Of a stretch of 64,000 bases of DNA, positions 1 through 64,000 are shown piece by piece (the stretch's first letter is position 1; the number at the start of each line of letters is the position of its first letter). Position numbers and translations under genes: made by a program. The notes below the pieces were generated by a model, which saw nothing but the letters and a program-made list of their open reading frames with translations, was not told where the DNA came from and made no database searches. This DNA is from Pseudomonas sp. HS6 (GTDB taxonomy: Bacteria > Pseudomonadota > Gammaproteobacteria > Pseudomonadales > Pseudomonadaceae), in contig NZ_CP067412.1 of NCBI RefSeq assembly GCF_023375815.1, forward strand, positions 3,906,001-3,970,000. The letters run 5' to 3'.

Positions 1-2307
1 CCGACCCGCGTGCCGAACCTGCTGGTCAACGGCTCCAGCGGTATCGCCGTGGGCATGGCGACCAACATTCCGCCGCACAACCTCGGTGAAGTCATCGACG
101 GTTGCCTGGCCCTCATCGACAACCCCGAGCTGACCGTCGATGAGCTGATGCAATACATTCCCGGTCCGGACTTCCCGACCGCCGCGATCATCAACGGTCG
201 CGCCGGCATCATCGAAGCCTACCGCACCGGCCGCGGCCGCATTTACATGCGCGCCCGTTCGATCATCGAAGACATCGACAAGGTCGGTGGTCGTCAGCAG
301 ATCGTTATCACCGAGCTGCCTTACCAGCTGAACAAGGCGCGTCTGATCGAGAAGATCGCCGAGCTGGTAAAAGAGAAGAAACTCGAAGGCATCACCGAGC
401 TGCGTGACGAGTCCGACAAGGACGGTATGCGCGTCGTGATCGAGCTGCGTCGCGGCGAAGTGCCTGAGGTGATCCTCAACAACCTCTACGCCCAGACCCA
501 GCTGCAATCGGTATTCGGCATCAACATCGTTGCGCTGATCGATGGCCGTCCACGCATCCTGAACCTCAAGGATCTGCTGGAAGCCTTCGTCCGTCACCGT
601 CGCGAAGTCGTCACCCGCCGAACCGTGTTCGAACTGCGCAAGGCTCGTGAGCGTGGTCACATCCTCGAAGGTCAAGCGGTAGCCCTGTCGAACATCGACC
701 CGGTGATCGCCCTGATCAAGGCTTCGCCGACCCCGTCGGAAGCCAAGGAAGCGCTGGTCAGCACGCCGTGGGAATCCTCGGCTGTGGTTGCGATGGTTGA
801 GCGTGCCGGTGCCGATTCGTGCCGCCCGGAAAACCTCGATCCGCAATACGGTCTGCGTGAAGGCAAGTACTTCCTGTCGCCGGAACAGGCGCAAGCCATT
901 CTGGAACTGCGTCTGCACCGTCTGACCGGCCTGGAACACGAAAAACTGCTGGCCGAGTATCAAGAGATTCTCAACCAGATCGGCGAGCTGATCCGCATCC
1001 TCAACAGCGCCGTGCGCCTGATGGAAGTGATCCGCGAAGAGCTGGAAGTGATTCGCGCTGAATACGGCGACGTGCGCCGCACCGAGATTCTCGATGCGCG
1101 CCTCGACCTGACCCTGGGCGACATGATCCCGGAAGAAGAGCGCGTCGTGACCATCTCCCACGGCGGTTATGCCAAGACCCAGCCACTGGCTGCGTACCAG
1201 GCTCAGCGTCGTGGTGGTAAAGGCAAATCGGCTACCGGCGTGAAGGATGAGGACTACATCGCTCACCTGCTGGTTGCCAACAGCCACACCACGCTGTTGC
1301 TGTTCTCCAGTAAGGGCAAGGTGTACTGGCTCAAGACCTACGAGATTCCGGAAGCGTCCCGCGCCGCCCGTGGCCGTCCGCTGGTCAACCTGCTACCGCT
1401 GGATGACGGTGAATACATCACCACCATGCTGCCGGTCGATCTCGAAGCCATGAAGCGTCAGGCTGATGAAGAAGAAGCCGAAGGCGCCGAGGCTGATGTA
1501 GAAGAAATCGAAAACAGCAACGAAACCGAAGAAGAGCGCAAGGCGCGTATCAAGGCTGCCGACCGCAAGAAGGCACCGTTCATCTTCATGTCGACCGCCA
1601 ACGGTACCGTCAAGAAGACCCCGCTGGTCGCCTTCAGTCGTCAGCGCAGCGTCGGTCTGATCGCGCTGGAGCTGGACGAAGGCGACATCCTGATCTCCGC
1701 TGCCATCACCGATGGCGAGCAGGAAATCATGCTGTTCTCCGACGGCGGCAAGGTGACGCGCTTCAAGGAATCCGAAGTCCGCGCCATGGGTCGTACCGCT
1801 CGCGGTGTGCGTGGTATGCGTCTGCCGGAAGGGCAGAAGCTGATTTCCATGCTGATCCCGGAAGAAGGCAGCGAGATCCTTACGGCTTCCGAGCGCGGTT
1901 ACGGCAAGCGCACGGCGATTACCGAGTTCCCTGAATACAAGCGTGGCGGTCAGGGCGTTATCGCCATGGTCAGCAACGAGCGTAACGGCCGTCTGGTCGG
2001 CGCGGTTCAGGTGCAGGATGGTGAAGAGATCATGCTGATCTCCGACCAGGGCACGCTGGTGCGTACCCGTGTCGACGAAGTCTCCAGTCTGGGTCGTAAC
2101 ACCCAGGGCGTGACCCTGATCAAACTGGCCAAGGATGAAACTCTGGTCGGTCTGGAGCGGGTCCAGGAGCCGTCGGAAGTCGAGGGTGAAGAGTTTGAAG
2201 GTGAAGAAGGTGTCGAGCTGGAAGAAGGCGTGATCGGCGCCGAGCCGGACGATGCAGTCGACAACCTGCAGGCGGACGCCGCAGACGAAGAAGAGTCGCA
2301 AGACTAA
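1..2307 (+). CDS. gyrA: DNA gyrase subunit A, 3' part (5' end outside window)
   Basis: This is the A subunit of the A2B2 type II topoisomerase that introduces negative supercoils. The frame is open from base 1. The first residues ([14 protein letters not shown]) match a point about 160 residues into known GyrA, so the catalytic tyrosine and the quinolone-resistance region lie upstream of the window. Visible parts are the rest of the breakage-reunion core, the coiled-coil arm ([18 protein letters not shown]), the GyrA box QRRGGKG near base 1204, which is diagnostic of gyrase rather than ParC, and the beta-pinwheel C-terminal domain. Two features differ from E. coli as I recall it: an acidic insertion between the first pinwheel blades (about bases 1440-1580) and a long acidic tail. 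serC follows after 64 bases on the same strand. Confidence 0.98.
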
Positions 2308-2371
2308 CCAAATCGTAGCAGGGCAGAGTGTTTGCTCTGTCCGCTACCGTGATTGCATAGCGAGAGTGGAT

Positions 2372-3457
2372 GTGAGCAAACGAGCCTTTAACTTCTGCGC
2401 AGGTCCCGCTGCGCTGCCTGAAGCTGTCCTGTTGCGTGCCCAGTCCGAGATGCTCGACTGGCACGGCAAGGGTCTGTCGGTCATGGAAATGAGCCATCGT
2501 AGTGATGACTACGTGGCCATCGCCGAGAAAGCCGAACAGGATCTGCGCGACCTGTTGTCCATCCCCTCCAATTACAAAGTGCTGTTCCTGCAGGGCGGCG
2601 CGAGCCAGCAGTTCGCCGAGATTCCGCTGAACCTGCTGCCCGAGAACGGCACTGCCGACTATGTCGAAACCGGCATCTGGTCGAAGAAGGCCATCGAAGA
2701 AGCGCGTCGCTTCGGCAATATCAATGTTGCCGCCAGCGCCAAGCCTTATGACTACCTGAATATTCCCGGTCAGCACGAATGGAAGCTGACTCCGGGTGCG
2801 GCCTATCTGCACTATGCATCCAACGAAACCATCGGCGGCCTGCAGTTTGACTGGGTGCCCGAGGCCGGTGATGTTCCGTTGGTGGTCGATATGTCCTCCG
2901 ACATCCTTTCGCGCCCGATCGATGTGTCGCAGTACGGCCTGATCTACGCCGGTGCGCAGAAGAACATCGGCCCGAGCGGTCTGGTCGTGGTGATCGTCCG
3001 TGAAGACCTGCTGGGCCGTGCCCGCAGTTCGTGCCCGACCATGCTCGATTACAAGATCTCAGCCGACAACGGTTCGATGTACAACACCCCGGCCACCTAT
3101 TCCTGGTATCTCTCGGGCCTGGTCTTCGAGTGGTTGAAGGAGCAGGGCGGCGTCGCCGCGATGGAGCAGCGCAACAAGGCGAAGAAAGATCGCCTGTACG
3201 GCTTCATCGACAACAGCGATTTCTACACCAACCCGATCAGCATCAACGCCCGTTCCTGGATGAACGTGCCGTTCCGCCTGGCTGACGAGCGTCTGGACAA
3301 GGCGTTCCTGGCCGGCGCCGACGCTCGTGGCCTGCTCAACCTCAAGGGCCATCGTTCGGTCGGCGGGATGCGTGCCTCGATCTACAACGCCCTGGGTCTG
3401 GACGCGGTTGAGGCTCTGGTTGGTTACATGGCTGAATTCGAGAAGGAGCATTCCTGA
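2372..3457 (+). CDS. serC: Phosphoserine aminotransferase
   Basis: This PLP enzyme converts 3-phosphohydroxypyruvate and glutamate to phosphoserine, and also acts in pyridoxal phosphate synthesis. The protein begins SKRAFNFCAGPAALP, as SerC does, and the PLP lysine is about residue 197 in YAGAQKNIGPSGL. I chose the GTG at 2372 because it gives 361 residues, the usual SerC length; the frame is open further upstream, but that extension has no SerC similarity. The stop codon overlaps the pheA start (TGATG), so the two are probably translationally coupled. It is the first gene of the aromatic/serine supra-operon. Confidence 0.96.
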   Translation: MSKRAFNFCAGPAALPEAVLLRAQSEMLDWHGKGLSVMEMSHRSDDYVAIAEKAEQDLRDLLSIPSNYKVLFLQGGASQQFAEIPLNLLPENGTADYVETGIWSKKAIEEARRFGNINVAASAKPYDYLNIPGQHEWKLTPGAAYLHYASNETIGGLQFDWVPEAGDVPLVVDMSSDILSRPIDVSQYGLIYAGAQKNIGPSGLVVVIVREDLLGRARSSCPTMLDYKISADNGSMYNTPATYSWYLSGLVFEWLKEQGGVAAMEQRNKAKKDRLYGFIDNSDFYTNPISINARSWMNVPFRLADERLDKAFLAGADARGLLNLKGHRSVGGMRASIYNALGLDAVEALVGYMAEFEKEHS

Positions 3458-4551
3458 TGTCCGAGCAGGAGCTCAAGGCGCTGCGCGTTCGCATCGACAA
3501 CCTCGATGAGAAGATCCTCCAGCTGATCAGCGACCGCGCACGCTGCGCCGAAGAGGTTGCCCGGGTCAAGATGGCCAGTCTGGCCGAAGGCGAGCAGCCG
3601 GTGTTCTATCGTCCCGAGCGAGAAGCGCAGGTCCTCAAGCGTGTGATGGAGCGCAACAAGGGGCCGCTGGGCAACGAAGAGATGGCGCGGCTGTTCCGCG
3701 AAATCATGTCCTCGTGCCTCGCCCTCGAGAATCCGCTGAAAGTGGCTTATCTGGGGCCGGAAGGCACCTTCACCCAAGCAGCGGCCATGAAGCACTTCGG
3801 TCACGCGGTGATCAGCAAGCCGATGGCGGCGATCGACGAAGTGTTCCGCGAAGTGGCGGCCGGTGCGGTGAATTTTGGCGTGGTGCCGGTGGAGAACTCC
3901 ACCGAGGGCGCAGTCAACCACACCCTCGACAGCTTTCTCGAGCACGACATGGTCATCTGTGGTGAAGTCGAGCTGCGGATTCACCACCACTTGCTGGTCG
4001 GTGAAAACACCAAGACAGACAGCATCAGCCGTATCTATTCCCACGCCCAGTCGCTGGCCCAGTGCCGTAAGTGGCTGGATGCTCATTACCCGAATGTCGA
4101 GCGCGTGGCGGTTTCCAGCAACGCCGAAGCGGCCAAGCGGGTCAAGGGTGAGTGGAATTCGGCAGCGATCGCCGGTGACATGGCGGCCGGGCTGTATGGC
4201 CTGACCCGTCTGGCCGAGAAGATCGAGGACCGTCCGGACAACTCCACGCGCTTCCTGATGATCGGTAATCAGGAAGTGCCGCCGACCGGCGACGACAAGA
4301 CCTCGATCATCGTGTCCATGAGCAACAAGCCCGGCGCGCTCCATGAGCTACTGGTGCCGTTCCATGACAACGGGATCGACCTGACCCGGATCGAAACCCG
4401 TCCGTCGCGCAGCGGCAAATGGACCTACGTGTTCTTCATCGACTTCGTCGGCCATCACCGTGATCCGCTGATCAAAGGTGTGCTGGAAAAGATCAGTCAG
4501 GAAGCAGTAGCACTCAAGGTGCTGGGTTCCTACCCGAAAGCAGTTCTCTAA
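3457..4551 (+). CDS. pheA: Bifunctional chorismate mutase / prephenate dehydratase (P-protein)
   Basis: This enzyme makes phenylpyruvate from chorismate through prephenate. Residues 1 to about 90 form the AroQ-type chorismate mutase helix bundle (LKALRVRIDNLDEKILQLI). Residues of about 95-270 are the prephenate dehydratase domain, with YLGPEGTFT, NSTEGAVNHT and the catalytic-site DNSTRF. Residues of about 280-364 are the regulatory ACT domain, with PGALHELL and IETRPSR in place of the usual ESRP, where phenylalanine normally binds for feedback control. The 364-residue length is normal for Pseudomonas. It overlaps serC by one base and is followed 13 bases later by hisC. Confidence 0.97.
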   Translation: MSEQELKALRVRIDNLDEKILQLISDRARCAEEVARVKMASLAEGEQPVFYRPEREAQVLKRVMERNKGPLGNEEMARLFREIMSSCLALENPLKVAYLGPEGTFTQAAAMKHFGHAVISKPMAAIDEVFREVAAGAVNFGVVPVENSTEGAVNHTLDSFLEHDMVICGEVELRIHHHLLVGENTKTDSISRIYSHAQSLAQCRKWLDAHYPNVERVAVSSNAEAAKRVKGEWNSAAIAGDMAAGLYGLTRLAEKIEDRPDNSTRFLMIGNQEVPPTGDDKTSIIVSMSNKPGALHELLVPFHDNGIDLTRIETRPSRSGKWTYVFFIDFVGHHRDPLIKGVLEKISQEAVALKVLGSYPKAVL

Positions 4552-4564
4552 GGGGCGGTAGCAA

Positions 4565-5677
4565 ATGAGTGGCAACTTCCTCGCTCTGGCACAGCCGGGC
4601 GTGCAACAACTTTCGCCATACGTTCCGGGCAAGCCCGTGGACGAACTGGCTCGCGAACTGGATCTGGATCCGGCGAGCATCGTCAAACTGGCGAGCAACG
4701 AAAACCCGCTGGGCGCCAGCCCGAAGGCGCTGGCCGCGATTCGCGAAGCGCTGGACGAGCTGACCCGCTATCCGGACGGTAACGGTTTCGCACTGAAATC
4801 CCTGCTGGCCGAGCAGTGCCGTGTCGAGCTGAACCAGGTGACCCTGGGCAACGGCTCCAATGACATTCTCGAGCTGGTGGCGCGCGCCTACCTGGCGCCG
4901 GGCCTGAATGCGGTGTTCAGCGAGCACGCGTTCGCGGTCTACCCGATCGCGACCCAGGCGGTCGGCGCTCAGGCCAAGGTCGTTCCAGCCAAGGATTGGG
5001 GGCATGACCTGCCGGCGATGCTGGCCGCCATCGACGCAAACACCCGCGTCGTGTTCATTGCCAACCCGAACAACCCGACCGGCACCTGGTTCGGCGCCGA
5101 GGCGCTGGACGAGTTCCTGCAGGACGTGCCGGAGCACGTGCTGGTGGTGCTGGACGAGGCTTACATCGAATACGCCGAAGGCAGCGATCTGCCGGATGGT
5201 CTGGATTTCCTCGCGGCTTACCCGAACCTGCTGGTCTCGCGCACCTTCTCCAAGGCCTACGGTCTGGCGGCGCTGCGCGTTGGTTACGGCCTCTCCACTC
5301 CGGTAGTGGCGGACGTGCTGAACCGCGTACGGCAACCGTTCAACGTCAACAGCCTGGCCTTGGCCGCGGCGTGTGCGGCGCTGAAGGACGAGGAATATCT
5401 GGCGCAGAGCCGTCAGCTCAACGAGTCCGGCATGCAACAGCTGGAAGCGGGTTTCCGCGAGTTGGGCCTGAGCTGGATTCCGTCCAAGGGCAACTTTATC
5501 TGCGTCGACCTCGGTCAGGTGGCGGCTCCGGTGTTCCAGGGCCTGCTGCGCGAAGGCGTGATCGTGCGTCCGGTGGCCAACTACGGCATGCCGAACCATC
5601 TGCGGGTGACCATCGGTCTGCCGGCGGAAAACAGCCGCTTCCTCGAAGCGCTGCGCAAGGTTCTGGCTCGTGGGTGA
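4565..5677 (+). CDS. hisC: Histidinol-phosphate aminotransferase
   Basis: This fold-type I PLP aminotransferase interconverts histidinol phosphate and imidazole acetol phosphate; HisC enzymes of this locus may also act on aromatic substrates. Visible motifs are LASNENPLGASP near the N-terminus, FIANPNNPTGTW, VLDEAYIEYA, and the PLP lysine at about residue 230 in FSKAYGLAALRVGYG. An AAGGGG ribosome site precedes the ATG. Pseudomonads usually carry a second hisC in the his operon. Its place between pheA and tyrA suggests a role in phenylalanine/tyrosine transamination as well. The 3' end overlaps the GTG start proposed for tyrA-aroA. Confidence 0.94.
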   Translation: MSGNFLALAQPGVQQLSPYVPGKPVDELARELDLDPASIVKLASNENPLGASPKALAAIREALDELTRYPDGNGFALKSLLAEQCRVELNQVTLGNGSNDILELVARAYLAPGLNAVFSEHAFAVYPIATQAVGAQAKVVPAKDWGHDLPAMLAAIDANTRVVFIANPNNPTGTWFGAEALDEFLQDVPEHVLVVLDEAYIEYAEGSDLPDGLDFLAAYPNLLVSRTFSKAYGLAALRVGYGLSTPVVADVLNRVRQPFNVNSLALAAACAALKDEEYLAQSRQLNESGMQQLEAGFRELGLSWIPSKGNFICVDLGQVAAPVFQGLLREGVIVRPVANYGMPNHLRVTIGLPAENSRFLEALRKVLARG

Positions 5678-7913
5678 TGTCACTGCGCTGCAATCTGCTG
5701 CACCTATGATCGGGCGCCTGGTGGTGGTCGGTCTGGGGTTGATCGGTGGTTCGTTTGCCAAAGGCTTGCGTGAGAGCGGTCTGTGCCGCGAAGTGGTCGG
5801 GGTCGATCTCGACCCGCAATCGCGCAAGCTGGCGGTCGAGTTGGGTGTGGTGGATCGCTGCGAAGAAGACCTGGTGGCTGCCTGCCAGGGTGCGGACGTG
5901 ATCCAGTTGGCGGTGCCGATCCTGGCCATGGAAAAAGTGCTGGCCCGTCTGGCTGGCATGGATCTGGGGCAGGCGATCCTGACGGATGTCGGCAGCGCCA
6001 AGGGCAATGTGGTGCGCGCGGCGACCGAAGCGTTCGGCGGCATGCCGGCGCGTTTCGTGCCGGGTCATCCGATTGCCGGCTCCGAGCAGAGTGGGGTGGA
6101 AGCCTCCAACTCAGAGCTGTTTCGTCGTCATAAAGTGATTCTGACCCCGCTGGAGCAGACCGATCCGGCTGCGCTGGTAGTGGTTGATCGCTTGTGGCGC
6201 GAGCTCGGTGCCGACGTCGAGCACATGCAGGTCGAGCGTCACGATGAAGTGCTGGCGGCGACCAGTCATCTGCCGCACCTGCTGGCCTTCGGTCTGGTCG
6301 ATTCGCTGGCCAAACGCAATGAAAACCTTGAGATCTTCCGTTACGCTGCGGGCGGTTTTCGCGATTTCACAAGAATCGCCGGAAGCGACCCGGTCATGTG
6401 GCATGACATCTTTCTCGCCAACCGCGAGGCTGTCCTGCGCACACTCGATACATTTCGCAGCGACCTCGACGCCTTGCGCGACGCGGTCGATGCAGGGGAT
6501 GGGCACCAATTGTTGGGCGTCTTCACGCGCGCCCGGGTTGCCCGCGAGCATTTCAGTAAAATCCTGGCCCGCAGGGCCTATGTGGACGCTATGAATTCCA
6601 ACGATCTGATTTTCCTGGCTCAACCTGGTGGCCGCCTGTCCGGTCGGATTCGCGTACCAGGTGACAAATCGATTTCCCACCGTTCGATCATGCTCGGTTC
6701 CCTGGCTGAAGGCATCACCGAAGTCGAAGGCTTCCTCGAGGGCGAAGATGCCCTGGCGACCTTGCAGGCGTTCCGCGACATGGGCGTGGTCATCGAAGGT
6801 CCGCATCACGGCCGCGTGACCATTCACGGTGTCGGCCTGCATGGTCTTAAGCCTGCACCGGGCCCGATCTATCTGGGCAACTCCGGTACTTCGATGCGCC
6901 TGCTGTCCGGCCTGTTGGCCGCGCAGGACTTCGATAGCACCCTGACCGGTGATGCGTCGCTGTCCAAGCGCCCGATGAATCGCGTGGCCAACCCGCTTCG
7001 GGAAATGGGTGCCGTGATCGAAACCGCTGCCGAAGGTCGTCCGCCGATGACCATTCGTGGCGGTCACAAGCTCAAAGGCCTGACCTACACCATGCCGATG
7101 GCCAGTGCCCAAGTGAAATCCTGCCTGCTGCTGGCGGGTCTGTACGCCGAAGGCAAGACCACCGTGACCGAGCCGGCCCCGACTCGCGACCATACCGAGC
7201 GCATGCTGCGCGGCTTCGGCTATCCGGTGAGCGTCAACGGTGCCACGGCATCGGTTGAGTCCGGCGGCAAGCTGACCGCGACCCACATCGAAGTGCCGGG
7301 CGACATCTCGTCGTCGGCGTTCTTCCTGGTGGCCGCGTCGATCGCCGAAGGTTCGGAGCTGGTGCTCGAGCATGTCGGCATCAACCCGACCCGTACCGGT
7401 GTGATCGACATCCTGCGCCTGATGGGCGCCGACATCACCCTGGAAAACCAGCGTGAAGTGGGCGGCGAGCCGGTTGCAGACCTGCGCGTGCGAGCAGCTA
7501 AACTCAAGGGTATCGAGATTCCGCAAGCGCTGGTTCCATTGGCCATCGACGAATTCCCGGTGCTGTTCGTGGCGGCAGCCTGTGCCGAAGGGCGCACTGT
7601 GCTGACCGGCGCTGAAGAGCTGCGGGTCAAGGAGTCGGACCGTATCCAGGTCATGGCGGACGGTTTGCTGGCGCTGGGCGTCAAGTGCGAACCAACCCCG
7701 GATGGCATCATCATCGACGGCGGCCAGATAGGCGGCGGCGAAGTGCATGGTCATGGCGATCACCGTATCGCGATGGCTTTCAGCGTGGCCTCGCTGCGCG
7801 CCACTGCACCGATCCGCATCCATGATTGCGCCAACGTCGCGACATCGTTCCCGAACTTCCTGGCGCTGTGCGCGCAGGTCGGCATTCGTGTGGCGCAAGA
7901 GGCTCAGTCGTGA
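5670..7913 (+). CDS. aroA: Fused prephenate dehydrogenase / EPSP synthase (TyrA-AroA)
   Basis: One polypeptide carries two aromatic-pathway enzymes. Residues 1 to about 300 are a prephenate/arogenate dehydrogenase with the NAD motif [11 protein letters not shown] and [11 protein letters not shown]. From about residue 308 it is EPSP synthase, which joins shikimate 3-phosphate and [31 protein letters not shown] and SAQVK. RPMxR and SAQxK are motifs of class II EPSP synthases. The fusion is characteristic of pseudomonads. The GTG start at 5670 has an AAGG about 9 bases upstream and gives 747 residues; an ATG at 5706 would give 735 (MIGRLVVVG) and is the main alternative. The stop overlaps the cmk GTG. 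Confidence 0.95.
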
Positions 7914-8599
7914 ACAACATTGCACCGGTCATCACCATCGATGGGCCAAGCGGCTCGGGCAAAGGCACCGTAGCCGGGATTCTGGCCAAGCGTTTGGGCT
8001 GGAACCTGCTGGATTCCGGTGCGCTGTATCGCTTGCTGGCGTTTGCAGCGCACAACCATGGTGTCGACCTGACCAATGAAGAGCTGCTGAAGAAACTGGC
8101 CGCTCATCTGGATGTGCAATTCATCGCGGCGACCGACGGTCAGTTGCAGCGCATCATTCTGGAAGGTGACGAAGTCAGTGATGTCATCCGCACTGAAAGC
8201 GTCGGTTCCGGCGCCTCCCAGGTGGCTGCGTTACCGGCCGTACGCGAGGCGCTGCTGCAGCGCCAGCGTGCTTTCCAGGAAGCGCCGGGCCTGGTGGCCG
8301 ATGGCCGCGACATGGGAACGGTGGTATTTCCGAGCGCGCCCTTGAAGATTTTCCTGACCGCCAGTGCCGAGGAGCGGGCGCGCCGTCGATATTTGCAGTT
8401 GAAGGGCAAAGTCGAGGGTGTTAGTCTGTCGAGTCTGCTAGATGAGATCCGTGCACGCGACGAGCGTGACACCCAGCGAGCGGTGGCCCCGCTCAAGCCG
8501 GCGGCCGACGCGATACAGTTGGATTCCACGGAGTTGTCCATCGATCAGGTGCTTGAACGCATCATGAGCGAGATCGCCATTCGCGATATCGCCGGGTGA
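7910..8599 (+). CDS. cmk: Cytidylate kinase
   Basis: This enzyme phosphorylates CMP and dCMP to the diphosphates. The P-loop is [11 protein letters not shown] at the N-terminus, followed by [11 protein letters not shown] and [11 protein letters not shown], all typical of Cmk; the lid region is rich in arginine ([14 protein letters not shown]). The GTG at 7910 overlaps the tyrA-aroA stop (GTGA) and gives the standard 229 residues, so it is probably translationally coupled. The cmk-rpsA order is conserved across gammaproteobacteria. Confidence 0.96.
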
Positions 8600-8719
8600 C
8601 CAAGAAGGCCACAGGGGACCAGTCATAGTCCTGCGGTGCTTCTTTTTAATGAAACTAACCCACATCGTCTGGGATGTGGAGATGGGCGTACTTTTTCGCC
8701 CTAATCAACAGGAATTAAA
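8600..8719 (+). promoter_or_regulatory. Structured rpsA leader with two stem-loops
   Basis: The 120 bases between cmk and rpsA contain two clear inverted repeats: CCACATC/GATGTGG (8660-8679, 6-base loop) and GGGCG/CGCCC (8684-8701). They sit immediately before the weak AACAGGAATTAAA ribosome site. In E. coli the rpsA leader also folds into hairpins that let S1 repress its own translation. The pairing is visible here; an S1 autoregulatory role is inferred. Confidence 0.5.
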
Positions 8720-10405
8720 ATGAGCGAAAGCTTTGCGGAACTCTTTGAAGAAAGCCTAAAGACCCTGAACCTTCAGGCAGGCTCCATCATCACCGGTGTT
8801 ATCGTTGATATCGATTACCAAGCTCGCTGGGTAACCGTTCACGCTGGCCTGAAGTCCGAAGCACTGATCCCTCTGGAGCAGTTCTACAACGACGCTGGCG
8901 AACTGAACATCAACGTCGGTGACGAAGTTCACGTTGCTCTGGACTCGGTTGAAGACGGTTTCGGTGAAACCAAGCTGTCCCGTGAAAAAGCCAAGCGCGC
9001 TGAATGCTGGATCGTTCTGGAAGCAGCCTTCGCAGCTGAGGAAGTGGTCAAGGGCGTTATCAACGGTAAGGTTAAAGGCGGCTTCACTGTCGACGTTAAC
9101 GGCATCCGTGCGTTCCTGCCAGGTTCCCTGGTTGACGTCCGTCCAGTGCGCGATACCACGCACCTGGAAGGCAAAGAGCTGGAATTCAAGGTCATCAAGC
9201 TGGACCAGAAGCGCAACAACGTTGTCGTTTCCCGTCGCAGCGTCCTGGAAGCCGAGAACTCCGCCGAGCGTGAAGCTCTGCTGGAATCCCTGCAAGAAGG
9301 CCAGCAAGTCAAAGGTATCGTCAAAAACCTCACCGATTACGGCGCATTCGTCGATCTGGGTGGCGTGGACGGCCTGCTGCACATCACCGACATGGCGTGG
9401 AAGCGTATCAAGCACCCTTCCGAAATCGTCAATGTTGGCGACGAGATCGACGTCAAGGTTCTGAAGTACGATCGCGAGCGCAATCGTGTTTCCCTGGGCC
9501 TGAAGCAGCTGGGCGAAGATCCATGGGTTGCTATCAAAGCCCGTTACCCAGAAAGCACTCGCGTTACCGCTCGTGTAACCAACCTGACCGACTACGGCTG
9601 CTTCGCTGAGCTGGAAGAAGGCGTTGAAGGTCTGGTACACGTTTCGGAAATGGACTGGACCAACAAGAACATCCACCCTTCGAAAGTCGTACAAGTCGGC
9701 GACGAAGTGGAAGTTATGGTTCTGGACATCGACGAAGAGCGTCGTCGTATCTCCCTGGGCATCAAACAGTGCAAGTCGAACCCGTGGGAAGACTTCTCTG
9801 GCCAGTTCAACAAGGGCGACAAAATCTCCGGCACCATCAAGTCGATCACCGATTTCGGTATCTTCATTGGTCTGGACGGCGGCATCGACGGTCTGGTTCA
9901 CCTGTCCGACATCTCCTGGAACGAAGTGGGCGAAGAAGCCGTACGTCGTTTCAAGAAGGGCGACGAGCTGGACACCGTTATCCTGTCGGTTGACCCAGAG
10001 CGCGAGCGTATCTCCCTGGGTATCAAGCAACTGGAAAGCGATCCGTTCTCCGAGTACGTCTCGGTTAACGACAAAGGCGCAATCGTTACTGGCACCGTGA
10101 AAGAAGTTGACGCCAAAGGCGCCATCATCGTTCTGGCCGACGATATCGAAGCGACTCTGAAAGCCTCCGAAATCAGCCGTGACCGCGTTGAAGACGCGCG
10201 CAACGTTCTGAAAGAAGGCCAGCAAGTAGAAGCCAAGATCATCAGCGTTGATCGTAAGAGCCGCGTAATTCAGCTGTCGATCAAATCGAAAGACGATGCT
10301 GAAGAGAAAGAAGCCATCCAGAGCCTGAAAGCAGCTCCGGAAGGTGAAGCAGCTGACACCACCATGGCGGCACTGCTGCGTCAAGCAATGGCCAAACAGA
10401 ACTGA
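8720..10405 (+). CDS. rpsA: 30S ribosomal protein S1
   Basis: S1 is the mRNA-unfolding protein of the small ribosomal subunit. The 561-residue product has six S1-type OB-fold repeats, the later four marked by recurring phrases such as GxVxxxTDYGx[22 protein letters not shown] and [10 protein letters not shown] with SLGLKQ/SLGIKQ at repeat ends. The gene starts [13 protein letters not shown], the standard S1 N-terminus. Codon use is strongly biased, as expected for a highly expressed gene. It is followed by a strong Rho-independent terminator. Confidence 0.99.
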
Positions 10406-10421
10406 GTTCTGTCTGATCATT

Positions 10422-10450
10422 AAAAAGGGCGACTTCGGTCGCCCTTTTTT
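10422..10450 (+). terminator. Rho-independent terminator of rpsA
   Basis: AAAAAGGGCGAC, a TTCG tetraloop and GTCGCCC followed by a run of T form a stable hairpin just 17 bases after the rpsA stop codon. Confidence 0.93.
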
Positions 10451-10610
10451 GTGCCTGCGATTTGGTGATGCATTCGAAGGTGGAAGGGTCGATGAAACCA
10501 TTCCTTTTGTCAGGAGGTCTGTTTCTTTAATCGGATCAATCGCCTATTCGCGTCTAGGCTCAGTCTGAAGATCGTTGTAGTCGGGCATGGCGCCTGGCAT
10601 AAGGAAGTGA

Positions 10611-10889
10611 ATGAACAAGCTTATGGTCCTGTTGTGCGTGCTGGTCTTGGCGGGTTGTACCACGACTGCCAAGACGCATGCGGCGCGTGGCGTTAGCGGA
10701 ATAGAAGTTGATTGTTCGGGCCTGGGTTCCGGTTGGGACAGGTGTCAAAAGCGTGCGGCGAAGGAATGTAAAGGGGCGGGTTATAAGGTGATTACTCGTT
10801 CCGATGATGCGAAGGATGATGGCGAGTTTCCCTTTGGCTTCAACCCGGCCGGATATCTCACGCGCACCATGCTGGTTATTTGTCGATAA
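10611..10889 (+). CDS. Small predicted lipoprotein of unknown function
   Basis: The 92-residue product starts MNKLMVLLCVLVLAGCTTT, a short signal peptide with the lipobox LAGC, so Cys16 is the probable lipidated residue. The mature part is small and contains four further cysteines (DCSGLGSGWDRC, AKECKGAGY and the near-terminal VICR), which may form disulfides in the periplasm. I do not recognise a functional family. It lies alone between the rpsA terminator and ihfB on the same strand, a position where small lipoproteins are common in fluorescent pseudomonads. Confidence 0.85.
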   Translation: MNKLMVLLCVLVLAGCTTTAKTHAARGVSGIEVDCSGLGSGWDRCQKRAAKECKGAGYKVITRSDDAKDDGEFPFGFNPAGYLTRTMLVICR

Positions 10890-11000
10890 GTTCGTATTGA
10901 TCGATGTTGGGGATTTGTCGCCCTGAAAATGGTCGTTTCGACGCGTAGGAAGATATGTCAAGTGCTGGGCTGTTCAAAATCTTCCGGGCGTGCTAAAACC

Positions 11001-11028
11001 TTTCAAGCGCTGATCTAGCTGCTTGAAA
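11001..11028 (+). promoter_or_regulatory. Inverted repeat in the ihfB leader
   Basis: TTTCAAGC (11001-11008) and GCTTGAAA (11021-11028) form perfect 8-base arms around a 12-base spacer. The right arm ends about 14 bases before the ihfB start codon and abuts its AAGGG ribosome site. It could be an operator or a hairpin that affects ihfB translation; there is no T-run, so it is not a terminator. Confidence 0.4.
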
Positions 11029-11042
11029 AAGAAGGGAAAAAT

Positions 11043-11339
11043 ATGACGAAGTCGGAGTTGATCGAACGAATTGTCACCCATCAAGGGCTGCTCTCATCGA
11101 AAGATGTGGAGCTGGCCATCAAGACCATGCTTGAGCAAATGTCCCAGTGCCTGGCTACCGGTGATCGCATCGAGATCCGTGGTTTTGGCAGCTTTTCCTT
11201 ACATTATCGTGCGCCACGTGTGGGGCGCAATCCGAAAACAGGTCAGTCTGTCAGTCTGGACGGAAAGTTCGTTCCGCATTTCAAGCCGGGAAAAGAGCTG
11301 CGTGATCGGGTGAATGACGAAGAGGAGGAGGGGGTTTGA
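11043..11339 (+). CDS. ihfB: Integration host factor subunit beta
   Basis: This is the beta chain of the IHF heterodimer, a nucleoid protein that bends DNA sharply. The 98-residue length is typical. Visible features are the [11 protein letters not shown]-terminus, [13 protein letters not shown], and the DNA-gripping beta-ribbon [11 protein letters not shown] with the intercalating proline. An AAGGG ribosome site lies upstream. It forms the left, conserved edge of the O-antigen locus in Pseudomonas. Confidence 0.98.
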
Positions 11340-11366
11340 CAGTCGCTATCAATCCGGGAGTTGCTT

Positions 11367-11606
11367 ATGCGTAACCTCAAACGCATGCTTCTAGGTGTTT
11401 TTATTCTATTGCTTGTATTGGTGATTCTGGCTTTTGTTCTAGAGAATCAACAATCGGTGTCCCTGTTGTTTCTGGGGTGGTCCGGACCTGCGATTCCGGT
11501 ATCGCTGGTTGTGGTAGTGCCTTTGCTCGTCGGCATGTTTATCGGCCCCATCCTCGGTTGGTTTCTGGGACGCTCGTCCAGAGCAGTACGAAAGCGTCTT
11601 GTGTAA
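11367..11606 (+). CDS. LapA-domain (DUF1049) inner-membrane protein
   Basis: This is a 79-residue membrane protein with two hydrophobic helices (about residues 8-28 and 42-65) and a basic C-terminus (GRSSRAVRKRL). The pattern LAFVLENQQSVSLLFLGW is characteristic of LapA/YciS-type DUF1049 proteins, which in E. coli work with LapB in controlling LPS synthesis. I chose the ATG at 11367 because a GGGAG ribosome site lies 6 bases upstream. It follows ihfB by 27 bases, so the two are probably co-transcribed. The LPS link is from family knowledge. Confidence 0.85.
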   Translation: MRNLKRMLLGVFILLLVLVILAFVLENQQSVSLLFLGWSGPAIPVSLVVVVPLLVGMFIGPILGWFLGRSSRAVRKRLV

Positions 11607-11660
11607 GAGCAATCGCGGCAGGGCATCTGTCGAAATTGCGGCTTTGCCTGTCTTTCTCCA

Positions 11661-11689
11661 TTAGTAAAACGTTAATTAAGCTGTAAAAT
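11661..11689 (+). promoter_or_regulatory. Possible promoter upstream of rmlB
   Basis: A TTAGTA/TAAAAT pair with a 17-base spacer lies in the A+T-rich stretch between the LapA-like gene and rmlB. The -35 match is weak. The 226-base gap from 11607 to 11832 holds no gene that I can support. Confidence 0.28.
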
Positions 11690-11832
11690 GCTTCCCTTGT
11701 TCGATAGTGGCTTTTTTCCACATCGATTCAGACTGACTTTGACAGAGGCCGTGTCTTCGACGGCTTTTGCATTCATGGATTAGGCCGCGCTCGTTTGGGG
11801 GCGCAGTCCGCAGCTCAAGGGTATGGTTTCGC

Positions 11833-12909
11833 GTGAAAATTCTAGTTACCGGCGGCGCCGGGTTTATCGGCTCGGCAGTCATCCGTCACATCATTTCCAA
11901 CACCACCGATTCTGTCGTTAACGTCGATAAGCTGACTTACGCCGGTAACCTTGAATCACTGGCTGAGGTCAGTCAAAACTCGCGTTATGCGTTTGAGCGC
12001 GTCGATATCTGTGATCGCGAGCAGATCGACCGTGTTCTGCGTGAACATCAGCCGGATGCCATCATGCATCTGGCAGCAGAATCTCATGTCGACCGTTCGA
12101 TTTCCGGTCCTTCCGAGTTCATCCAGACCAACATTATTGGTACTTACACCTTGCTCGAAGCGGCGCGCCATTACTGGGCAGTGCTGGATGACACGCGCAA
12201 GGCTGCTTTCCGCTTTCATCACATTTCCACGGATGAAGTTTACGGTGATCTGGAAGGTCCGGAAGATCTGTTCACTGAAACGACTCCATATCAGCCAAGT
12301 TCGCCGTACTCGGCCAGTAAGGCCAGTTCCGATCACCTGGTACGTGCCTGGGCCCGTACGTACGGTTTGCCGACTCTGGTTACCAACTGCTCGAACAACT
12401 ATGGCCCTTGCCACTTCCCGGAGAAACTGATCCCGCTGATCATTCTCAATGCGCTGGAAGGCAAGCCGTTGCCGGTATACGGGAAGGGTAATCAGGTCCG
12501 CGACTGGCTCTATGTCGAGGATCACGCCCGTGCGTTGTACAAAGTCGTAACTGAAGGTGTGATCGGCGAGACCTACAACATTGGCGGTCACAACGAAAAG
12601 CAAAACATCGAAGTGGTAAACACCCTGTGCGCTCTGCTTGACGAATTGCGCCCTGATTCCGCGCATCGCCCGCACGCCAAGCTGATCACCTACGTTCAGG
12701 ATCGCCCGGGCCATGACCAGCGTTACGCGATCGATGCGAGCAAAATCCAGCGCGAGCTGGGCTGGACTCCGGAAGAAACCTTTGACTCCGGCATCCGCAA
12801 GACTGTTGAGTGGTACTTGAGCAACACTGAGTGGGTTGAGCACGTCAAGAGCGGCAGCTATCAACAGTGGATTGATCAGAACTACGCGGATCGCTCGAAT
12901 CAGGCATGA
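11833..12909 (+). CDS. rfbB: dTDP-glucose 4,6-dehydratase
   Basis: This NAD-dependent extended SDR makes dTDP-4-keto-6-deoxyglucose from dTDP-glucose, the second step towards dTDP-rhamnose. The protein shows [11 protein letters not shown] at the N-terminus, STDEVYGDL, and the catalytic [10 protein letters not shown] (YxxxK). I use the GTG at 11833 (VKILVTGG); it gives 358 residues, close to the family norm, and CAAGGG lies upstream. The frame is open further upstream without family similarity. It overlaps rmlD by 4 bases and heads the polysaccharide locus. Confidence 0.95.
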
Positions 12910-13799
12910 AGATTCTTCTGCTAGGTAAGAATGGTCAGGTAGGGTGGGAGCTGCAGCGCGCACTGGCTCCGCTTGGCGAGCTGGTTGCGCTGGATCGGCA
13001 GACAGTTGACGGTTTGAGTGGAGACCTGGCTGATCTGTCGGCATTGCGTGACACCATCGATCGGGTCAAGCCGGATGTGATCGTCAATGCGGCCGCCTAC
13101 AACGCGGTGGACAAGGCTGAGTCGGAATCCGAGCTGGCTCTGCGGGTCAACGGCCAGGCGACTCAGGTGATGGCCGAACAAGCCGCGCAACTGGGTGCCT
13201 GGCTCGTTCACTATTCCACAGACTATGTCTTTGACGGTCAGGGGCTGGCTCCCTGGCAGGAAACCGATACTCCCGCTCCATTGAATCGTTATGGCGAAAG
13301 CAAGTTGGCGGGAGAAGCGGCGATCCAGGCGTCCGGGTGCAAATACCTGATCTTTCGTACCAGTTGGGTTTTTGCAGCGCGTGGCCAGAACTTTGCCAAG
13401 ACCATGTTGCGTCTGGCAAAGGAGCGCCAGGAGCTGAATGTCATTGCTGACCAGATAGGTTCGCCGACAGGGGCTGAGCTGATCGCCGATGTCACCGCGC
13501 TCGCCCTGCAGCAAGCGTTGCTGCGACCGGAGCTGGCAGGTTTGTATCATCTCGCTGCCGCAGGAGAGGTTTCCTGGCACGATTATGCCTGTCATGTGCT
13601 TGAGTTTGCCAAAGCCAATGGTGAAGACCTTGCCGTTCGGGTGATCAATCCGATCAATGCTGTTGCATACCCGACTCCCGCTCGTCGTCCGCTTAATTCT
13701 CGATTGAATACTCAGAAACTGCGGGACAATTTTTCTCTACACTTGCCGGATTGGCAAAGTGGTGTAACTCGAATGCTTAGGGAAGTTCTTAACAAATGA
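12906..13799 (+). CDS. rfbD: dTDP-4-dehydrorhamnose reductase
   Basis: This enzyme reduces dTDP-4-keto-L-rhamnose to dTDP-L-rhamnose. Motifs are [12 protein letters not shown] (NADPH-binding), [21 protein letters not shown] and YGESKLAGE (YxxxK). The 297-residue length is normal. It overlaps rmlB by 4 bases and rmlA by 4 bases, so the three are tightly coupled. Its substrate comes from RmlC (3,5-epimerase), which is not in this window and must be encoded elsewhere for rhamnose to be made. Confidence 0.95.
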
Positions 13800-14686
13800 C
13801 CACGATAAATCGTAAAGGCATCATCCTCGCTGGCGGCTCGGGCACTCGCCTGCACCCGCTTACCCTTGGCGTGTCCAAGCAGATGCTGCCGATTTACGAC
13901 AAGCCGATGATCTTCTATCCGCTATCGGTGCTGATGCTAGCGGGCATGCGCGAAATTTTGATTATTTCCACCCCGGAAGACCTGCCGAACTTCAAAAAGC
14001 TGCTCGGCGACGGTAGCTTGTACGGCATTCAGCTGACTTATGCGGAGCAACCTAGTCCGGACGGCCTGGCGCAAGCGTTTATCATAGGCGAAGAGTTCAT
14101 CGGCAAGGATCCTTGCTGCCTGATCCTGGGTGACAACATTTTCTACGGTCAGCATTTTTCGGACAATCTGCGCTCCGCCAGTTCGCAGCAGTCTGGTGCT
14201 ACCGTGTTTGGCTATCACGTATCCGATCCGGAACGTTTCGGTGTGGTCGAATTCGACTCTACCGGCCGGGCGCTGAGCATCGAAGAGAAGCCGCTGAAGC
14301 CAAAATCCAACTATGCGGTGACGGGGCTGTATTTCTACGACAATCAGGTTGTCGAGATCGCCAAGAACATTAAGCCGTCTTCGCGTGGTGAGCTGGAAAT
14401 CACTGATGTGAACAGTGCGTATCTCAATCAGAAGACGCTCAATGTCGAAATGCTCGGCCGAGGCTTCGCGTGGTTGGATACCGGTACGCATGACTCGTTG
14501 CTTGAAGCCAGTCATTTCGTGCATACGATCGAGCAACGCCAGGGCTTGAAAGTGGCCTGCCTGGAAGAGATTGCCTATCACAACGGCTGGATTACGACCG
14601 AGCAACTTGCTTCTCAGGCAGAAGCCCTGAAGAAAACGGGATACGGTCAATATCTGCAAAAGCTGCTGGATTCGCCTTCTCGCTGA
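13796..14686 (+). CDS. rfbA: Glucose-1-phosphate thymidylyltransferase
   Basis: This enzyme makes dTDP-glucose from glucose 1-phosphate and dTTP and is normally feedback-inhibited by dTDP-rhamnose. The nucleotide-binding motif is [14 protein letters not shown], followed by the sugar-phosphate lysine region [13 protein letters not shown] and LGDNIFYG. The 296-residue length is typical of RmlA. It ends the rmlBDA set; the next gene starts 55 bases later. Confidence 0.96.
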
Positions 14687-14741
14687 TTTGAAAGCGACGA
14701 GCTTTCAATTGGTGCGTTCAATCGCTGCTAGCAGGAACGGC

Positions 14742-15662
14742 ATGCCAGTAAAACATCCGAAGATCGCGGTTTTGCTGGCTGCCTATAATGGTATGCAGTG
14801 GATCGAGGAGCAATTAGCTTCGATCCTTGGACAGCTCGCCGTCGATGTTACTATTTATATCAGCGTTGACTTGTCCGATGACGGCACCGAGGTGTGGTGC
14901 GAGGCGTTCAGCGCTGTCGATAGTCGCGTGGTTCTCTTGCCTCCCGCCGGGCGTTTTGGCGGTGCGGCGCGCAACTTTTTTCGCTTGATTCGCGATGTCG
15001 ATCTGCACGGTTACGATGCGGTGGCTTTTGCGGATCAGGATGATATCTGGCAACCCGACAAGCTCCTTCGCGCGACTCAAATAATCGCTTCTCAGGGTGT
15101 CGACGCCTATTCAAGTAATGTCACGGCCTTCTGGCCGGATGGAAGAACGATCCTGCTGGATAAAAGTCAGCCGCAAGTCGCCTGGGATTTCTTGTTCGAA
15201 GCGGCGGGGCCGGGCTGTACTTACGTGTTTAGTCCTGCGCTTGCCTGTTCGTTGCGTCAGCAGGTCATCCACGACTGGGAGCCATTACAGCAGGTCAGTC
15301 TGCACGACTGGTATAGCTATGCCTTTGCCAGGAGCCATGGATTTGAATGGTTCATCGATTCCCAGTCCAGCATGCTTTATCGGCAACACGAGAATAATCA
15401 GGTAGGAGCCAATACAGGGCTTTCATCGTTGTTTCAGCGTTATGTCACTATTCATGAGGGGTGGTGGTTCAAACAAGTCAGGACAATTGCATTGCTTGTC
15501 GGGGTGGGTAATGCGCCATTTGTCAGGGGCTGGTTGAAGCTGAGGCGGCGTGATCTGCTGTTGCTGTCGGTGCGGGGCGGACAGTGTCGGCGTCGGCTTC
15601 GGGACAAATTTTTGTTCTTTTTTGTGTGCTGTCTGACGGCCGTCGTCGGCACAAAATCCTGA
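14742..15662 (+). CDS. Family 2 glycosyltransferase (rhamnosyltransferase-like)
   Basis: This is a cytoplasmic GT-A enzyme of 306 residues. It has KIAVLLAAYNGMQWIEEQL at the N-terminus, the nucleotide-binding SVDLSDDGTE, and FADQDDIWQPDKL as the DxD-type region. The C-terminal YRQHENNQVGAN is shared with the next GT2 gene. The ATG at 14742 is preceded by AGGAACGG at good spacing; a TTG at 14688 would add 18 residues. Its position behind rmlBDA and its similarity to WbbL-type enzymes make rhamnosyl transfer plausible, but donor and acceptor cannot be read from sequence. Confidence 0.85.
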   Translation: MPVKHPKIAVLLAAYNGMQWIEEQLASILGQLAVDVTIYISVDLSDDGTEVWCEAFSAVDSRVVLLPPAGRFGGAARNFFRLIRDVDLHGYDAVAFADQDDIWQPDKLLRATQIIASQGVDAYSSNVTAFWPDGRTILLDKSQPQVAWDFLFEAAGPGCTYVFSPALACSLRQQVIHDWEPLQQVSLHDWYSYAFARSHGFEWFIDSQSSMLYRQHENNQVGANTGLSSLFQRYVTIHEGWWFKQVRTIALLVGVGNAPFVRGWLKLRRRDLLLLSVRGGQCRRRLRDKFLFFFVCCLTAVVGTKS

Positions 15663-15734
15663 TCGGACTTTCAGCAGCTTTCGCGCTTTTTGTCTGGCCT
15701 GTTCGAAGCCTAACAACCGACGATAAAAGTTCTC

Positions 15735-15780
15735 TATAATCGCGCGCTTCGTGAAAGGAACGAATGGAGCGGGTAGGGTG
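15735..15780 (+). promoter_or_regulatory. Probable internal promoter with ops/JUMPstart-like element
   Basis: A perfect TATAAT (15735-15740) without a good -35 box is followed 28 bases later by GCGGGTAGGGTG (15769-15780). This matches 9 of 12 positions of the ops sequence GGCGGTAGCGTG that recruits the antiterminator RfaH in enterobacterial polysaccharide leaders. It sits in an untranslated leader before the second GT2 and the exporter genes, where an ops site would be expected. Confidence 0.4.
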
Positions 15781-15845
15781 CGAGACGCTGAAGATGACTT
15801 TTCAGGCGTCCCCCAGACCGGCGATTAATTGCAGTGGAGCATACA

Positions 15846-16835
15846 GTGGCAAGCCCCTTATCAGCGGATACCGCGAATTCCAGTCTGGATTTTGGCACTG
15901 TTGAAGTGCCTGCTAGGGATGAATCTGTCGCGATCTTGATGTGTTCTTACAATGGTGAGCGATTCCTTTCAGAGCAATTGGCGTCCATTGAGCAGCAGGA
16001 TCATGCGCAGTGGCACCTGTTCGTTTCCGATGACGGTTCGACAGATTCAACGCTGGATATTCTCAAAGCCTTCCAGGCGCGTTTGGGGGAGGAAAAAGTT
16101 ACCCTCCTTTCTGGCCCTCAAACGGGCTTCGCCGATAATTTCATGTCAATCACCTGTCTGGAAACCGTCAGTGCAGATTTCTACGCCTGGTCTGATCAGG
16201 ACGATATCTGGACTTGTGACAAGTTGAGTGCTGCGTTGGCCAGGTTACGTCAGCTGCCGGTTGATGTACCAGCGCTGTATGCCTCTCGGACAACCGTGGT
16301 CAACGAAGCCGGCGTCGGGGTAGGTCGTACCCCCGAGTTTTCTCGCGCTTTCGGTTTTCCCAATGCGCTTGTACAGAGTGTTGCTGCCGGAAATACGATG
16401 GTTTTCAATCGAGCGGCGCGTGAGCTTTTGAGAGCGGGTCCGGCTCAGGGTGTTGTGGCTCATGACTGGTGGGCATATCTGCTAGTGACCGGAGCGGGTG
16501 GTCAGTTCCATTTCGATCAGGTGCCGCGTCTTTTTTACCGTCAGCATGAATCGAATTCGATCGGTGCCAATGCGGGCTTCATGGCAGCGCTGACGCGCAT
16601 CCATAGGTTGTTTCAGGGGCGTCTGAGGGGCTGGATCGATCAGAACGTCAGCGCTCTGGATACTGTCGAGTATCTTCTTACAGAAAAAAATCGCGAAGTG
16701 CTTCGTCGATTCAAGGTGGCTCGCAGTCAAAGCATGCCAGGTCGTCTGATTGGGATGTGGCGCTCGGGTGTGTATCGGCAGACACTCCTCGGAAATCTGG
16801 GACTTGTAGTGGCAACCATTTTCAAAGGAATTTGA
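15846..16835 (+). CDS. Family 2 glycosyltransferase (rhamnosyltransferase-like), second copy
   Basis: This 329-residue GT-A enzyme is related to the gene at 14742. It shows SVAILMCSYNGERFLSEQL, SDDGSTDSTLDIL, AWSDQDDIWTCDKL and the same C-terminal signature YRQHESNSIGAN. It has a longer N-terminal extension (about 25 residues) than the first copy. The GTG at 15846 has GGAG 6 bases upstream; a GTG at 15834 is the alternative. It is the first gene after the putative ops-bearing leader. Sugar specificity is unknown. Confidence 0.82.
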   Translation: MASPLSADTANSSLDFGTVEVPARDESVAILMCSYNGERFLSEQLASIEQQDHAQWHLFVSDDGSTDSTLDILKAFQARLGEEKVTLLSGPQTGFADNFMSITCLETVSADFYAWSDQDDIWTCDKLSAALARLRQLPVDVPALYASRTTVVNEAGVGVGRTPEFSRAFGFPNALVQSVAAGNTMVFNRAARELLRAGPAQGVVAHDWWAYLLVTGAGGQFHFDQVPRLFYRQHESNSIGANAGFMAALTRIHRLFQGRLRGWIDQNVSALDTVEYLLTEKNREVLRRFKVARSQSMPGRLIGMWRSGVYRQTLLGNLGLVVATIFKGI

Positions 16836-16889
16836 CAATGAATGCTTTCAAAAGGGGTTGAAGATGAGTTTTTTTGAGGTCGCAGGTTA

Positions 16890-17708
16890 ATGCAGAAATT
16901 TTCGGCGGCGCCTGGCGTCATGTTTACCAGCGTCTGGCACAATCGCGCGCTTATTGTTGCGTTGATCAAACGGGAGGTCATCGGTCGTTATCGAGGCTCC
17001 TTCATGGGTATTCTCTGGTCGTTCTTCAATCCGATCGTGATGCTTTCTATTTACACGTTCGTGTTCAGTTACGTTTTCAATTCCCGCTGGGCGGGGGCCG
17101 GTGGCTCAAAAGCGGAATTCGCACTCATACTGTTTGCAGGCTTGATGGTCTTCAACTTGTTTGCGGAGTGCGTGACGAGAGCGCCTAATCTGATCATTTC
17201 GAACGCCAATTACGTGAAAAAGGTTGTGTTTCCATTGGAAATATTGCCCTGCGTGATTGCAGGTTCCTCCGTGTTCCATGCGTTCGTCAGCTTGATAGTC
17301 TGGTTGCTCGCCTATTGCGTATTTTTTGGCTTGCCACCTGTCACGGCGCTTTATTTGCCGCTGGTTGTTGCACCGCTGTTGTTGATTATTCTTGGCCTTT
17401 CCTGGGGATTGGCTTCTATTGGTGTTTACATGCGAGATGTCGCGCATTTCATCGGCCTGGTGACAAGCGGTCTGATGTTTCTTGCGCCGATTTTTTATCC
17501 TGCGACGGCGGTGCCGGAGGACTATCGAGGTCTTCTGACGCTCAATCCGCTGACCGTAGTTGTGGAAAACGTCAGAGCTGTTCTGTTTTTCGGGCAGGCG
17601 CCTGACTGGCAGGCGCTCGGCATCTACGCATGCGTGGCTATTGCAGTGGCTTACCTCGGGTTCGCCTTCTTCCAGAAGACCAGAAAGGGGTTTGCCGATG
17701 TCCTCTGA
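16890..17708 (+). CDS. wzm: Polysaccharide ABC exporter, permease (Wzm-type)
   Basis: This is the ABC-2 membrane subunit that moves undecaprenyl-linked polysaccharide across the inner membrane. The 272-residue protein has an amphipathic N-terminus followed by about six hydrophobic helices. Family landmarks are LIKREVIGRYRGSFMG, LWSFFNPIVMLSIYTFVF and the C-terminal FLAPIFYPATAVPE and LNPLTVVVENVRAVLF. The 3' end overlaps the wzt start by 11 bases, as expected for two subunits of one transporter. The gene defines this locus as ABC-dependent. Confidence 0.93.
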   Translation: MQKFSAAPGVMFTSVWHNRALIVALIKREVIGRYRGSFMGILWSFFNPIVMLSIYTFVFSYVFNSRWAGAGGSKAEFALILFAGLMVFNLFAECVTRAPNLIISNANYVKKVVFPLEILPCVIAGSSVFHAFVSLIVWLLAYCVFFGLPPVTALYLPLVVAPLLLIILGLSWGLASIGVYMRDVAHFIGLVTSGLMFLAPIFYPATAVPEDYRGLLTLNPLTVVVENVRAVLFFGQAPDWQALGIYACVAIAVAYLGFAFFQKTRKGFADVL

Positions 17709-19023
17709 AATTGCGATCAATCTTCAGAATGTCAGTAAGTGTTATCACATTTATGACAAGCCGCGTGATCGACTCATGCAAATGTTCGCCGGTCAGCGCA
17801 AGCAGTACTTTCGCGAGTTCTGGGCACTCAAGAACGTTTCGTTCGATATCAAGAAAGGCGAGACCGTTGGTATCGTTGGTCGCAACGGAAGCGGTAAGTC
17901 GACGCTGCTCCAGGTCATTTGCGGCACGTTGAACCAGAGCGTCGGCGATGTTCAAACGGTGGGGCGGATCGGTGCGCTGCTTGAGCTGGGGTCCGGGTTC
18001 AATCCGGAGTTCACCGGGCATGAGAACGTCTACATGAATGCCGCAATCCTGGGATTGAGCCGAGCTGAAGTCGACGAGCGTTATGACGACATTGCCGCTT
18101 TTGCCGACATTGGCGAGTTCATTCATCAGCCGGTCAAGACATACTCAAGCGGCATGATCGTGCGTCTGGCATTTGCCGTTCAGGCAATGGTTGACCCTGA
18201 CATTCTGATTGTCGATGAGGCATTGGCTGTTGGAGATGAGCGCTTTCAGCGCAAGTGTTTCGCCAGACTTGATGAATTGAAGGCCAAAGGCACCTCGATC
18301 TTGTTCGTGTCGCACTCCGGGCCTCAAGTTGTCGAACTCTGTGATCGGGCGATTCTGATGGAGCGCGGCGAGCGCATCTGCACTGGGTCACCGATGGAAG
18401 TCGTTCGGGCGTATCAGAAGCTCATCTACGCGCCAGTGGAAGAGCAACCGCGCTTGATTGAAGAATTCAAGACGATTGGTTCCGACAAGATAGTAGTCGA
18501 GACCCGGGAGGTGGACGTGCCCCAGGACGCTCCCCCGGAAGATCAGTTCTTCGATGCGGGAATGGTGCCCGAATCGACCACCGTTTATCCGGAACAGGGT
18601 GCCCGGATCGACGCCTTCGAAATTTTCGACAAGCAGGGGCGACGCTGTAATGTGCTCAAGGCTGGTGGGGAATACGATATCGTTATGCGTGGTGTCATCA
18701 CCGAAAGCGTATCGCGGATTTTCTTCGCCGTGCATGTTCGCACAGTCTCGGGTGTGGTGATTACGGGTCAACGTTTTCCCGAGGAAGGAAAATATTTTGA
18801 ATGTGAAGGTACCGAGCGGACCTTCAGAATCACTTTCAGTTTTCAGATGGTGATGCTGCCCGGCGTATACTTTGTCGGTGGTGGCGTTTGGTCAGAGGCC
18901 GAGCCCACGTTGTGCCACAGAATTCTGGATGCGATCATGTTCCGGCTCGTGTCGGATCAAGGCGCAAGATCTTTCGGTTATATGGATGCATCTATCGATG
19001 AGCCAGCGCTTGAGCTGTTCTGA
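17698..19023 (+). CDS. wzt: Polysaccharide ABC exporter, ATPase with C-terminal substrate-binding domain (Wzt-type)
   Basis: The 441-residue product has an N-terminal ATPase: Walker A GRNGSGKSTLL, signature YSSGMIVRLAFA, Walker B ILIVDEALAVGDE and the switch histidine in FVSHS. It continues for about 190 residues into a beta-rich domain (RIDAFEIFDKQGRRC, FRITFSFQMVMLPGVYF) like the Wzt C-terminal domain. In E. coli O9a that domain binds the capped non-reducing end of the finished chain and is needed for export. A simple KpsT-type ATPase would stop near residue 250. The next gene, 161 bases on, is the sulfotransferase/coiled-coil protein that I propose as the capping enzyme. Confidence 0.93.
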   Translation: MSSEIAINLQNVSKCYHIYDKPRDRLMQMFAGQRKQYFREFWALKNVSFDIKKGETVGIVGRNGSGKSTLLQVICGTLNQSVGDVQTVGRIGALLELGSGFNPEFTGHENVYMNAAILGLSRAEVDERYDDIAAFADIGEFIHQPVKTYSSGMIVRLAFAVQAMVDPDILIVDEALAVGDERFQRKCFARLDELKAKGTSILFVSHSGPQVVELCDRAILMERGERICTGSPMEVVRAYQKLIYAPVEEQPRLIEEFKTIGSDKIVVETREVDVPQDAPPEDQFFDAGMVPESTTVYPEQGARIDAFEIFDKQGRRCNVLKAGGEYDIVMRGVITESVSRIFFAVHVRTVSGVVITGQRFPEEGKYFECEGTERTFRITFSFQMVMLPGVYFVGGGVWSEAEPTLCHRILDAIMFRLVSDQGARSFGYMDASIDEPALELF

Positions 19024-19184
19024 AGACAACGCGCTCGCTCCGTTCGGGAATGTTTGGATGTTTCAGGAATCGGCTGACAGCATGCCTGGGTTTGAGGGTT
19101 GTCAGGCGGATACGCCAAGGCTGTGCATTGATGTCGCTAAAATTTACACTCCCAAGAAAAAACAACAAGCCTGAGTAGACGGTA

Positions 19185-20843
19185 ATGACGAGCAGTGATC
19201 ACCAGCGCTTGCTGGACTATTTTTCTTGGAACAGCTGTGTTTCGGATGAGCGCAAGTTGCTTTACATCGCGACACCGAAGGTGGCCTGCACCTCATTGAA
19301 GTGGTGGTTCGCGGAGCTTGAAGGGGTTGCGGAGGCTGTCAAGCAATTGAAGATCAGTTCCGAGACGGATCCCGAACTGGTGATTCATGACACGTTGCTG
19401 GCCGTTGCTCCTCAATTGCTCGTGCGCTCTCCCGAGCAGCTTGAGCATGTCAGGAGGGAGGGATACTTCAGTTTTGCTTTGGTGAGAAACCCCTACAAGC
19501 GAATATTTTCTGCATGGCAGTCGAAGATCCTTTTACGCGAGCCTTTGCAAGTCGAGCCGTATGAAGGCCAGGCGTTCGTGGATCTTCCGGTCGAGACCCT
19601 GTCGGATGTGACCGCGTCTTTCGAGTGTTTTCTTGAGTTTCTGTTCGCCAATGAACGAAACGACTTCAAGGACGCTCACTGGACACCGCAATATGATTTG
19701 CTACAGCCGGATGCATTCTCCTACAGTGCCGTTTCCAAAATCGAGGACACCGCAGCGCTCAATGCTGCGCTACGCAGCCATCTCGGTGAGCCTTACATCA
19801 GTCCATTCAGTAAGGCCAGGGCAAACGAAAGTCTGATCCCTTATCTTCCGGAATTCATCAGTCCGCGATCCAAGTCGCTGATCGATGAACTCTATGCGAA
19901 AGACTTCGAATTCTATGACTACCCAACCTCCATCCCTCCTGCGAAAGAAGCGTTCTCGCAAGAGCAGTTGACAGTAGCGCTTAAGGGGATCGAGTTGCTG
20001 CGTGGGCGGCATCAGCGCATTGGCGAAATGCGTCGGTATTTCATTGAGCAGATTTCCGGGCTGTTGAAGGATAAGGAGTGGCTCGCAGAGCAGCGTCTGA
20101 CATGGATGGATTTCGGCAAGAGCAAGGAAGATCAGCTATTTGCGCTCCAGGCTAGCTTTAGCGAATATGCAGGGCAGCTCGAGGCGGATCGAAATGAGCA
20201 CCAGCAACTCAGGGTAGAGCTGGAACAGTCGAAGGTGGAGGCTGAGATCTCAAAAAAGGAACTCGATCAGTCCAGGATTGAACTTGACGAGTTGAAAGTC
20301 GGACTTGAACAGGCAAGGGTCGAGCACGAACGGACGAAAGTTGAGTGCGAACAGGCAAGAGTGGAACTGGCACAATTGAGAACTGATTTTCATCAGTTGA
20401 AGTTACTGCGCGAACAGGCGCAGTTCGACCACGAACATGCGAAAGCCGAGCACGAACTTACGAAAGGTGAGCACGAACGGACGAAAGGTGAGCACGAACG
20501 GACGAAAGTTGCGCACGAGCAGACAAGTGTCGAGCTGGCACAATTGAGTGCTGATTTTAGTCAGTTGAAGTTACTCCTCGATCATTCTCAGGTCGACTTG
20601 GAACACACGAAGGGCGAGCACGAGCGGACGAAAGTTGCGCACGAGCAGACAAAGGTCGAGTCGGCACAGTTGAGGGCTGAACTTGAGCAGTCGCGGTTGG
20701 AGGTGGCCTCACTTGTTTCCGAGCGTGAAGCGTTTGCTCTGAAGCACAAGCGTTATCTCACCTCCTACAAATATATTGATGCAGAAATCGTCGCTCGATT
20801 GCGCAGGACGGTGCATATTATGAAAAGGCGCAAGGGAGATTAA
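19185..20843 (+). CDS. Carbohydrate-sulfotransferase domain with long C-terminal coiled coil
   Basis: Residues 1 to about 290 resemble the Sulfotransfer_2 family. The 5'-phosphosulfate-binding motif is PKVACTSLK at residues 31-39, with the usual basic, small and hydroxyl residues. The 3'-phosphate-binding motif is RNPYKRIFSAW at 101-111, with Ser109. Such enzymes move sulfate from PAPS to sugars. Residues of about 318-520 are an almost unbroken heptad coiled coil with repeated HERTKxE and ELAQLR units. The last 30 residues (IVARLRRTVHIMKRRK) are basic and amphipathic and could bind membrane. No signal peptide is seen, so it is cytoplasmic. The enzyme-plus-coiled-coil-plus-basic-tail layout next to wzm-wzt resembles the chain terminator/ruler WbdD, though WbdD uses a kinase-methyltransferase. 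Sulfotransferase assignment is good; the ruler role is inferred. Confidence 0.82.
   Translation: MTSSDHQRLLDYFSWNSCVSDERKLLYIATPKVACTSLKWWFAELEGVAEAVKQLKISSETDPELVIHDTLLAVAPQLLVRSPEQLEHVRREGYFSFALVRNPYKRIFSAWQSKILLREPLQVEPYEGQAFVDLPVETLSDVTASFECFLEFLFANERNDFKDAHWTPQYDLLQPDAFSYSAVSKIEDTAALNAALRSHLGEPYISPFSKARANESLIPYLPEFISPRSKSLIDELYAKDFEFYDYPTSIPPAKEAFSQEQLTVALKGIELLRGRHQRIGEMRRYFIEQISGLLKDKEWLAEQRLTWMDFGKSKEDQLFALQASFSEYAGQLEADRNEHQQLRVELEQSKVEAEISKKELDQSRIELDELKVGLEQARVEHERTKVECEQARVELAQLRTDFHQLKLLREQAQFDHEHAKAEHELTKGEHERTKGEHERTKVAHEQTSVELAQLSADFSQLKLLLDHSQVDLEHTKGEHERTKVAHEQTKVESAQLRAELEQSRLEVASLVSEREAFALKHKRYLTSYKYIDAEIVARLRRTVHIMKRRKGD
20322..20700 (+). repeat. In-gene 21-base (heptad) repeats with 168-base super-repeat
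   Basis: Near-identical 21-base units encoding GEHERTK recur, best at 20467-20517. The phrase starting CTGGCACAATTGAG occurs at 20367 and again at 20535, 168 bases (8 x 21) apart, and a diverged copy (TCGGCACAGTTGAG) starts at 20661, 126 bases (6 x 21) later. All periods are multiples of 21, so unit gain or loss keeps both reading frame and heptad register. Confidence 0.85.
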
Positions 20844-20844
20844 G

Positions 20845-21903
20845 GTGGCAAAGGTTTCGGTTGTACTGACTTCCTATAATCACGATAAGTATATTGGGCA
20901 GGCGATTGATACTGTTCTCAATCAAACCTATGGTGACTTGGAACTGATTGTCGTTGATGATGTTTCGCCAGATGCTTCCTGGGAAGTTATCGAGCGCTAT
21001 GATGATCCGCGGATTATCAAGGTTCGAAATGATCGAACTCGCCGTTATATTTACAATATCAATCGCGCTATCCAGTCACAGAGCACCGGTGACTACATCG
21101 CTATCCATCACTCGGATGATGCCTGGGCACTGGACAAGCTAGAGAAACAAGTCGCAGTGCTGGATGCCAACCCGCACATCGGTGCGGTGTTCTCCCACGT
21201 GCAATGTATTGACGAAAACAATCAACCGTTGTCTATCGATTGGTTCAACCAGCCAAACAAGTCACGAGCGGCTTGGTTGCGTGCGCTGTTTTTCAACGAG
21301 AACAGATTGTGCCATCCGAGTGCCCTGGTCAGGCGCAGTGCCTACGAGCAAAGCGAACTGTACAAGTGTGCCCATGCTCAGATCGATGATGCGGAGCTTT
21401 GGACCCGATTGTTGAAGGTGTCCGATATCCATGTCGTCCAGGAAAAGCTGACATTGCACCGGATCTTCTCAGATCAGTCCAATGCGAGTGGCGATCGCCC
21501 AGACAGACGGGCCCGTTTGAAGCTGGAATGGCATCTGCAGAAACAACATTATGTCGATTTGCCCCAAGCGGATATTCTTGAGATCTTTCCGGAAGCCGCA
21601 CAGTGGGTAACACCTCAGGGAGCTCATACTCAGTTTCTGTTGGCAATGGTTGCAATTCATGCTGGCACCTGTCCAGGTACGAGGTTGTTCGGTATCGAAT
21701 TGCTTTATCGATTGATGACGGACGCCGAGTCTCAGGAACAGATTGAGACGCTGCATGGCTTCAATTACCTGGACTTTATCGGTCTTACGGGTAAAGAAGA
21801 TTTTTTTAGCCAGGCGGTGATCGCCGAGCAGCCTGCTGTCGCAATTGCTACTGGATGGCGAGCGCTGATGAGCAGGCTTCTTCGTAGGTTAGGCGCTGCT
21901 TGA
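20845..21903 (+). CDS. Family 2 glycosyltransferase
   Basis: This 352-residue GT-A protein begins AKVSVVLTSYNHDKYIGQAI, then has ELIVVDDVSPDASWEVI and HHSDDAWALDKLEKQ (metal/nucleotide-sugar site). It is followed by a C-terminal part of about 130 residues without a recognised motif. The GTG start lies one base after the sulfotransferase stop, with GGGAG upstream, so the two are translationally linked. It is more distant from the two rhamnosyltransferase-like GT2 genes. Substrate unknown. Confidence 0.88.
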   Translation: MAKVSVVLTSYNHDKYIGQAIDTVLNQTYGDLELIVVDDVSPDASWEVIERYDDPRIIKVRNDRTRRYIYNINRAIQSQSTGDYIAIHHSDDAWALDKLEKQVAVLDANPHIGAVFSHVQCIDENNQPLSIDWFNQPNKSRAAWLRALFFNENRLCHPSALVRRSAYEQSELYKCAHAQIDDAELWTRLLKVSDIHVVQEKLTLHRIFSDQSNASGDRPDRRARLKLEWHLQKQHYVDLPQADILEIFPEAAQWVTPQGAHTQFLLAMVAIHAGTCPGTRLFGIELLYRLMTDAESQEQIETLHGFNYLDFIGLTGKEDFFSQAVIAEQPAVAIATGWRALMSRLLRRLGAA

Positions 21904-22010
21904 CGCGGCGCAACGTATTTTTCCGCGCTGCGGCGCCGTAACCAGTGACTCTCTTTGATATGGAACCGAGGGCGTCGCTGGTTTTATTGTTTGTGAAGTA
22001 GAGGCACTGC

Positions 22011-22466
22011 GTGAAGATTGACCTGAAGATTCTAAGTTCTGTTTCTTTTTTTATCTGTGTGGCAGCCTGCGTTTTGTATTTTACCCGGTGGGTAGATGCC
22101 GAGGCGCCTGTTGAAAGTGCTGCGTCTATCGCGGTTTCGGATCATGTGACGCTGGATGTCGTCAGCAATGCTCTCAAGCTGGAGCTCAAAGGCTGCGATG
22201 TTGCTCAGGTTCCGGATAACTTTTTTCTCCATATTTATCCACGTGACACTTCAAAGGCGGGGGCGGAGGGCTTTATCAACAAGGATTTCAACCTGAATTC
22301 CCTCAAGCCTACGTCCACGGAGACGCGATCGGGGATTGCTTACTGTCGCTATGAGGTTGCGTATGGGCTTTCGGCCGTTGATCGGGTTGCGATTGGCCAG
22401 TTCCGTGCGCCGCAGGGCAACTGCTGCGAAATTCTCTGGGACAAGCAAGTCTCCTTTAATAAATAG
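22011..22466 (+). CDS. Membrane-anchored hypothetical protein
   Basis: This is a 151-residue protein with one N-terminal hydrophobic segment (about residues 8-27, SSVSFFICVAACVLYFTR) and a soluble C-terminal part expected in the periplasm. The soluble part contains LELKGCDVAQVPDNFFLHIYP and a CRYEVAYGLSAVDRVAIGQF stretch. The GTG start follows a GAGG site. I do not recognise the family. Small proteins with the phrase FFLHIYP accompany polysaccharide clusters in some pseudomonads, but I cannot assign a role. It lies between a GT2 and an acyltransferase on the same strand. Confidence 0.72.
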   Translation: MKIDLKILSSVSFFICVAACVLYFTRWVDAEAPVESAASIAVSDHVTLDVVSNALKLELKGCDVAQVPDNFFLHIYPRDTSKAGAEGFINKDFNLNSLKPTSTETRSGIAYCRYEVAYGLSAVDRVAIGQFRAPQGNCCEILWDKQVSFNK

Positions 22467-22485
22467 TCTTCGGTAGTGAATTGAT

Positions 22486-23634
22486 ATGAGCACAACTGTT
22501 GCGGATTCCAATCGTTCTTTCGGACTTGATGTCTGTCGGACGCTTGCATGCCTGCTTGTCGTATTCGGGCATATGCTGGGGCACTCTCTTCCCAGTCCCA
22601 TCCTGTCAAATTTCGCATTTCTGGCCATTTTTGGCGTGGATTTGTTTTTTTGCCTGAGTGGTTTCCTGATAGGTCGAATTCTGCTTAAAGAGGCCGCGCG
22701 TTGGGGTGAAACGAAAACGGCGGGGCTCACGAACTTCTGGTATCGCCGATGGATGAGAACATTGCCGCTTTACGTGTTCTTCTTCTTTGTTTCGTTGAAG
22801 TTTGACTGGCAAGGCGCAACGACCTTCGGCGAGCAGTTTCGATACTTGGTGTTTGCTCAGAATTTCGCCTGGACCATGACAGACTTTTATCGATTGTCGT
22901 GGAGCTTGGCTGTAGAAGAGTGGTTTTACTATACGTTCCCTTTGCTCATATTGCTGATGATCGGTTTTGGTGCCAGCGTAAAACGGGCAGCGATGATAAC
23001 GATCGCGGTTTTTATCGTCGTTCCTTTTCTTGCGCGTATTGGCATGCCGATCCAGCCGGTCAGGTATGACGATGCTCGCTATGTCGTTCTCTATCGTCTG
23101 GATGCCATTGGGTTCGGTGTGCTGGTGGCTTATCTCTATACTTGGCATAAGCCGTTGTTTGATCGGATTATCCGCTTTTGGTATATCCCTTTGGCATTTG
23201 TAGTCGGGATCATTGTCCTGACAAAGCAGGGCGTGCCTTGGACGTTAAATGACAAAGTGTTGCAGTCAGTGTTTTTTTCCTGCTCGGCGATTTTTTTTGC
23301 GGCACTGATTCCCGCATTCTTCCATTTGCGTCCTTCGCGCTCGCAATTGCTCAATCGTTTCGTCAAGTTTACGAGTCTGGTCTCCTACTCGATCTACCTT
23401 GGGCATATTTTTGCCTTCACTCTGGTGATTTCGGTGTTGAACAGATTTGGGTTGCATGAGGCTATATATAATAATCCCTGGATCGTTTATCCAATATTCA
23501 CTCTGTGTGTTTACTTGCTCGCTTATTTGACTTATCGCTTGGTTGAGAAGCCGTTCCTGAAACTTCGAGATGTCGATGGGTTTTCATTCGTAAAATTTCT
23601 GAAGAGCCTCCAGCGTCTCGGCGCAGGGAAGTAG
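22486..23634 (+). CDS. Acyltransferase family 3 (membrane sugar O-acyltransferase)
   Basis: This 382-residue integral membrane protein has about ten hydrophobic helices. It begins SFGLDVCRTLACLLVVFGHML, holding the conserved arginine and histidine of acyltransferase-3 proteins, then FFCLSGFLIGRIL and SLAVEEWFYYTFPL. Such enzymes O-acetylate O-antigens, Nod factors and other glycans, using acyl donors from the cytoplasm. No periplasmic SGNH domain is fused to it, although a separate SGNH gene occurs at 34754-35518. It follows the hypothetical gene by 19 bases. Confidence 0.92.
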   Translation: MSTTVADSNRSFGLDVCRTLACLLVVFGHMLGHSLPSPILSNFAFLAIFGVDLFFCLSGFLIGRILLKEAARWGETKTAGLTNFWYRRWMRTLPLYVFFFFVSLKFDWQGATTFGEQFRYLVFAQNFAWTMTDFYRLSWSLAVEEWFYYTFPLLILLMIGFGASVKRAAMITIAVFIVVPFLARIGMPIQPVRYDDARYVVLYRLDAIGFGVLVAYLYTWHKPLFDRIIRFWYIPLAFVVGIIVLTKQGVPWTLNDKVLQSVFFSCSAIFFAALIPAFFHLRPSRSQLLNRFVKFTSLVSYSIYLGHIFAFTLVISVLNRFGLHEAIYNNPWIVYPIFTLCVYLLAYLTYRLVEKPFLKLRDVDGFSFVKFLKSLQRLGAGK

Positions 23635-23642
23635 GTCTTGTT

Positions 23643-25850
23643 ATGCAAAACTCAACACCGCCGGATTTCTCGAGATATTGTGGTACGGTCGCAATGGCGA
23701 ATAATTACGTAGCTGCTCAAGCCGATGGAGCGCAGGCCGTACCTGTTCTTGTTGTCACTTCAGCAAGTGAGCGCGCTTGTGATTTGTCAGATGTTTACAA
23801 GTCACTGCGGGTGCAGACCTTTCAAAGTTGGCAGTGGCTTGTTTGTTACGACGGCAACTCGGATGAGCAGTTGAATGCGGCGTTTATTGCTGAGGTTGCG
23901 AAGGATAAGCGCGTTCTTTTGCGCCCACGTGCCGAGTGTGCATCCACGAGCGCGGTTTGGTCTGCGTTTGATTATGTGGTGCTGGTGGATGCCAAAACTC
24001 AACTGAAATCGACGTTTATCGAAAAGGCCATCTGGTCCCTGGCATCAAATCCGGAGTTTGCCTTTTGCAATTCCTTGGGAATGATTCCGGGCGAGCACGG
24101 GTGGTTGATAAACCATCATTTGAGTGAAGGTAAACATTACCTTGCCAGTGCTCAATTGAGGGTCAGAGCGGCGGTATTCCGCAGGTCGGTACTGCTGGAG
24201 ACTTTCTCCGATGTTGCGATTTTGTCGGACGGTCGGGATCCCCTCGCCATGCTTTCTTCCTTGGCTGACAAGGGGTATTGGGGATATACGATTCCAGAGT
24301 ATCTGCAATGGTGCTCTTTCTCGGCGGTGGAGAATGATATTGATTCTGACCAGATAAAGGCCGGCAAGGCTGTTCCACAGGTCAATCGGCGTTTTCCTTC
24401 AGCCTATGAAACATTGCCGGTTGCGTTTCCTTTCCGCAATCCACTCAAGCGCAATGCAAGCGGCCGGCGGGTCATGTTTCTTCTGCCGTGGATGGTTGAA
24501 GGTGGGGCTGATCGGGTCAACATTGACCTTATCGAAGGCCTTGTTGCCGGTGGCGCTGATGTCACCGTGTGCGCGACCCTGGAAGCAGATCATCGCTGGC
24601 TCGGAAAGTTTGCCGAGTTGACCCGTGATGTTTTCGTGCTGCCGAATTTCCTGTCTTTGTCGGATTTTCCGCGCTTTATCTTGTATCTGATTGAATCTCG
24701 GAGCATTGACACGGTGTTGATCGCCGGCAGTACTTTGGGCTATCAGCTGCTGCCTTACTTGCGCACCATGGCGCCTGAAACGGCGTTTGTGGATTTGTGC
24801 CATACCGAAGAGATGCATTGGCTCAATGGTGGGCACCCGCGATTTGCGGTCGGTTACCAGGATGCACTTGATCTGAATGTGGTGAGTACGCGTCACTTGT
24901 CCGATTGGATGGAGAGGCTTGGCGCCGATCCGGAAAAGGTTCGAGTGATGTACACGGGAATCAAATCTCAACCGGTCTCCCTGTCCGAAAGCGAGCGTGG
25001 TGCAGTATTGCGCGGTTTTGCTTTGGATGAGCATGCTCTGACCATCATTTTTGCCGGTCGTATGTGTGATCAGAAGCGGCCGCTGAAGCTTGCCGAAATT
25101 TTGAGTGTGGCGAAGCAGAGGGGAGTTCGCTTCAATGCCCTGGTCATTGGCGAGGGGGAGTTGCGCCCTGCGTTTGAAAGTCTGATCGCACAGTATGACC
25201 TGGGCACAGAGGTACGTGTGCTGGGGGCGAAGCCTCACGCCGACTGGCTTTCCCTGCTGGCAGTGTCCGACGTCTTGTTAATGCCATCCGAGTACGAAGG
25301 AATTTCGGTTGCGCTTATCGAATCCATGGCGGCCGGTGTGGTTCCTGTCGTGGCGGATGTGGGTGGCCAGGACGAGCTGGTGGGTGTGGAAACCGGATAC
25401 CTGGTCCAGCATGGCGAGGATGAAGTCGCTCGTTATGTGCAGGTGCTTCAAGAGTTGGCGGCGGACGCCGAAACACGTCGTCACAAGGCGCTGGCCTGTC
25501 GTCAGTTGATTGAGGCGAACTACACTGCCGCTGCAACCAGCCGTCAGTGGCTGGAAATCATGGATGAGGCGCGAGACAACAGAAAGCATTCGCCTCAACC
25601 ATTTTTGCCGTTGGGGTTGGCCAGAGAAATGGCGACGAACGCGTTGGAAAACAGACGAGTCACTTCTTATCTCGATCACCTGTACTCAACGCACTGCCTG
25701 ACGAATGAAGCACAGACCACCGCTCCATTCAATCAAGGTATTCTGGCTTTCCTGGTCGCGAAGATTCGTCGAAATCGCTGGGCCAGGTTTATTTTCAACA
25801 GGCCTTTTATCAGGAAGGTTGCACGAAGGTTGAAAGTGTCTGTTTCTTGA
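23643..25850 (+). CDS. Two-part glycosyltransferase: degenerate GT2-like region plus GT4 domain
   Basis: The protein has 735 residues. Residues of about 30-260 read like a GT-A domain (VPVLVVTSASERACDLSDVY, FQSWQWLVCYDGNSDEQ), but the canonical DxD is not clear, so it may be inactive or adapted. From about residue 275 a GT-B/GT4 enzyme begins: VMFLLPWMVEGGADRVNIDL, IIFAGRMCDQKRPLKLAEIL, and the donor-site EGISVALIESMAAGVVPVV. Two-domain enzymes like this can add two sugars in series. The ATG at 23643 has a poor ribosome site; an ATG at 23694 is possible. Substrates unknown. Confidence 0.85.
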   Translation: MQNSTPPDFSRYCGTVAMANNYVAAQADGAQAVPVLVVTSASERACDLSDVYKSLRVQTFQSWQWLVCYDGNSDEQLNAAFIAEVAKDKRVLLRPRAECASTSAVWSAFDYVVLVDAKTQLKSTFIEKAIWSLASNPEFAFCNSLGMIPGEHGWLINHHLSEGKHYLASAQLRVRAAVFRRSVLLETFSDVAILSDGRDPLAMLSSLADKGYWGYTIPEYLQWCSFSAVENDIDSDQIKAGKAVPQVNRRFPSAYETLPVAFPFRNPLKRNASGRRVMFLLPWMVEGGADRVNIDLIEGLVAGGADVTVCATLEADHRWLGKFAELTRDVFVLPNFLSLSDFPRFILYLIESRSIDTVLIAGSTLGYQLLPYLRTMAPETAFVDLCHTEEMHWLNGGHPRFAVGYQDALDLNVVSTRHLSDWMERLGADPEKVRVMYTGIKSQPVSLSESERGAVLRGFALDEHALTIIFAGRMCDQKRPLKLAEILSVAKQRGVRFNALVIGEGELRPAFESLIAQYDLGTEVRVLGAKPHADWLSLLAVSDVLLMPSEYEGISVALIESMAAGVVPVVADVGGQDELVGVETGYLVQHGEDEVARYVQVLQELAADAETRRHKALACRQLIEANYTAAATSRQWLEIMDEARDNRKHSPQPFLPLGLAREMATNALENRRVTSYLDHLYSTHCLTNEAQTTAPFNQGILAFLVAKIRRNRWARFIFNRPFIRKVARRLKVSVS

Positions 25851-25944
25851 CGCATTTCTGCTTGTGTGATAGGTTTTTCGTCTTTTTTATTGCAGATTAA
25901 CATCAATTTTGTTTCGACAGTTTCGATGTTAGTCGAGAGTTTTT

Positions 25945-26877
25945 ATGAAAATCACAGTGTTTGGCGGCGGCGGCTTTATCGGATCAACTATCGTTGATCG
26001 TTTGTTACAGGATAAGCATTCGATCCGTGTTTTCGAACGCCCGAGAGTGCCTGCCTATCGTACGTTTCTGCCTGATGAGCAAGTCGAGTGGATGACGGGC
26101 GATCTGTCGGATATCAGCAGTATCAAAGAGGCAATCGACGGAGTTGATGTTGTTTTGCATCTTGTTTCGACGACCTTGCCAAAAAGCTCGAATGAAAACC
26201 CGATCTATGATGTGCAAAGCAACGTAATCGCAACTTTGCAATTGCTTGATGCCATGGTTGAAAAAAAGGTCGGTCGAATTGTTTTCATTTCGTCGGGCGG
26301 GACTGTTTACGGCGCTCCGAAGTACATTCCTATTGATGAGAAACATCCGACTGATCCAGAGGTTTCTTATGGCATAACCAAGTTGGCCATCGAGAAATAT
26401 TTACATCTATACAGCCACCTTCATGGCATCAAGCAAGTGTCTCTGCGGGTTGCCAATCCGTATGGCGAGCGCCAGCGCGTGGAAACAGCCCAGGGTGCTG
26501 TAGGTGTGTTCATTCATAATGTATTGAAGGGCTTGCCGATAGAAATCTGGGGTGATGGCAACGTCCAGCGCGATTTTCTTCATGTCAGCGACGTGGCGGA
26601 GGCATTTGCAAAAGCGGTGACCTACACCGGCGAAACCAGTGTTTTCAATATCAGTTCTGGTATCGGTACAAGTTTGAACAGCCTCATGTCGATGATCGAA
26701 GAGGTCAGCGGCGCGCCGGTTGCCAGAAACTACAAGCCTGGGCGTTCTTTCGATGTACCCGTGAGTGTGTTGTGCAATAAATTGGCTCAGGATGATCTCG
26801 GATGGTCGCCCAAGATTTCCATGAAAGACGGTATCTTCAGAACGTTTGAATGGGCCAAGAAAGAATCGCAGAAGTGA
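25945..26877 (+). CDS. NAD-dependent epimerase/dehydratase (GalE-like extended SDR)
   Basis: The 310-residue protein has the NAD motif FGGGGFIGSTIVDRLL, DVVLHLVS, FISSGGTVYGAP with the catalytic serine/threonine region, and YGITKLAIEKY as YxxxK. VANPYGERQ and IEIWGDGNVQRDFLHVSDVA are typical of UDP-hexose 4-epimerases. It probably makes a nucleotide sugar for the local glycosyltransferases. Specificity between UDP-Glc/Gal, UDP-GlcNAc/GalNAc or a related sugar cannot be decided here. Confidence 0.88.
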   Translation: MKITVFGGGGFIGSTIVDRLLQDKHSIRVFERPRVPAYRTFLPDEQVEWMTGDLSDISSIKEAIDGVDVVLHLVSTTLPKSSNENPIYDVQSNVIATLQLLDAMVEKKVGRIVFISSGGTVYGAPKYIPIDEKHPTDPEVSYGITKLAIEKYLHLYSHLHGIKQVSLRVANPYGERQRVETAQGAVGVFIHNVLKGLPIEIWGDGNVQRDFLHVSDVAEAFAKAVTYTGETSVFNISSGIGTSLNSLMSMIEEVSGAPVARNYKPGRSFDVPVSVLCNKLAQDDLGWSPKISMKDGIFRTFEWAKKESQK

Positions 26878-26931
26878 GGGTAATCGGGTGAGTTGCCTTT
26901 TGCTTTCCAGCAGTGCTGGCTGCAACCTCGA

Positions 26932-28278
26932 ATGAAGGTATTACTCACCGTACATCAGTTTTTTCCAGAGTTTTCTGCAGGCACCGAAGTTCTGACCCTG
27001 TCCGTCGCTCGCGAGCTCAAGGGGCGGGGGCATGAGGTAAGGATCTTCACAGGTTTTCCGGCCACTGAAGCGCTGACGGATCGAGAGCGATTCGACCAAT
27101 ATCATTACGACGGGTTTCTCGTGGACCGATTTCGGCATGCCTATGTGCCGATGGGTGATCAGACGTCGAAAATCGAGATTGGCTATGATAACCATCTGGC
27201 TGCGGACTTTTTTCAGCAACTGCTGAAGGAGTTCCAGCCGGACGTTGTACATTTCTTTCACCTCAACCGCCTCGGCACCGGACTGATTGAAAAAGCCGTG
27301 ACGGCGGGCGTGCCTGCTTATTACACGCCGACCGACTTCTGGAGTATTTGTCCTACTGGGCAGTTGCTGCGCTGTGGGGGACTGACCTGTGCCGGGCCGA
27401 GTCCGGACGCGGGGAATTGTGCAGTGCATTTCGCGGCCAATCTGTTGCCCGGTCGAATCGCTGCGCTGGTCAGTGCAATTCCCGATAGTGTCAGCGATAG
27501 TTTGGTGCGTCTGATTCGTTCTCCTCGGATTCCAGCGGTTCCGTTCGTGGGTGAGGTGCGTGCTCTCGATAAGCGTCTTGACCGCAACATTCGTCGGTTG
27601 AATCTTCTGCAGGCTGTCATTGCTCCCAATAGGATGATTGAGTCATTGCTTCTGGGTAACGGCGTGCGACCCGAAATAATGGTCAGGTCGTCCTATGGCA
27701 TCAACCTGGCCCAGCCTGTCGTGGTGCGCGACCGGACGTTGCGTGATAGGCCGCTGGTATTGGGTTTCATCGGTACGCTCGCCTCGCATAAAGGCTGCCA
27801 CGTGCTTCTGGAGGCGCTGCAGCGGTTTTCTTCCCGCGAGGTGCATCTCAAGATATATGGCAAACAAACCGAATTTCCGGAATATGTAGCCAAACTGCAT
27901 CGTTTGTCGGATGGGAATGAGTCGGTGACGTTCTGCGGCACATTTTCGAATGAGGACATCTTCAACGTGTTGGGTGGCCTGGATGCACTGGTAGTGCCAT
28001 CTGTCTGGAATGAAAATACTCCGCTTGTTGTCTACTCGGCTCAGGCTGCCGGTTGTCCCGTAGTGGCGTCCGATGTACCCGGAATCGCCGAGGCGGTTAC
28101 TCATGATGTGAACGGGTTGCTATTTACGCCAGGCAGCGTCGTCGAGCTCCAACACGTTCTCACACGCCTGATCGACGAAGAAGGGTTGCTGGAGGGGTTG
28201 TCCGCGAATTCCGTGCCACCAAAATCTGTTTCTGTCTATGTGGATGAGTTGTTTCAGATTTGGAACTCACCCATGTAG
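26932..28278 (+). CDS. Family 4 glycosyltransferase
   Basis: This GT-B enzyme begins MKVLLTVHQFFPEFSAGTEVL, then ALSVARELKxRGHEV-type text. It has a mid-region cysteine pair (SICPTGQLLRCGG), and a C-terminal donor domain with LGFIGTLASHKGCHVLLEAL and PSVWNENTPLVVYSAQAAG, which holds the ExxxxxxxE-like region. The ATG at 26932 gives 448 residues; an upstream TTG at 26893 would add 13 residues with little family character. It starts 54 bases after the epimerase. A substrate cannot be named. Confidence 0.87.
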   Translation: MKVLLTVHQFFPEFSAGTEVLTLSVARELKGRGHEVRIFTGFPATEALTDRERFDQYHYDGFLVDRFRHAYVPMGDQTSKIEIGYDNHLAADFFQQLLKEFQPDVVHFFHLNRLGTGLIEKAVTAGVPAYYTPTDFWSICPTGQLLRCGGLTCAGPSPDAGNCAVHFAANLLPGRIAALVSAIPDSVSDSLVRLIRSPRIPAVPFVGEVRALDKRLDRNIRRLNLLQAVIAPNRMIESLLLGNGVRPEIMVRSSYGINLAQPVVVRDRTLRDRPLVLGFIGTLASHKGCHVLLEALQRFSSREVHLKIYGKQTEFPEYVAKLHRLSDGNESVTFCGTFSNEDIFNVLGGLDALVVPSVWNENTPLVVYSAQAAGCPVVASDVPGIAEAVTHDVNGLLFTPGSVVELQHVLTRLIDEEGLLEGLSANSVPPKSVSVYVDELFQIWNSPM

Positions 28279-28448
28279 GAATAGTCGGTTCTTTTCGGCT
28301 CGTAGAGGTTTTCCTTGGCGCAGGCAATGGCCCGGTCTATCCTTCACGCTTAGTTCAAGACTTGGGTTTTTACGTCATGAGATTAATCATCTTCAAGCGT
28401 TAAATACCTGATTCAAGTCAATGTATATATATCAGCGGTGTGTTTGCG

Positions 28449-29042
28449 ATGGCGGAAAATCTTGTCGCTCATAAAATGGTCGTCGATCGGGAGCAGCGAA
28501 GTGCTCTCAAGTCTCAACGACCTGTGGTTCTGTGGTTTACCGGGCTAAGCGGTGCCGGTAAGTCGACGATTGCCAACGCTCTTGAGCAGGCGTTACTAGA
28601 GGAACATCGTCACACCTACCTGCTGGATGGAGACAACATTCGTCTCGGACTGTGTCGTGATCTGAAATTCAGCGATCAGGACCGGACGGAAAATATCCGG
28701 CGAGTTGCAGAAGTTGCCAAGTTGTTCGTCGATGCCGGGCTGATTGTGGTGAGTGCGTTCATCTCACCGTTTCGGCGTGACCGGGCATTGGCTCGGGAGG
28801 TGATCGGTGATGCTTCTTTTATTGAAGTCTATATCGCCACATCCCTGGAGGAGTGCGAGCGCCGCGATACAAAGGGGCTCTATGCCAAGGCGCGCTCGGG
28901 CGAGCTGAAAAACTTCACCGGTATCGATTCTTCCTATGAGCCGCCGGAAGCGCCGGATGTTCGCATCGATACACTCAAGGATGATGTGTCAGTGGCCGTA
29001 AGAAAAATCATGCAATTTCTGGAAGGGCGGAAGGATCATTGA
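28449..29042 (+). CDS. cysC: Adenylylsulfate (APS) kinase
   Basis: This enzyme phosphorylates APS to PAPS, the universal sulfate donor. The 197-residue protein has the P-loop GLSGAGKST at residues 32-40, [34 protein letters not shown] and [16 protein letters not shown], a complete APS-kinase set. It stands alone, not fused to CysN. Pseudomonads generally reduce APS directly for cysteine synthesis, so a separate cysC here suggests PAPS for sulfation, fitting the sulfotransferase at 19185. A GTG at 28440 is an alternative start. The stop overlaps the next gene's TTG. Confidence 0.95.
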
Positions 29043-30418
29043 AGACCCTGGTCATTATCGGTGCGGGATTCAGTGGTGCGGTGACAGCCGTGCAGTTCTT
29101 GCAAGTCTGCGAGCCTGGTACACATGTGGTGCTGCTCAACCGGTCCGGTGAAATGGCTCGAGGTTTGGCGTATGGCACCAGCAGTTCAAGGCATTTGCTG
29201 AATGTGCCGGCCGGTAACATGTCGGCATTGGTCGATCAGCCAGATCACTTTCTGCACTTTTGCGAAGGCCGCCTTCCAGGTACGACGTCATCTACTTTTG
29301 TGCCGCGAAAGCTCTATGGCGAATACCTCTCGGGGTTATTGGCCGATGCCGGGCACAATTGTCGAGAGGGGGTGACTTTCGAGCGGATCACTTGTGAGGC
29401 CCGCAGTCTTGAGTACCAGGATGGAAAGGCCCTGGTCAGCCTGGTTGATGGCCGCAATCTGATTGCCGATCATGTGATCCTGGCATTTGGAAATTTTTCA
29501 CCGTTCAACCCATCAATCACTTCGGTTGCCCGAGACGCCGGACGTTATCTGGCTGATCCCTGGTCGGGGGCCATTGAGGAACCGATTGATCCGCAAGCAC
29601 CGATTCTGCTGCTGGGGGCCGGATTGACTGCGTTGGATGTGGCGTTGACCCTGGATCAACAGGGGCATCGCGGGCCGGTATACATGCTTTCCCGGCGAGG
29701 TGTCAGGCCATTGCCACACCGTGCCTCTCGCCATGTGGAGTCCATTGCGGGTGAGGTCGTGGAGGGCCTTCAGTCTGCTTCTCCGACTGCTTTGGGTTAC
29801 CTTCGCCGCATACGCGAACTGGTTCGCATGGCGGCCGAGAGTGAGATCGACTGGCGCGATATTGTTGGCGCGTTGCGACCGATTACAGCGCACTTGTGGG
29901 GCCGCTTGAATGAGGTGGAGCGGCGGCGTTTCCTGCGTCATCTGCAAGTCTACTGGGATGCTCATCGCCACAGAGTCGCACCTGAGTCTTTCAAAGCATT
30001 TTCAGCGCAGATCGAACAGGGCGGACTTCTGCCGATGGCAGGCAGAATCCAAAGTATCGAGCGGTTGGAAAAAGGCTTGCGTATTCATGTCGGGCAGCGA
30101 GGCAAGTCCACGGTCGAGACCGTGGATGTTTCGCATATCATCAATTGCACCGGACCGAACTCAAACCTTGCCCGCGTCGATGATCGCCTGATCGTTCAGT
30201 TGCGTCAGGCAGGCCTGATAAAACTGGACAGCCTGGGATTGGGTATCTGCGTTGATCAATCGCTTTCTGTATTGGATGCGCACGGCGTCACTGTGCCTTG
30301 GTTGAGTTATGTCGGCCCAATGCTCAAGGCGCAATTCTGGGAGGCCACTGCTGTCCCGGAATTGAGAAGATATGCGAAGGATCTGGCCTTGCGGGTCGCT
30401 ACAAACATCAGTCAGTAG
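29039..30418 (+). CDS. FAD/NAD(P)-binding protein (PF13454-type), function unknown
   Basis: This is a 459-residue cytoplasmic flavoprotein-like enzyme. The FAD-binding Rossmann motif is [16 protein letters not shown] at the N-terminus, followed by [21 protein letters not shown], which is the hallmark of the 'FAD-NAD(P)-binding' family that includes HpyO-type hydroxylases. A second dinucleotide motif is [17 protein letters not shown]. The TTG start overlaps the cysC stop (TTGA), with AAGGA upstream, so the two are translationally coupled. The coupling suggests a joint process, possibly modification of the sulfated glycan or sulfur handling, but no reaction can be assigned. Confidence 0.82.
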
Positions 30419-30618
30419 TGAGAGCATGTCGTCCGACATTCAGGTCGGGCGACCTCTGTCGTTTTCGGACAGTGATCAAACAATCAACAACGCCAGAGTG
30501 AATAATAAATGGTGCCGGTTAGCAGGTCTGGTCTCGATGATATTGTCGTGAGTTATTCGTCCCCTTTGACCTGTCGTTTGATTTCAAATGTTCGGCGTCC
30601 TCAGGTTGAGCCTTGTCA

Positions 30619-31590
30619 ATGACTGTTCAAGCTGTGCTTGTGACGGGTGGATCGGGATTTTTGGGTGGGGCCTTGCTGCGACATCTGGCAACTTCCAAAA
30701 GTTATCTGCCGGCTGCCGCGTTGAGACGGGAGTGTCTCGATCTGCCACAGGCAATTCGTCGTTTCATGCTTGCAGACATGACGGCCAATGCTGATTGGCG
30801 AGATGCGTTAATCGGGATTGATGTTGTAGTGCATTGCGGTGCGCGAGTGCATGTCATGGAGGAGGCGGCAGCGGATCCGCTGGCGGAGTTTCGGCGGGTG
30901 AATGTCGATGCCACTCTGAATCTCGCCCGGCAGGCAGCAAGCGCCGGTGTGAAACGTTTTATCTTCATCAGCTCAATCAAGGTAAATGGTGAGTTCACCG
31001 AGCCGGGTAGAGTATTTACTGCCGATGACACACCGGCTCCCGTCGATCCTTACGGTATATCCAAGCTCGAAGCGGAAATTGGATTGAAACAACTCGCAAC
31101 CACCACTGAAATGGAAGTTGTGATTATCCGGCCTGTTCTGGTTTATGGGGCGGGTGTAAAAGCCAATTTCCTGAGTATGATTCGCTGGCTGCAGCGCGGA
31201 ATTCCTTTGCCATTGGGCGCGGTACACAACCGACGCAGCCTGGTAAGTCTTGATAACCTGATTGATCTGATCGTGACGTGCTTTGCACACCCCGCTGCGG
31301 CTGGTCAGGTCTTTTTGGCCAGTGACGGGCAGGATGTATCAACTACCGAGTTGTTGCGAGGTATCGCTGTCGCCCTGAAAAAACCTGTCGTGCTGCTCCC
31401 TGTACCGGTCAGTTTTATGAGTGCCATGGCAAGACTGTTGGGGCGAGGTGCGGTTGCCCAGCGAGTCTTCGGTTCGCTCCAGGTCGATATCGGCAAGAAC
31501 CAGCGTCTGCTGGGTTGGGATCCGCCATTCAGCTTTGAACAGGGGCTGGTCGCCACAGTGAAACCATTTCTGGAAAATCGAAAACCATGA
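30619..31590 (+). CDS. wbpV: NAD-dependent sugar epimerase/reductase (WbpV-like)
   Basis: The 323-residue extended SDR has VLVTGGSGFLGGALLRHL, VVHCGARVHVM, FIFISSIKVNGE and YGISKLEAEIGL (YxxxK). HxARVHVM and SSIKVNGE are typical of WbpV/WbiG-type reductases that turn UDP-4-keto-6-deoxy-GlcNAc into UDP-QuiNAc or a related sugar. It overlaps wbpL by 4 bases, and wbpV-wbpL-wbpM together form the conserved right end of many Pseudomonas O-antigen loci. An ATG at 30619 is used; a TTG two codons earlier is possible. Confidence 0.85.
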   Translation: MTVQAVLVTGGSGFLGGALLRHLATSKSYLPAAALRRECLDLPQAIRRFMLADMTANADWRDALIGIDVVVHCGARVHVMEEAAADPLAEFRRVNVDATLNLARQAASAGVKRFIFISSIKVNGEFTEPGRVFTADDTPAPVDPYGISKLEAEIGLKQLATTTEMEVVIIRPVLVYGAGVKANFLSMIRWLQRGIPLPLGAVHNRRSLVSLDNLIDLIVTCFAHPAAAGQVFLASDGQDVSTTELLRGIAVALKKPVVLLPVPVSFMSAMARLLGRGAVAQRVFGSLQVDIGKNQRLLGWDPPFSFEQGLVATVKPFLENRKP

Positions 31591-32603
31591 ATCATTGGTG
31601 GCTCATCCCAGCAGTTGCCGGGCTATCTTTCGTCCTGACCGGCTGTCTGCGCCGTTACGCCCTATCGCGTAGTCTGATGGATATACCCAATCAGCGCAGT
31701 TCCCATTCGGTCCCAACTCCGCGAGGCGGAGGGGTCGCTATCGTGCTGGTGTTCATCCTTGCACTGTTGGTGCTGTTCCAGGTCGGGCTTATTGGCCAGG
31801 GAGCATTGATTGCATTGATGGGGGCAGGCGGTATCACCGCTGTTATAGGTTTTTTGGACGACCATGGTCATATCGCTGCGCGCTGGCGCCTTCTGGCTCA
31901 TTTTTTTGCAGCAGCATGGGGTGTTTACTGGATCGGTGGGCTGCCCCCCGTGATGATCGGTGGCTTCAGTATCCAACTGGGCTGGTTGGGGCATCTTTTG
32001 GCAGTCATCTATCTGGTCTGGATGCTTAATCTGTACAACTTCATGGACGGCATTGACGGTATTGCCGGTGTCGAGGCCGTTACGATTGGCTTGGGTGCCG
32101 GGGTGTTGTATTGGGTGATTGGCTTGCCCGAGCTGGCGTGGCCACCCCTCTTGCTCGCAATTTGTGCGGGTGGTTTTCTGTGCTGGAACTTCCCGCCGGC
32201 AAAAATTTTCATGGGGGATGCGGGCAGCGGATTTCTGGGAATCATCCTGGCTGTCCTGTCACTCCAGGCTGCCTGGGTGGAGCCAGGATTGCTGTGGGCC
32301 TGGCTGATACTGTTAGGCGTATTCATTGTCGATGCGACGTTTACCCTGTTACGCCGGTTGTTGCGCGGGGATAAGATCTATGAGGCGCATCGCAGCCACG
32401 CCTATCAGTTTGCGTCCCGTCGGGTCGGCAGTCATTTGCCGGTGACTTCCGTGGTCGGACTGATCAATCTACTGTGGCTGCTGCCGATTGCACTCTGCGT
32501 CGTCTGCTTCAAGGTTGATGGCGTACTCGCATTGGTGGCGGCATACGTACCTCTTATTTGGCTGGCGGTAAAGTATCAAGCAGGCCAACTGGAAGCCAGA
32601 TGA
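31587..32603 (+). CDS. wbpL: Undecaprenyl-phosphate sugar-1-phosphate transferase (WbpL-like)
   Basis: This polytopic MraY/WecA-family enzyme of 338 residues moves a HexNAc-1-phosphate (FucNAc/QuiNAc type) onto undecaprenyl phosphate, the first committed step of O-chain synthesis. It shows about ten hydrophobic helices and the family motifs DIPNQRSSHSVPTPRGGG, GFLDDHGHI, LYNFMDGIDGIAG and KIFMGDAGSGFLG, carrying the catalytic and Mg-binding aspartates. It overlaps wbpV by 4 bases. In P. aeruginosa WbpL starts both O-antigen types, so use with an ABC exporter is not unusual. Confidence 0.93.
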   Translation: MNHWWLIPAVAGLSFVLTGCLRRYALSRSLMDIPNQRSSHSVPTPRGGGVAIVLVFILALLVLFQVGLIGQGALIALMGAGGITAVIGFLDDHGHIAARWRLLAHFFAAAWGVYWIGGLPPVMIGGFSIQLGWLGHLLAVIYLVWMLNLYNFMDGIDGIAGVEAVTIGLGAGVLYWVIGLPELAWPPLLLAICAGGFLCWNFPPAKIFMGDAGSGFLGIILAVLSLQAAWVEPGLLWAWLILLGVFIVDATFTLLRRLLRGDKIYEAHRSHAYQFASRRVGSHLPVTSVVGLINLLWLLPIALCVVCFKVDGVLALVAAYVPLIWLAVKYQAGQLEAR

Positions 32604-33005
32604 GCAACCTTGGTGCTTATGGCTTTTTCTGTGCTTGCACTCGTCCAACCTGCCAGAGCGGGGCAGGTGGGACGAGTTACACGCAACATCCTCATTGAAA
32701 AGCGATCTGAAGCGCCAATCCGCTCTGTCACCGCAGAAAAGCGAGTGTCTATGGCCAAGACTGATCCGTACATTGTAAAAAACTGTGTATCCTTGCGCGT
32801 ACAACGGCTACCGCAATGCCGCCCCGAAGCCTGAAGTCCTCGAAATTGATTCTGAACTCCTCAGCGGAACGTTCGGTGTCTATGTCTGGTCGGAATCAAT
32901 ACTTGTGCTGGCCTTGTCCGGTAAGCGATTTGACTCATCGGGTGTTTAACCATATTTCTAATGATGCTTTGTTCTTGGAATGAAGTGATCGGAGAGGAGC
33001 AGATT
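32604..33005 (+). other. 402-base gap without a supported gene; possible promoter at its end
   Basis: The stretch between wbpL and the next glycosyltransferase has no convincing gene. A 74-codon frame (32610-32834) begins with a hydrophobic run ending PARA, like a short signal peptide, but it lacks a ribosome site and a basic N-terminus. A candidate promoter, TTGACT (32930) with TATTTC (32953) at 17-base spacing, could drive the next gene. Confidence 0.4.
32930..32958 (+). promoter_or_regulatory. Candidate promoter before the 33006 glycosyltransferase
   Basis: TTGACT and TATTTC are separated by exactly 17 bases, about 48 bases before the chosen start. The -35 is good and the -10 is poor. Confidence 0.3.
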
Positions 33006-34745
33006 TTGTCTCGCAGTATCTTCCTGTCAAAACTTCTAGAGTTTGTGAATGCTGCACGGGGAAGGCTGGCGGATCCCAACCTTCCTCCGAAGCTGCAAGA
33101 GAATAATTCGCCGTTGGATGCAGGCGCCATGTCAGTGGCTGGCATCGAAGGCACTTGCGACGCGAGCCTGCTTCCCGAGAATTTTGATCCGGCACTCTAT
33201 CTACAAATGAACCCTGACCTGGGCGCCGTTGATCCTGTCGCTCATTACTTGAACCATGGTCGGCATGACACCTGGCGGGTCGCAACGTTGCCGCGAGTGC
33301 ATCGTTCCGAGACGCGTGCCTTCAATCCTGAGCTGGACACCATCCTGGTTGTCAGTCATGAGGCATCTCGCTCGGGAGCCCCCATTCTTGCGCTCAATCT
33401 TGTCGAGCGCTTGTCGGCTCGATACAACGTGGTTGTATTAGTGCTTGGAAATGGCCCGCTCCTGGGGGCGTTTAAGGGCGCCGCTGTTGCAACCATGAGC
33501 AGTCCCGCACTCAGACATAATGCCGAGTATGTGCAACTCGCAATGCAACAGTTGAATGTCGAATTCAGTTTCCTGTTTGCACTGGTTAATAGTATGGAGT
33601 GCAATCTCGTTCTCGAACCGCTTGCCAGAAACTTTATTCCGTCTGTTTATCTGATTCATGAGTTTGCCTCTGCCTACCCCAATTCACAGGCTTTGTTGTC
33701 GGATACATTGTTGTGGAGTAGTGAAGTTGTATTTTCTGCGGGGTTGACGCAGGAGAACGCTCAAGATTCATTTCCGGCATTCAAGCATTTCCCCACGCAC
33801 ATCCTTCCACAAGGACGGTGCGTTCTTGCCGAGCAAAAAGGCAGTGAAGATCAGGCACGGAGGGAGTCGGATAAGCTTCGGGAACAAATTCGACCGAAAA
33901 GTGACACTGACAGAAAATTTGTTGTATTTGGCGCCGGGTATGTCAATTTTCGTAAGGGCGTAGATCTTTTTATCCAATGTGCAATCAAGACCATGAATAG
34001 CCCTGGGGGAGAACGGTTTCGTTTCGTCTGGATTGGACAGGGCTACATGCAGGGTACCGAAGATGGGTATTCGGTCTATCTCGCTGATCAGATCAAACGA
34101 TCGGGTTTGCGAGACCGGTTCGTGATACTGGGAGAGACTTCTGCAATCAGCACCGCATATGAAGAAGCGGATGTGCTGTTCATTTCCTCACGGCTGGACC
34201 CATTGCCTAACGTCGCCATTGATGCTTTTGCGGAAAGACTGCCGGTAGTCTGTTTCGACAAGGCGAGCGGGATTTCAGATTTTCTTTCTTCCTGCGGATT
34301 ACAGGATGTGTGTGTTGCCAATTATCTGGATGTCACCAGTGCCGCCGAGAAGATATTCGCGCTGGCTGATTCGAGTTTGTTGTATGAGCAAGCAGTCAAT
34401 CTGAGCTACGACGCGTCGGCGACCTATTTCGACATGGATTCCTATGTTGGAAAAATCGAAGCGTTGGGTGTAAATGCATCCAGACGAACCCGACAGGAAA
34501 AGCACGATGTCGAAACCATCGTCGAGTCGGGCTTGTTAGTCGGAGGCAATGGGACAACCGTCGTTCAAGATGTCCTGAGCAATATACGGGGAAGGGCGCG
34601 GGGTATTAACGTTTCACCACTCGTTGCGGATTTTCAGCCAGATATCTACGTCTCCGAACGCGGCCTGGCGATCGCCGGATCCGATCCCTTTGCGGACTAC
34701 CTGCGTGCTGGAAGCCCCCGAGGCGTCTGGGACAAGTGTAAGTAG
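33006..34745 (+). CDS. Family 4 glycosyltransferase with N- and C-terminal NPDL-type modules
   Basis: The 579-residue product has a central GT-B enzyme: LVVSHEASRSGAPILALNLVERL, a donor domain with FGAGYVNFRKGVDLF, and RLDPLPNVAIDAFAERLPVV holding the donor-binding glutamate region. Before it, residues of about 59-95 carry NFDPALYLQMNPDLG and DPVAHYLNHGRHD. After it, residues of about 543-575 carry FQPDIYVSERGLAIAG and DPFADYLRAGSPRG, which look like a second copy of the same module. The TTG at 33006 has GAGGAG exactly 6 bases upstream, far better than the ATG codons at 32961/32964. Substrate unknown. Confidence 0.84.
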   Translation: MSRSIFLSKLLEFVNAARGRLADPNLPPKLQENNSPLDAGAMSVAGIEGTCDASLLPENFDPALYLQMNPDLGAVDPVAHYLNHGRHDTWRVATLPRVHRSETRAFNPELDTILVVSHEASRSGAPILALNLVERLSARYNVVVLVLGNGPLLGAFKGAAVATMSSPALRHNAEYVQLAMQQLNVEFSFLFALVNSMECNLVLEPLARNFIPSVYLIHEFASAYPNSQALLSDTLLWSSEVVFSAGLTQENAQDSFPAFKHFPTHILPQGRCVLAEQKGSEDQARRESDKLREQIRPKSDTDRKFVVFGAGYVNFRKGVDLFIQCAIKTMNSPGGERFRFVWIGQGYMQGTEDGYSVYLADQIKRSGLRDRFVILGETSAISTAYEEADVLFISSRLDPLPNVAIDAFAERLPVVCFDKASGISDFLSSCGLQDVCVANYLDVTSAAEKIFALADSSLLYEQAVNLSYDASATYFDMDSYVGKIEALGVNASRRTRQEKHDVETIVESGLLVGGNGTTVVQDVLSNIRGRARGINVSPLVADFQPDIYVSERGLAIAGSDPFADYLRAGSPRGVWDKCK

Positions 34746-34753
34746 CCGCAGGG

Positions 34754-35518
34754 TTACTCTCTACTCGACAGTGCTCTCCACAGCCTACTGAGCAGATTAC
34801 AACGTTCGGGTCTATTGCGGACTTTGACGTCCAGACTGTCACTGCCTTCGTGCTCCATGCGCCGGCAGTGTTCAAGCAAAGGCGTCAAGTGTGGCGCAAT
34901 CATGAGAGCATGGGCCGCCGGGTCATAGTGGTGATTACTGGGATCAGGGTTGCGCAAGGATTCTTTGAGGCGCCCGGATACATCTATCGAGTGACTGTCC
35001 AGATTCAAGTAGCTGAGGTTTTCACGGCGGCAGAACTCTTCCATGCGCTTGTTGAACTCAATGGTCAATCGAGTTCTGTCAGCCAGTGACGCTTTTACTT
35101 CTTTTCGCAGGTTTGCAACTTCACCCCATTCCATTTCATCCTGAATCGTCGGTAAAGGCGTACTGAGGGCGATTACTTGATGCGTCCCGGCAATGTCTTT
35201 CAGAAGCTTTTGATAGTTATCAACGGCCAACTGCAGCATTTGCTCAACTGGGCTATCGTGTTTCTGTGCTCTATACCAAATAACAAATCCGGTATCGACC
35301 TCGCCGAGCATGACAATTACTGTCTTGGCGTGCGTCGCGCCCAGCGCGGCCATGAATTGGGGCATCGCCTGGGTAACGGCATTTGGATTTTTCAATCCCG
35401 ATACAGTTGCTCCTCCGACAGAGGTAACCTCGAACGAATATTCGGAGAGCAGTGTTCTCATTTTTTCCGAGCTGAAAACCAATGCGTGAGAGTCGCCGAG
35501 TACAAGTACAGGGGTCAT
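34754..35518 (-). CDS. SGNH/GDSL-type hydrolase, antisense to the rest of the locus
   Basis: This 254-residue protein begins MTPVLVLGDSHALVFSSEK. GDSH is block I with the nucleophilic serine, and a late NHHYDPAAH may supply the catalytic histidine (block V, with the Asp two residues away). SGNH enzymes can be acetyl-esterases or O-acyltransferase partners. No signal peptide is visible, so it is probably cytoplasmic. It is the only minus-strand gene in the locus and converges on the GT4 gene, with 8 bases between the stops. A separate transcription unit, and possibly a separate origin, is likely. Confidence 0.8.
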   Translation of the reverse strand: MTPVLVLGDSHALVFSSEKMRTLLSEYSFEVTSVGGATVSGLKNPNAVTQAMPQFMAALGATHAKTVIVMLGEVDTGFVIWYRAQKHDSPVEQMLQLAVDNYQKLLKDIAGTHQVIALSTPLPTIQDEMEWGEVANLRKEVKASLADRTRLTIEFNKRMEEFCRRENLSYLNLDSHSIDVSGRLKESLRNPDPSNHHYDPAAHALMIAPHLTPLLEHCRRMEHEGSDSLDVKVRNRPERCNLLSRLWRALSSRE

Positions 35519-35778
35519 TGTCTGAGAGCTTCCTGATTCCGTGATTTGAGGTGATGCATTGGCCAGAGCGAAATTCTATAGGGTCAGGGCGTGTGCGCCT
35601 AGTTGAGTCACAAGTCGGATCGAATCCGTTTTTGCCGACTGTAACGCGCTTGAATCAGTCGGAGGGTTGCTGTCTGAACGTCGTAGCAATTCCCTGGCTG
35701 TAGCCGGTCAATATTCAGATGGTGGTTCCTGCATTGAGGTTACAATGCGGCTCGTCGACTGTCGAAGGAGGGAGCCAA

Positions 35779-35802
35779 GTGCTCGAACGGGTGAATGGAT
35801 AA
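35779..35802 (+). other. Seven-codon mini-ORF overlapping the wbpM start
   Basis: A strong ribosome site (GGAGGGAG) stands 6 bases before GTG at 35779, which opens MLERVNG then TAA at 35800. The wbpM ATG at 35795 lies inside it in another frame and has no good site of its own. The mini-ORF could load ribosomes for wbpM by re-initiation. This is sequence-only and speculative. Confidence 0.3.
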
Positions 35803-37789
35803 AGTGCGGACTGTCTTGCTGGGTTTGCCTCGCAAACAAAAGCGATTATTGCAGGTGGCTACCGACATCGTTCTGGTTTGGGTCGCCCTTTGGTTGGCGT
35901 TCATCGTGCGTCTGGGTATCGATGATATGTACAACCCTTTCAAGGCCCACATCTGGCTCTTCGCCTGCGCGCCGGTCATCGCCATCCCACTTTTTATCCG
36001 CTTTGGCATGTATAGAGCGGTCATGCGCTACTTCGGCAATGACGCGCTGATCGCGATCGTCAAGGCCGTCAGCCTGTCATCGCTCATTCTGGCGGTGGTC
36101 GTTTACTGGTACAGCAATCACGAGTCTGTGGTGCCGCGATCGATTATCTTCAACTATTGGTGGTTGAGCATGATGATCATTGGCGGGCTGCGTCTGTGCA
36201 TGCGCCAGTTTTTCATGGGGGACTGGTTTACAGCCGCTCAGCATGTCCCATTTACCAGTCGTGATGATGGTTTGATCAAGGTTGCCATTTATGGGGCAGG
36301 TGTTGCAGGCAATCAGCTTGTCGCGGCCCTGCGAATGGGCCGCGTCATGCGCCCGGTAGCTTTCATTGACGACGATCCCGACATTTCCGACCGTTCGATT
36401 TCGGGACTTCAGGTCTACAAGCCTAGAAACATTCAACAGATGATCGATGTGACCGGCGCCCAGGAAATGCTGTTGGCGTTGCCGTCCTCGACCCGAGCCA
36501 GGCGTCGGGAGATTCTCAATCTGCTTGAAGGTTTTCCGCTTCACGTGCGCAGTGTTCCGAATTTCACCGACCTCGCCAGTGGCCGGGTCAAGGTGGAGGA
36601 TATCCAGGAAGTCGATATTGCCGACTTGTTGGGCAGGGATTCGGTACCCGCCCAGCCTGATCTGCTGGCACGATGCATCAATGGCAAGGTCGTGATGGTC
36701 ACGGGGGCAGGCGGCTCTATCGGTGCTGAACTGTGCCGGCAGATTTTCACTCTTGGCCCGACGACGCTGGTGCTCTACGAACACAGCGAGTTCAACCTGT
36801 ACAGCATTCTCTCGGAACTGGAGCAGCGTGGCTGCAAGGAGTCGACGCCTGTTCGTCTGCTGCCGATCCTCGGCTCCATTCGGCATGAGGAGAAGCTGCT
36901 CGATGTGATGAAAACCTGGAAAGTAGACACCGTCTATCACGCGGCAGCCTATAAACATGTGCCAATGGTCGAGCACAATATCGCCGAAGGCGTGCTCAAC
37001 AATGTGATCGGCACACTCAATACGGCACAGGCTGCACTTCAGTCTGGTGTCTCGAATTTTGTACTCATTTCCACTGACAAAGCAGTGCGGCCGACCAACA
37101 TCATGGGCAGCACCAAGCGACTTGCGGAGTTGACGCTGCAGGCTCTGAGTCGTGAAACGGCCCCCGTATTGTTCAGAGACAGCGCCAACGTATCCCGGGT
37201 CAATAAAACCCGCTTCACCATGGTCCGCTTCGGCAACGTGCTGGGCTCCTCCGGCTCAGTAATTCCTCTGTTTCACAGCCAGATCAAATCAGGTGGCCCG
37301 CTGACGGTTACCCACCCCAAGATAACCCGCTACTTCATGACCATTCCCGAGGCCGCACAATTGGTTATTCAGGCGGGGTCGATGGGACAAGGGGGCGATG
37401 TATTCGTCCTTGACATGGGGGAGCCAGTGCGGATCGTCGAACTCGCCGAGAAAATGATCCATCTTTCCGGTTTGAGTATTCGTTCCGAGCGCAATCCGCA
37501 AGGTGATATTTCGATCGAATTCACTGGCCTGCGTCCTGGTGAAAAGCTCTACGAAGAACTTCTGATAGGCGACAACGTGGCTGCCACACCGCATCCGATG
37601 ATCATGACCGCCAACGAAGATCATCTGCCGTGGGACGTGTTGAAGTCCCGATTGAGCGAGTTGCTCGCGGCGCTTGACCGTGATGATTACTCCCGTGTTC
37701 GTCAGTTGTTGCGCGAAACCGTCAGCGGTTACACCCCCGACGGTGAAATTGTCGACTGGATCTATCAGCAGCGTCGGCTGGAACCCTGA
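35795..37789 (+). CDS. wbpM: UDP-sugar 4,6-dehydratase, membrane-bound (WbpM-like)
   Basis: WbpM converts UDP-GlcNAc to UDP-4-keto-6-deoxy-GlcNAc for QuiNAc/FucNAc-type sugars. The 664-residue protein has four N-terminal hydrophobic helices (about residues 18-125), a first Rossmann region (YGAGVAGNQLVAAL), then the catalytic SDR with TGAGGSIG at 303-310, YKHVPMVEHN, STDKAVRPTN and Met437-x3-Lys441 in place of the usual Tyr-x3-Lys, as known for WbpM. It closes the O-antigen locus and is conserved in nearly all Pseudomonas O types. The ATG lies inside a mini-ORF with the stronger ribosome site. Confidence 0.95.
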   Translation: MDKVRTVLLGLPRKQKRLLQVATDIVLVWVALWLAFIVRLGIDDMYNPFKAHIWLFACAPVIAIPLFIRFGMYRAVMRYFGNDALIAIVKAVSLSSLILAVVVYWYSNHESVVPRSIIFNYWWLSMMIIGGLRLCMRQFFMGDWFTAAQHVPFTSRDDGLIKVAIYGAGVAGNQLVAALRMGRVMRPVAFIDDDPDISDRSISGLQVYKPRNIQQMIDVTGAQEMLLALPSSTRARRREILNLLEGFPLHVRSVPNFTDLASGRVKVEDIQEVDIADLLGRDSVPAQPDLLARCINGKVVMVTGAGGSIGAELCRQIFTLGPTTLVLYEHSEFNLYSILSELEQRGCKESTPVRLLPILGSIRHEEKLLDVMKTWKVDTVYHAAAYKHVPMVEHNIAEGVLNNVIGTLNTAQAALQSGVSNFVLISTDKAVRPTNIMGSTKRLAELTLQALSRETAPVLFRDSANVSRVNKTRFTMVRFGNVLGSSGSVIPLFHSQIKSGGPLTVTHPKITRYFMTIPEAAQLVIQAGSMGQGGDVFVLDMGEPVRIVELAEKMIHLSGLSIRSERNPQGDISIEFTGLRPGEKLYEELLIGDNVAATPHPMIMTANEDHLPWDVLKSRLSELLAALDRDDYSRVRQLLRETVSGYTPDGEIVDWIYQQRRLEP

Positions 37790-37901
37790 TTGTTTCATAT
37801 TCTGTAATAGACACGTTTTTGACACTCGCCAATCATGGCCTAAGTTTGAGAAGCAGCTTGGGAAAAGCTGCTTTCTCAATCGATGTCATGGAGCGTCATT
37901 T

Positions 37902-38240
37902 ATGCGTAATGGTTTTTTCTACTCTTTGCTTTTTGCACTGCTGACCAGCGCTTCAATTGCGACTGTTGCTGCACCTTTCGCCGTCCCTCAAACGGAAAAG
38001 GCAGCAATGGTAACGGAGGCGTCCGATACGCTGCCCACGAGTGAAAAGGTCGATCTCAATGGTGCTGATGCGGATACCTTGCAAAAGCAGTTATCCGGTG
38101 TAGGGGCGGCGAAGGCCAAGGCAATTATTGCCTATCGTGATGCTAATGGGCCATTTGCTTCGGTAGATGAGTTGCTTGAAGTGAAAGGCATCGGGAAAGC
38201 GATTCTGGATCGCAATCGCGACAAGCTGGAAGTGAACTAA
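37902..38240 (+). CDS. ComEA-like helix-hairpin-helix DNA-binding protein
   Basis: The 112-residue protein has a signal peptide (RNGFFYSLLFALLTSASIATVAA), a short linker and a C-terminal double helix-hairpin-helix: VDLNGADADTLQKQLSGVG and ELLEVKGIGKAI. In naturally competent bacteria ComEA binds incoming DNA in the periplasm; in Pseudomonas its role is unproven. GGAG lies before the ATG at 37902. Frame upstream of this is open but not coding-like. Together with wbpM it forms the right border of the O-antigen locus, and a terminator follows. Confidence 0.92.
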   Translation: MRNGFFYSLLFALLTSASIATVAAPFAVPQTEKAAMVTEASDTLPTSEKVDLNGADADTLQKQLSGVGAAKAKAIIAYRDANGPFASVDELLEVKGIGKAILDRNRDKLEVN

Positions 38241-38261
38241 GCTCATTATTCAAAGCCAAGG

Positions 38262-38285
38262 GGCCGGTCATTGACCGGCCTTTTT
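38262..38285 (+). terminator. Rho-independent terminator after comEA-like gene
   Basis: GGCCGGTC, an ATT loop and GACCGGCC are followed by TTTTT, 21 bases after the stop codon. Confidence 0.9.
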
Positions 38286-38379
38286 GCATTCTGGCGATCA
38301 CTTGAGGCTGCGGGTGACCATCAAGGCCTCCTGTCGGTGATGGAAAATTACGACTATCATATTGGCTTTGGATTATGCC

Positions 38380-38385
38380 TATAAT
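38380..38385 (+). promoter_or_regulatory. Candidate -10 element for the SDR/KAS pair
   Basis: A perfect TATAAT lies in a short A+T-rich stretch 72 bases before the SDR start. No good -35 box is seen at 16-18 bases. Confidence 0.3.
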
Positions 38386-38457
38386 AAATTCCGTCGCCGC
38401 TGAAACGCTCAGGCTTTTCAGGGCTGCTTATCTGCCAGGCATTCCAGGAGTATGGTC

Positions 38458-39252
38458 ATGAATTCCCCAAAATCCCAAGGTACGGCGCTTGTTACTGGCG
38501 CTTCTTCCGGCATCGGTGCGGTGTATGCCGAGCGGTTGGCGGCGCGTGGTTTTGATCTGTTGCTGGTCGCTCGCGATCATGAGCGCCTCGAGTCCGCAGC
38601 ACGCACGCTGCGGGACGTGTACGGTGTCCAGGTCGAAGTGCTGAAAGCCGATCTGACTCAAAAAGACGAAGTGCTCAAGCTTGAACAACGCCTGCGCAGC
38701 GACTCTGGCATCCGTCTGTTGGTCAATAATGCCGGAGTGGCGGTCAATGGTTTGTTGGCCAACGCCGATCCTGATGTTCTGGAGAAACTGATTCAGTTGA
38801 ACGTCACCAGCCTGACCCGCCTGGCAGCCGCTGCAGCTTCGGCATTCACCAGCGCCGGGCGCGGCACAATCATCAATATCGCGTCAGTGGTCGCCTTGTT
38901 CCCCGAGCGTTTCAATGCGACCTACAGTGCCAGCAAGGCTTACGTGCTGAGCCTCACTCAGTCGCTCAATACGGAACTGGAAGGCACCGGGGTCAAGGTA
39001 CAAGCAGTATTGCCAGGTGTGACCCGCACCGAAATCTGGGAACGTTCCGGTTTCGATGCCAGCGGTATTCCGGCGGAGATGGTCATGGAAGCCGGCGAGA
39101 TGGTGGATGCCGCGTTGGCAGGTCTGGACCAGGGCGAGCTCATCACCATTCCTTCGCTTCCTGATGCCGGGGAATGGCAAGCCTTCGTTGCCGCGCGGCA
39201 CGTGATGGCCCCCAACCTGTCCCACAGCTCGGCAGCCAGCCGTTACAAGTGA
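38458..39252 (+). CDS. Short-chain dehydrogenase/reductase
   Basis: The 264-residue classical SDR has TGASSGIG at residues 13-20, LVNNAGVAVNG, and Tyr156-Ser-Ala-Ser-Lys160 as the catalytic YxxxK. NxASVVALF precedes it. The ATG at 38458 is 7 bases from AGGAG; an earlier ATG at 38452 is too close to it. KAS-II follows 32 bases after the stop. The pair may act in fatty acid or related acyl metabolism, but the substrate is unknown. It belongs to the DltE/YqjQ-like group by general appearance only. Confidence 0.9.
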   Translation: MNSPKSQGTALVTGASSGIGAVYAERLAARGFDLLLVARDHERLESAARTLRDVYGVQVEVLKADLTQKDEVLKLEQRLRSDSGIRLLVNNAGVAVNGLLANADPDVLEKLIQLNVTSLTRLAAAAASAFTSAGRGTIINIASVVALFPERFNATYSASKAYVLSLTQSLNTELEGTGVKVQAVLPGVTRTEIWERSGFDASGIPAEMVMEAGEMVDAALAGLDQGELITIPSLPDAGEWQAFVAARHVMAPNLSHSSAASRYK

Positions 39253-39284
39253 AGGACTTTTGAGTCGTGAGAGGTCAACCCGAT

Positions 39285-40559
39285 ATGGATCAGCGTCGAG
39301 TAGTTGTTACGGGTATGGGCCTGGTATCGCCCTTGGGCAGTGATGTCGAAGTCGTCTGGCAGCGTCTGCTTGCCGGGCGCTCGGGTTTGCGCCAGTTGCC
39401 GGACGCGGTGGTTGCCGATCTGCCGGCCCGGGTCGGTGGTGTGGTGCCGACGATGGAAGAGGACGCCGAAGCGGGTTTCGACCCGGATCGCGCTACGCCG
39501 CCGAAGGAACAGAAGAAGATGGATCGTTTCATTCTGTTTGCCATGGAGGCTGCGCGGCAGGCGCTTGAACAGGCCGGCTGGCATCCGGGGGACCCTCATG
39601 CTCAAGAGCGTACAGCGACCATCATTGGCTCCGGTGTCGGTGGCTTTGGCGCAATCGCAGATGCCGTACGCACCACTGACAGTCGTGGCCCCCGGCGTTT
39701 GTCACCGTTCACCATCCCTTCGTTTCTGGTCAATCTTGCGGCGGGCCATGTCTCGATCCAGCACGGGCTCAAAGGTCCAATTGGCGCACCGGTCACCGCG
39801 TGTGCCGCTGGCGTCCAGGCGATCGGTGACGCCGCTCGATTGATTCGCGCCGGTGAGGCCGATATTGCGGTGTGTGGCGGTGCAGAAGCGTCAATCGATC
39901 GAGTCAGTCTTGCCGGTTTCGCGGCGGCGCGGGCCCTGTCCAGCGGCTACAACGAAACGCCCGAACGAGCCTCGAGGCCGTTCGACAGCGGCAGGGACGG
40001 TTTCGTGATGGGTGAAGGCGCAGGGCTGCTGGTAATCGAATCCCTGGATCACGCACTGGCCCGTGGTGCCAAGCCACTGGCCGAACTGGTCGGCTACGGC
40101 ACCAGCGCCGACGCCTATCACCTGACCGCCGGGCCGGAAGACGGCAGCGGTGCCCGGCGAGCCATGACGTTGGCGCTGGCTCAGGCCGGTATCGCGCCGG
40201 ATCAGGTGCAGCATCTGAATGCGCATGCGACCTCTACGCCGGTTGGCGACCTGGGTGAACTGGCTGCAATCAAGTCGGTGTTTGGAGCGCAGAACAAAAT
40301 CGCCGTGACCTCGACCAAATCCGCCACCGGGCATTTGCTGGGCGCTGCGGGCGGTCTTGAAGCGATCTTCACCCTGTTGGCGATCCGCGATCAGATCGTT
40401 CCGCCGACCCTCAACCTGGACAATCCCGATCCGGCCAGCGAAGGCGTGGACATCGTCCATGGTCAGGCGCGGTCGATGCCGATCGAGTATGCGCTGTCCA
40501 ATGGCTTCGGATTCGGTGGGGTCAATGCCAGTGTGCTGTTCAAGCGTTGGCGGGATTAA
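39285..40559 (+). CDS. Beta-ketoacyl-ACP synthase II (FabF-like)
   Basis: The 424-residue condensing enzyme has the complete catalytic triad: Cys173 in VTACAAGVQAIGDA, His314 in LNAHATSTPVGD and His350 in SATGHLLGAAGG. It opens MDQRRVVVTGMGLVSPLG, as FabF does. The main fabF of Pseudomonas sits in the fab cluster with acpP, so this is probably a second, accessory KAS. It follows an SDR and converges on a TetR gene with a 4-base overlap of stops. GAGAGG lies 9 bases before the ATG. Confidence 0.93.
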   Translation: MDQRRVVVTGMGLVSPLGSDVEVVWQRLLAGRSGLRQLPDAVVADLPARVGGVVPTMEEDAEAGFDPDRATPPKEQKKMDRFILFAMEAARQALEQAGWHPGDPHAQERTATIIGSGVGGFGAIADAVRTTDSRGPRRLSPFTIPSFLVNLAAGHVSIQHGLKGPIGAPVTACAAGVQAIGDAARLIRAGEADIAVCGGAEASIDRVSLAGFAAARALSSGYNETPERASRPFDSGRDGFVMGEGAGLLVIESLDHALARGAKPLAELVGYGTSADAYHLTAGPEDGSGARRAMTLALAQAGIAPDQVQHLNAHATSTPVGDLGELAAIKSVFGAQNKIAVTSTKSATGHLLGAAGGLEAIFTLLAIRDQIVPPTLNLDNPDPASEGVDIVHGQARSMPIEYALSNGFGFGGVNASVLFKRWRD

Positions 40560-41113
40560 TCTTCGGAGCGCTTGAGGTGTTCGCGGGTGACGTCGAGGAT
40601 CTGTTGCGCTAGCTCGGCATCCGCGACACTGCGTGAGAGCAGGAGCGCGCCCACCAGCGTCGACATGATGACGATGCTGCGTTCGGCCGCGTTCTCGCCT
40701 TCGAGGGTCGTCTGAATCTGATCCAGACGCGCCTTCAGCACGGTGTCGCTGGTCGGGCTCGGTTGGCCGCGTAGTCCTAGTTCCGAAGAAATGGTCAACA
40801 ACGGGCAGCCTTCATGAGGAGAAGTCTGGTGCCATTCGGACAGGTACGTATCGATGAAGGCTTCCAGCGGTTTTTCCTGGGCGAACAGCTCCTCGCACAA
40901 GCCTGCGACCTGATCGCCGGCGGCTTGCAGGGCTTTTTCGACCAGGTCGTCCTTGGATTTGAAATGCGAATAAAAGCCGCCGTGGGTCAGGCCCAGCGCT
41001 TTCATCAACGGTTGCAGGCCGGTCGCGCCGATGCCGTCCTTGCGAAACCGTTCGGACGCTTCCTTGATGATGCGCTGATGGGTCTGGGCTTTATGATCCT
41101 GCGAGTAACGCAT
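40556..41113 (-). CDS. TetR/AcrR-family regulator
   Basis: The 185-residue protein begins MRYSQDHKAQTHQRIIKEASERF and continues into a TetR helix-turn-helix (LMKALGLTHGGFYSHFKSKDDLVEKAL at about residues 35-62). The ligand domain holds EGCPLLTISSELGLRG. GGFYSHF is typical of a subgroup often beside oxidoreductase genes. It reads away from the DUF1989 gene (175 bases between starts) and may control it, itself, or the SDR/KAS pair whose end it overlaps. Confidence 0.93.
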   Translation of the reverse strand: MRYSQDHKAQTHQRIIKEASERFRKDGIGATGLQPLMKALGLTHGGFYSHFKSKDDLVEKALQAAGDQVAGLCEELFAQEKPLEAFIDTYLSEWHQTSPHEGCPLLTISSELGLRGQPSPTSDTVLKARLDQIQTTLEGENAAERSIVIMSTLVGALLLSRSVADAELAQQILDVTREHLKRSED

Positions 41114-41288
41114 TTAAACTCTCCGCAACAAGACCGCCATCTTAACCAATGCAAATTGAATGGTGACTGTACTTCTACTTCTAAAAAGCCTGCCGATGAC
41201 TCCAACATGTTCGTAACAGCGGTGAACGGTTGGCACGGATAGTGGTTGCAGCTTGCAAAGTTGCCATCACCGAAGGAGCAGGAGAACC

Positions 41289-42140
41289 ATGTACAAAGAC
41301 TATCCGGCCGCCTATCAAGTCAGTAAAGGCTCGGCCTTGCAGGTCAATGCACCGTTCTACGAGCGGATTCGCGAACAGAAGGCTGCGCGGACCCTGATCG
41401 AGCAATTCGAAGTGCCGATCCGCACCGGTCGTGCCTGGCACGTTCCGGCGGGGCATGTGTTTCGTGTCACCACACCGGTGGGGCCACAGGTGGGCGACTT
41501 CAATGTGTGGAATGCCCACGATCCGCGCGAACGGATGTGGGCGGCGCGGACCCGGCAACTGCAAGGCGCACATGTCAGCACCCATGATCGCCTCTGGTCG
41601 AACCTGCCTTTTCTGCGGCCACTGGTGACCATCACCGATGACAGCCTGGCCAGTTACGGCATCGATGAGCACGGCGGGCGCCTGCACGATTTGCTCGGCA
41701 CGCGCTGCGATCCGTATGTGAACAAGATGCTCACCGGCGAAGACTTCCATCATCATTGCCATTCCAACCTGACCCGCGCCGTACTGCCACACGGTCTGAC
41801 CGAATTCGACGTGCATGACGTACTGAACATCTTTCAGTGCACCGGCCTGAACCACGATGACCTGTACTTCATGAAGGCCTGTCCGGCGCAGAAGGGCGAC
41901 TATCTTGAGTTCTTTGCGGAAATCGACTTGCTGTGTGCATTGTCGACGTGTCCCGGCGGTGATCTGTCGCTGGCGATGTGGGGCCCGGATGCACAGGATC
42001 CGCTGAGTGTGTGTCGTCCGCTGGGCGTGGAAATCTATCGACTTGAGGACTCATTGCTCGAAGGCTGGAGCCCGCCGGAGCGCGCGGCATACAAGGGCCT
42101 GCATGGTCTGCACATCGCCAAGGCCGAGTGGGAAAAATAA
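41289..42140 (+). CDS. DUF1989 / urea carboxylase-associated family protein
   Basis: The 283-residue soluble protein has the family's pattern: HVPAGHVFRVTTPVGPQVGDF near residue 50, WNAHDPRERMWAARTRQLQG, and a cysteine/histidine-rich stretch (CDPYVNKMLTGEDFHHHCHSN) that may bind metal. It ends AKAEWEK. DUF1989 proteins occur with urea carboxylase and amine use; the reaction is unknown to me. AGGAG precedes the ATG at 41289. Divergent from TetR and next to an ethanolamine-type permease, so an amine-related role is possible. Confidence 0.9.
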   Translation: MYKDYPAAYQVSKGSALQVNAPFYERIREQKAARTLIEQFEVPIRTGRAWHVPAGHVFRVTTPVGPQVGDFNVWNAHDPRERMWAARTRQLQGAHVSTHDRLWSNLPFLRPLVTITDDSLASYGIDEHGGRLHDLLGTRCDPYVNKMLTGEDFHHHCHSNLTRAVLPHGLTEFDVHDVLNIFQCTGLNHDDLYFMKACPAQKGDYLEFFAEIDLLCALSTCPGGDLSLAMWGPDAQDPLSVCRPLGVEIYRLEDSLLEGWSPPERAAYKGLHGLHIAKAEWEK

Positions 42141-42154
42141 CGGCTTTCAAAAAC

Positions 42155-42184
42155 AAACCCCGCCGATTATGGCGGGGTTTTTCG
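42155..42184. terminator. Bidirectional terminator between convergent genes
   Basis: AAACCCCGCC, a GATTAT loop and GGCGGGGTTTTT form a symmetric hairpin between the DUF1989 stop (42140, plus strand) and the DUF2897 stop (42186, minus strand). Confidence 0.9.
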
Positions 42185-42185
42185 T

Positions 42186-42353
42186 TCAGCGGTCCTGCGC
42201 GTCCTTGACGTCCGCTTCGGCATTGCGCTCAGCAACGCGCTGACGTTGTTCTTCGGTCAGTTCGACCTTGTTGGCGGTGTCTCGCAGCATCATCAGACCC
42301 CCCACGATCGAGCCGATTGCAACAACCAGAATCAACCAGGCATACCAGGGCAT
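42186..42353 (-). CDS. DUF2897-type single-helix membrane miniprotein
   Basis: Read on the minus strand, a 55-residue product begins MPWYAWLILVVAIGSIVGG, one membrane helix followed by a charged tail (VELTEEQRQRVAERNAEA). This matches the DUF2897 family of short gammaproteobacterial proteins. AGGAG lies 8 bases before the ATG, and the stop is next to a bidirectional terminator. The function of the family is unknown. It is downstream of the permease on the same strand, 130 bases apart. Confidence 0.85.
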   Translation of the reverse strand: MPWYAWLILVVAIGSIVGGLMMLRDTANKVELTEEQRQRVAERNAEADVKDAQDR

Positions 42354-42483
42354 AGCGGCTCTCCTTAATGGCAGGTCGCCGGGCGAGGATTTCGACGGGC
42401 GATGCTGCTTACCACGTTTGAGCGATGGAAAATCGCAGTGGTTCCATTCTAGGCCGGTTATGCCCGGTACACCCGCACAGCGT

Positions 42484-43848
42484 CTATTGACCGGTCAGCA
42501 TCGCATCGGCCGGCGCGTTCGCACGCAACTGGCCGGTGAGCAGGAAATAGCCGAATCCGACCGCCATGAAACCGAGGAAGATCAGCCCGATCAGCGCGTT
42601 GAACCAGGCCATCGCCACCAGACACACCACCGCCAGCACCAGCGCGATGAACGGGATCAGCGGGTAGCACGGTGCGCGGAAAGTCCGCTCCAGATTCGGT
42701 TCGCTTTTGCGCAACTTGAACAGGCTGAGCATGCTCATGATGTACATGACGATGGCGCCGAACACGGCCATGGTGATCATCGCGGCGGTCAGGGTCATGC
42801 CGCCGAGGTTGATCAGGCCGTCGCTGTAAATGGCGGCAATGCCGATGATGCCGCCGGCGATGATCGCCCGGTGCGGCGTCTGGAAACGCGACAGCTTCGC
42901 CAGCGAGGCAGGCAGGTAACCGGCGCGGGCGAGGGCGAAGAACTGCCGCGAGTAGCCAAGAATGATTCCGTGGAAACTCGCCACCAGGCCGAACAGGCCG
43001 ATCCACACCAGCATGTGCAGCCAGCCGGAATTGTCGCCGACCACCGCTTTCATCGCCTGTGGCAGCGGGTCGTTGATGTTTGACAGGGTGCGCCAGTCGC
43101 CAACACCGCCGGCAAAGAACATCACGCCCATCGCCAGCAGCACCAACGTCAGGATGCCGCTGATGTAGGCCTTGGGAATCGTGCGTTTCGGATCCTTGGC
43201 CTCTTCGGCCGCCATGGCCGCGCCTTCGATGGCGAGAAAGAACCAGATCGCAAACGGAATCGCCGCGAACATCCCGGCAATCGCTGGTGCGCCGAATACG
43301 TCCGAGCCGGCCCAGCCATTGAGCGCGAAGTTGCTGAAACTGAAGGCCGGAGCGACCACGCCCATGAACACCAACAGCTCGGCGACGGCCAGCACGCAGA
43401 CGATCAACTCGAAAGTCGCCGCCAGTTTCACACCGAGGATGTTCAGCCCCATGAAGACGATGTATGCGCCGACCGCTGCATGTTTCGGATCGAGGGCCGG
43501 AAACTGCACGTTTAGATAGGCGCCAATCGCTAGCGCAATCGCCGGCGGAGCGAAGACGAATTCTATCAGCGTCGCCAGGCCTGCGATCAATCCGCCTTTT
43601 TCACCGAACGCCCGGCGACTGTAGGCAAACGGCCCACCCGCGTGCGGAATCGCCGTGGTCAGTTCGGTGAAGCTGAAAATAAAGCAGGTGTACATGGTCG
43701 CGACCATGAATGACGTCACCAGAAAGCCCAGCGTTCCTGCGACGCCCCAGCCGTAGCTCCAGCCGAAATACTCCCCGGAAATCACCAGCCCCACCGCGAT
43801 GCCCCACAGGTGCAACGTGCCCAGCGTGGGTTTGAGTTGTGTGTTCAT
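42484..43848 (-). CDS. eat: Ethanolamine permease (APC family)
   Basis: This 454-residue amino acid/polyamine/organocation-superfamily importer has about 12 hydrophobic helices. It begins MNTQLKPTLGTLHLWGIAVG and contains GLVISGEYFGWSYGW, AIPHAGGPFAYSRRAFG, PFAIWFFLAIEGAAMAAEE and SFHGIILGYSRQFFALAR, all close to ethanolamine permeases. GGGAGC stands before the ATG at 43848; the open frame upstream is not coding-like. eutBC are not in the window, so use of ethanolamine is by family only. Confidence 0.9.
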   Translation of the reverse strand: MNTQLKPTLGTLHLWGIAVGLVISGEYFGWSYGWGVAGTLGFLVTSFMVATMYTCFIFSFTELTTAIPHAGGPFAYSRRAFGEKGGLIAGLATLIEFVFAPPAIALAIGAYLNVQFPALDPKHAAVGAYIVFMGLNILGVKLAATFELIVCVLAVAELLVFMGVVAPAFSFSNFALNGWAGSDVFGAPAIAGMFAAIPFAIWFFLAIEGAAMAAEEAKDPKRTIPKAYISGILTLVLLAMGVMFFAGGVGDWRTLSNINDPLPQAMKAVVGDNSGWLHMLVWIGLFGLVASFHGIILGYSRQFFALARAGYLPASLAKLSRFQTPHRAIIAGGIIGIAAIYSDGLINLGGMTLTAAMITMAVFGAIVMYIMSMLSLFKLRKSEPNLERTFRAPCYPLIPFIALVLAVVCLVAMAWFNALIGLIFLGFMAVGFGYFLLTGQLRANAPADAMLTGQ

Positions 43849-44020
43849 GCGTTTGCTCCCTGAACGGTTTGGAAAGCTCGAAGGAGGGTGTGTGCAGTGG
43901 GCGTGCCATTTTGTATTGGCGCGTCGTAATGGGCTGAAAGCTGTCGTATCGGGGATGTTCGCGGCGCAATGCCCACAAAATTGTGCGCCAGTTGGGTGCG
44001 ATGTTGTCTGTGCTGCCGTC

Positions 44021-44109
44021 TTCGCGGGCAAGCCCGCTCCCACAGGTTCAGCTGTGGGATCAGATGCTGTGATCGACACAAATTCTGTGGGAGCGGGCTT
44101 GCCCGCGAA
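44021..44109. repeat. REP pair (REPIN) of Pseudomonas type
   Basis: TTCGCGGGCAAGCCCGCTCC with CACAG (44021-44045) and its inverted copy ending GCCCGCGAA (44085-44109) are exact reverse complements, 39 bases apart. Each arm holds the CGGGCAAGCCCG hairpin. This is the common REP/REPIN arrangement mobilised by RAYT transposases in fluorescent pseudomonads. Confidence 0.92.
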
Positions 44110-44163
44110 CAGGCCCGCCCATACAACGCAAAAATCCGCTGTAACGCCGACGTAAACCCACTC

Positions 44164-44189
44164 TTTACGCTTTCTTTATGCCCCGCGCG
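44164..44189 (+). promoter_or_regulatory. Probable KdpE operator
   Basis: TTTACGCTTTCTTTATGC followed by CCCGCGCG resembles the E. coli KdpE box as I remember it (TTTATACTTTTTTTACACC then CCGCCCG), agreeing at about 20 of 26 positions. TTTACGC and TTTATGC are direct half-sites 11 bases apart, as expected for an OmpR-type dimer. It lies 83 bases before kdpF. Confidence 0.6.
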
Positions 44190-44271
44190 CACCCTCGGTC
44201 TCGTTCCTTTACAGCCACCTTTCCGACAATGCCTCCACACGCGGCAATACGCCGTAACACGGAGATCTTCC

Positions 44272-44361
44272 ATGAGCGTTCTGGACGGGGTGTCACTGCT
44301 GCTGGCAGTGGGGCTGTTCATTTATCTGTTGGTTGCGCTGTTGCGCGCGGATCGGAACTAG
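44272..44361 (+). CDS. kdpF: Potassium-transport subunit KdpF
   Basis: This 29-residue, single-helix peptide (MSVLDGVSLLLAVGLFIYLL and a basic RADRN end) stabilises the KdpFABC complex in the inner membrane. The start ATG follows GGAGATCTTC. The stop is followed directly by the AGGAGCGGCT ribosome site of kdpA, 8 bases apart. Its size and position match KdpF of other bacteria. Confidence 0.92.
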   Translation: MSVLDGVSLLLAVGLFIYLLVALLRADRN

Positions 44362-44369
44362 GAGCGGCT

Positions 44370-46064
44370 ATGCACAGTTATGACTATTGGCAGATCCTCG
44401 CGTTTTTCGCGTTGGTGTTGCTGCCGGCGCCGTTCCTCGGGCGCTTCTACTACAAGGTAATGGAAGGTCAGCGCACCTGGCTGACGCCGATTCTCGGCCC
44501 GGTCGAGCGCGGCTGTTACCGCATTGCCGGGGTCAATCCGCAGGACGAACAGAGCTGGCAGAAGTACACGCTGGCGCTGCTGGCGTTCAACCTCGCGGGT
44601 TTCCTGTTGCTGTTCGCGATCCTGTTGTTCCAGGATCACCTGCCGCTGAACCCGCAAAACCTGCCAGGCCAGGAGTGGACGCAAGCGTTCAACACCGCCG
44701 TCAGCTTCATGACCAACACCAACTGGCAGTCCTACAGCGGTGAAGCGACCCTCAGCTACCTGAGCCAGATGGTCGGCCTCACCGTGCAGAACTTCGTCAG
44801 CGCCGCCACCGGCCTCGCCGTGCTGGTCGCGTTGTGCCGTGGCATCGGTCGCAAATCGACCAAGACCCTGGGCAACTTCTGGGCCGACATGACCCGCGCC
44901 ACTCTCTACGGCCTGCTGCCGCTGTGCCTGCTGCTGGCGCTGTATCTGGTGTGGCAGGGCGTTCCGCAAACCTTCGCGCAATATGTGAATGCGGTGACGA
45001 TGCAGGGCGTCGATCAAGTCATCCCGCTCGGCCCGGCGGCCAGCCAGATTGCGATCAAGCAATTGGGCACCAACGGCGGCGGTTTCTTCGGGGTCAACTC
45101 GGCGCATCCGTTCGAGAACCCGACCGCGTGGAGCAACCTGTTCGAAGTCACCTCGATCATCCTGATCCCGGTCGCGTTGGTGTTCACCTTCGGCCACTAC
45201 GTCAAGGATCTGCGTCAGAGCCGCGCAATCATCGGCTGCATGTTGGCGCTGTTCCTCATCGGCGGCGCTACTTCGATGTGGGCCGAGTATCAGCCGAACC
45301 CTGCGCTGAACAACGTGGCCGTCGAGCAGACCGCGCCGCTGGAAGGCAAGGAATCGCGCTTCGGCACCACTGCCACCGTGCTCTGGTCGGTGACCACAAC
45401 CGCAGCTTCGAACGGTTCGGTCAACGGCATGCATGACAGCCTCAACCCGCTCAGCGGCATGGTGGCGCTGGTCAACATGATGGTCGGCGAAGTGATCTTC
45501 GGCGGTGTCGGTGCCGGGCTCTACGGCATGTTGCTCAACGTGCTGATCGCGGTGTTCCTCGCCGGCCTGATGATCGGTCGCACCCCGGAATACCTCGGCA
45601 AGAAACTCCAGGCCCGCGAAGTGCAACTGCTGGTCGTGACCTTGCTGGTGATGCCGGTCGGCGTGCTGGTGCTGGGCGCGATTGCCGCTGCCCTGCCTGG
45701 CCCGGCGGCGACCATCAGTAACCCCGGCCCACATGGTTTCAGCCAGTTGCTGTACGCCTACACCTCGGCCAGTGCCAACAACGGTTCGGCGTTCGGTGGA
45801 CTGAGTGCTAACACTCCGTTCCACAACCTGATGCTCGGCCTGGGCATGTTGATCGGTCGCTTCGGCTACATCCTCCCGGTACTGGCCCTGGCCGGCAGCC
45901 TGGCGATGAAGAAAACCGCACCGATCGGCCAGAACAGCTTCCCGACCCATGGCCCGCTGTTCGTGACCCTGTTGACCGTGACCATTTTGCTGGTGGGCGG
46001 CCTGACCTTCTTGCCGACCCTCGCATTGGGCCCAATAGCTGAACATCTGAGCATGGGCTTCTAA
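44370..46064 (+). CDS. kdpA: Potassium-transporting ATPase subunit A
   Basis: KdpA is the K+-selective channel-like subunit of the high-affinity Kdp pump. The 564-residue protein has about ten membrane helices and the four selectivity-loop regions, among them [27 protein letters not shown] and a C-terminal [16 protein letters not shown]. The ATG at 44370 is preceded by AGGAGCGGCT; frame upstream is open but not coding-like. kdpB starts 10 bases after the stop. Confidence 0.98.
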
Positions 46065-46074
46065 GGAGTCAATG

Positions 46075-48132
46075 ATGAATATGCCCGCAATCAAACCCGT
46101 CGTCGCCAAGGCGCCGGAACACGCGAAAACCGCGATCAGCGCCCTGTGGCGTCCGGCACTGGTGCAAGCGTTCGTCAAGCTCGACCCGCGTCAACTGGTG
46201 CGTTCGCCAGTGATGCTGGTGGTCGAACTGACCGCGATCTTCACCACCGTGCTGTGCTTCATCCCGGACAACGTCGTGCCGACCTTCGTCGCGGCGCAAA
46301 TTGCCCTGTGGCTATGGTTCACCGTGCTGTTCGCCAACTTCGCCGAAGCACTGGCCGAAGGTCGGGGCAAGGCCCGCGCCGACAGCCTCAAGGCTGGGAG
46401 TGAAGGGCTCAGCGCTCGACGCAAACTGGCCAACGGCAGCTTCCAGGTGGTGCCGGCCGCGAGCCTGCGCAAGGGCGATGTGGTGCGCGTCGAAGCCGGA
46501 GAAATGATCCCTGGTGACGGCGAGGTCATCGAAGGCATCGCAGCCGTCAACGAGGCGGCGATCACCGGTGAATCGGCGCCAGTGATCCGCGAGTCCGGCG
46601 GCGACCGTTCCGCCGTCACCGGCAACACGCGACTGGTGTCCGACTGGCTGCTGGTGAAGATCACGGCCAACCCGGGCGAATCGACCCTGGACCGGATGAT
46701 CGCGCTGGTCGAAGGCGCCAAACGCCAGAAGACCCCGAACGAAGTGGCGCTGGACATCCTGCTGATCGGTCTGACCCTGATCTTCCTGCTGGTGGTCGTG
46801 ACATTGCAGCCATTCGCGCATTTCGCCAACGGCAGCCTGCCGCTGGTGTTCCTGGTGGCACTGTTGGTGACGCTGATTCCGACCACCATCGGCGGTCTGC
46901 TGTCGGCGATCGGTATCGCCGGGATGGATCGTCTGGTGCGCCTGAACGTGATCGCCAAGTCCGGTCGTGCCGTGGAAGCGGCGGGTGACGTGCACGTGTT
47001 GCTGCTGGACAAGACCGGCACCATCACCTTCGGCAACCGTCGTTGCAGCGCGGTGTATGCCGCTCCCGGCGTGAGTGGTCGCGAGCTGGCCGAAGGCGCG
47101 CTGTTCGCTTCGCTCGCCGATGAAACCGCCGAAGGCAAGTCCATCGTCGAGTACCTGCGAGGTCTGCATCCGCAAGCGGAACCTGCGCTGGACGTGTTGA
47201 CCGCGGTGCCGTTCAGTGCGGAAACCCGCTTGTCCGGTGTCGATTATCAGGGCCGTGTATTCCGCAAGGGCGCGGTGGATTCGCTGCTGGGGTTCATCGG
47301 TCAACAGCGTTCGGATCTGGCCCCGAGCCTGTCCCGTGAAATCGACAAGATCGCCCAGAGCGGTGGCACACCGTTGCTGGTCTGCGCCGACGGCAAATTG
47401 CTTGGTGCCATTCACCTGAAAGATGTGGTCAAGCCGGGTATCCGCGAGCGTTTCGCCGAGCTGCGCAAGCTGGGGATTCGCACCGTGATGGTCACCGGCG
47501 ACAACCCGCTGACCGCTGCCGCGATTGCCGCTGAAGCAGGCGTCGACGACGTGCTGGCCGAAGCCACACCGGAGAAAAAACTGGCGCGCATCCGTCATGA
47601 GCAGAACGACGGTCGCCTGGTCGCGATGTGCGGCGACGGCGCCAACGATGCCCCGGCGCTGGCCCAGGCTGACGTCGGCATGGCGATGAATGACGGCACT
47701 CAGGCGGCGCGCGAAGCGGCCAACATGGTCGACCTCGACAGCGATCCGACCAAGCTGCTGGACGTGGTGCAGATCGGCAAGGAATTGCTGGTGACCCGTG
47801 GTGCGCTGACGACTTTTTCCATTGCCAACGACGTGGCCAAGTACTTCGCGATCCTGCCGGCGCTGTTCGCTGCGATCTACCCGCAACTGGGCGTGCTGAA
47901 CATCATGCACTTGAGCAGCCCGCAGAGCGCGATTCTGTCAGCCATCGTCTTTAACGCTCTGATCATCGTCGTGCTGATTCCGCTGGCCCTGCGCGGCGTG
48001 CGGGTGCAGGCGGCGAGTGCGGCGGCGTTGCTGCGACGCAACCTGCTGATCTATGGCCTGGGCGGGATTCTGGTGCCGTTCGTGGGGATCAAGGCGATCG
48101 ACATGTTGCTGACGGCGTTGCATCTGGTTTGA
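46075..48132 (+). CDS. kdpB: Potassium-transporting ATPase ATP-binding subunit B
   Basis: This P-type ATPase subunit energises K+ uptake. The 685-residue protein has the phosphorylated Asp312 in LLDKTGTIT, the TGES motif in [10 protein letters not shown], the hinge [14 protein letters not shown] and [19 protein letters not shown] membrane domain of seven helices surrounds these. I chose the second ATG (46075), 6 bases from AAGGAG; the first is at 46072. The next gene is separated by an unusual 332-base repeat-filled gap instead of the usual few bases. Confidence 0.98.
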
Positions 48133-48464
48133 CCCCGAAATCGTCCCCTCACCCTAACCCTCTCCCGGGGGGAGAGGGGACTGACCGAGGTGTTTTCCGG
48201 AGATACATCGACCTGAATTACCGAGTCGAACTCAGGATTTGAAATGCACAAAGATTGGCTCCCTTTCCTTCAGGGAGAGGGGACTGACCGAGGTGTTCTG
48301 GCGAGTTGCACCGACCTGAAATATCGAGCCGAACTCAGGTTTTGAAAAGTATGCAAATCGGCTCCCTTTCCCCCTCGCCCCCCTGGGGGAGAGGGCTGGG
48401 GTGAGGGGGATGGATCTTCCTGACCCCCCACCAAAGTTTGCCCAATGAATTCGAGGATTTTGAA
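48133..48464. other. 332-base kdpB-kdpC gap filled by a repeat element
   Basis: There is no gene in this gap. Almost all of it is the inverted-repeat-bounded element described at 48145-48408, plus the kdpC ribosome site (GAGGA at 48453). Confidence 0.8.
48145..48408. repeat. Inverted-repeat-bounded element with tandem 103/114-base units
   Basis: The left end CCCCTCACCCTAACCC with TCTCCC (48145-48166) and the right end GGGAGAGGGCTGGGG with TGAGGGG (48387-48408) are inverted copies matching at 20 of 22 positions. Inside, GGGAGAGGGGACTGACCGAG recurs at 48170 and 48273, and GGGAGAGGG again at 48387. The intervening text CGACCTGAA-GAACTCAGG is also repeated. Each unit carries a CTCCC/GGGAG hairpin. 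It looks like a non-coding mobile or expanding repeat within an operon. Confidence 0.8.
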
Positions 48465-49010
48465 ATGTCCACAATGTTACGTCCGGCCCTGAGCCTGCTG
48501 GTGCTGATGACCCTGGTCACTGGCGTTGCCTATCCACTGGTGGTCACCGGAGTCGCGCAAGTTGCGTTCCCCGAACAGGCCAACGGCAGTCTGGTGCACG
48601 ACGCCGAAGGCAAGGTGCGCGGCTCGTCGCTGATCGCTCAGGATTTTGTCGGCGATGCCTGGTTCCATCCACGTCCTTCGGCCGGTGCCTTTGCGACGGT
48701 GTCGAGCAGCGCGAGCAACCTGGCGCCGAGCAATCCGGCGTTGGCCACTCGGGTGATCGATGACGCCAACAAGTTGCAGGTGCCCGGTCAGGGCCCGGTG
48801 CCACTGGCGCTGCTGACCACCTCCGGCAGCGGTCTCGATCCGCACTTGCCACCGGCCGCGATTGCCTATCAACTGGCGCGTGTCGCGGCAGCGCGTAATG
48901 TGCCGGTGGCGACCTTGCAGCAGTTGCTCGACGCGCACATCGAACAGCCGCTGGTGGGCCCACCGGTAGTGAATGTGCTGGCGCTGAACATGGCGCTGGA
49001 AAAGCTGTAA
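48465..49010 (+). CDS. kdpC: Potassium-transporting ATPase subunit C
   Basis: KdpC binds KdpA and KdpB and helps in ATP use. The 181-residue protein has one N-terminal membrane helix ([21 protein letters not shown]) and a soluble domain with [25 protein letters not shown] and [14 protein letters not shown], all typical. GAGGA lies 7 bases before the ATG at 48465. It is 332 bases away from kdpB because of the repeat element, and kdpD begins 34 bases after its stop. Confidence 0.97.
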
Positions 49011-49044
49011 ATCGCGATGACATCAGGAAGAGAGACTTTCAAGC

Positions 49045-51696
49045 ATGAGTGACTCCGGCCGCGCCGACGCGCTGTTAGCAGACCTGCCCCGCGACGGCCG
49101 TGGCCGGCTCAAGGTTTTCCTCGGCGCCGCGCCGGGTGTGGGCAAGACCTATGCGATGTTGCAGGCGGCTCACAGTCAATTGCGTCAGGGCGTGAAAATC
49201 ATTGCCGGCGTGGTCGAGACCCACGGTCGCGCCGAAACCGAAGCGTTGCTCGGCGGCCTGCCGCAACTGCCGCTGGTACGTTCGGAATACCGTGGCGTGA
49301 CGCTGGAGGAAATGGACCTCGACGGTCTGCTCGCGGCAAAACCGAAACTGGTGCTGGTCGATGAACTGGCCCACAGCAACGCCCCCGGCAGTCGTCACGC
49401 CAAACGCTGGCAGGACATTCAGGAACTGCTCGCAGCCGGCATCGACGTGTACACCACGGTCAACGTCCAGCACCTGGAAAGTCTCAACGATCAGGTGCGG
49501 GGCATCACTGGTGTGCAGGTGCGCGAAACCCTGCCGGACTGGGTGCTGCAAGAAGCCTACGAACTGCTGCTGATCGACCTGCCGCCCCGGGAATTGCTCG
49601 AGCGCTTGCGCGAAGGCAAGGTCTACGTGCCGGAACAGGCGCGGGCCGCGATCGATGCGTTTTTCACCCAGACCAACCTCACCGCGCTGCGTGAACTGGC
49701 GATGCAGACCGCTGCGGCGCAGGTCGATAACGATCTCGCCCAAGGCTATCGCCAGCTCGGCCAGGCTGCACCGGCCGTGCGCGGGCGCTTGCTGGTCGGC
49801 GTCGACGGCAATGCCGATGCTGAACGGCTGGTGCGTCATGCCAGTCGCGTCGCACAGCGCCGGCATTTGCCCTGGAGTCTGGTACACGTCGAAAACGGCA
49901 GTGTGCGCGATGAGCAATCGCGCCTGCGCCTGCAAAGCGCCCAGCAATTGGCCGAACGGCTTGGCGGCGAAGTGGTGCTGCTGCGGGCCGGCGAAGTAGC
50001 AAAGACCTTGATCCAGCACGCCGCCGAACGCCGCGCCAGTCTGGTGCTGGTCGGCCAGTCGCGGCCGAGTCTGCGCCGGCGTTTGTTTGGCGGTGGTCTG
50101 GCGGCGCGTTTGTTGCGCCAGTCCCATGGCCTGGAAATCAACGTGCTGGACAGCGACCACGAACAGCATCCGCCACGTCAGCGGTCGGCACCGACACTGG
50201 TGTGGTTCGACTACGCGCTGGCGCTGGTGGCCACGGTTTTGGCCAGTGCGCTGGCGTGGGCGGTGTCCAGCGTATTGCCGTTGCCGAATATCTCGTTGGT
50301 GTTCCTTGCCGCGGTGTTGCTGGTGGCAGTGCGCAGCAGCCTGGGGCCTTCGCTGGCCTGCGCGGCGCTGTCGTTCCTGACCTACGACTTTCTGTTCATT
50401 CCGCCGAATTTCTCCTTCAGCATCCAGCGCGAAGAAGACGTGCTGACCTTGCTGTTCTTCCTGCTGATGGCGGCGCTCACCGGTAACCTGGCGGCGCGTC
50501 AGCGTCGGCAATTGCAGGCCCTGCGCGACACCCAGGAAGAGACCACCGAACTGCTCGACCTGTCGCGCAAACTCACCGCCGCCACCGACCGTCAGGCCGT
50601 GGTCAGCGCCGCTGCGCAGCACCTCAATGGCTGGAGCGATCTGCAATTGTGCCTGCTCAATCGCGACGGCCAGGGTGGCTGGAAAGTCGAGACCGGCGGC
50701 CCGCTGCAATTCACCGAAGCGGAACGCGCCGCCGCCGACTGGGCCTGGCAACACGATCAACCGGCAGGCATGGGCACCGGCACGTTGCCGTTCGGTCGCT
50801 GGTGGTGGTGGCCGCTGTCGGTGGAGGACGGGCCGTTGGCGTTGCTCGGTGTGTGCGCCAAAGAAGGCCAGACGTTGAGCGGGCAACGCCGCCGCTTGTT
50901 GACTGCGCTGAGCCAGCCGCTGGCCCAGGCACTCGCCCGGGCGCAACTGGCCGATGACCTTGAAGCTGCGCGCCTGCACGGCGAAACCGAACAATTGCGC
51001 AGTGCCTTGCTGGCGTCGGTGTCCCACGATCTGCGCACGCCGCTGACGTCAATGCGCGGCAGCATCGACAGCCTGTTGGCGCTCGGCGAAGCGATCCCGC
51101 TGGAAGATCGCCGCGAGTTGCTTGAAGGCACTCGCGATGAAGCCGAACGTCTTGACCGCTACATCCAGAATCTGCTGGACATGACCCGCCTCGGCCACGG
51201 TGCCCTGAAGCTGGCGCGGGACTGGGTGTCGCCAGCGGACATCGTCGGCAGTGCGCTCAATCGTCTGCGAGCGGTGCTGTCGTCGTTGCACGTGAGCACC
51301 GATGTACCGGCCGAGTTGCCGCTGCTGTTCGTCCATGCCGCGTTGATCGAACAGGCGCTGGTGAATGTGCTGGAGAACGCCGCACGGTTTTCGCCGTCCC
51401 ACGGCCGGCTGCAACTGCGTGCCGGAGCGGATGAGAGCGAGGTGTTTTTCTCGGTCAGCGATGAAGGGCCGGGAATTCCTGTCGATGAGCGAGCGAAGAT
51501 TTTCGACATGTTCTACACCGCCGCCCGGGGTGATCGCGGCGGGCAGGGCACTGGCCTCGGGTTGGCAATCTGTCAGGGCATGGTCGGCGCCCATGGCGGG
51601 CGGATCAGTGTCGGCGACGGTATCGACGGACACGGCACCTGCATCACCCTGCACCTGCCTTTGCAGGCGCAACCGGGGATGGACGGTGAAGCCTGA
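49045..51696 (+). CDS. kdpD: Osmosensitive K+ channel sensor histidine kinase
   Basis: KdpD senses low K+ and turgor and phosphorylates KdpE. The 883-residue protein has an N-terminal KdpD domain with the ATP-binding GAAPGVGKT at residues 27-35, a universal-stress domain (about 250-375), four membrane helices (about 385-490), a GAF-like region, then HisKA with SVSHDLRTPL (His661) and the HATPase domain (ENAARFSP, DEGPGIP, GTGLGLAI). RBS AAGAGAG lies upstream. kdpE follows 48 bases later. Confidence 0.97.
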   Translation: MSDSGRADALLADLPRDGRGRLKVFLGAAPGVGKTYAMLQAAHSQLRQGVKIIAGVVETHGRAETEALLGGLPQLPLVRSEYRGVTLEEMDLDGLLAAKPKLVLVDELAHSNAPGSRHAKRWQDIQELLAAGIDVYTTVNVQHLESLNDQVRGITGVQVRETLPDWVLQEAYELLLIDLPPRELLERLREGKVYVPEQARAAIDAFFTQTNLTALRELAMQTAAAQVDNDLAQGYRQLGQAAPAVRGRLLVGVDGNADAERLVRHASRVAQRRHLPWSLVHVENGSVRDEQSRLRLQSAQQLAERLGGEVVLLRAGEVAKTLIQHAAERRASLVLVGQSRPSLRRRLFGGGLAARLLRQSHGLEINVLDSDHEQHPPRQRSAPTLVWFDYALALVATVLASALAWAVSSVLPLPNISLVFLAAVLLVAVRSSLGPSLACAALSFLTYDFLFIPPNFSFSIQREEDVLTLLFFLLMAALTGNLAARQRRQLQALRDTQEETTELLDLSRKLTAATDRQAVVSAAAQHLNGWSDLQLCLLNRDGQGGWKVETGGPLQFTEAERAAADWAWQHDQPAGMGTGTLPFGRWWWWPLSVEDGPLALLGVCAKEGQTLSGQRRRLLTALSQPLAQALARAQLADDLEAARLHGETEQLRSALLASVSHDLRTPLTSMRGSIDSLLALGEAIPLEDRRELLEGTRDEAERLDRYIQNLLDMTRLGHGALKLARDWVSPADIVGSALNRLRAVLSSLHVSTDVPAELPLLFVHAALIEQALVNVLENAARFSPSHGRLQLRAGADESEVFFSVSDEGPGIPVDERAKIFDMFYTAARGDRGGQGTGLGLAICQGMVGAHGGRISVGDGIDGHGTCITLHLPLQAQPGMDGEA

Positions 51697-51744
51697 TCCG
51701 CGCTGCGCTACTCTCTTGCCACTCTTTTGTGTTGATGTGAACTC

Positions 51745-52443
51745 ATGACTCAGACCGCGACCATTTTGGTCATCGATGACGAACCGCAGATCCGCAAGTT
51801 TCTGCGCATCAGCCTCGTATCCCAAGGCTACAAAGTGCTGGAGGCCGGCACCGGTGCCGAGGGCCTGGCCCAGGCGGCGCTGAACAAACCGGACCTGTTG
51901 GTGCTCGACCTCGGCCTGCCGGACATGGACGGTCAGCAAGTGTTGCGCGAGTTTCGCGAGTGGGCCACGGCGCCGGTGCTGGTGCTGTCGGTGCGCGCCA
52001 GCGAAGGGCAGAAAGTCCAGGCGCTGGATGGCGGCGCCAATGATTACGTGACCAAACCGTTCGGTATTCAGGAGTTTCTCGCTCGGGTCCGCGCGTTGTT
52101 GCGCCAGGCACCGGCCGGGGAGGCGCAGCAAGCGGCGTTGGTGTTTGGCCCGCTGACGGTGGACCTCGCTTATCGGCGGGTGCTGCTCGACGGCGTCGAA
52201 GTTGCCCTGACCCGCAAGGAGTACGCCGTGCTGGCGCAACTGGCGCGACATCCGGGGCGGGTGATCACCCAACAGCAATTGCTCAAGGATATCTGGGGCC
52301 CGACCCACACCGAGGACAGTCACTATCTGCGGATTGTGGTCGGTCATCTGCGGCAGAAACTGGCGGACGATCCGACCCGGCCACGGTTCATCGTGACCGA
52401 GGCAGGCGTCGGCTATCGGTTGTTGAACGAGAACAGCCTTTAG
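51745..52443 (+). CDS. kdpE: Response regulator KdpE (OmpR family)
   Basis: The 232-residue regulator activates the kdp operon. Its receiver domain has the acidic pair in IDDEPQI, the phospho-acceptor Asp55 in LVLDLGLPDMDG and the lysine in VTKPFGIQEF. The C-terminal winged helix carries VALTRKEYAVLAQL and VGYRLL. It probably binds the operator at 44164-44189. The stop overlaps the end of the convergent patatin gene by 4 bases. Confidence 0.96.
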   Translation: MTQTATILVIDDEPQIRKFLRISLVSQGYKVLEAGTGAEGLAQAALNKPDLLVLDLGLPDMDGQQVLREFREWATAPVLVLSVRASEGQKVQALDGGANDYVTKPFGIQEFLARVRALLRQAPAGEAQQAALVFGPLTVDLAYRRVLLDGVEVALTRKEYAVLAQLARHPGRVITQQQLLKDIWGPTHTEDSHYLRIVVGHLRQKLADDPTRPRFIVTEAGVGYRLLNENSL

Positions 52444-53477
52444 CTCTGTTCGCTCTCATAGCGGTCGAGGGTGTCCCGGGCGATTTCGCGACCCAGCGCG
52501 ATCAGTTCCGGTGCCTTGTAGAACTCGAAGAATCGGCACACCCGCTTCGGCACGTTGATCAGGATGTCCGGTGGATACCCGGCGATCTTGTACTGTGCCA
52601 GCGAGGTCTGCATCACCTCGAAACTCTGGTTGATCAAATCCAGCAATGACGCCGGCCCGACGTTATCGATGATGAACGATCCGGTGGCGGATTTCGGGGC
52701 GCCTTCACGTTCAGGGGCGGCGGCCGGTTGCTGGGTTTCGGGCTCCGCACCTTCGACCCATGGATTGATCTCGGCGGCCTCGGCGCGCAACGCCTCCTGC
52801 TCGAGTCGCAGCAGTTGCTCGGCTTGTGTGCGGCGGAACGGCATTTTCGAACCGAGTGAACTGATCAGGTTGTCGAAGCGGCTACGAAACGCAGCGGGCC
52901 GCTGTATCACCGGCAATTTGTAATGACGCTGGTTGGTGGAGTTGAGATTGACCGCGATGATCAGGTCGCAGTGACTCGACACCACCGGCACGATCGGCAG
53001 CGGGTTGAGAATGCCGCCATCCACCAGCATCCGGTTGCCTTGCATTACCGGCGTGAACAGGCTGGGAATCGCCGCCGAGGCACGCATCGCCTGATGCAGG
53101 CAGCCTTCCTGAAACCAGATTTCCTGTTGATTGGTGAGGTCGGCTGCCACCGCCGTGTAAGGGATGCGCAGGTCTTCGATGTTGATCTCGCCGACGATCT
53201 TGCGGATCTGGCCGAAGACCTTCTCGCCACGGATCGCGCCGAGGCGAAAGCTCACGTCCACCAGCCGCAGCACATCGAGATAATCCAGGCTTTCGATCCA
53301 GTTGCGGTACTCGTCGAGTTTGCCGGCGGCGTAGATTCCGCCGACCACCGCGCCCATAGAACAACCGGCAATACAGGCGATGTCGTAACCACGCCGTTCA
53401 ATCTCCTCGATGACCCCGATATGGGCATAGCCCCGGGCGCCACCGGAGCCCAGCACCAGTGCGACACGCTTTTTCAT
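52440..53477 (-). CDS. Patatin-like phospholipase, RssA-like
   Basis: This 345-residue serine lipase of the patatin family has the oxyanion-hole GSGGARGYAHIGV at residues 10-22, the nucleophile Ser40 in GCSMG and the catalytic Asp153 in LVDGG, forming the Ser-Asp dyad. It lacks a clear signal peptide. The ATG at 53477 has GGAGGAAG upstream; a longer frame upstream is unlikely. The C-terminal 100 residues are polar with a PETQQPAAAP linker. The substrate is probably a membrane phospholipid, by family only. Confidence 0.92.
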   Translation of the reverse strand: MKKRVALVLGSGGARGYAHIGVIEEIERRGYDIACIAGCSMGAVVGGIYAAGKLDEYRNWIESLDYLDVLRLVDVSFRLGAIRGEKVFGQIRKIVGEINIEDLRIPYTAVAADLTNQQEIWFQEGCLHQAMRASAAIPSLFTPVMQGNRMLVDGGILNPLPIVPVVSSHCDLIIAVNLNSTNQRHYKLPVIQRPAAFRSRFDNLISSLGSKMPFRRTQAEQLLRLEQEALRAEAAEINPWVEGAEPETQQPAAAPEREGAPKSATGSFIIDNVGPASLLDLINQSFEVMQTSLAQYKIAGYPPDILINVPKRVCRFFEFYKAPELIALGREIARDTLDRYESEQS

Positions 53478-53695
53478 CAGACTTCCTCCCCGACAGGTTT
53501 CCACAATGCACCCATCGAGGGCCGGGCTACAATCGCCAGGGTCGCTCGGGGTGGCGATGGCGTCGTTATTTCGATACTTCATGACCCGCTGGCGTTATCT
53601 TTTGCCGTGCGGTGGATTCACGGGGCACAAGGCACTTTTTCAGCGCCGGACCGTCTTAACTGCACGACTGTTGACCTATCTTTGAGGTGTAAGTG

Positions 53696-53974
53696 ATGAA
53701 AGCCTGGATCTGTGTGCCCTTGATTGCCCTGGCATTGGCCGGTTGCGCCGGCAAGACCGCCTACCGCGACAGCTGCGGCAGCCAACTCGACGCGGCGTGG
53801 CATGAACTGGATCTGGCCAAGGCCGAGGGTTTCGCCGGCACGGTCAGCTACTCCAAGGCCCTGTCGTTGCTGACGGCGGCCAAGACTCAGCAGCAATTCG
53901 AAGGTTTCGAAGGTTGCAGCAGCAAGGCTGAAAAGGCGCGTTTCTACATTCGCGAATCCCGCGCCGGGCGCTAA
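53696..53974 (+). CDS. Small lipoprotein of unknown function
   Basis: The 92-residue protein has the signal peptide MKAWICVPLIALALAGCAG with lipobox LAGC (Cys17 lipidated). The mature part, YRDSCGSQLDAAWHELDLAK and a helical SYSKALSLLTAAKTQQQFE, has two more cysteines and is predicted mostly alpha-helical. This is like a family of Pseudomonas lipoproteins that I recognise only as 'hypothetical'. GAGG lies 8 bases before the ATG. It is divergent from the patatin gene. Confidence 0.85.
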   Translation: MKAWICVPLIALALAGCAGKTAYRDSCGSQLDAAWHELDLAKAEGFAGTVSYSKALSLLTAAKTQQQFEGFEGCSSKAEKARFYIRESRAGR

Positions 53975-54051
53975 GCTGCTGACGTAGCGCAAGTGCAGGT
54001 GCCTTGCGCAGATGCACACTCATGCAACGCCATTGAATTCAGGAGCAATTA

Positions 54052-54819
54052 ATGTCTGCGCTGGTTGACCGGTTGGTGGCTCATGTCCTGAGTCTGGAAG
54101 TCAGGCTGCTGGCCTGTCAGGCACGTCTGACCGCCCGGACCGACCCTGAGGCGCTGCATGATTTGCGAACCACCGTGCGCCGCTTGCGCAGCCTGTTAAG
54201 GCCATTGCGCGGTTTGCCCGGTGTCGAGCAACTGGAAGTCGCGGCGGCCGGTGTCGGGCAAGTGACTACGCCATGGCGTGATCGCGAGGTGCTGGCGGCG
54301 TATCTGCTCGAACATGGTCAACCTGAGGCCGCGCAGCGGCGCATGGCGCAGATGGCCGAGGCCTATCCGGCATTGGCGGCGAGTGCGGAAGTGGCTTCGC
54401 TGCTGATGATCCTCGATGCGTTTCCGCGTTTCCTACGGGCATCCCAGCGTCAGGGATTGCTCGATGATCTGGGCAAGCGCATCGAAAAACGCCTGGGTAA
54501 ACAATGGAGGAACCTCGACGTGGCGCTGCACGATCCGGCCCACGACCGCCATCGCCTGCGTCTGCTGATCAAGCGTGTGCGTTACGGCATCGAAGCCTAT
54601 CCCGAACTTGATCGCCTGCCGAAACCCGCGTTGGAGCGTCTGAAGTCTGCACAGGGCGCATTGGGTGACTGGCACGATTGCTGGCAATGGCTGGCGAAGG
54701 CCGAACAGGAAGCGGATCTGCAACCCTGCGTCGCCACCTGGCAGGCAACCATGATCAAGGCCGAAAGCAAGGCTGACCGGGTGCTGGAAAAGCTCAGCGC
54801 AGCCTGCTTCAAGTCCTGA
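54052..54819 (+). CDS. CHAD domain protein
   Basis: The 255-residue all-helical protein has the conserved basic and histidine pattern of CHAD domains: EALHDLRTTVRRLRSLLRPLR near residue 35 and HRLRLLIKRVRYGIEAYPE later. CHAD proteins bind polyphosphate through lysines, arginines and histidines. No CYTH domain is fused. AGGAG precedes the ATG at good spacing. It stands 77 bases after the lipoprotein gene. Confidence 0.92.
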   Translation: MSALVDRLVAHVLSLEVRLLACQARLTARTDPEALHDLRTTVRRLRSLLRPLRGLPGVEQLEVAAAGVGQVTTPWRDREVLAAYLLEHGQPEAAQRRMAQMAEAYPALAASAEVASLLMILDAFPRFLRASQRQGLLDDLGKRIEKRLGKQWRNLDVALHDPAHDRHRLRLLIKRVRYGIEAYPELDRLPKPALERLKSAQGALGDWHDCWQWLAKAEQEADLQPCVATWQATMIKAESKADRVLEKLSAACFKS

Positions 54820-54939
54820 AACCCTCTCCAGCTCGGCGCGCTGTCTTATCTGTCAGTCTCTTTGACCGGAATGGACGCTGCGCCGCTCTGCCGCGCTGGT
54901 TAAGATCCGGTCATTCCCTTTTTCGTGTCCGAGGTTCCC

Positions 54940-55734
54940 ATGCGCTTTTGCGATCTGATCGATGCTGTCCGTCGTCAACCCGAGGTCACGATTCCTGCCG
55001 AGTGGGGACAGGGCCGGGCCAGTTTTGGCGGGCTGGTTGCCGCGCTGCAATTTGAAGTGATGCGCACCAAGGTGCCCACCGATCGGCCGGTGCGTTCGTT
55101 GGCGATCACGTTTGTCGGCCCGGTCGAGCCCGAGGTTCCGGTGAGCTTCGAGGTCGAGGTGCTGCGCGAAGGCAAAGCGGTCAGCCAGGTGCTGGGCCGC
55201 GCCGTGCAGAACGGCCAAGTAGTGACGATGGTGCAAGGCAGCTTCGGTGCTTCGCGCCCTTCGGAAGTAGCGGTTGAAGCCTACCCGGCACCGGAGATGA
55301 AACGCTGGGACGACTGCCAGGAACTGCCGTACATCAAAGGTGTGACCCCGGAGTTCATGCGTCATCTGGCGATGCGCTGGAGTGTCGGCGGCATGCCGTT
55401 CACCGGCAATCAGTCGCGGCTGATGGGCGGCTGGGTGCGCTTGCGTGGGGATGTCAAAGAGGAGCCGGTCAACGAGGCGCACCTGCTGGCGCTGGTCGAT
55501 GCCTGGCCGCCCGCGCTGTTGCCGTACCTGAAGAAACCGGCACCGGGTAGCACACTGACCTGGACCATCGAATTCGTTCAGCCATTACGCGATTTGAGCA
55601 CGCTGGACTGGTGCCAGTATCTGGCGGACATCGAGTATGCCGCCGACGGTTACGGCCACGTCGCCGCCAAACTGTGGAGTGCGCAAGGCGAGCTGATCGC
55701 CATGAGCCGGCAGACGGTGACGATCTTCGCCTGA
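54940..55734 (+). CDS. Acyl-CoA thioesterase-like protein (double hotdog)
   Basis: The 264-residue protein has two hotdog folds. The N-terminal one is marked by GRASFGGLVAALQFEVM and SLAITFVGPVEPEVPVSFEVEV-like text, the C-terminal one by DAWPPALLPYLKKPAPGS and TWTIEFV. It resembles TesB-like/PaaI-like thioesterases. The ATG at 54940 follows GAGG by 5 bases. It ends 1 base from the convergent DUF962 gene. The substrate is unknown. Confidence 0.9.
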   Translation: MRFCDLIDAVRRQPEVTIPAEWGQGRASFGGLVAALQFEVMRTKVPTDRPVRSLAITFVGPVEPEVPVSFEVEVLREGKAVSQVLGRAVQNGQVVTMVQGSFGASRPSEVAVEAYPAPEMKRWDDCQELPYIKGVTPEFMRHLAMRWSVGGMPFTGNQSRLMGGWVRLRGDVKEEPVNEAHLLALVDAWPPALLPYLKKPAPGSTLTWTIEFVQPLRDLSTLDWCQYLADIEYAADGYGHVAAKLWSAQGELIAMSRQTVTIFA

Positions 55735-55735
55735 C

Positions 55736-56101
55736 TCAATGACGGCGGTGGCGTTCACGCCAGGCGCGATACCATCCGCCACTGAGAAAAAACCGTGGGA
55801 ACGTCAGAAACTGCTCGACCAGCAGGCGCGATACTGCGTCCTTGCGATCACTGAACGGCTCGGAGGCTTGCGCCTCCAGGCTGTGGCCGTGGCGCTGCAG
55901 ACCCAGTGCCGCGACAATTCCGATCACGCCAATTGCCACGCTCGCCAGACTCAGGCTGAACACGCCCGAGACGATCAACAGAAACGCAACGATGAACAGC
56001 GGCACAGCGATCAGGTGCAGCACCAGATTGGTCGGGTGCTGATGATTGGCCGGGTACGCGCGCCATTGCCACGCGGGAAGGTTGGGGTGACGTTTGCCCA
56101 T
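55736..56101 (-). CDS. DUF962 / Mpo1-like membrane protein
   Basis: The 121-residue protein begins MGKRHPNLPAWQW, then NHQHPTNLVLHLIAVPLFIVAF. The histidine-rich 'HPTNxxxHxI' start and two or three membrane helices match the DUF962/Mpo1 family, whose yeast member is an iron dioxygenase in fatty acid alpha-oxidation. The E. coli relative is YGL010w-like by family. The ATG at 56101 has GAGGAG 7 bases upstream. The function in Pseudomonas is unproven. It converges on the thioesterase gene. Confidence 0.9.
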   Translation of the reverse strand: MGKRHPNLPAWQWRAYPANHQHPTNLVLHLIAVPLFIVAFLLIVSGVFSLSLASVAIGVIGIVAALGLQRHGHSLEAQASEPFSDRKDAVSRLLVEQFLTFPRFFLSGGWYRAWRERHRRH

Positions 56102-56222
56102 GTTGCTGCTCCTCAATCCATGTTCGATTCATGGTTGAAGAATAGGCCCGGGCGGGCAGGGCGGCGAATCAAGGTTGGCTATTGCAGTGATAGGGACAAT
56201 GGCCTTCTTTGATGTTGCCCCC

Positions 56223-57701
56223 TCAGAGCTTCAACTGACCGATCGCCTTGTTCAGTTCCCCGGCCAGCGTCGCCAGCTCGTTACTGGTGGTCGCCGAATC
56301 CACGGTCTGCTGCACCGTGTTCTCGGTCACATCACGAATGCTCACCACCGCGCGGTTCATCTCTTCGGCCACCTGGCTCTGCTGTTCTGCCGCCACTGCA
56401 ATCTGCGTGTTGCTCTCGCGCATCTGCGCCACCGCCCCGGTAATTTCCGCCAGCGCTTCACCGGCTTCTTGCGCCTGCTGCACGCAGTCGTCGGCCTTGT
56501 ACGAACTCTCCTGCATGAAGTCCACCGCATCGCGAGTACCGGCCTGTAACGCCGAGACCATGGTGGTGATTTCATCGGTGGAGGTCTGCACACGTTTTGC
56601 GAGATTGCGTACCTCGTCGGCGACCACTGCGAATCCTCGACCCATTTCCCCGGCGCGCGCCGCTTCGATGGCGGCATTGAGCGCCAGCAGATTGGTTTGC
56701 TCGGCGATGCTGTGGATCACGCTGACCACGCCGTTGATTTTCTGGCTGTCCTCGGCCAGGCGCTGGATCATCTCGGCAGTCTGCTGCACGCCGCTGGACA
56801 GACCGGCAATCGAATGCTGGACGCGGGTCACCACCTGCTGACCGCTGCCGGCCAGACCATCGGCGGTCTGCGACAGGTCGCGAGTGGCACCGGCGTGCTG
56901 GGCGATGTGGTAGACGGTGGCGGTCATTTCGTTGATCGCGGTGGCCGCCTGATCGGTTTCGCTCTGCTGGCCGAGCATGCCGTGGCGCACCTCGTTCATG
57001 CTCGAGGCCAGCCGCGCAGCACCGACATCCAGTTGCCGCGCGGTGTTGGCCACGGTAGTGACCACACGCTGGTAGCCGGCCTGCATCGCGTTGAAGGCAT
57101 TGGCCATCTGGCCGACTTCGTCCTTGCAGGCCAACGGCACCCGAGCCGAAAGATCGCCGGTTTTCTCCACGTGCAGCATCACGTCCTTTAGGGTGTTGAG
57201 CTGGCTGAGCAGGAAGCGGATCAGCAACTGCGAAGCACCGAGCATCGCCAGCATCAGGATGAACACCGCCACCGCATAGTTGGCGAAACGCTCACTGAAC
57301 ACCTGGCTCAGGCTCGGCGCGAAAGCAATCACCGCGGCCTGGCCGTCGGCGCGGCTGAACACCTCGGCACCGAGCAACGGGTTTTCGCCAAACAGCGGCA
57401 AGTGGCTGATATCGACCCAGCCATTGCTGTCGGTGATTTCCAGCAGCGGCTGATCGTTGAGGCGCGGCGCTTCACCGCGTTTGAAGGTCAGCACCTGATC
57501 GCTCTTGGGCAGTGCCTGACCTGCGGGCCAGGCCTTGAGCAATTGCGCCTGCGCCTGTGCCGAGGCCTGCGCAGCATGGCTGCGGGCCTGCTGTTCGAGC
57601 TGGACTGCGTACAAGACCAACAACAGAGTGGTGACGAAGGCGACCGCGTTGACCGCCCAGAATTTGTATTTCAGCGAGATATTGCTAAGCCAGGCACCCA
57701 T
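56223..57701 (-). CDS. Methyl-accepting chemotaxis protein
   Basis: The 492-residue chemoreceptor has TM1 at about residues 13-33, a short periplasmic sensing region of about 105 residues, TM2 at about 142-164, HAMP, then the signalling domain. The hairpin tip reads [21 protein letters not shown] with [16 protein letters not shown]. The sensory region is too small for a dCache domain; it may be a four-helix bundle or small Cache type. The ATG at 57701 is chosen over TTG/ATG codons upstream. The ligand is unknown. Confidence 0.94.
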
Positions 57702-57810
57702 GGAGGTCTTCTCTGATAGCGGAAACAGTTTTGGCAAGGTGCCAGCATTGTGCCGCTACGCAGGTGTCCGGATCTTGATGTGCATCAACGAGTGATGCAT
57801 TTCCTGCGGA

Positions 57811-58617
57811 TCAGGGCAGGGCGGGTAAACCGTAGAACGCTCGAGCGCAGGCGGTGGTGTGGGCCGCCAGATCTTCCCCGGCCTCACCTCGATGCAACGC
57901 CACTTCGCGCAACACTTCGGTCAGGTACGCCGGTTCGTTACGTCCGTTTTTCGGTTTTGGCCGCAGAGTGCGGGGCAGCAGGTACGGCGCATCGCTTTCC
58001 AGCATCAGGCGACCTCGTTTGATCTCTTTCACCAACGGGTGCAAATGGGTGCCGCGACGCTCGTCACAGATCCAGCCGGTGATGCCGATATGCAAGTCCA
58101 GGTCGAGGTAACTGAACAGCGCTTTCTGCTCGCCGGTGAAGCAATGCACCACGGCGGCAGGCAATTGATCGCGGAAGTCACGGAGGATTTCCAGCAAGCG
58201 CTGGCTGGCGTCACGTTCGTGCAGGAACACCGGCAGTTGCAGTTCCACGGCCAGGGCCAGATGCTCTTCGAGGACTTTTTCCTGTTGTGGGCGCGGCGAG
58301 AAATCACGGTTGAAATCCAGTCCGCATTCACCGACTGCCACCACGTTCGATTCCTTCAGCAGGCTGCGCAGGTGCCGTGCGCTGTCGGCGTTCCAGTCAC
58401 TGGCCGAATGCGGGTGAATACCGGCGGTGGCGAACAGTCGCTGCCCGTCCGGATCCAGTTGCTGGCACAGTTCCAGCGCCTGTTCGCTGCCCTCGACGCT
58501 GGTGCCGGTGAGTACCAGTTGGCAGACCCCGGCAGCGTAGGCTCGGTCGAGCACAGCCTGGTGTTTGTCGGCGAAACTGGGGTTTGTCAGGTTGACGCCG
58601 ATATCGATGAGTTGCAT
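57811..58617 (-). CDS. tatD: TatD family metal-dependent hydrolase
   Basis: This 268-residue TIM-barrel nuclease matches the true TatD branch, which begins with DIGVNLTNP instead of the HxH of YcfH. It continues with [57 protein letters not shown] and [10 protein letters not shown], which supply the metal ligands. TatD has 3'-exonuclease activity and is used in DNA repair. It is alone on the minus strand between two divergent neighbours. Confidence 0.95.
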
Positions 58618-58853
58618 GGTGCTACCTCGGGCCGAAGGCCGGAAAGCATATCAGAGCGGTAGATTTAAAAGAAAAGCCAAGAACTACAACGGCTTATGGC
58701 TGTCTGTTGAGGCCGCGAGGCAACACGGGTTGGCAGAGTTGCCATCACTGTGCCAGTCTCTCGCACTTTATCAGCGCTTCTGGCGCTCTGTTTTCGTCGG
58801 TGTTTTATGACCGCTCAGCGGTGAAAACACCCCGTATTCTTTCCGGAGAGTGG

Positions 58854-60275
58854 ATGGTTCGTCCCTCGGTTTTGCTCCTGCTGTGTGGCTCGTTGCTGCT
58901 GCCGATGACGGCGGTTGCGCGCCTGCCCGGGCCGCTGCAAGCCGTGCCGGCCGTCAAGGTCCGCGACTTGACCGAGATCCGCAATAGCCGCGTGCTGCGG
59001 GTGCTGGTCAACCAGAGCCGCAACAGCTCCGGCGAAGTCCAGGGCCAGACCATCGGCGTCGAATATCACCGTTTGCGCGCCTTCGAGCAGTACCTCAATG
59101 GCCACGCCCGCGACGGCCAGGAAATCACCCTCAAGATCATTCCCAAAGCCAAGGATCAATTGCTTGGCGCGTTGCAGCGTGGCGAAGGCGATCTGGTAGC
59201 GCCGGGCGAACTGCTCGATCTGCAACCGGGCCATGCGGTCGCCAGCAGCGAGCCGATCGCCAGCAACGTGCCGCTGGTGCTGGTCGGCATCAAGGGTGAG
59301 AAGCGCTACACCAAGGTCGAGCAACTCGCCGGCAAGACCCTGGCGCTGCCCACCGGCAGTGCGGCGGGGGAGGCGGTCAGCCAGCTCAACCAGAAACTGG
59401 CGCTGCACAAGCTGGCGCCGATCAAGATCGAATGGGTCGATCCTACGTTGGCGGTCGAGGATGTGCTGGAAATGGTCCAGGGCGGGATCTTCCACCTGAC
59501 CATCGTCGAGCAACCGATTGCCGAGCGCTGGGGCAAGATCCTGCCGAAACTGCGTTTTGACCGGCAATTGATGATCAGCGAGCCGGGCGAGGAGTACTGG
59601 TTCGTGCGGCGCGATGCCGCGATGCTACGAGCGAGCATCGACCGCTTCCTGACCGGCTACAAGACGCCGTCGAACGAAGATGCGGCGTTTCTGCGGATCT
59701 ACCGCCGGCTCTATCAAGTTCACTATCCATTGGCCAAGGCTGATCGCCAGCGTCTGGAAAAACTGCGTCCGACCCTGCAAAAACATGCCGAAGCGCAGAA
59801 CATGGACTGGCTCAACCTGGCAGCGCTGGCGTTCAAGGAATCGGCACTGCAACCCAGTGCACGCAGTGGCGGGGGGCCGACCGGGCTGATGCAGATCACG
59901 CCGTCCGCCGCGCAGAGGGTTGGCGTCAATAACATCCAGAATCTCGATGCGAATGTGCAGGCCGGGGCCAAGTACCTGGCGATGATCCGCCGCAAGTTCT
60001 TCAACAGCCCCAAGCTCAATGAGCGCGAGCGCATGGCGTTCACCCTGGCGGCCTACAACATCGGCCCGGAGCGTGTGCAGGGCATGCGCGCCGAGGCCCG
60101 GCGCCGTGGCCTGAACCCGAATCAGTGGTTCTTCCAGGTCGAGCGTATTGCCATGGAGCAGGTGGGCATGGGCGCCGTCAGCTATGTTAATAGCGTGAAC
60201 AAGTATTACTTGGCGTTCGACCGGGAGCGGGAGTCGTTGGAGCCCCGGGGACAGAAAGTTGTCTCACGCAAATGA
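58854..60275 (+). CDS. MltF-like membrane-bound lytic murein transglycosylase
   Basis: The 473-residue protein has a signal peptide (VLLLLCGSLLLPMTAVAR), a solute-binding-protein-like domain (about residues 45-290) with LVNQSRNSSGEVQG, and a C-terminal SLT domain with catalytic Glu329 in FKESALQP, then GPTGLMQIT and AYNIGPERV. This is the MltF arrangement, but another MltF is usually found near purL, so this is probably a paralogue. It cleaves peptidoglycan glycan strands. The ATG at 58854 follows GGAGAG; a GTG at 58821 is possible. Confidence 0.9.
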   Translation: MVRPSVLLLLCGSLLLPMTAVARLPGPLQAVPAVKVRDLTEIRNSRVLRVLVNQSRNSSGEVQGQTIGVEYHRLRAFEQYLNGHARDGQEITLKIIPKAKDQLLGALQRGEGDLVAPGELLDLQPGHAVASSEPIASNVPLVLVGIKGEKRYTKVEQLAGKTLALPTGSAAGEAVSQLNQKLALHKLAPIKIEWVDPTLAVEDVLEMVQGGIFHLTIVEQPIAERWGKILPKLRFDRQLMISEPGEEYWFVRRDAAMLRASIDRFLTGYKTPSNEDAAFLRIYRRLYQVHYPLAKADRQRLEKLRPTLQKHAEAQNMDWLNLAALAFKESALQPSARSGGGPTGLMQITPSAAQRVGVNNIQNLDANVQAGAKYLAMIRRKFFNSPKLNERERMAFTLAAYNIGPERVQGMRAEARRRGLNPNQWFFQVERIAMEQVGMGAVSYVNSVNKYYLAFDRERESLEPRGQKVVSRK

Positions 60276-60284
60276 TCTAATAAG

Positions 60285-60344
60285 TTGATTGTTATGGCGG
60301 AATATTTGCGCTTTTAACATAAATTTAACTGATTAATATGGCGG
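60285..60344 (+). repeat. Pair of 16-base direct repeats upstream of doxX
   Basis: TTGATTGTTATGGCGG (60285-60300) and CTGATTAATATGGCGG (60329-60344) agree at 13 of 16 positions and are 44 bases apart, close to four helical turns. They lie in the A+T-rich stretch before doxX and could be binding sites of a dimeric regulator. Confidence 0.4.
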
Positions 60345-60382
60345 CCAACCAACAAGCACTTCTCACAACAAGGAATTGAAAC

Positions 60383-60817
60383 ATGAGCTCTCTGATCAAC
60401 AAGGTTCTGTTCACCCGCGCTGGCTACGGTCTGACCATTCTGCGCATCGCCGTCGGTGTGATCTTCGCCGCCCACGGTTCACAGAAACTCTTTGGTCTCT
60501 TCGGTGGATACGGCCTGGCGGGTACTGCTCAATACATGGAAAGCCTCGGTCTGACCCCGGGCTACCTGATGGCCACCCTGGCGGGCGGTACGGAGTTCTT
60601 TGCAGGTCTGGCGTTGATCATCGGTCTGCTGGTTCGCCCGGCGGCACTGGGTCTGACGTTCCTGTCGCTGGTGGCGATCTTCACCGTGCACATCAGCAAC
60701 GGTCTGTTCATGGCCAACAACGGTTACGAGTTCGCCCTGGCCCTGCTCGGTGGCAGCCTCGCGGTGCTGATCGAAGGTGCCGGCAAACTTTCGGTAGACC
60801 GCGCCATCGCCGGTTGA
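60383..60817 (+). CDS. DoxX family membrane protein
   Basis: The 144-residue protein has four hydrophobic helices. GLTILRIAVGVIFAAHGSQKLFG and GGTEFFAGLALIIGLLVRPAALG are the two halves of the DoxX pattern. AAGGA precedes the ATG. DoxX-like proteins are linked with oxidative stress and quinone or sulfur metabolism in different species; no specific role can be read. A terminator follows 16 bases after the stop. Confidence 0.94.
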   Translation: MSSLINKVLFTRAGYGLTILRIAVGVIFAAHGSQKLFGLFGGYGLAGTAQYMESLGLTPGYLMATLAGGTEFFAGLALIIGLLVRPAALGLTFLSLVAIFTVHISNGLFMANNGYEFALALLGGSLAVLIEGAGKLSVDRAIAG

Positions 60818-60833
60818 CCGCTCTGGCTCAAGC

Positions 60834-60862
60834 AAAAGGCCCGCATTGTGCGGGCCTTTTTT
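60834..60862 (+). terminator. Rho-independent terminator of doxX
   Basis: AAAA, GGCCCGCA, a TTG loop, TGCGGGCC and TTTTTT make a strong hairpin just after doxX. Confidence 0.92.
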
Positions 60863-61067
60863 GTTGCGGCTGATTCTTGACACTGGCTGGTCACGTTCTC
60901 TAGGATGCCGCTCATGCGCCGATTTAAACAGCTACTTGCGGGGCGCCAGGTGACTATTCTTCAGTTGCCGTCAGAAGCCGGAACAGGGCTTCGAAATACC
61001 GCTAAAGCGCTGGTTCGGTGTTGCCTCTCACCTGCCATGCAGACTTTTGAGGCAGAGACACGACACG

Positions 61068-61376
61068 ATGAATGCACTTCGCCCTCCAGCACGTCCCGCG
61101 CCGATCACGGCACATATCACCCAGCGCAATCCAAAAATCCTGCTTGGCGGCAAACATCAGCCGACGCTGTTGCGTTATCTCGATGGCTGGCCACGTCGCA
61201 GCGGCGGTCCTGCCGCGTTTCTGATCCAGTTCGTTGAAGATGGCGAGTCGCTGGCGCGTTTTGCCGATGACAGTTTCGACCTGGCGGTGATTCAGGCACC
61301 GAGCCGCGACAATGCCCCGGAAATGATCGGGCAACTGACTCGCGTCGCGCGCCAGGGCTTGATCACACGGCGTTAA
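61068..61376 (+). CDS. Small conserved protein, methyltransferase-tail-like
   Basis: The 102-residue product begins MNALRPPARPAPITAHITQRN and contains NPKILLGGKHQPTLLRYL and FADDSFDLAVIQAPSRDN. The last part (SFDLAVI, then EMIGQLTRVARQG) resembles the second half of a class I methyltransferase, but no SAM-binding GxGxG precedes it. The ATG at 61068 has a poor ribosome site. It may be a degenerate enzyme or a separate small family. It converges on greB with 3 bases between stops. Confidence 0.7.
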   Translation: MNALRPPARPAPITAHITQRNPKILLGGKHQPTLLRYLDGWPRRSGGPAAFLIQFVEDGESLARFADDSFDLAVIQAPSRDNAPEMIGQLTRVARQGLITRR

Positions 61377-61379
61377 ACC

Positions 61380-61877
61380 TCAGGGATAGTCGATCGCCAC
61401 GATGTAGACGAATTGCTCGCCGGTTGGCGTCTGTACCCGAACTTCGGCGTCCAGCGCCTTGCCGATCAAGGCGCGGGCCAGCGGCGAGTCGATGCTGATG
61501 AGGCCCAGTTTCAGATCCAGTTCGTCCGGGCCGACGATACGGTAGCGCGACTGCTTACCGTCTTCGTCTTCGATGGTTACCCAGGCGCCGAAATAGACCT
61601 TGTTCGGATCACTCGGTTTCTCACTGACGACCTTCAGTGCTTCAAGGCGTTTGGTGAGAAAGCGCACGCGGCTGTCGATCTCGCGCAGCATTTTCTTGCC
61701 GTAGGTGTATTCGGCATTTTCCGAACGATCGCCCTGAGCCGCGGCTTCGCTGACCGACTGCGTCACCTGTGGGCGGCGCACATGCCAGAGCTCATGGAAT
61801 TCGGCGCGCATCCGCGCTTCACCTTCAGGGGTGATCAGCGCGGTGCCGGCGGTGCGGGGAGGGCGATAACGGCTCAT
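61380..61877 (-). CDS. greB: Transcription elongation factor GreB
   Basis: The 165-residue factor stimulates RNA polymerase to cleave backtracked transcripts. It has an N-terminal coiled coil ([37 protein letters not shown] with the acidic tip) and the C-terminal FKBP-like domain ([32 protein letters not shown]). YTYGKK and the longer length mark GreB rather than GreA. It lies 34 bases after the permease's stop on the same strand. Confidence 0.95.
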
Positions 61878-61911
61878 GGCAACTTCTTGTGGTATTGAGG
61901 GCTGGAGTCTA

Positions 61912-64000
61912 TCAACCCTCGCGCAACACTGTCAGCGGGCTCGCATTCAGTGCCCGACGGGTGCCGAACACGCCGGCACCACCAATCAATGCCGCACCGA
62001 TCAGTGGCAGCACCAGCAACCACGGGTGCGGATGCCAGGGCAGGTCGAACGCGTAGCGATACAGCACCAGACTCACCACTTCCGAACCGATGGCCGCCAG
62101 CAACCCGCTGACCGCGCCGAGCAGGCCGAACTCGATCCGCCGCGCCTTGACCAGCAACTGCCGTTCCGCCCCTAGCGCACGCAATAGCGCGCCCTGGCGA
62201 ATGCGTTCATCGAGGGTCGCCTGCAACCCGGAAAACAGCACCGCCATTCCGGCCGCCAACACAAACAACAGCACGTATTCCACCGCCAGGGTGACCTGGG
62301 CGAGGATGCTGCGCAGCTGTTCGAGCAAGGCTTCGACCTGCAGGATGGTCACCGCCGGGAACGCTCGTGACAACTCGACAATCTGCTGATCGTGACCAGG
62401 CGCCAGATAGAAGCTGGTCAGGTAGGTCGCCGGCAGATCTTTCAAAGTGCCGGGCTGGAAGATCATGAAGAAGTTCGGCTGGAAATTGTCCCAGTTGATT
62501 TCCCGCAGGCTGGTGACCTTCGCTTCGCGGTTCACTCCGCCAACGGTGAATACCAGATGGTCGCCGAGTTTGAGTTTGAGGCTTTCAGCGACTTTGCCTT
62601 CCACCGACACGCCGGGCACATCGTCCTGTGGCTGATCTTTCCACCACTCACCCGCGGTGAGCTTGTTGCCTGGTGGCAGGTCAGCGGCCCAGGTCAGGCT
62701 CAGGTCGCGCTGGATTGCCCGGTCACCGGCCGAATCCTTGCTGACGATCTGCTGCACCGCTTCACCGTTGATGCTGATCAGTCGTCCCGGCACCACCGGG
62801 TACAACGGCGCGGCCTGGGCCGAGACATTGATGAGGTGATCGGTGAAGGCCTGTTTGTCCGCCGGCAGGATGTTCAGGGCGAAATAGTTGGGGGCATTTT
62901 TCGGCAACTGGTTTTGCCAGGTGTCGAGCAATTCGCCGCGCAGCAAGGCGATCAAGGCCATGGACAACAGGATCAAACCAAATGCCAGGGACTGTCCGGC
63001 CGCCGCCAACGGGTGGCGAAGTAATTGACCCAAACCGAGACGCCAGGGCAGGGAGGCGCGAGCCAACAGGCGACGCAGGCTGTTGAGCAGCAGCAACAGC
63101 AAACCACCGAGCACCAGCGCGGCGACCACGCCACCGCCCAGCAAGGCAAAGGTCAGCAGCAGATCAAGGCTCAGGCGCCACATGATCAGCCCGAGCGCAC
63201 CGAGTGCCGCACCGTAGACCATCCAGGTGCTCGACGGAATCGGCAGCATGTCCCGGCGCAATACCCGCAACGGCGGCACGCGACCCAATGCGGCCAGCGG
63301 CGGCAAGGCAAAACCGGCCAGCGCCACCAGCCCGGTGCCGATCCCGGCCAGCGCGGGTAGCAAGCCACCCGGCGGTACGTCGGTCGGTAGCAGATCGTGC
63401 AGTAGCGCAAACAAGCCCAACTGAGCGAGCCAGCCGAGCAGGGCGCCGCTGAGGCTGGCGAACAGTCCGAGCACCGCCAGTTGCAGGCTGAACAGGACCA
63501 TGGTTTCCCGGCGCGACAAACCCAGACAGCGCAACAGCGCACTGGCATCGAAACGGCGACTGGCGAAGCGATTCGCCGACAACGCCACGGCCACGCCGGC
63601 CAACAGCACGGCGACCAGACTGGCCATGTTCAGATAACGCTCGGCCTTGCCTAGTGCGCCGCCGATCTGTCGGTTGCCGTCGCGGGCATCCTGAATTCGC
63701 TGGTTGGCGGCAAGGCCCGGTTTGATCAGTTGGCGATAGGTTTCCAGCGCATTGGGTTCGCCGCGCCACAGTTCGCGATAGCTCACGCGACTGCCAGGCT
63801 GGACCACGCCGGTCGCGGCGAGGTCGTCGCGGTTGATCAGCACCCGAGGCGTAAGGCTGTAGAAATTGCCGGCGCGATCCGGCTCGTAAGTCAGCACCCT
63901 TGTGAGTTTCAAGGTCTTCATGCCGACGTCGATGCTGTCGCCGATCTTCAGGTCCAGCGCGGTGAGCAGGCGCGATTCGACCCAGGCTTCTCCCGGCTGT
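61912..64000 (-). CDS. FtsX-like ABC transporter permease (YbbP type), 5' end outside window
   Basis: The frame runs off the end of the window; the visible 696 codons are the C-terminal part. Many hydrophobic helices are seen in two groups, with extracytoplasmic domains between them ([36 protein letters not shown]). [20 protein letters not shown] and [19 protein letters not shown] are the paired FtsX domain cores. Such large MacB/FtsX-type permeases (YbbP) act with YbbA-type ATPases in lipid or lipoprotein export. No ATPase is in the window. Confidence 0.93.

What the first reader, a model, noticed from the sequence alone, without database searches (positions are those of the whole stretch)
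19185..20843. Sulfotransferase fused to a heptad coiled coil beside wzm-wzt: a candidate sulfate-capping chain-length ruler
Seen: a Sulfotransfer_2-like domain (PKVACTSLK at residues 31-39; RNPYKRIFSAW at 101-111), then about 200 residues of regular coiled coil and a basic amphipathic C-terminus, directly after an ABC exporter whose ATPase has the extra C-terminal domain. Known: in E. coli O9a, WbdD (kinase-methyltransferase plus long coiled coil plus membrane-binding tail) caps the chain, measures its length with the coiled coil, and the Wzt C-terminal domain recognises the cap. The locus has no wzy/wzz to set length. Inference: this protein is the functional counterpart with sulfate as the cap. 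A coiled coil of about 200 residues would be about 30 nm. I know of no described sulfate-capping ruler.
Basis: partly seen in the sequence, partly recalled or inferred. Interest (0 to 1): 0.85.

Follow-up and report, generated by a model that had tools for sequence, protein, structure and literature searches.

The report
Candidate sulfate-capping O-antigen length ruler
A Pseudomonas carries an enzyme that should put a sulfate on the tip of its surface sugar chains, mounted on a long protein rod whose natural relatives differ in length almost only by whole repeats of the rod, which points to a so far undescribed kind of chain-length ruler.

Summary
ORF 19185-20843 is a Sulfotransfer_2 domain (8.6e-22) plus a proline-free predicted helix (259-549) with heptad order, between wzm-wzt (Wzt has the C-terminal carbohydrate-binding domain, CBD) and glycosyltransferases; an APS kinase gene lies in the locus.

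Tests favour the inference. (1) A Wzt gene lies upstream on the same strand within 2 kb in 28 of 43 close loci from several phyla; 26 of the 28 have a CBD like the window's. (2) In 30 of 43 the sulfotransferase heads a 1,184-1,848-aa frame; six scanned carry glycosyltransferases at the far end. (3) Coil length runs from 106 to 340 residues, yet 14 of 17 distinct lengths are 1 modulo 7. (4) Of 26 Pseudomonas genomes with a related CBD, 22 have an APS kinase within 25 kb.

Against: no chemistry was seen; one Pseudomonas clade has the fusion with no CBD; a published Aeromonas O-antigen with a sulfotransferase gene beside wzt reported no sulfate.

Best reading: sulfate-capping terminator and ruler that works like WbdD without being a WbdD homologue. 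New variant of a known kind.

The parts
19185..20843 (+). sulfotransferase-coiled-coil protein, 552 aa: the proposed terminator and ruler
   Evidence: single copy in the genome
19233..19925 (+). Sulfotransfer_2 domain (residues 17-247), with PKVACTSLK (31-39) and RNPYKRIFSAW (101-111)
   Evidence: K32, R101, S109 and H68 invariant in 50 of 50 homologues
19959..20831 (+). predicted long helix (residues 259-549; low-confidence break 407-428)
   Evidence: no proline after residue 253
20139..20738 (+). strict heptad array (residues 319-518)
20307..20656 (+). tandem DNA repeats inside the coil (periods 21, 42 and 168 bp)
20739..20840 (+). basic C-terminal tail (residues 519-552), conserved in Pseudomonas homologues; possible membrane or polymerase contact
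   Evidence: tails of 32-33 residues after the anchor in 26 of 26
16890..17708 (+). wzm, ABC-2 membrane subunit
   Evidence: PF01061 1.8e-25
17692..19023 (+). wzt, ATPase with C-terminal carbohydrate-binding domain
   Evidence: PF00005 and PF14524
18586..18987 (+). Wzt_C carbohydrate-binding domain (residues 299-432), proposed reader of the cap
   Evidence: PF14524 1.5e-17
20845..21903 (+). GT2 glycosyltransferase that starts right after the ruler gene; candidate polymerase module
   Evidence: PF00535 1.8e-30; weakly like the GT2 module of fused relatives (about 30-43 bits)
28440..29042 (+). cysC, APS kinase, proposed PAPS supply
   Evidence: PF01583 1.6e-67; besides a 635-aa CysNC-type copy elsewhere
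11767..14686 (+). rmlB, rmlD, rmlA: dTDP-L-rhamnose supply (names from sequence and conserved order)
   Evidence: ORFs; conserved order in relatives
14688..16835 (+). two GT2 glycosyltransferases
   Evidence: PF00535
23643..25850 (+). large GT4 glycosyltransferase, 735 aa
   Evidence: PF00534 4.9e-22
26893..28278 (+). GT4 glycosyltransferase
   Evidence: PF13692 4.6e-27

Best explanation
The protein is a polymerase-terminator ruler for an ABC-exported, probably rhamnose-containing O-polysaccharide, with sulfate as the cap. The chain grows on its lipid at the membrane. The tail end of the rod stays near the membrane and the glycosyltransferases; the N-terminal sulfotransferase sits 30-40 nm away and can reach only the tip of a chain that has grown long enough. 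It transfers sulfate from PAPS, made with the help of the in-locus APS kinase, to the non-reducing end. That stops growth and makes the tip recognisable to the Wzt C-terminal domain, so that only finished chains are exported. Because the rod is coded by in-frame repeats, its length, and so the chain length, can change by whole heptads. Shown by sequence: domains, order, linkage, conserved motif, heptad-stepped length. Inferred: sulfation, its place, recognition by the CBD, and length control.
Confidence: 0.64

Rival explanations
1. The enzyme sulfates sugars within the repeat unit or a side group while the chain grows; the coil only tethers it to the membrane complex, and length is set by other means.
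For: Sulfotransferases in polysaccharide loci usually decorate repeat units (listing; papers on sulfated capsules seen only as listing). A long helix can serve as a tether. Some relatives lack a CBD.
Against: The pairing with a CBD subfamily and the terminator-coil-GT order of the fused forms are marks of terminators in PMC11231755 (passages). A tether has no evident need of heptad-stepped length between fixed ends.
Confidence: 0.17
2. The sulfate cap is real and read by Wzt, but chain length is set by the exporter-to-synthase ratio; the coil is a spacer of loose length.
For: In Klebsiella O2a chain length follows transporter stoichiometry (PMC11231755, passage). Coil length varies threefold among close relatives, as expected under weak constraint.
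Against: In the characterised coil systems the coil is the ruler (PMC11231755, passages). In O2a the Wzt lacks a CBM; here it is present.
Confidence: 0.12
3. The domain is a degenerate sulfotransferase kept as a scaffold, or it acts on another acceptor such as the lipid-linked primer or the core.
For: Near-invariant residues are changed in L053 and L055 (H165, N214, E60, C35) and R101 in L034.
Against: The window and nearly all aligned homologues keep the motif residues; those losses fall in loci without a CBD; APS kinase is linked in the CBD genomes.
Confidence: 0.07

Closest known systems
WbdD of E. coli O9a / K. pneumoniae O3
   Same: Catalytic N-terminus, long coil, membrane-near C-terminus, beside wzm-wzt with a Wzt CBM; terminates and measures the chain (PMC11231755, passages).
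   Different: WbdD is a kinase-methyltransferase; this protein shows only Sulfotransfer_2 in Pfam. The cap would be sulfate, not methyl phosphate.
WbbB of K. pneumoniae O12 and ORF6 of O7
   Same: Terminator, coil and glycosyltransferase modules in one chain; the fused relatives here have that order.
   Different: Their caps are Kdo (O12) and methyl phosphate (O7). In the window the glycosyltransferases are separate genes.
A. salmonicida A450 wbsalmo ORF19 (216 aa, sulfotransferase domain)
   Same: A sulfotransferase-domain gene right after wzt and before wbbB (PMC4483657, passages).
   Different: Short; function left open by the authors, who saw no such residue in the O-antigen. Its homology to the window protein was not tested here; P0111 and P0116 are Aeromonas homologues by source name only.
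Coil-length variation in E. coli group 3 capsule methyltransferases, and KfiB of K5
   Same: Natural coil-length variation in polysaccharide terminator-like genes, and a 'putative sulfotransferase' in an exporter-dependent capsule locus (PMC13171606, one passage).
   Different: Other cap chemistry and other loci; KfiB was not compared here.
Heparan sulfate 6-O- and 2-O-sulfotransferases

Membership tests
Sulfotransfer_2 (PF03567) | profile match above the curated cut-off | tested here: met
   78.9 bits against 22
Sulfotransfer_2 (PF03567) | 5' and 3' PAPS-binding motif residues (assignment recalled) | tested here: met
   K32, R101, S109 invariant in 50 of 50; in the second set of 38, K32 and S109 invariant, R101 lost in L034
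Sulfotransfer_2 (PF03567) | PAPS-dependent sulfotransferase fold | tested here: inconclusive
Sulfotransfer_2 (PF03567) | sulfate transfer activity | not testable with these tools
   needs an assay
Polymerase-terminator ruler class (WbdD/WbbB type) | chain-modifying enzyme at the distal end of a long coil | tested here: met
Polymerase-terminator ruler class (WbdD/WbbB type) | ABC exporter whose Wzt carries a CBM | tested here: met
   PF01061, PF00005, PF14524
Polymerase-terminator ruler class (WbdD/WbbB type) | membrane-associated amphipathic C-terminal helix | tested here: inconclusive
   basic conserved tail, but hydrophobic moment not above shuffles
Polymerase-terminator ruler class (WbdD/WbbB type) | cap at the non-reducing end | not testable with these tools
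   needs mass spectrometry or NMR
Polymerase-terminator ruler class (WbdD/WbbB type) | chain length depends on coil length | not testable with these tools
   only the natural length series is shown
WbdD homologue (kinase-methyltransferase) | kinase and methyltransferase domains | tested here: not met
   Pfam gives Sulfotransfer_2 alone at E up to 0.001
Wzy/Wzz-dependent O-antigen locus | wzy and wzz in the locus | tested here: not met
   no PF02706 or PF04932 match in the window; wzx not tested

The most novel reading that the evidence does not exclude
Sulfate capping is a common and repeatedly invented way to end ABC-exported O-chains in Pseudomonas and beyond: Sulfotransfer_2, a Sulfotransfer_3-like family and Sulfotransfer_1 have each been mounted on coils in the slot after a CBD-bearing wzt, each with a local PAPS supply, and the coil repeats work as a tunable ruler that steps in whole heptads.
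Probability: 0.45. Interest if true: 0.87.

Novelty: new variant of a known kind. Interest (0 to 1): 0.76.

Why it matters
Terminators known from the papers seen cap with methyl, methyl phosphate or Kdo. A sulfate cap would add a charged, easily detected tip, explain orphan sulfotransferase genes beside wzt (as in A. salmonicida), and predict O-chain ends in many genomes. The natural series of near-identical enzymes with coils that differ by 14, 28 or 42 residues makes the molecular-ruler idea testable without engineering.

Tried and rejected
Sequence search of solved structures with the homologue profile, the sulfotransferase domain and the CBD gave no sulfotransferase or Wzt_C relative; the hits were coils, designed proteins or nothing. 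Relatives in viral contigs: none. A 3.5-residue hydrophobicity spectrum and a tail-moment test did not support the coil or the tail in that form; the register test did for the coil. I rejected a chance coil, a Wzy/Wzz locus, and WbdD orthology. A clean tree contrast between CBD and ATPase domain failed: both need 2 changes; only branch length and identity differ. Literature: ten searches over an open-licence library gave no paper that describes a sulfotransferase as O-chain terminator or ruler; subscription papers are not held, so this is not proof of absence.

Full report
Observation. The ORF, motifs and neighbours are as described. The sulfotransferase match is strong, and the helix after it is predicted as continuous but for one low-confidence break. 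The heptad order is real by the register test, although the core is polar: in residues 319-518 the a and d columns hold L with much H, T, S and A, and a third column on the far side holds V, A and G. The coding DNA has 21-, 42- and 168-bp tandem repeats. The gene is single in the genome.

Locus. rml genes, two GT2, wzm, wzt, the ruler gene, a GT2 that begins two bases after its stop codon, further glycosyltransferases, an acyltransferase, cysC, and a wbpL-like and a wbpM-like gene follow on one strand (gene names partly recalled). The genome has one other full APS kinase, in a 635-aa CysNC-type frame, and a third partial match. No Wzz or Wzy_C match lies in the window. A second Wzt_C gene lies at 4.44 Mb; its surroundings (L077, 18 kb) show no cysC, and its CBD no match to the window's.

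Relatives. A protein search found 242 homologues, 120 listed. Of these, 111 had a testable stretch after the domain, and in 90 the a/d register was reached by at most 15 of 300 shuffles; 8 were too short and 1 lacked the motif pattern. The genome-contig scan gave 49 loci: 43 close (at least 199 bits) and 6 distant (at most 98 bits). Of the 43, 28 have Wzt upstream on the same strand, from overlapping frames to 2.0 kb away; in several a small gene lies between (methyltransferase or SGNH-like). 26 of the 28 have a CBD that matches the window's at 148-330 bits; L034 and L036 do not. The other 15 are L026, L027, L030, L039, L052-L057 and L059-L063, some with little upstream DNA. In 30 of the 43 the sulfotransferase lies in a stop-to-stop frame of 1,184-1,848 aa; six were scanned by Pfam and all six have the sulfotransferase first and glycosyltransferase domains last.

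CBD and enzyme go together. Among 298 Pseudomonas genomes, 10 have strong hits to the sulfotransferase (E 1.8e-71 or better) and 5 have weak ones; 26 have a CBD match. Of the seven CBD matches of 162 bits or more, six have the enzyme; the seventh, G027, does not. Against the window, the CBD is 48.4% identical in 23 non-close loci of this enzyme and 29.7% in 20 others, though the ATPase domains are 70.5% and 64.5%. On the CBD tree the group of this enzyme, with L117 (G027) inside, sits on a branch of 2.91 with full SH-aLRT support; on the ATPase tree the like branch is 0.13. Both trees need two changes, so linked inheritance of the operon is part of the story.

The slot after wzt in the other 19 CBD loci (L117-L135). 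Thirteen slot proteins share one N-terminal family: a profile from L118 and L120 finds the other eleven at 3.2e-20 or better. L118 and L120 pass the Pfam cut-off for Sulfotransfer_3, L119 barely that for Sulfotransfer_1; the rest are below. L135 is Sulfotransfer_1 (1.6e-18). L121, L131 and L134 have DUF4915, and L133 is nearly identical to L134. L117 has a methyltransferase and then a separate DUF4915 gene. An uncalibrated coil count found coil in 17 of 18 slot proteins, none in L128. In L126 and L132 the sulfotransferase is not the first gene after wzt. So 14 of 19 have a sulfotransferase of another family in or near the slot. These loci were picked by CBD likeness to the window, which is an ascertainment bias.

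PAPS supply. APS kinase matches at 1e-60 occur in 66 of 298 genomes: 24 of the 26 CBD genomes and 42 of the other 272. In 22 of the 26 the match lies 1.3-24.1 kb from the CBD; 17 of these are short frames (199-265 aa), 5 long CysNC-type ones; G013, G193, G205 and G227 lack it. Fisher p is 1e-15, but genomes are related and not independent. I did not survey O-antigen loci without CBD for linked APS kinase, apart from L077 and the CBD-less clade, where none shows.

Length series. Among P0001-P0033, 28 have both anchors (the window's own protein included); 5 lack the tail motif. The distance runs from 106 to 340; 14 of 17 distinct values are 1 modulo 7, the exceptions being 138, 258 and 340. For the earlier set of 15 values, 13 in one class has a chance of at most 5.7e-9 under uniform residues. 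Pairs with an identical 255-residue domain differ by 14 or 28. Some lengths come from metagenome contigs, where repeats can be misassembled, so repeat number needs long reads; others come from contigs of several megabases.

Exceptions. L053-L057 and G134, G177, G227 and G236 carry the fusion without Wzt_C in 9 of 9 genomes searched, and L053 and L055 changed near-invariant residues. L034, with short Wzt, lost R101. L036, with short Wzt, keeps the motif. This fits loss of the cap function where the reader domain is gone, but the number is small.

Literature. PMC11231755 (passages) states that known terminated chains have a Wzt CBM and that the coil is the marker and ruler; 'sulfat' does not occur in it. 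PMC4483657 (abstract and passages) left an orphan sulfotransferase gene after wzt unexplained and reported no such residue; a single cap per chain could be missed, but this counts against the reading until tested. PMC13171606 (one passage) notes coil-length variation in capsule methyltransferases and a putative sulfotransferase, KfiB. PMC4390846, PMC6804347 and PMC8319346 (passages) add nothing on capping.

Conclusion. The genetic evidence makes a sulfate-capping terminator-ruler the most likely function. Sulfate at the chain end, reading by the CBD and length control remain to be shown.

Noticed in passing
window 32961-34745: A 594-aa GT4 between the wbpL-like and wbpM-like genes matches the GT4 part of sulfotransferase fusions in other loci at about 290 to 450 bits (for example L026, L031, L040, L064, L086); it may be a truncated remnant of an older fused polymerase.
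   Followed up: partly
window 34754-35518 (-): SGNH/GDSL-like protein, below the Pfam cut-offs; by eye the same family sits between wzt and the sulfotransferase fusion in L029, L032 and L041.
   Followed up: partly
L037 and L050 (also L024, L045 by eye); P0103: A Methyltransf_24-type gene lies between wzt and the sulfotransferase, and in P0103 it is fused ahead of it: a possible methyl plus sulfate cap.
   Followed up: partly
L121, L131, L133, L134 and L117: DUF4915 proteins, on coils in four of the five, take the place of the sulfotransferase; APS kinase is linked in all five genomes. In the ORFs scanned in L117 and L121 no sulfotransferase was seen, while L134 has a separate one. DUF4915 may be an unrecognised capping or PAPS-using enzyme.
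   Followed up: partly
L086 (G227): A 1,252-aa sulfotransferase-GT4 frame lies beside a 141-aa frame with a weak CBD match, which looks like a remnant of wzt.
   Followed up: no
P0069: About a dozen near-perfect 14-residue repeats between the sulfotransferase and a GT2 domain: an extreme repeat-built coil.
   Followed up: no
L077 (genome 4.428-4.446 Mb): A second wzm-wzt with a Wzt_C domain unlike the window's.
   Followed up: no
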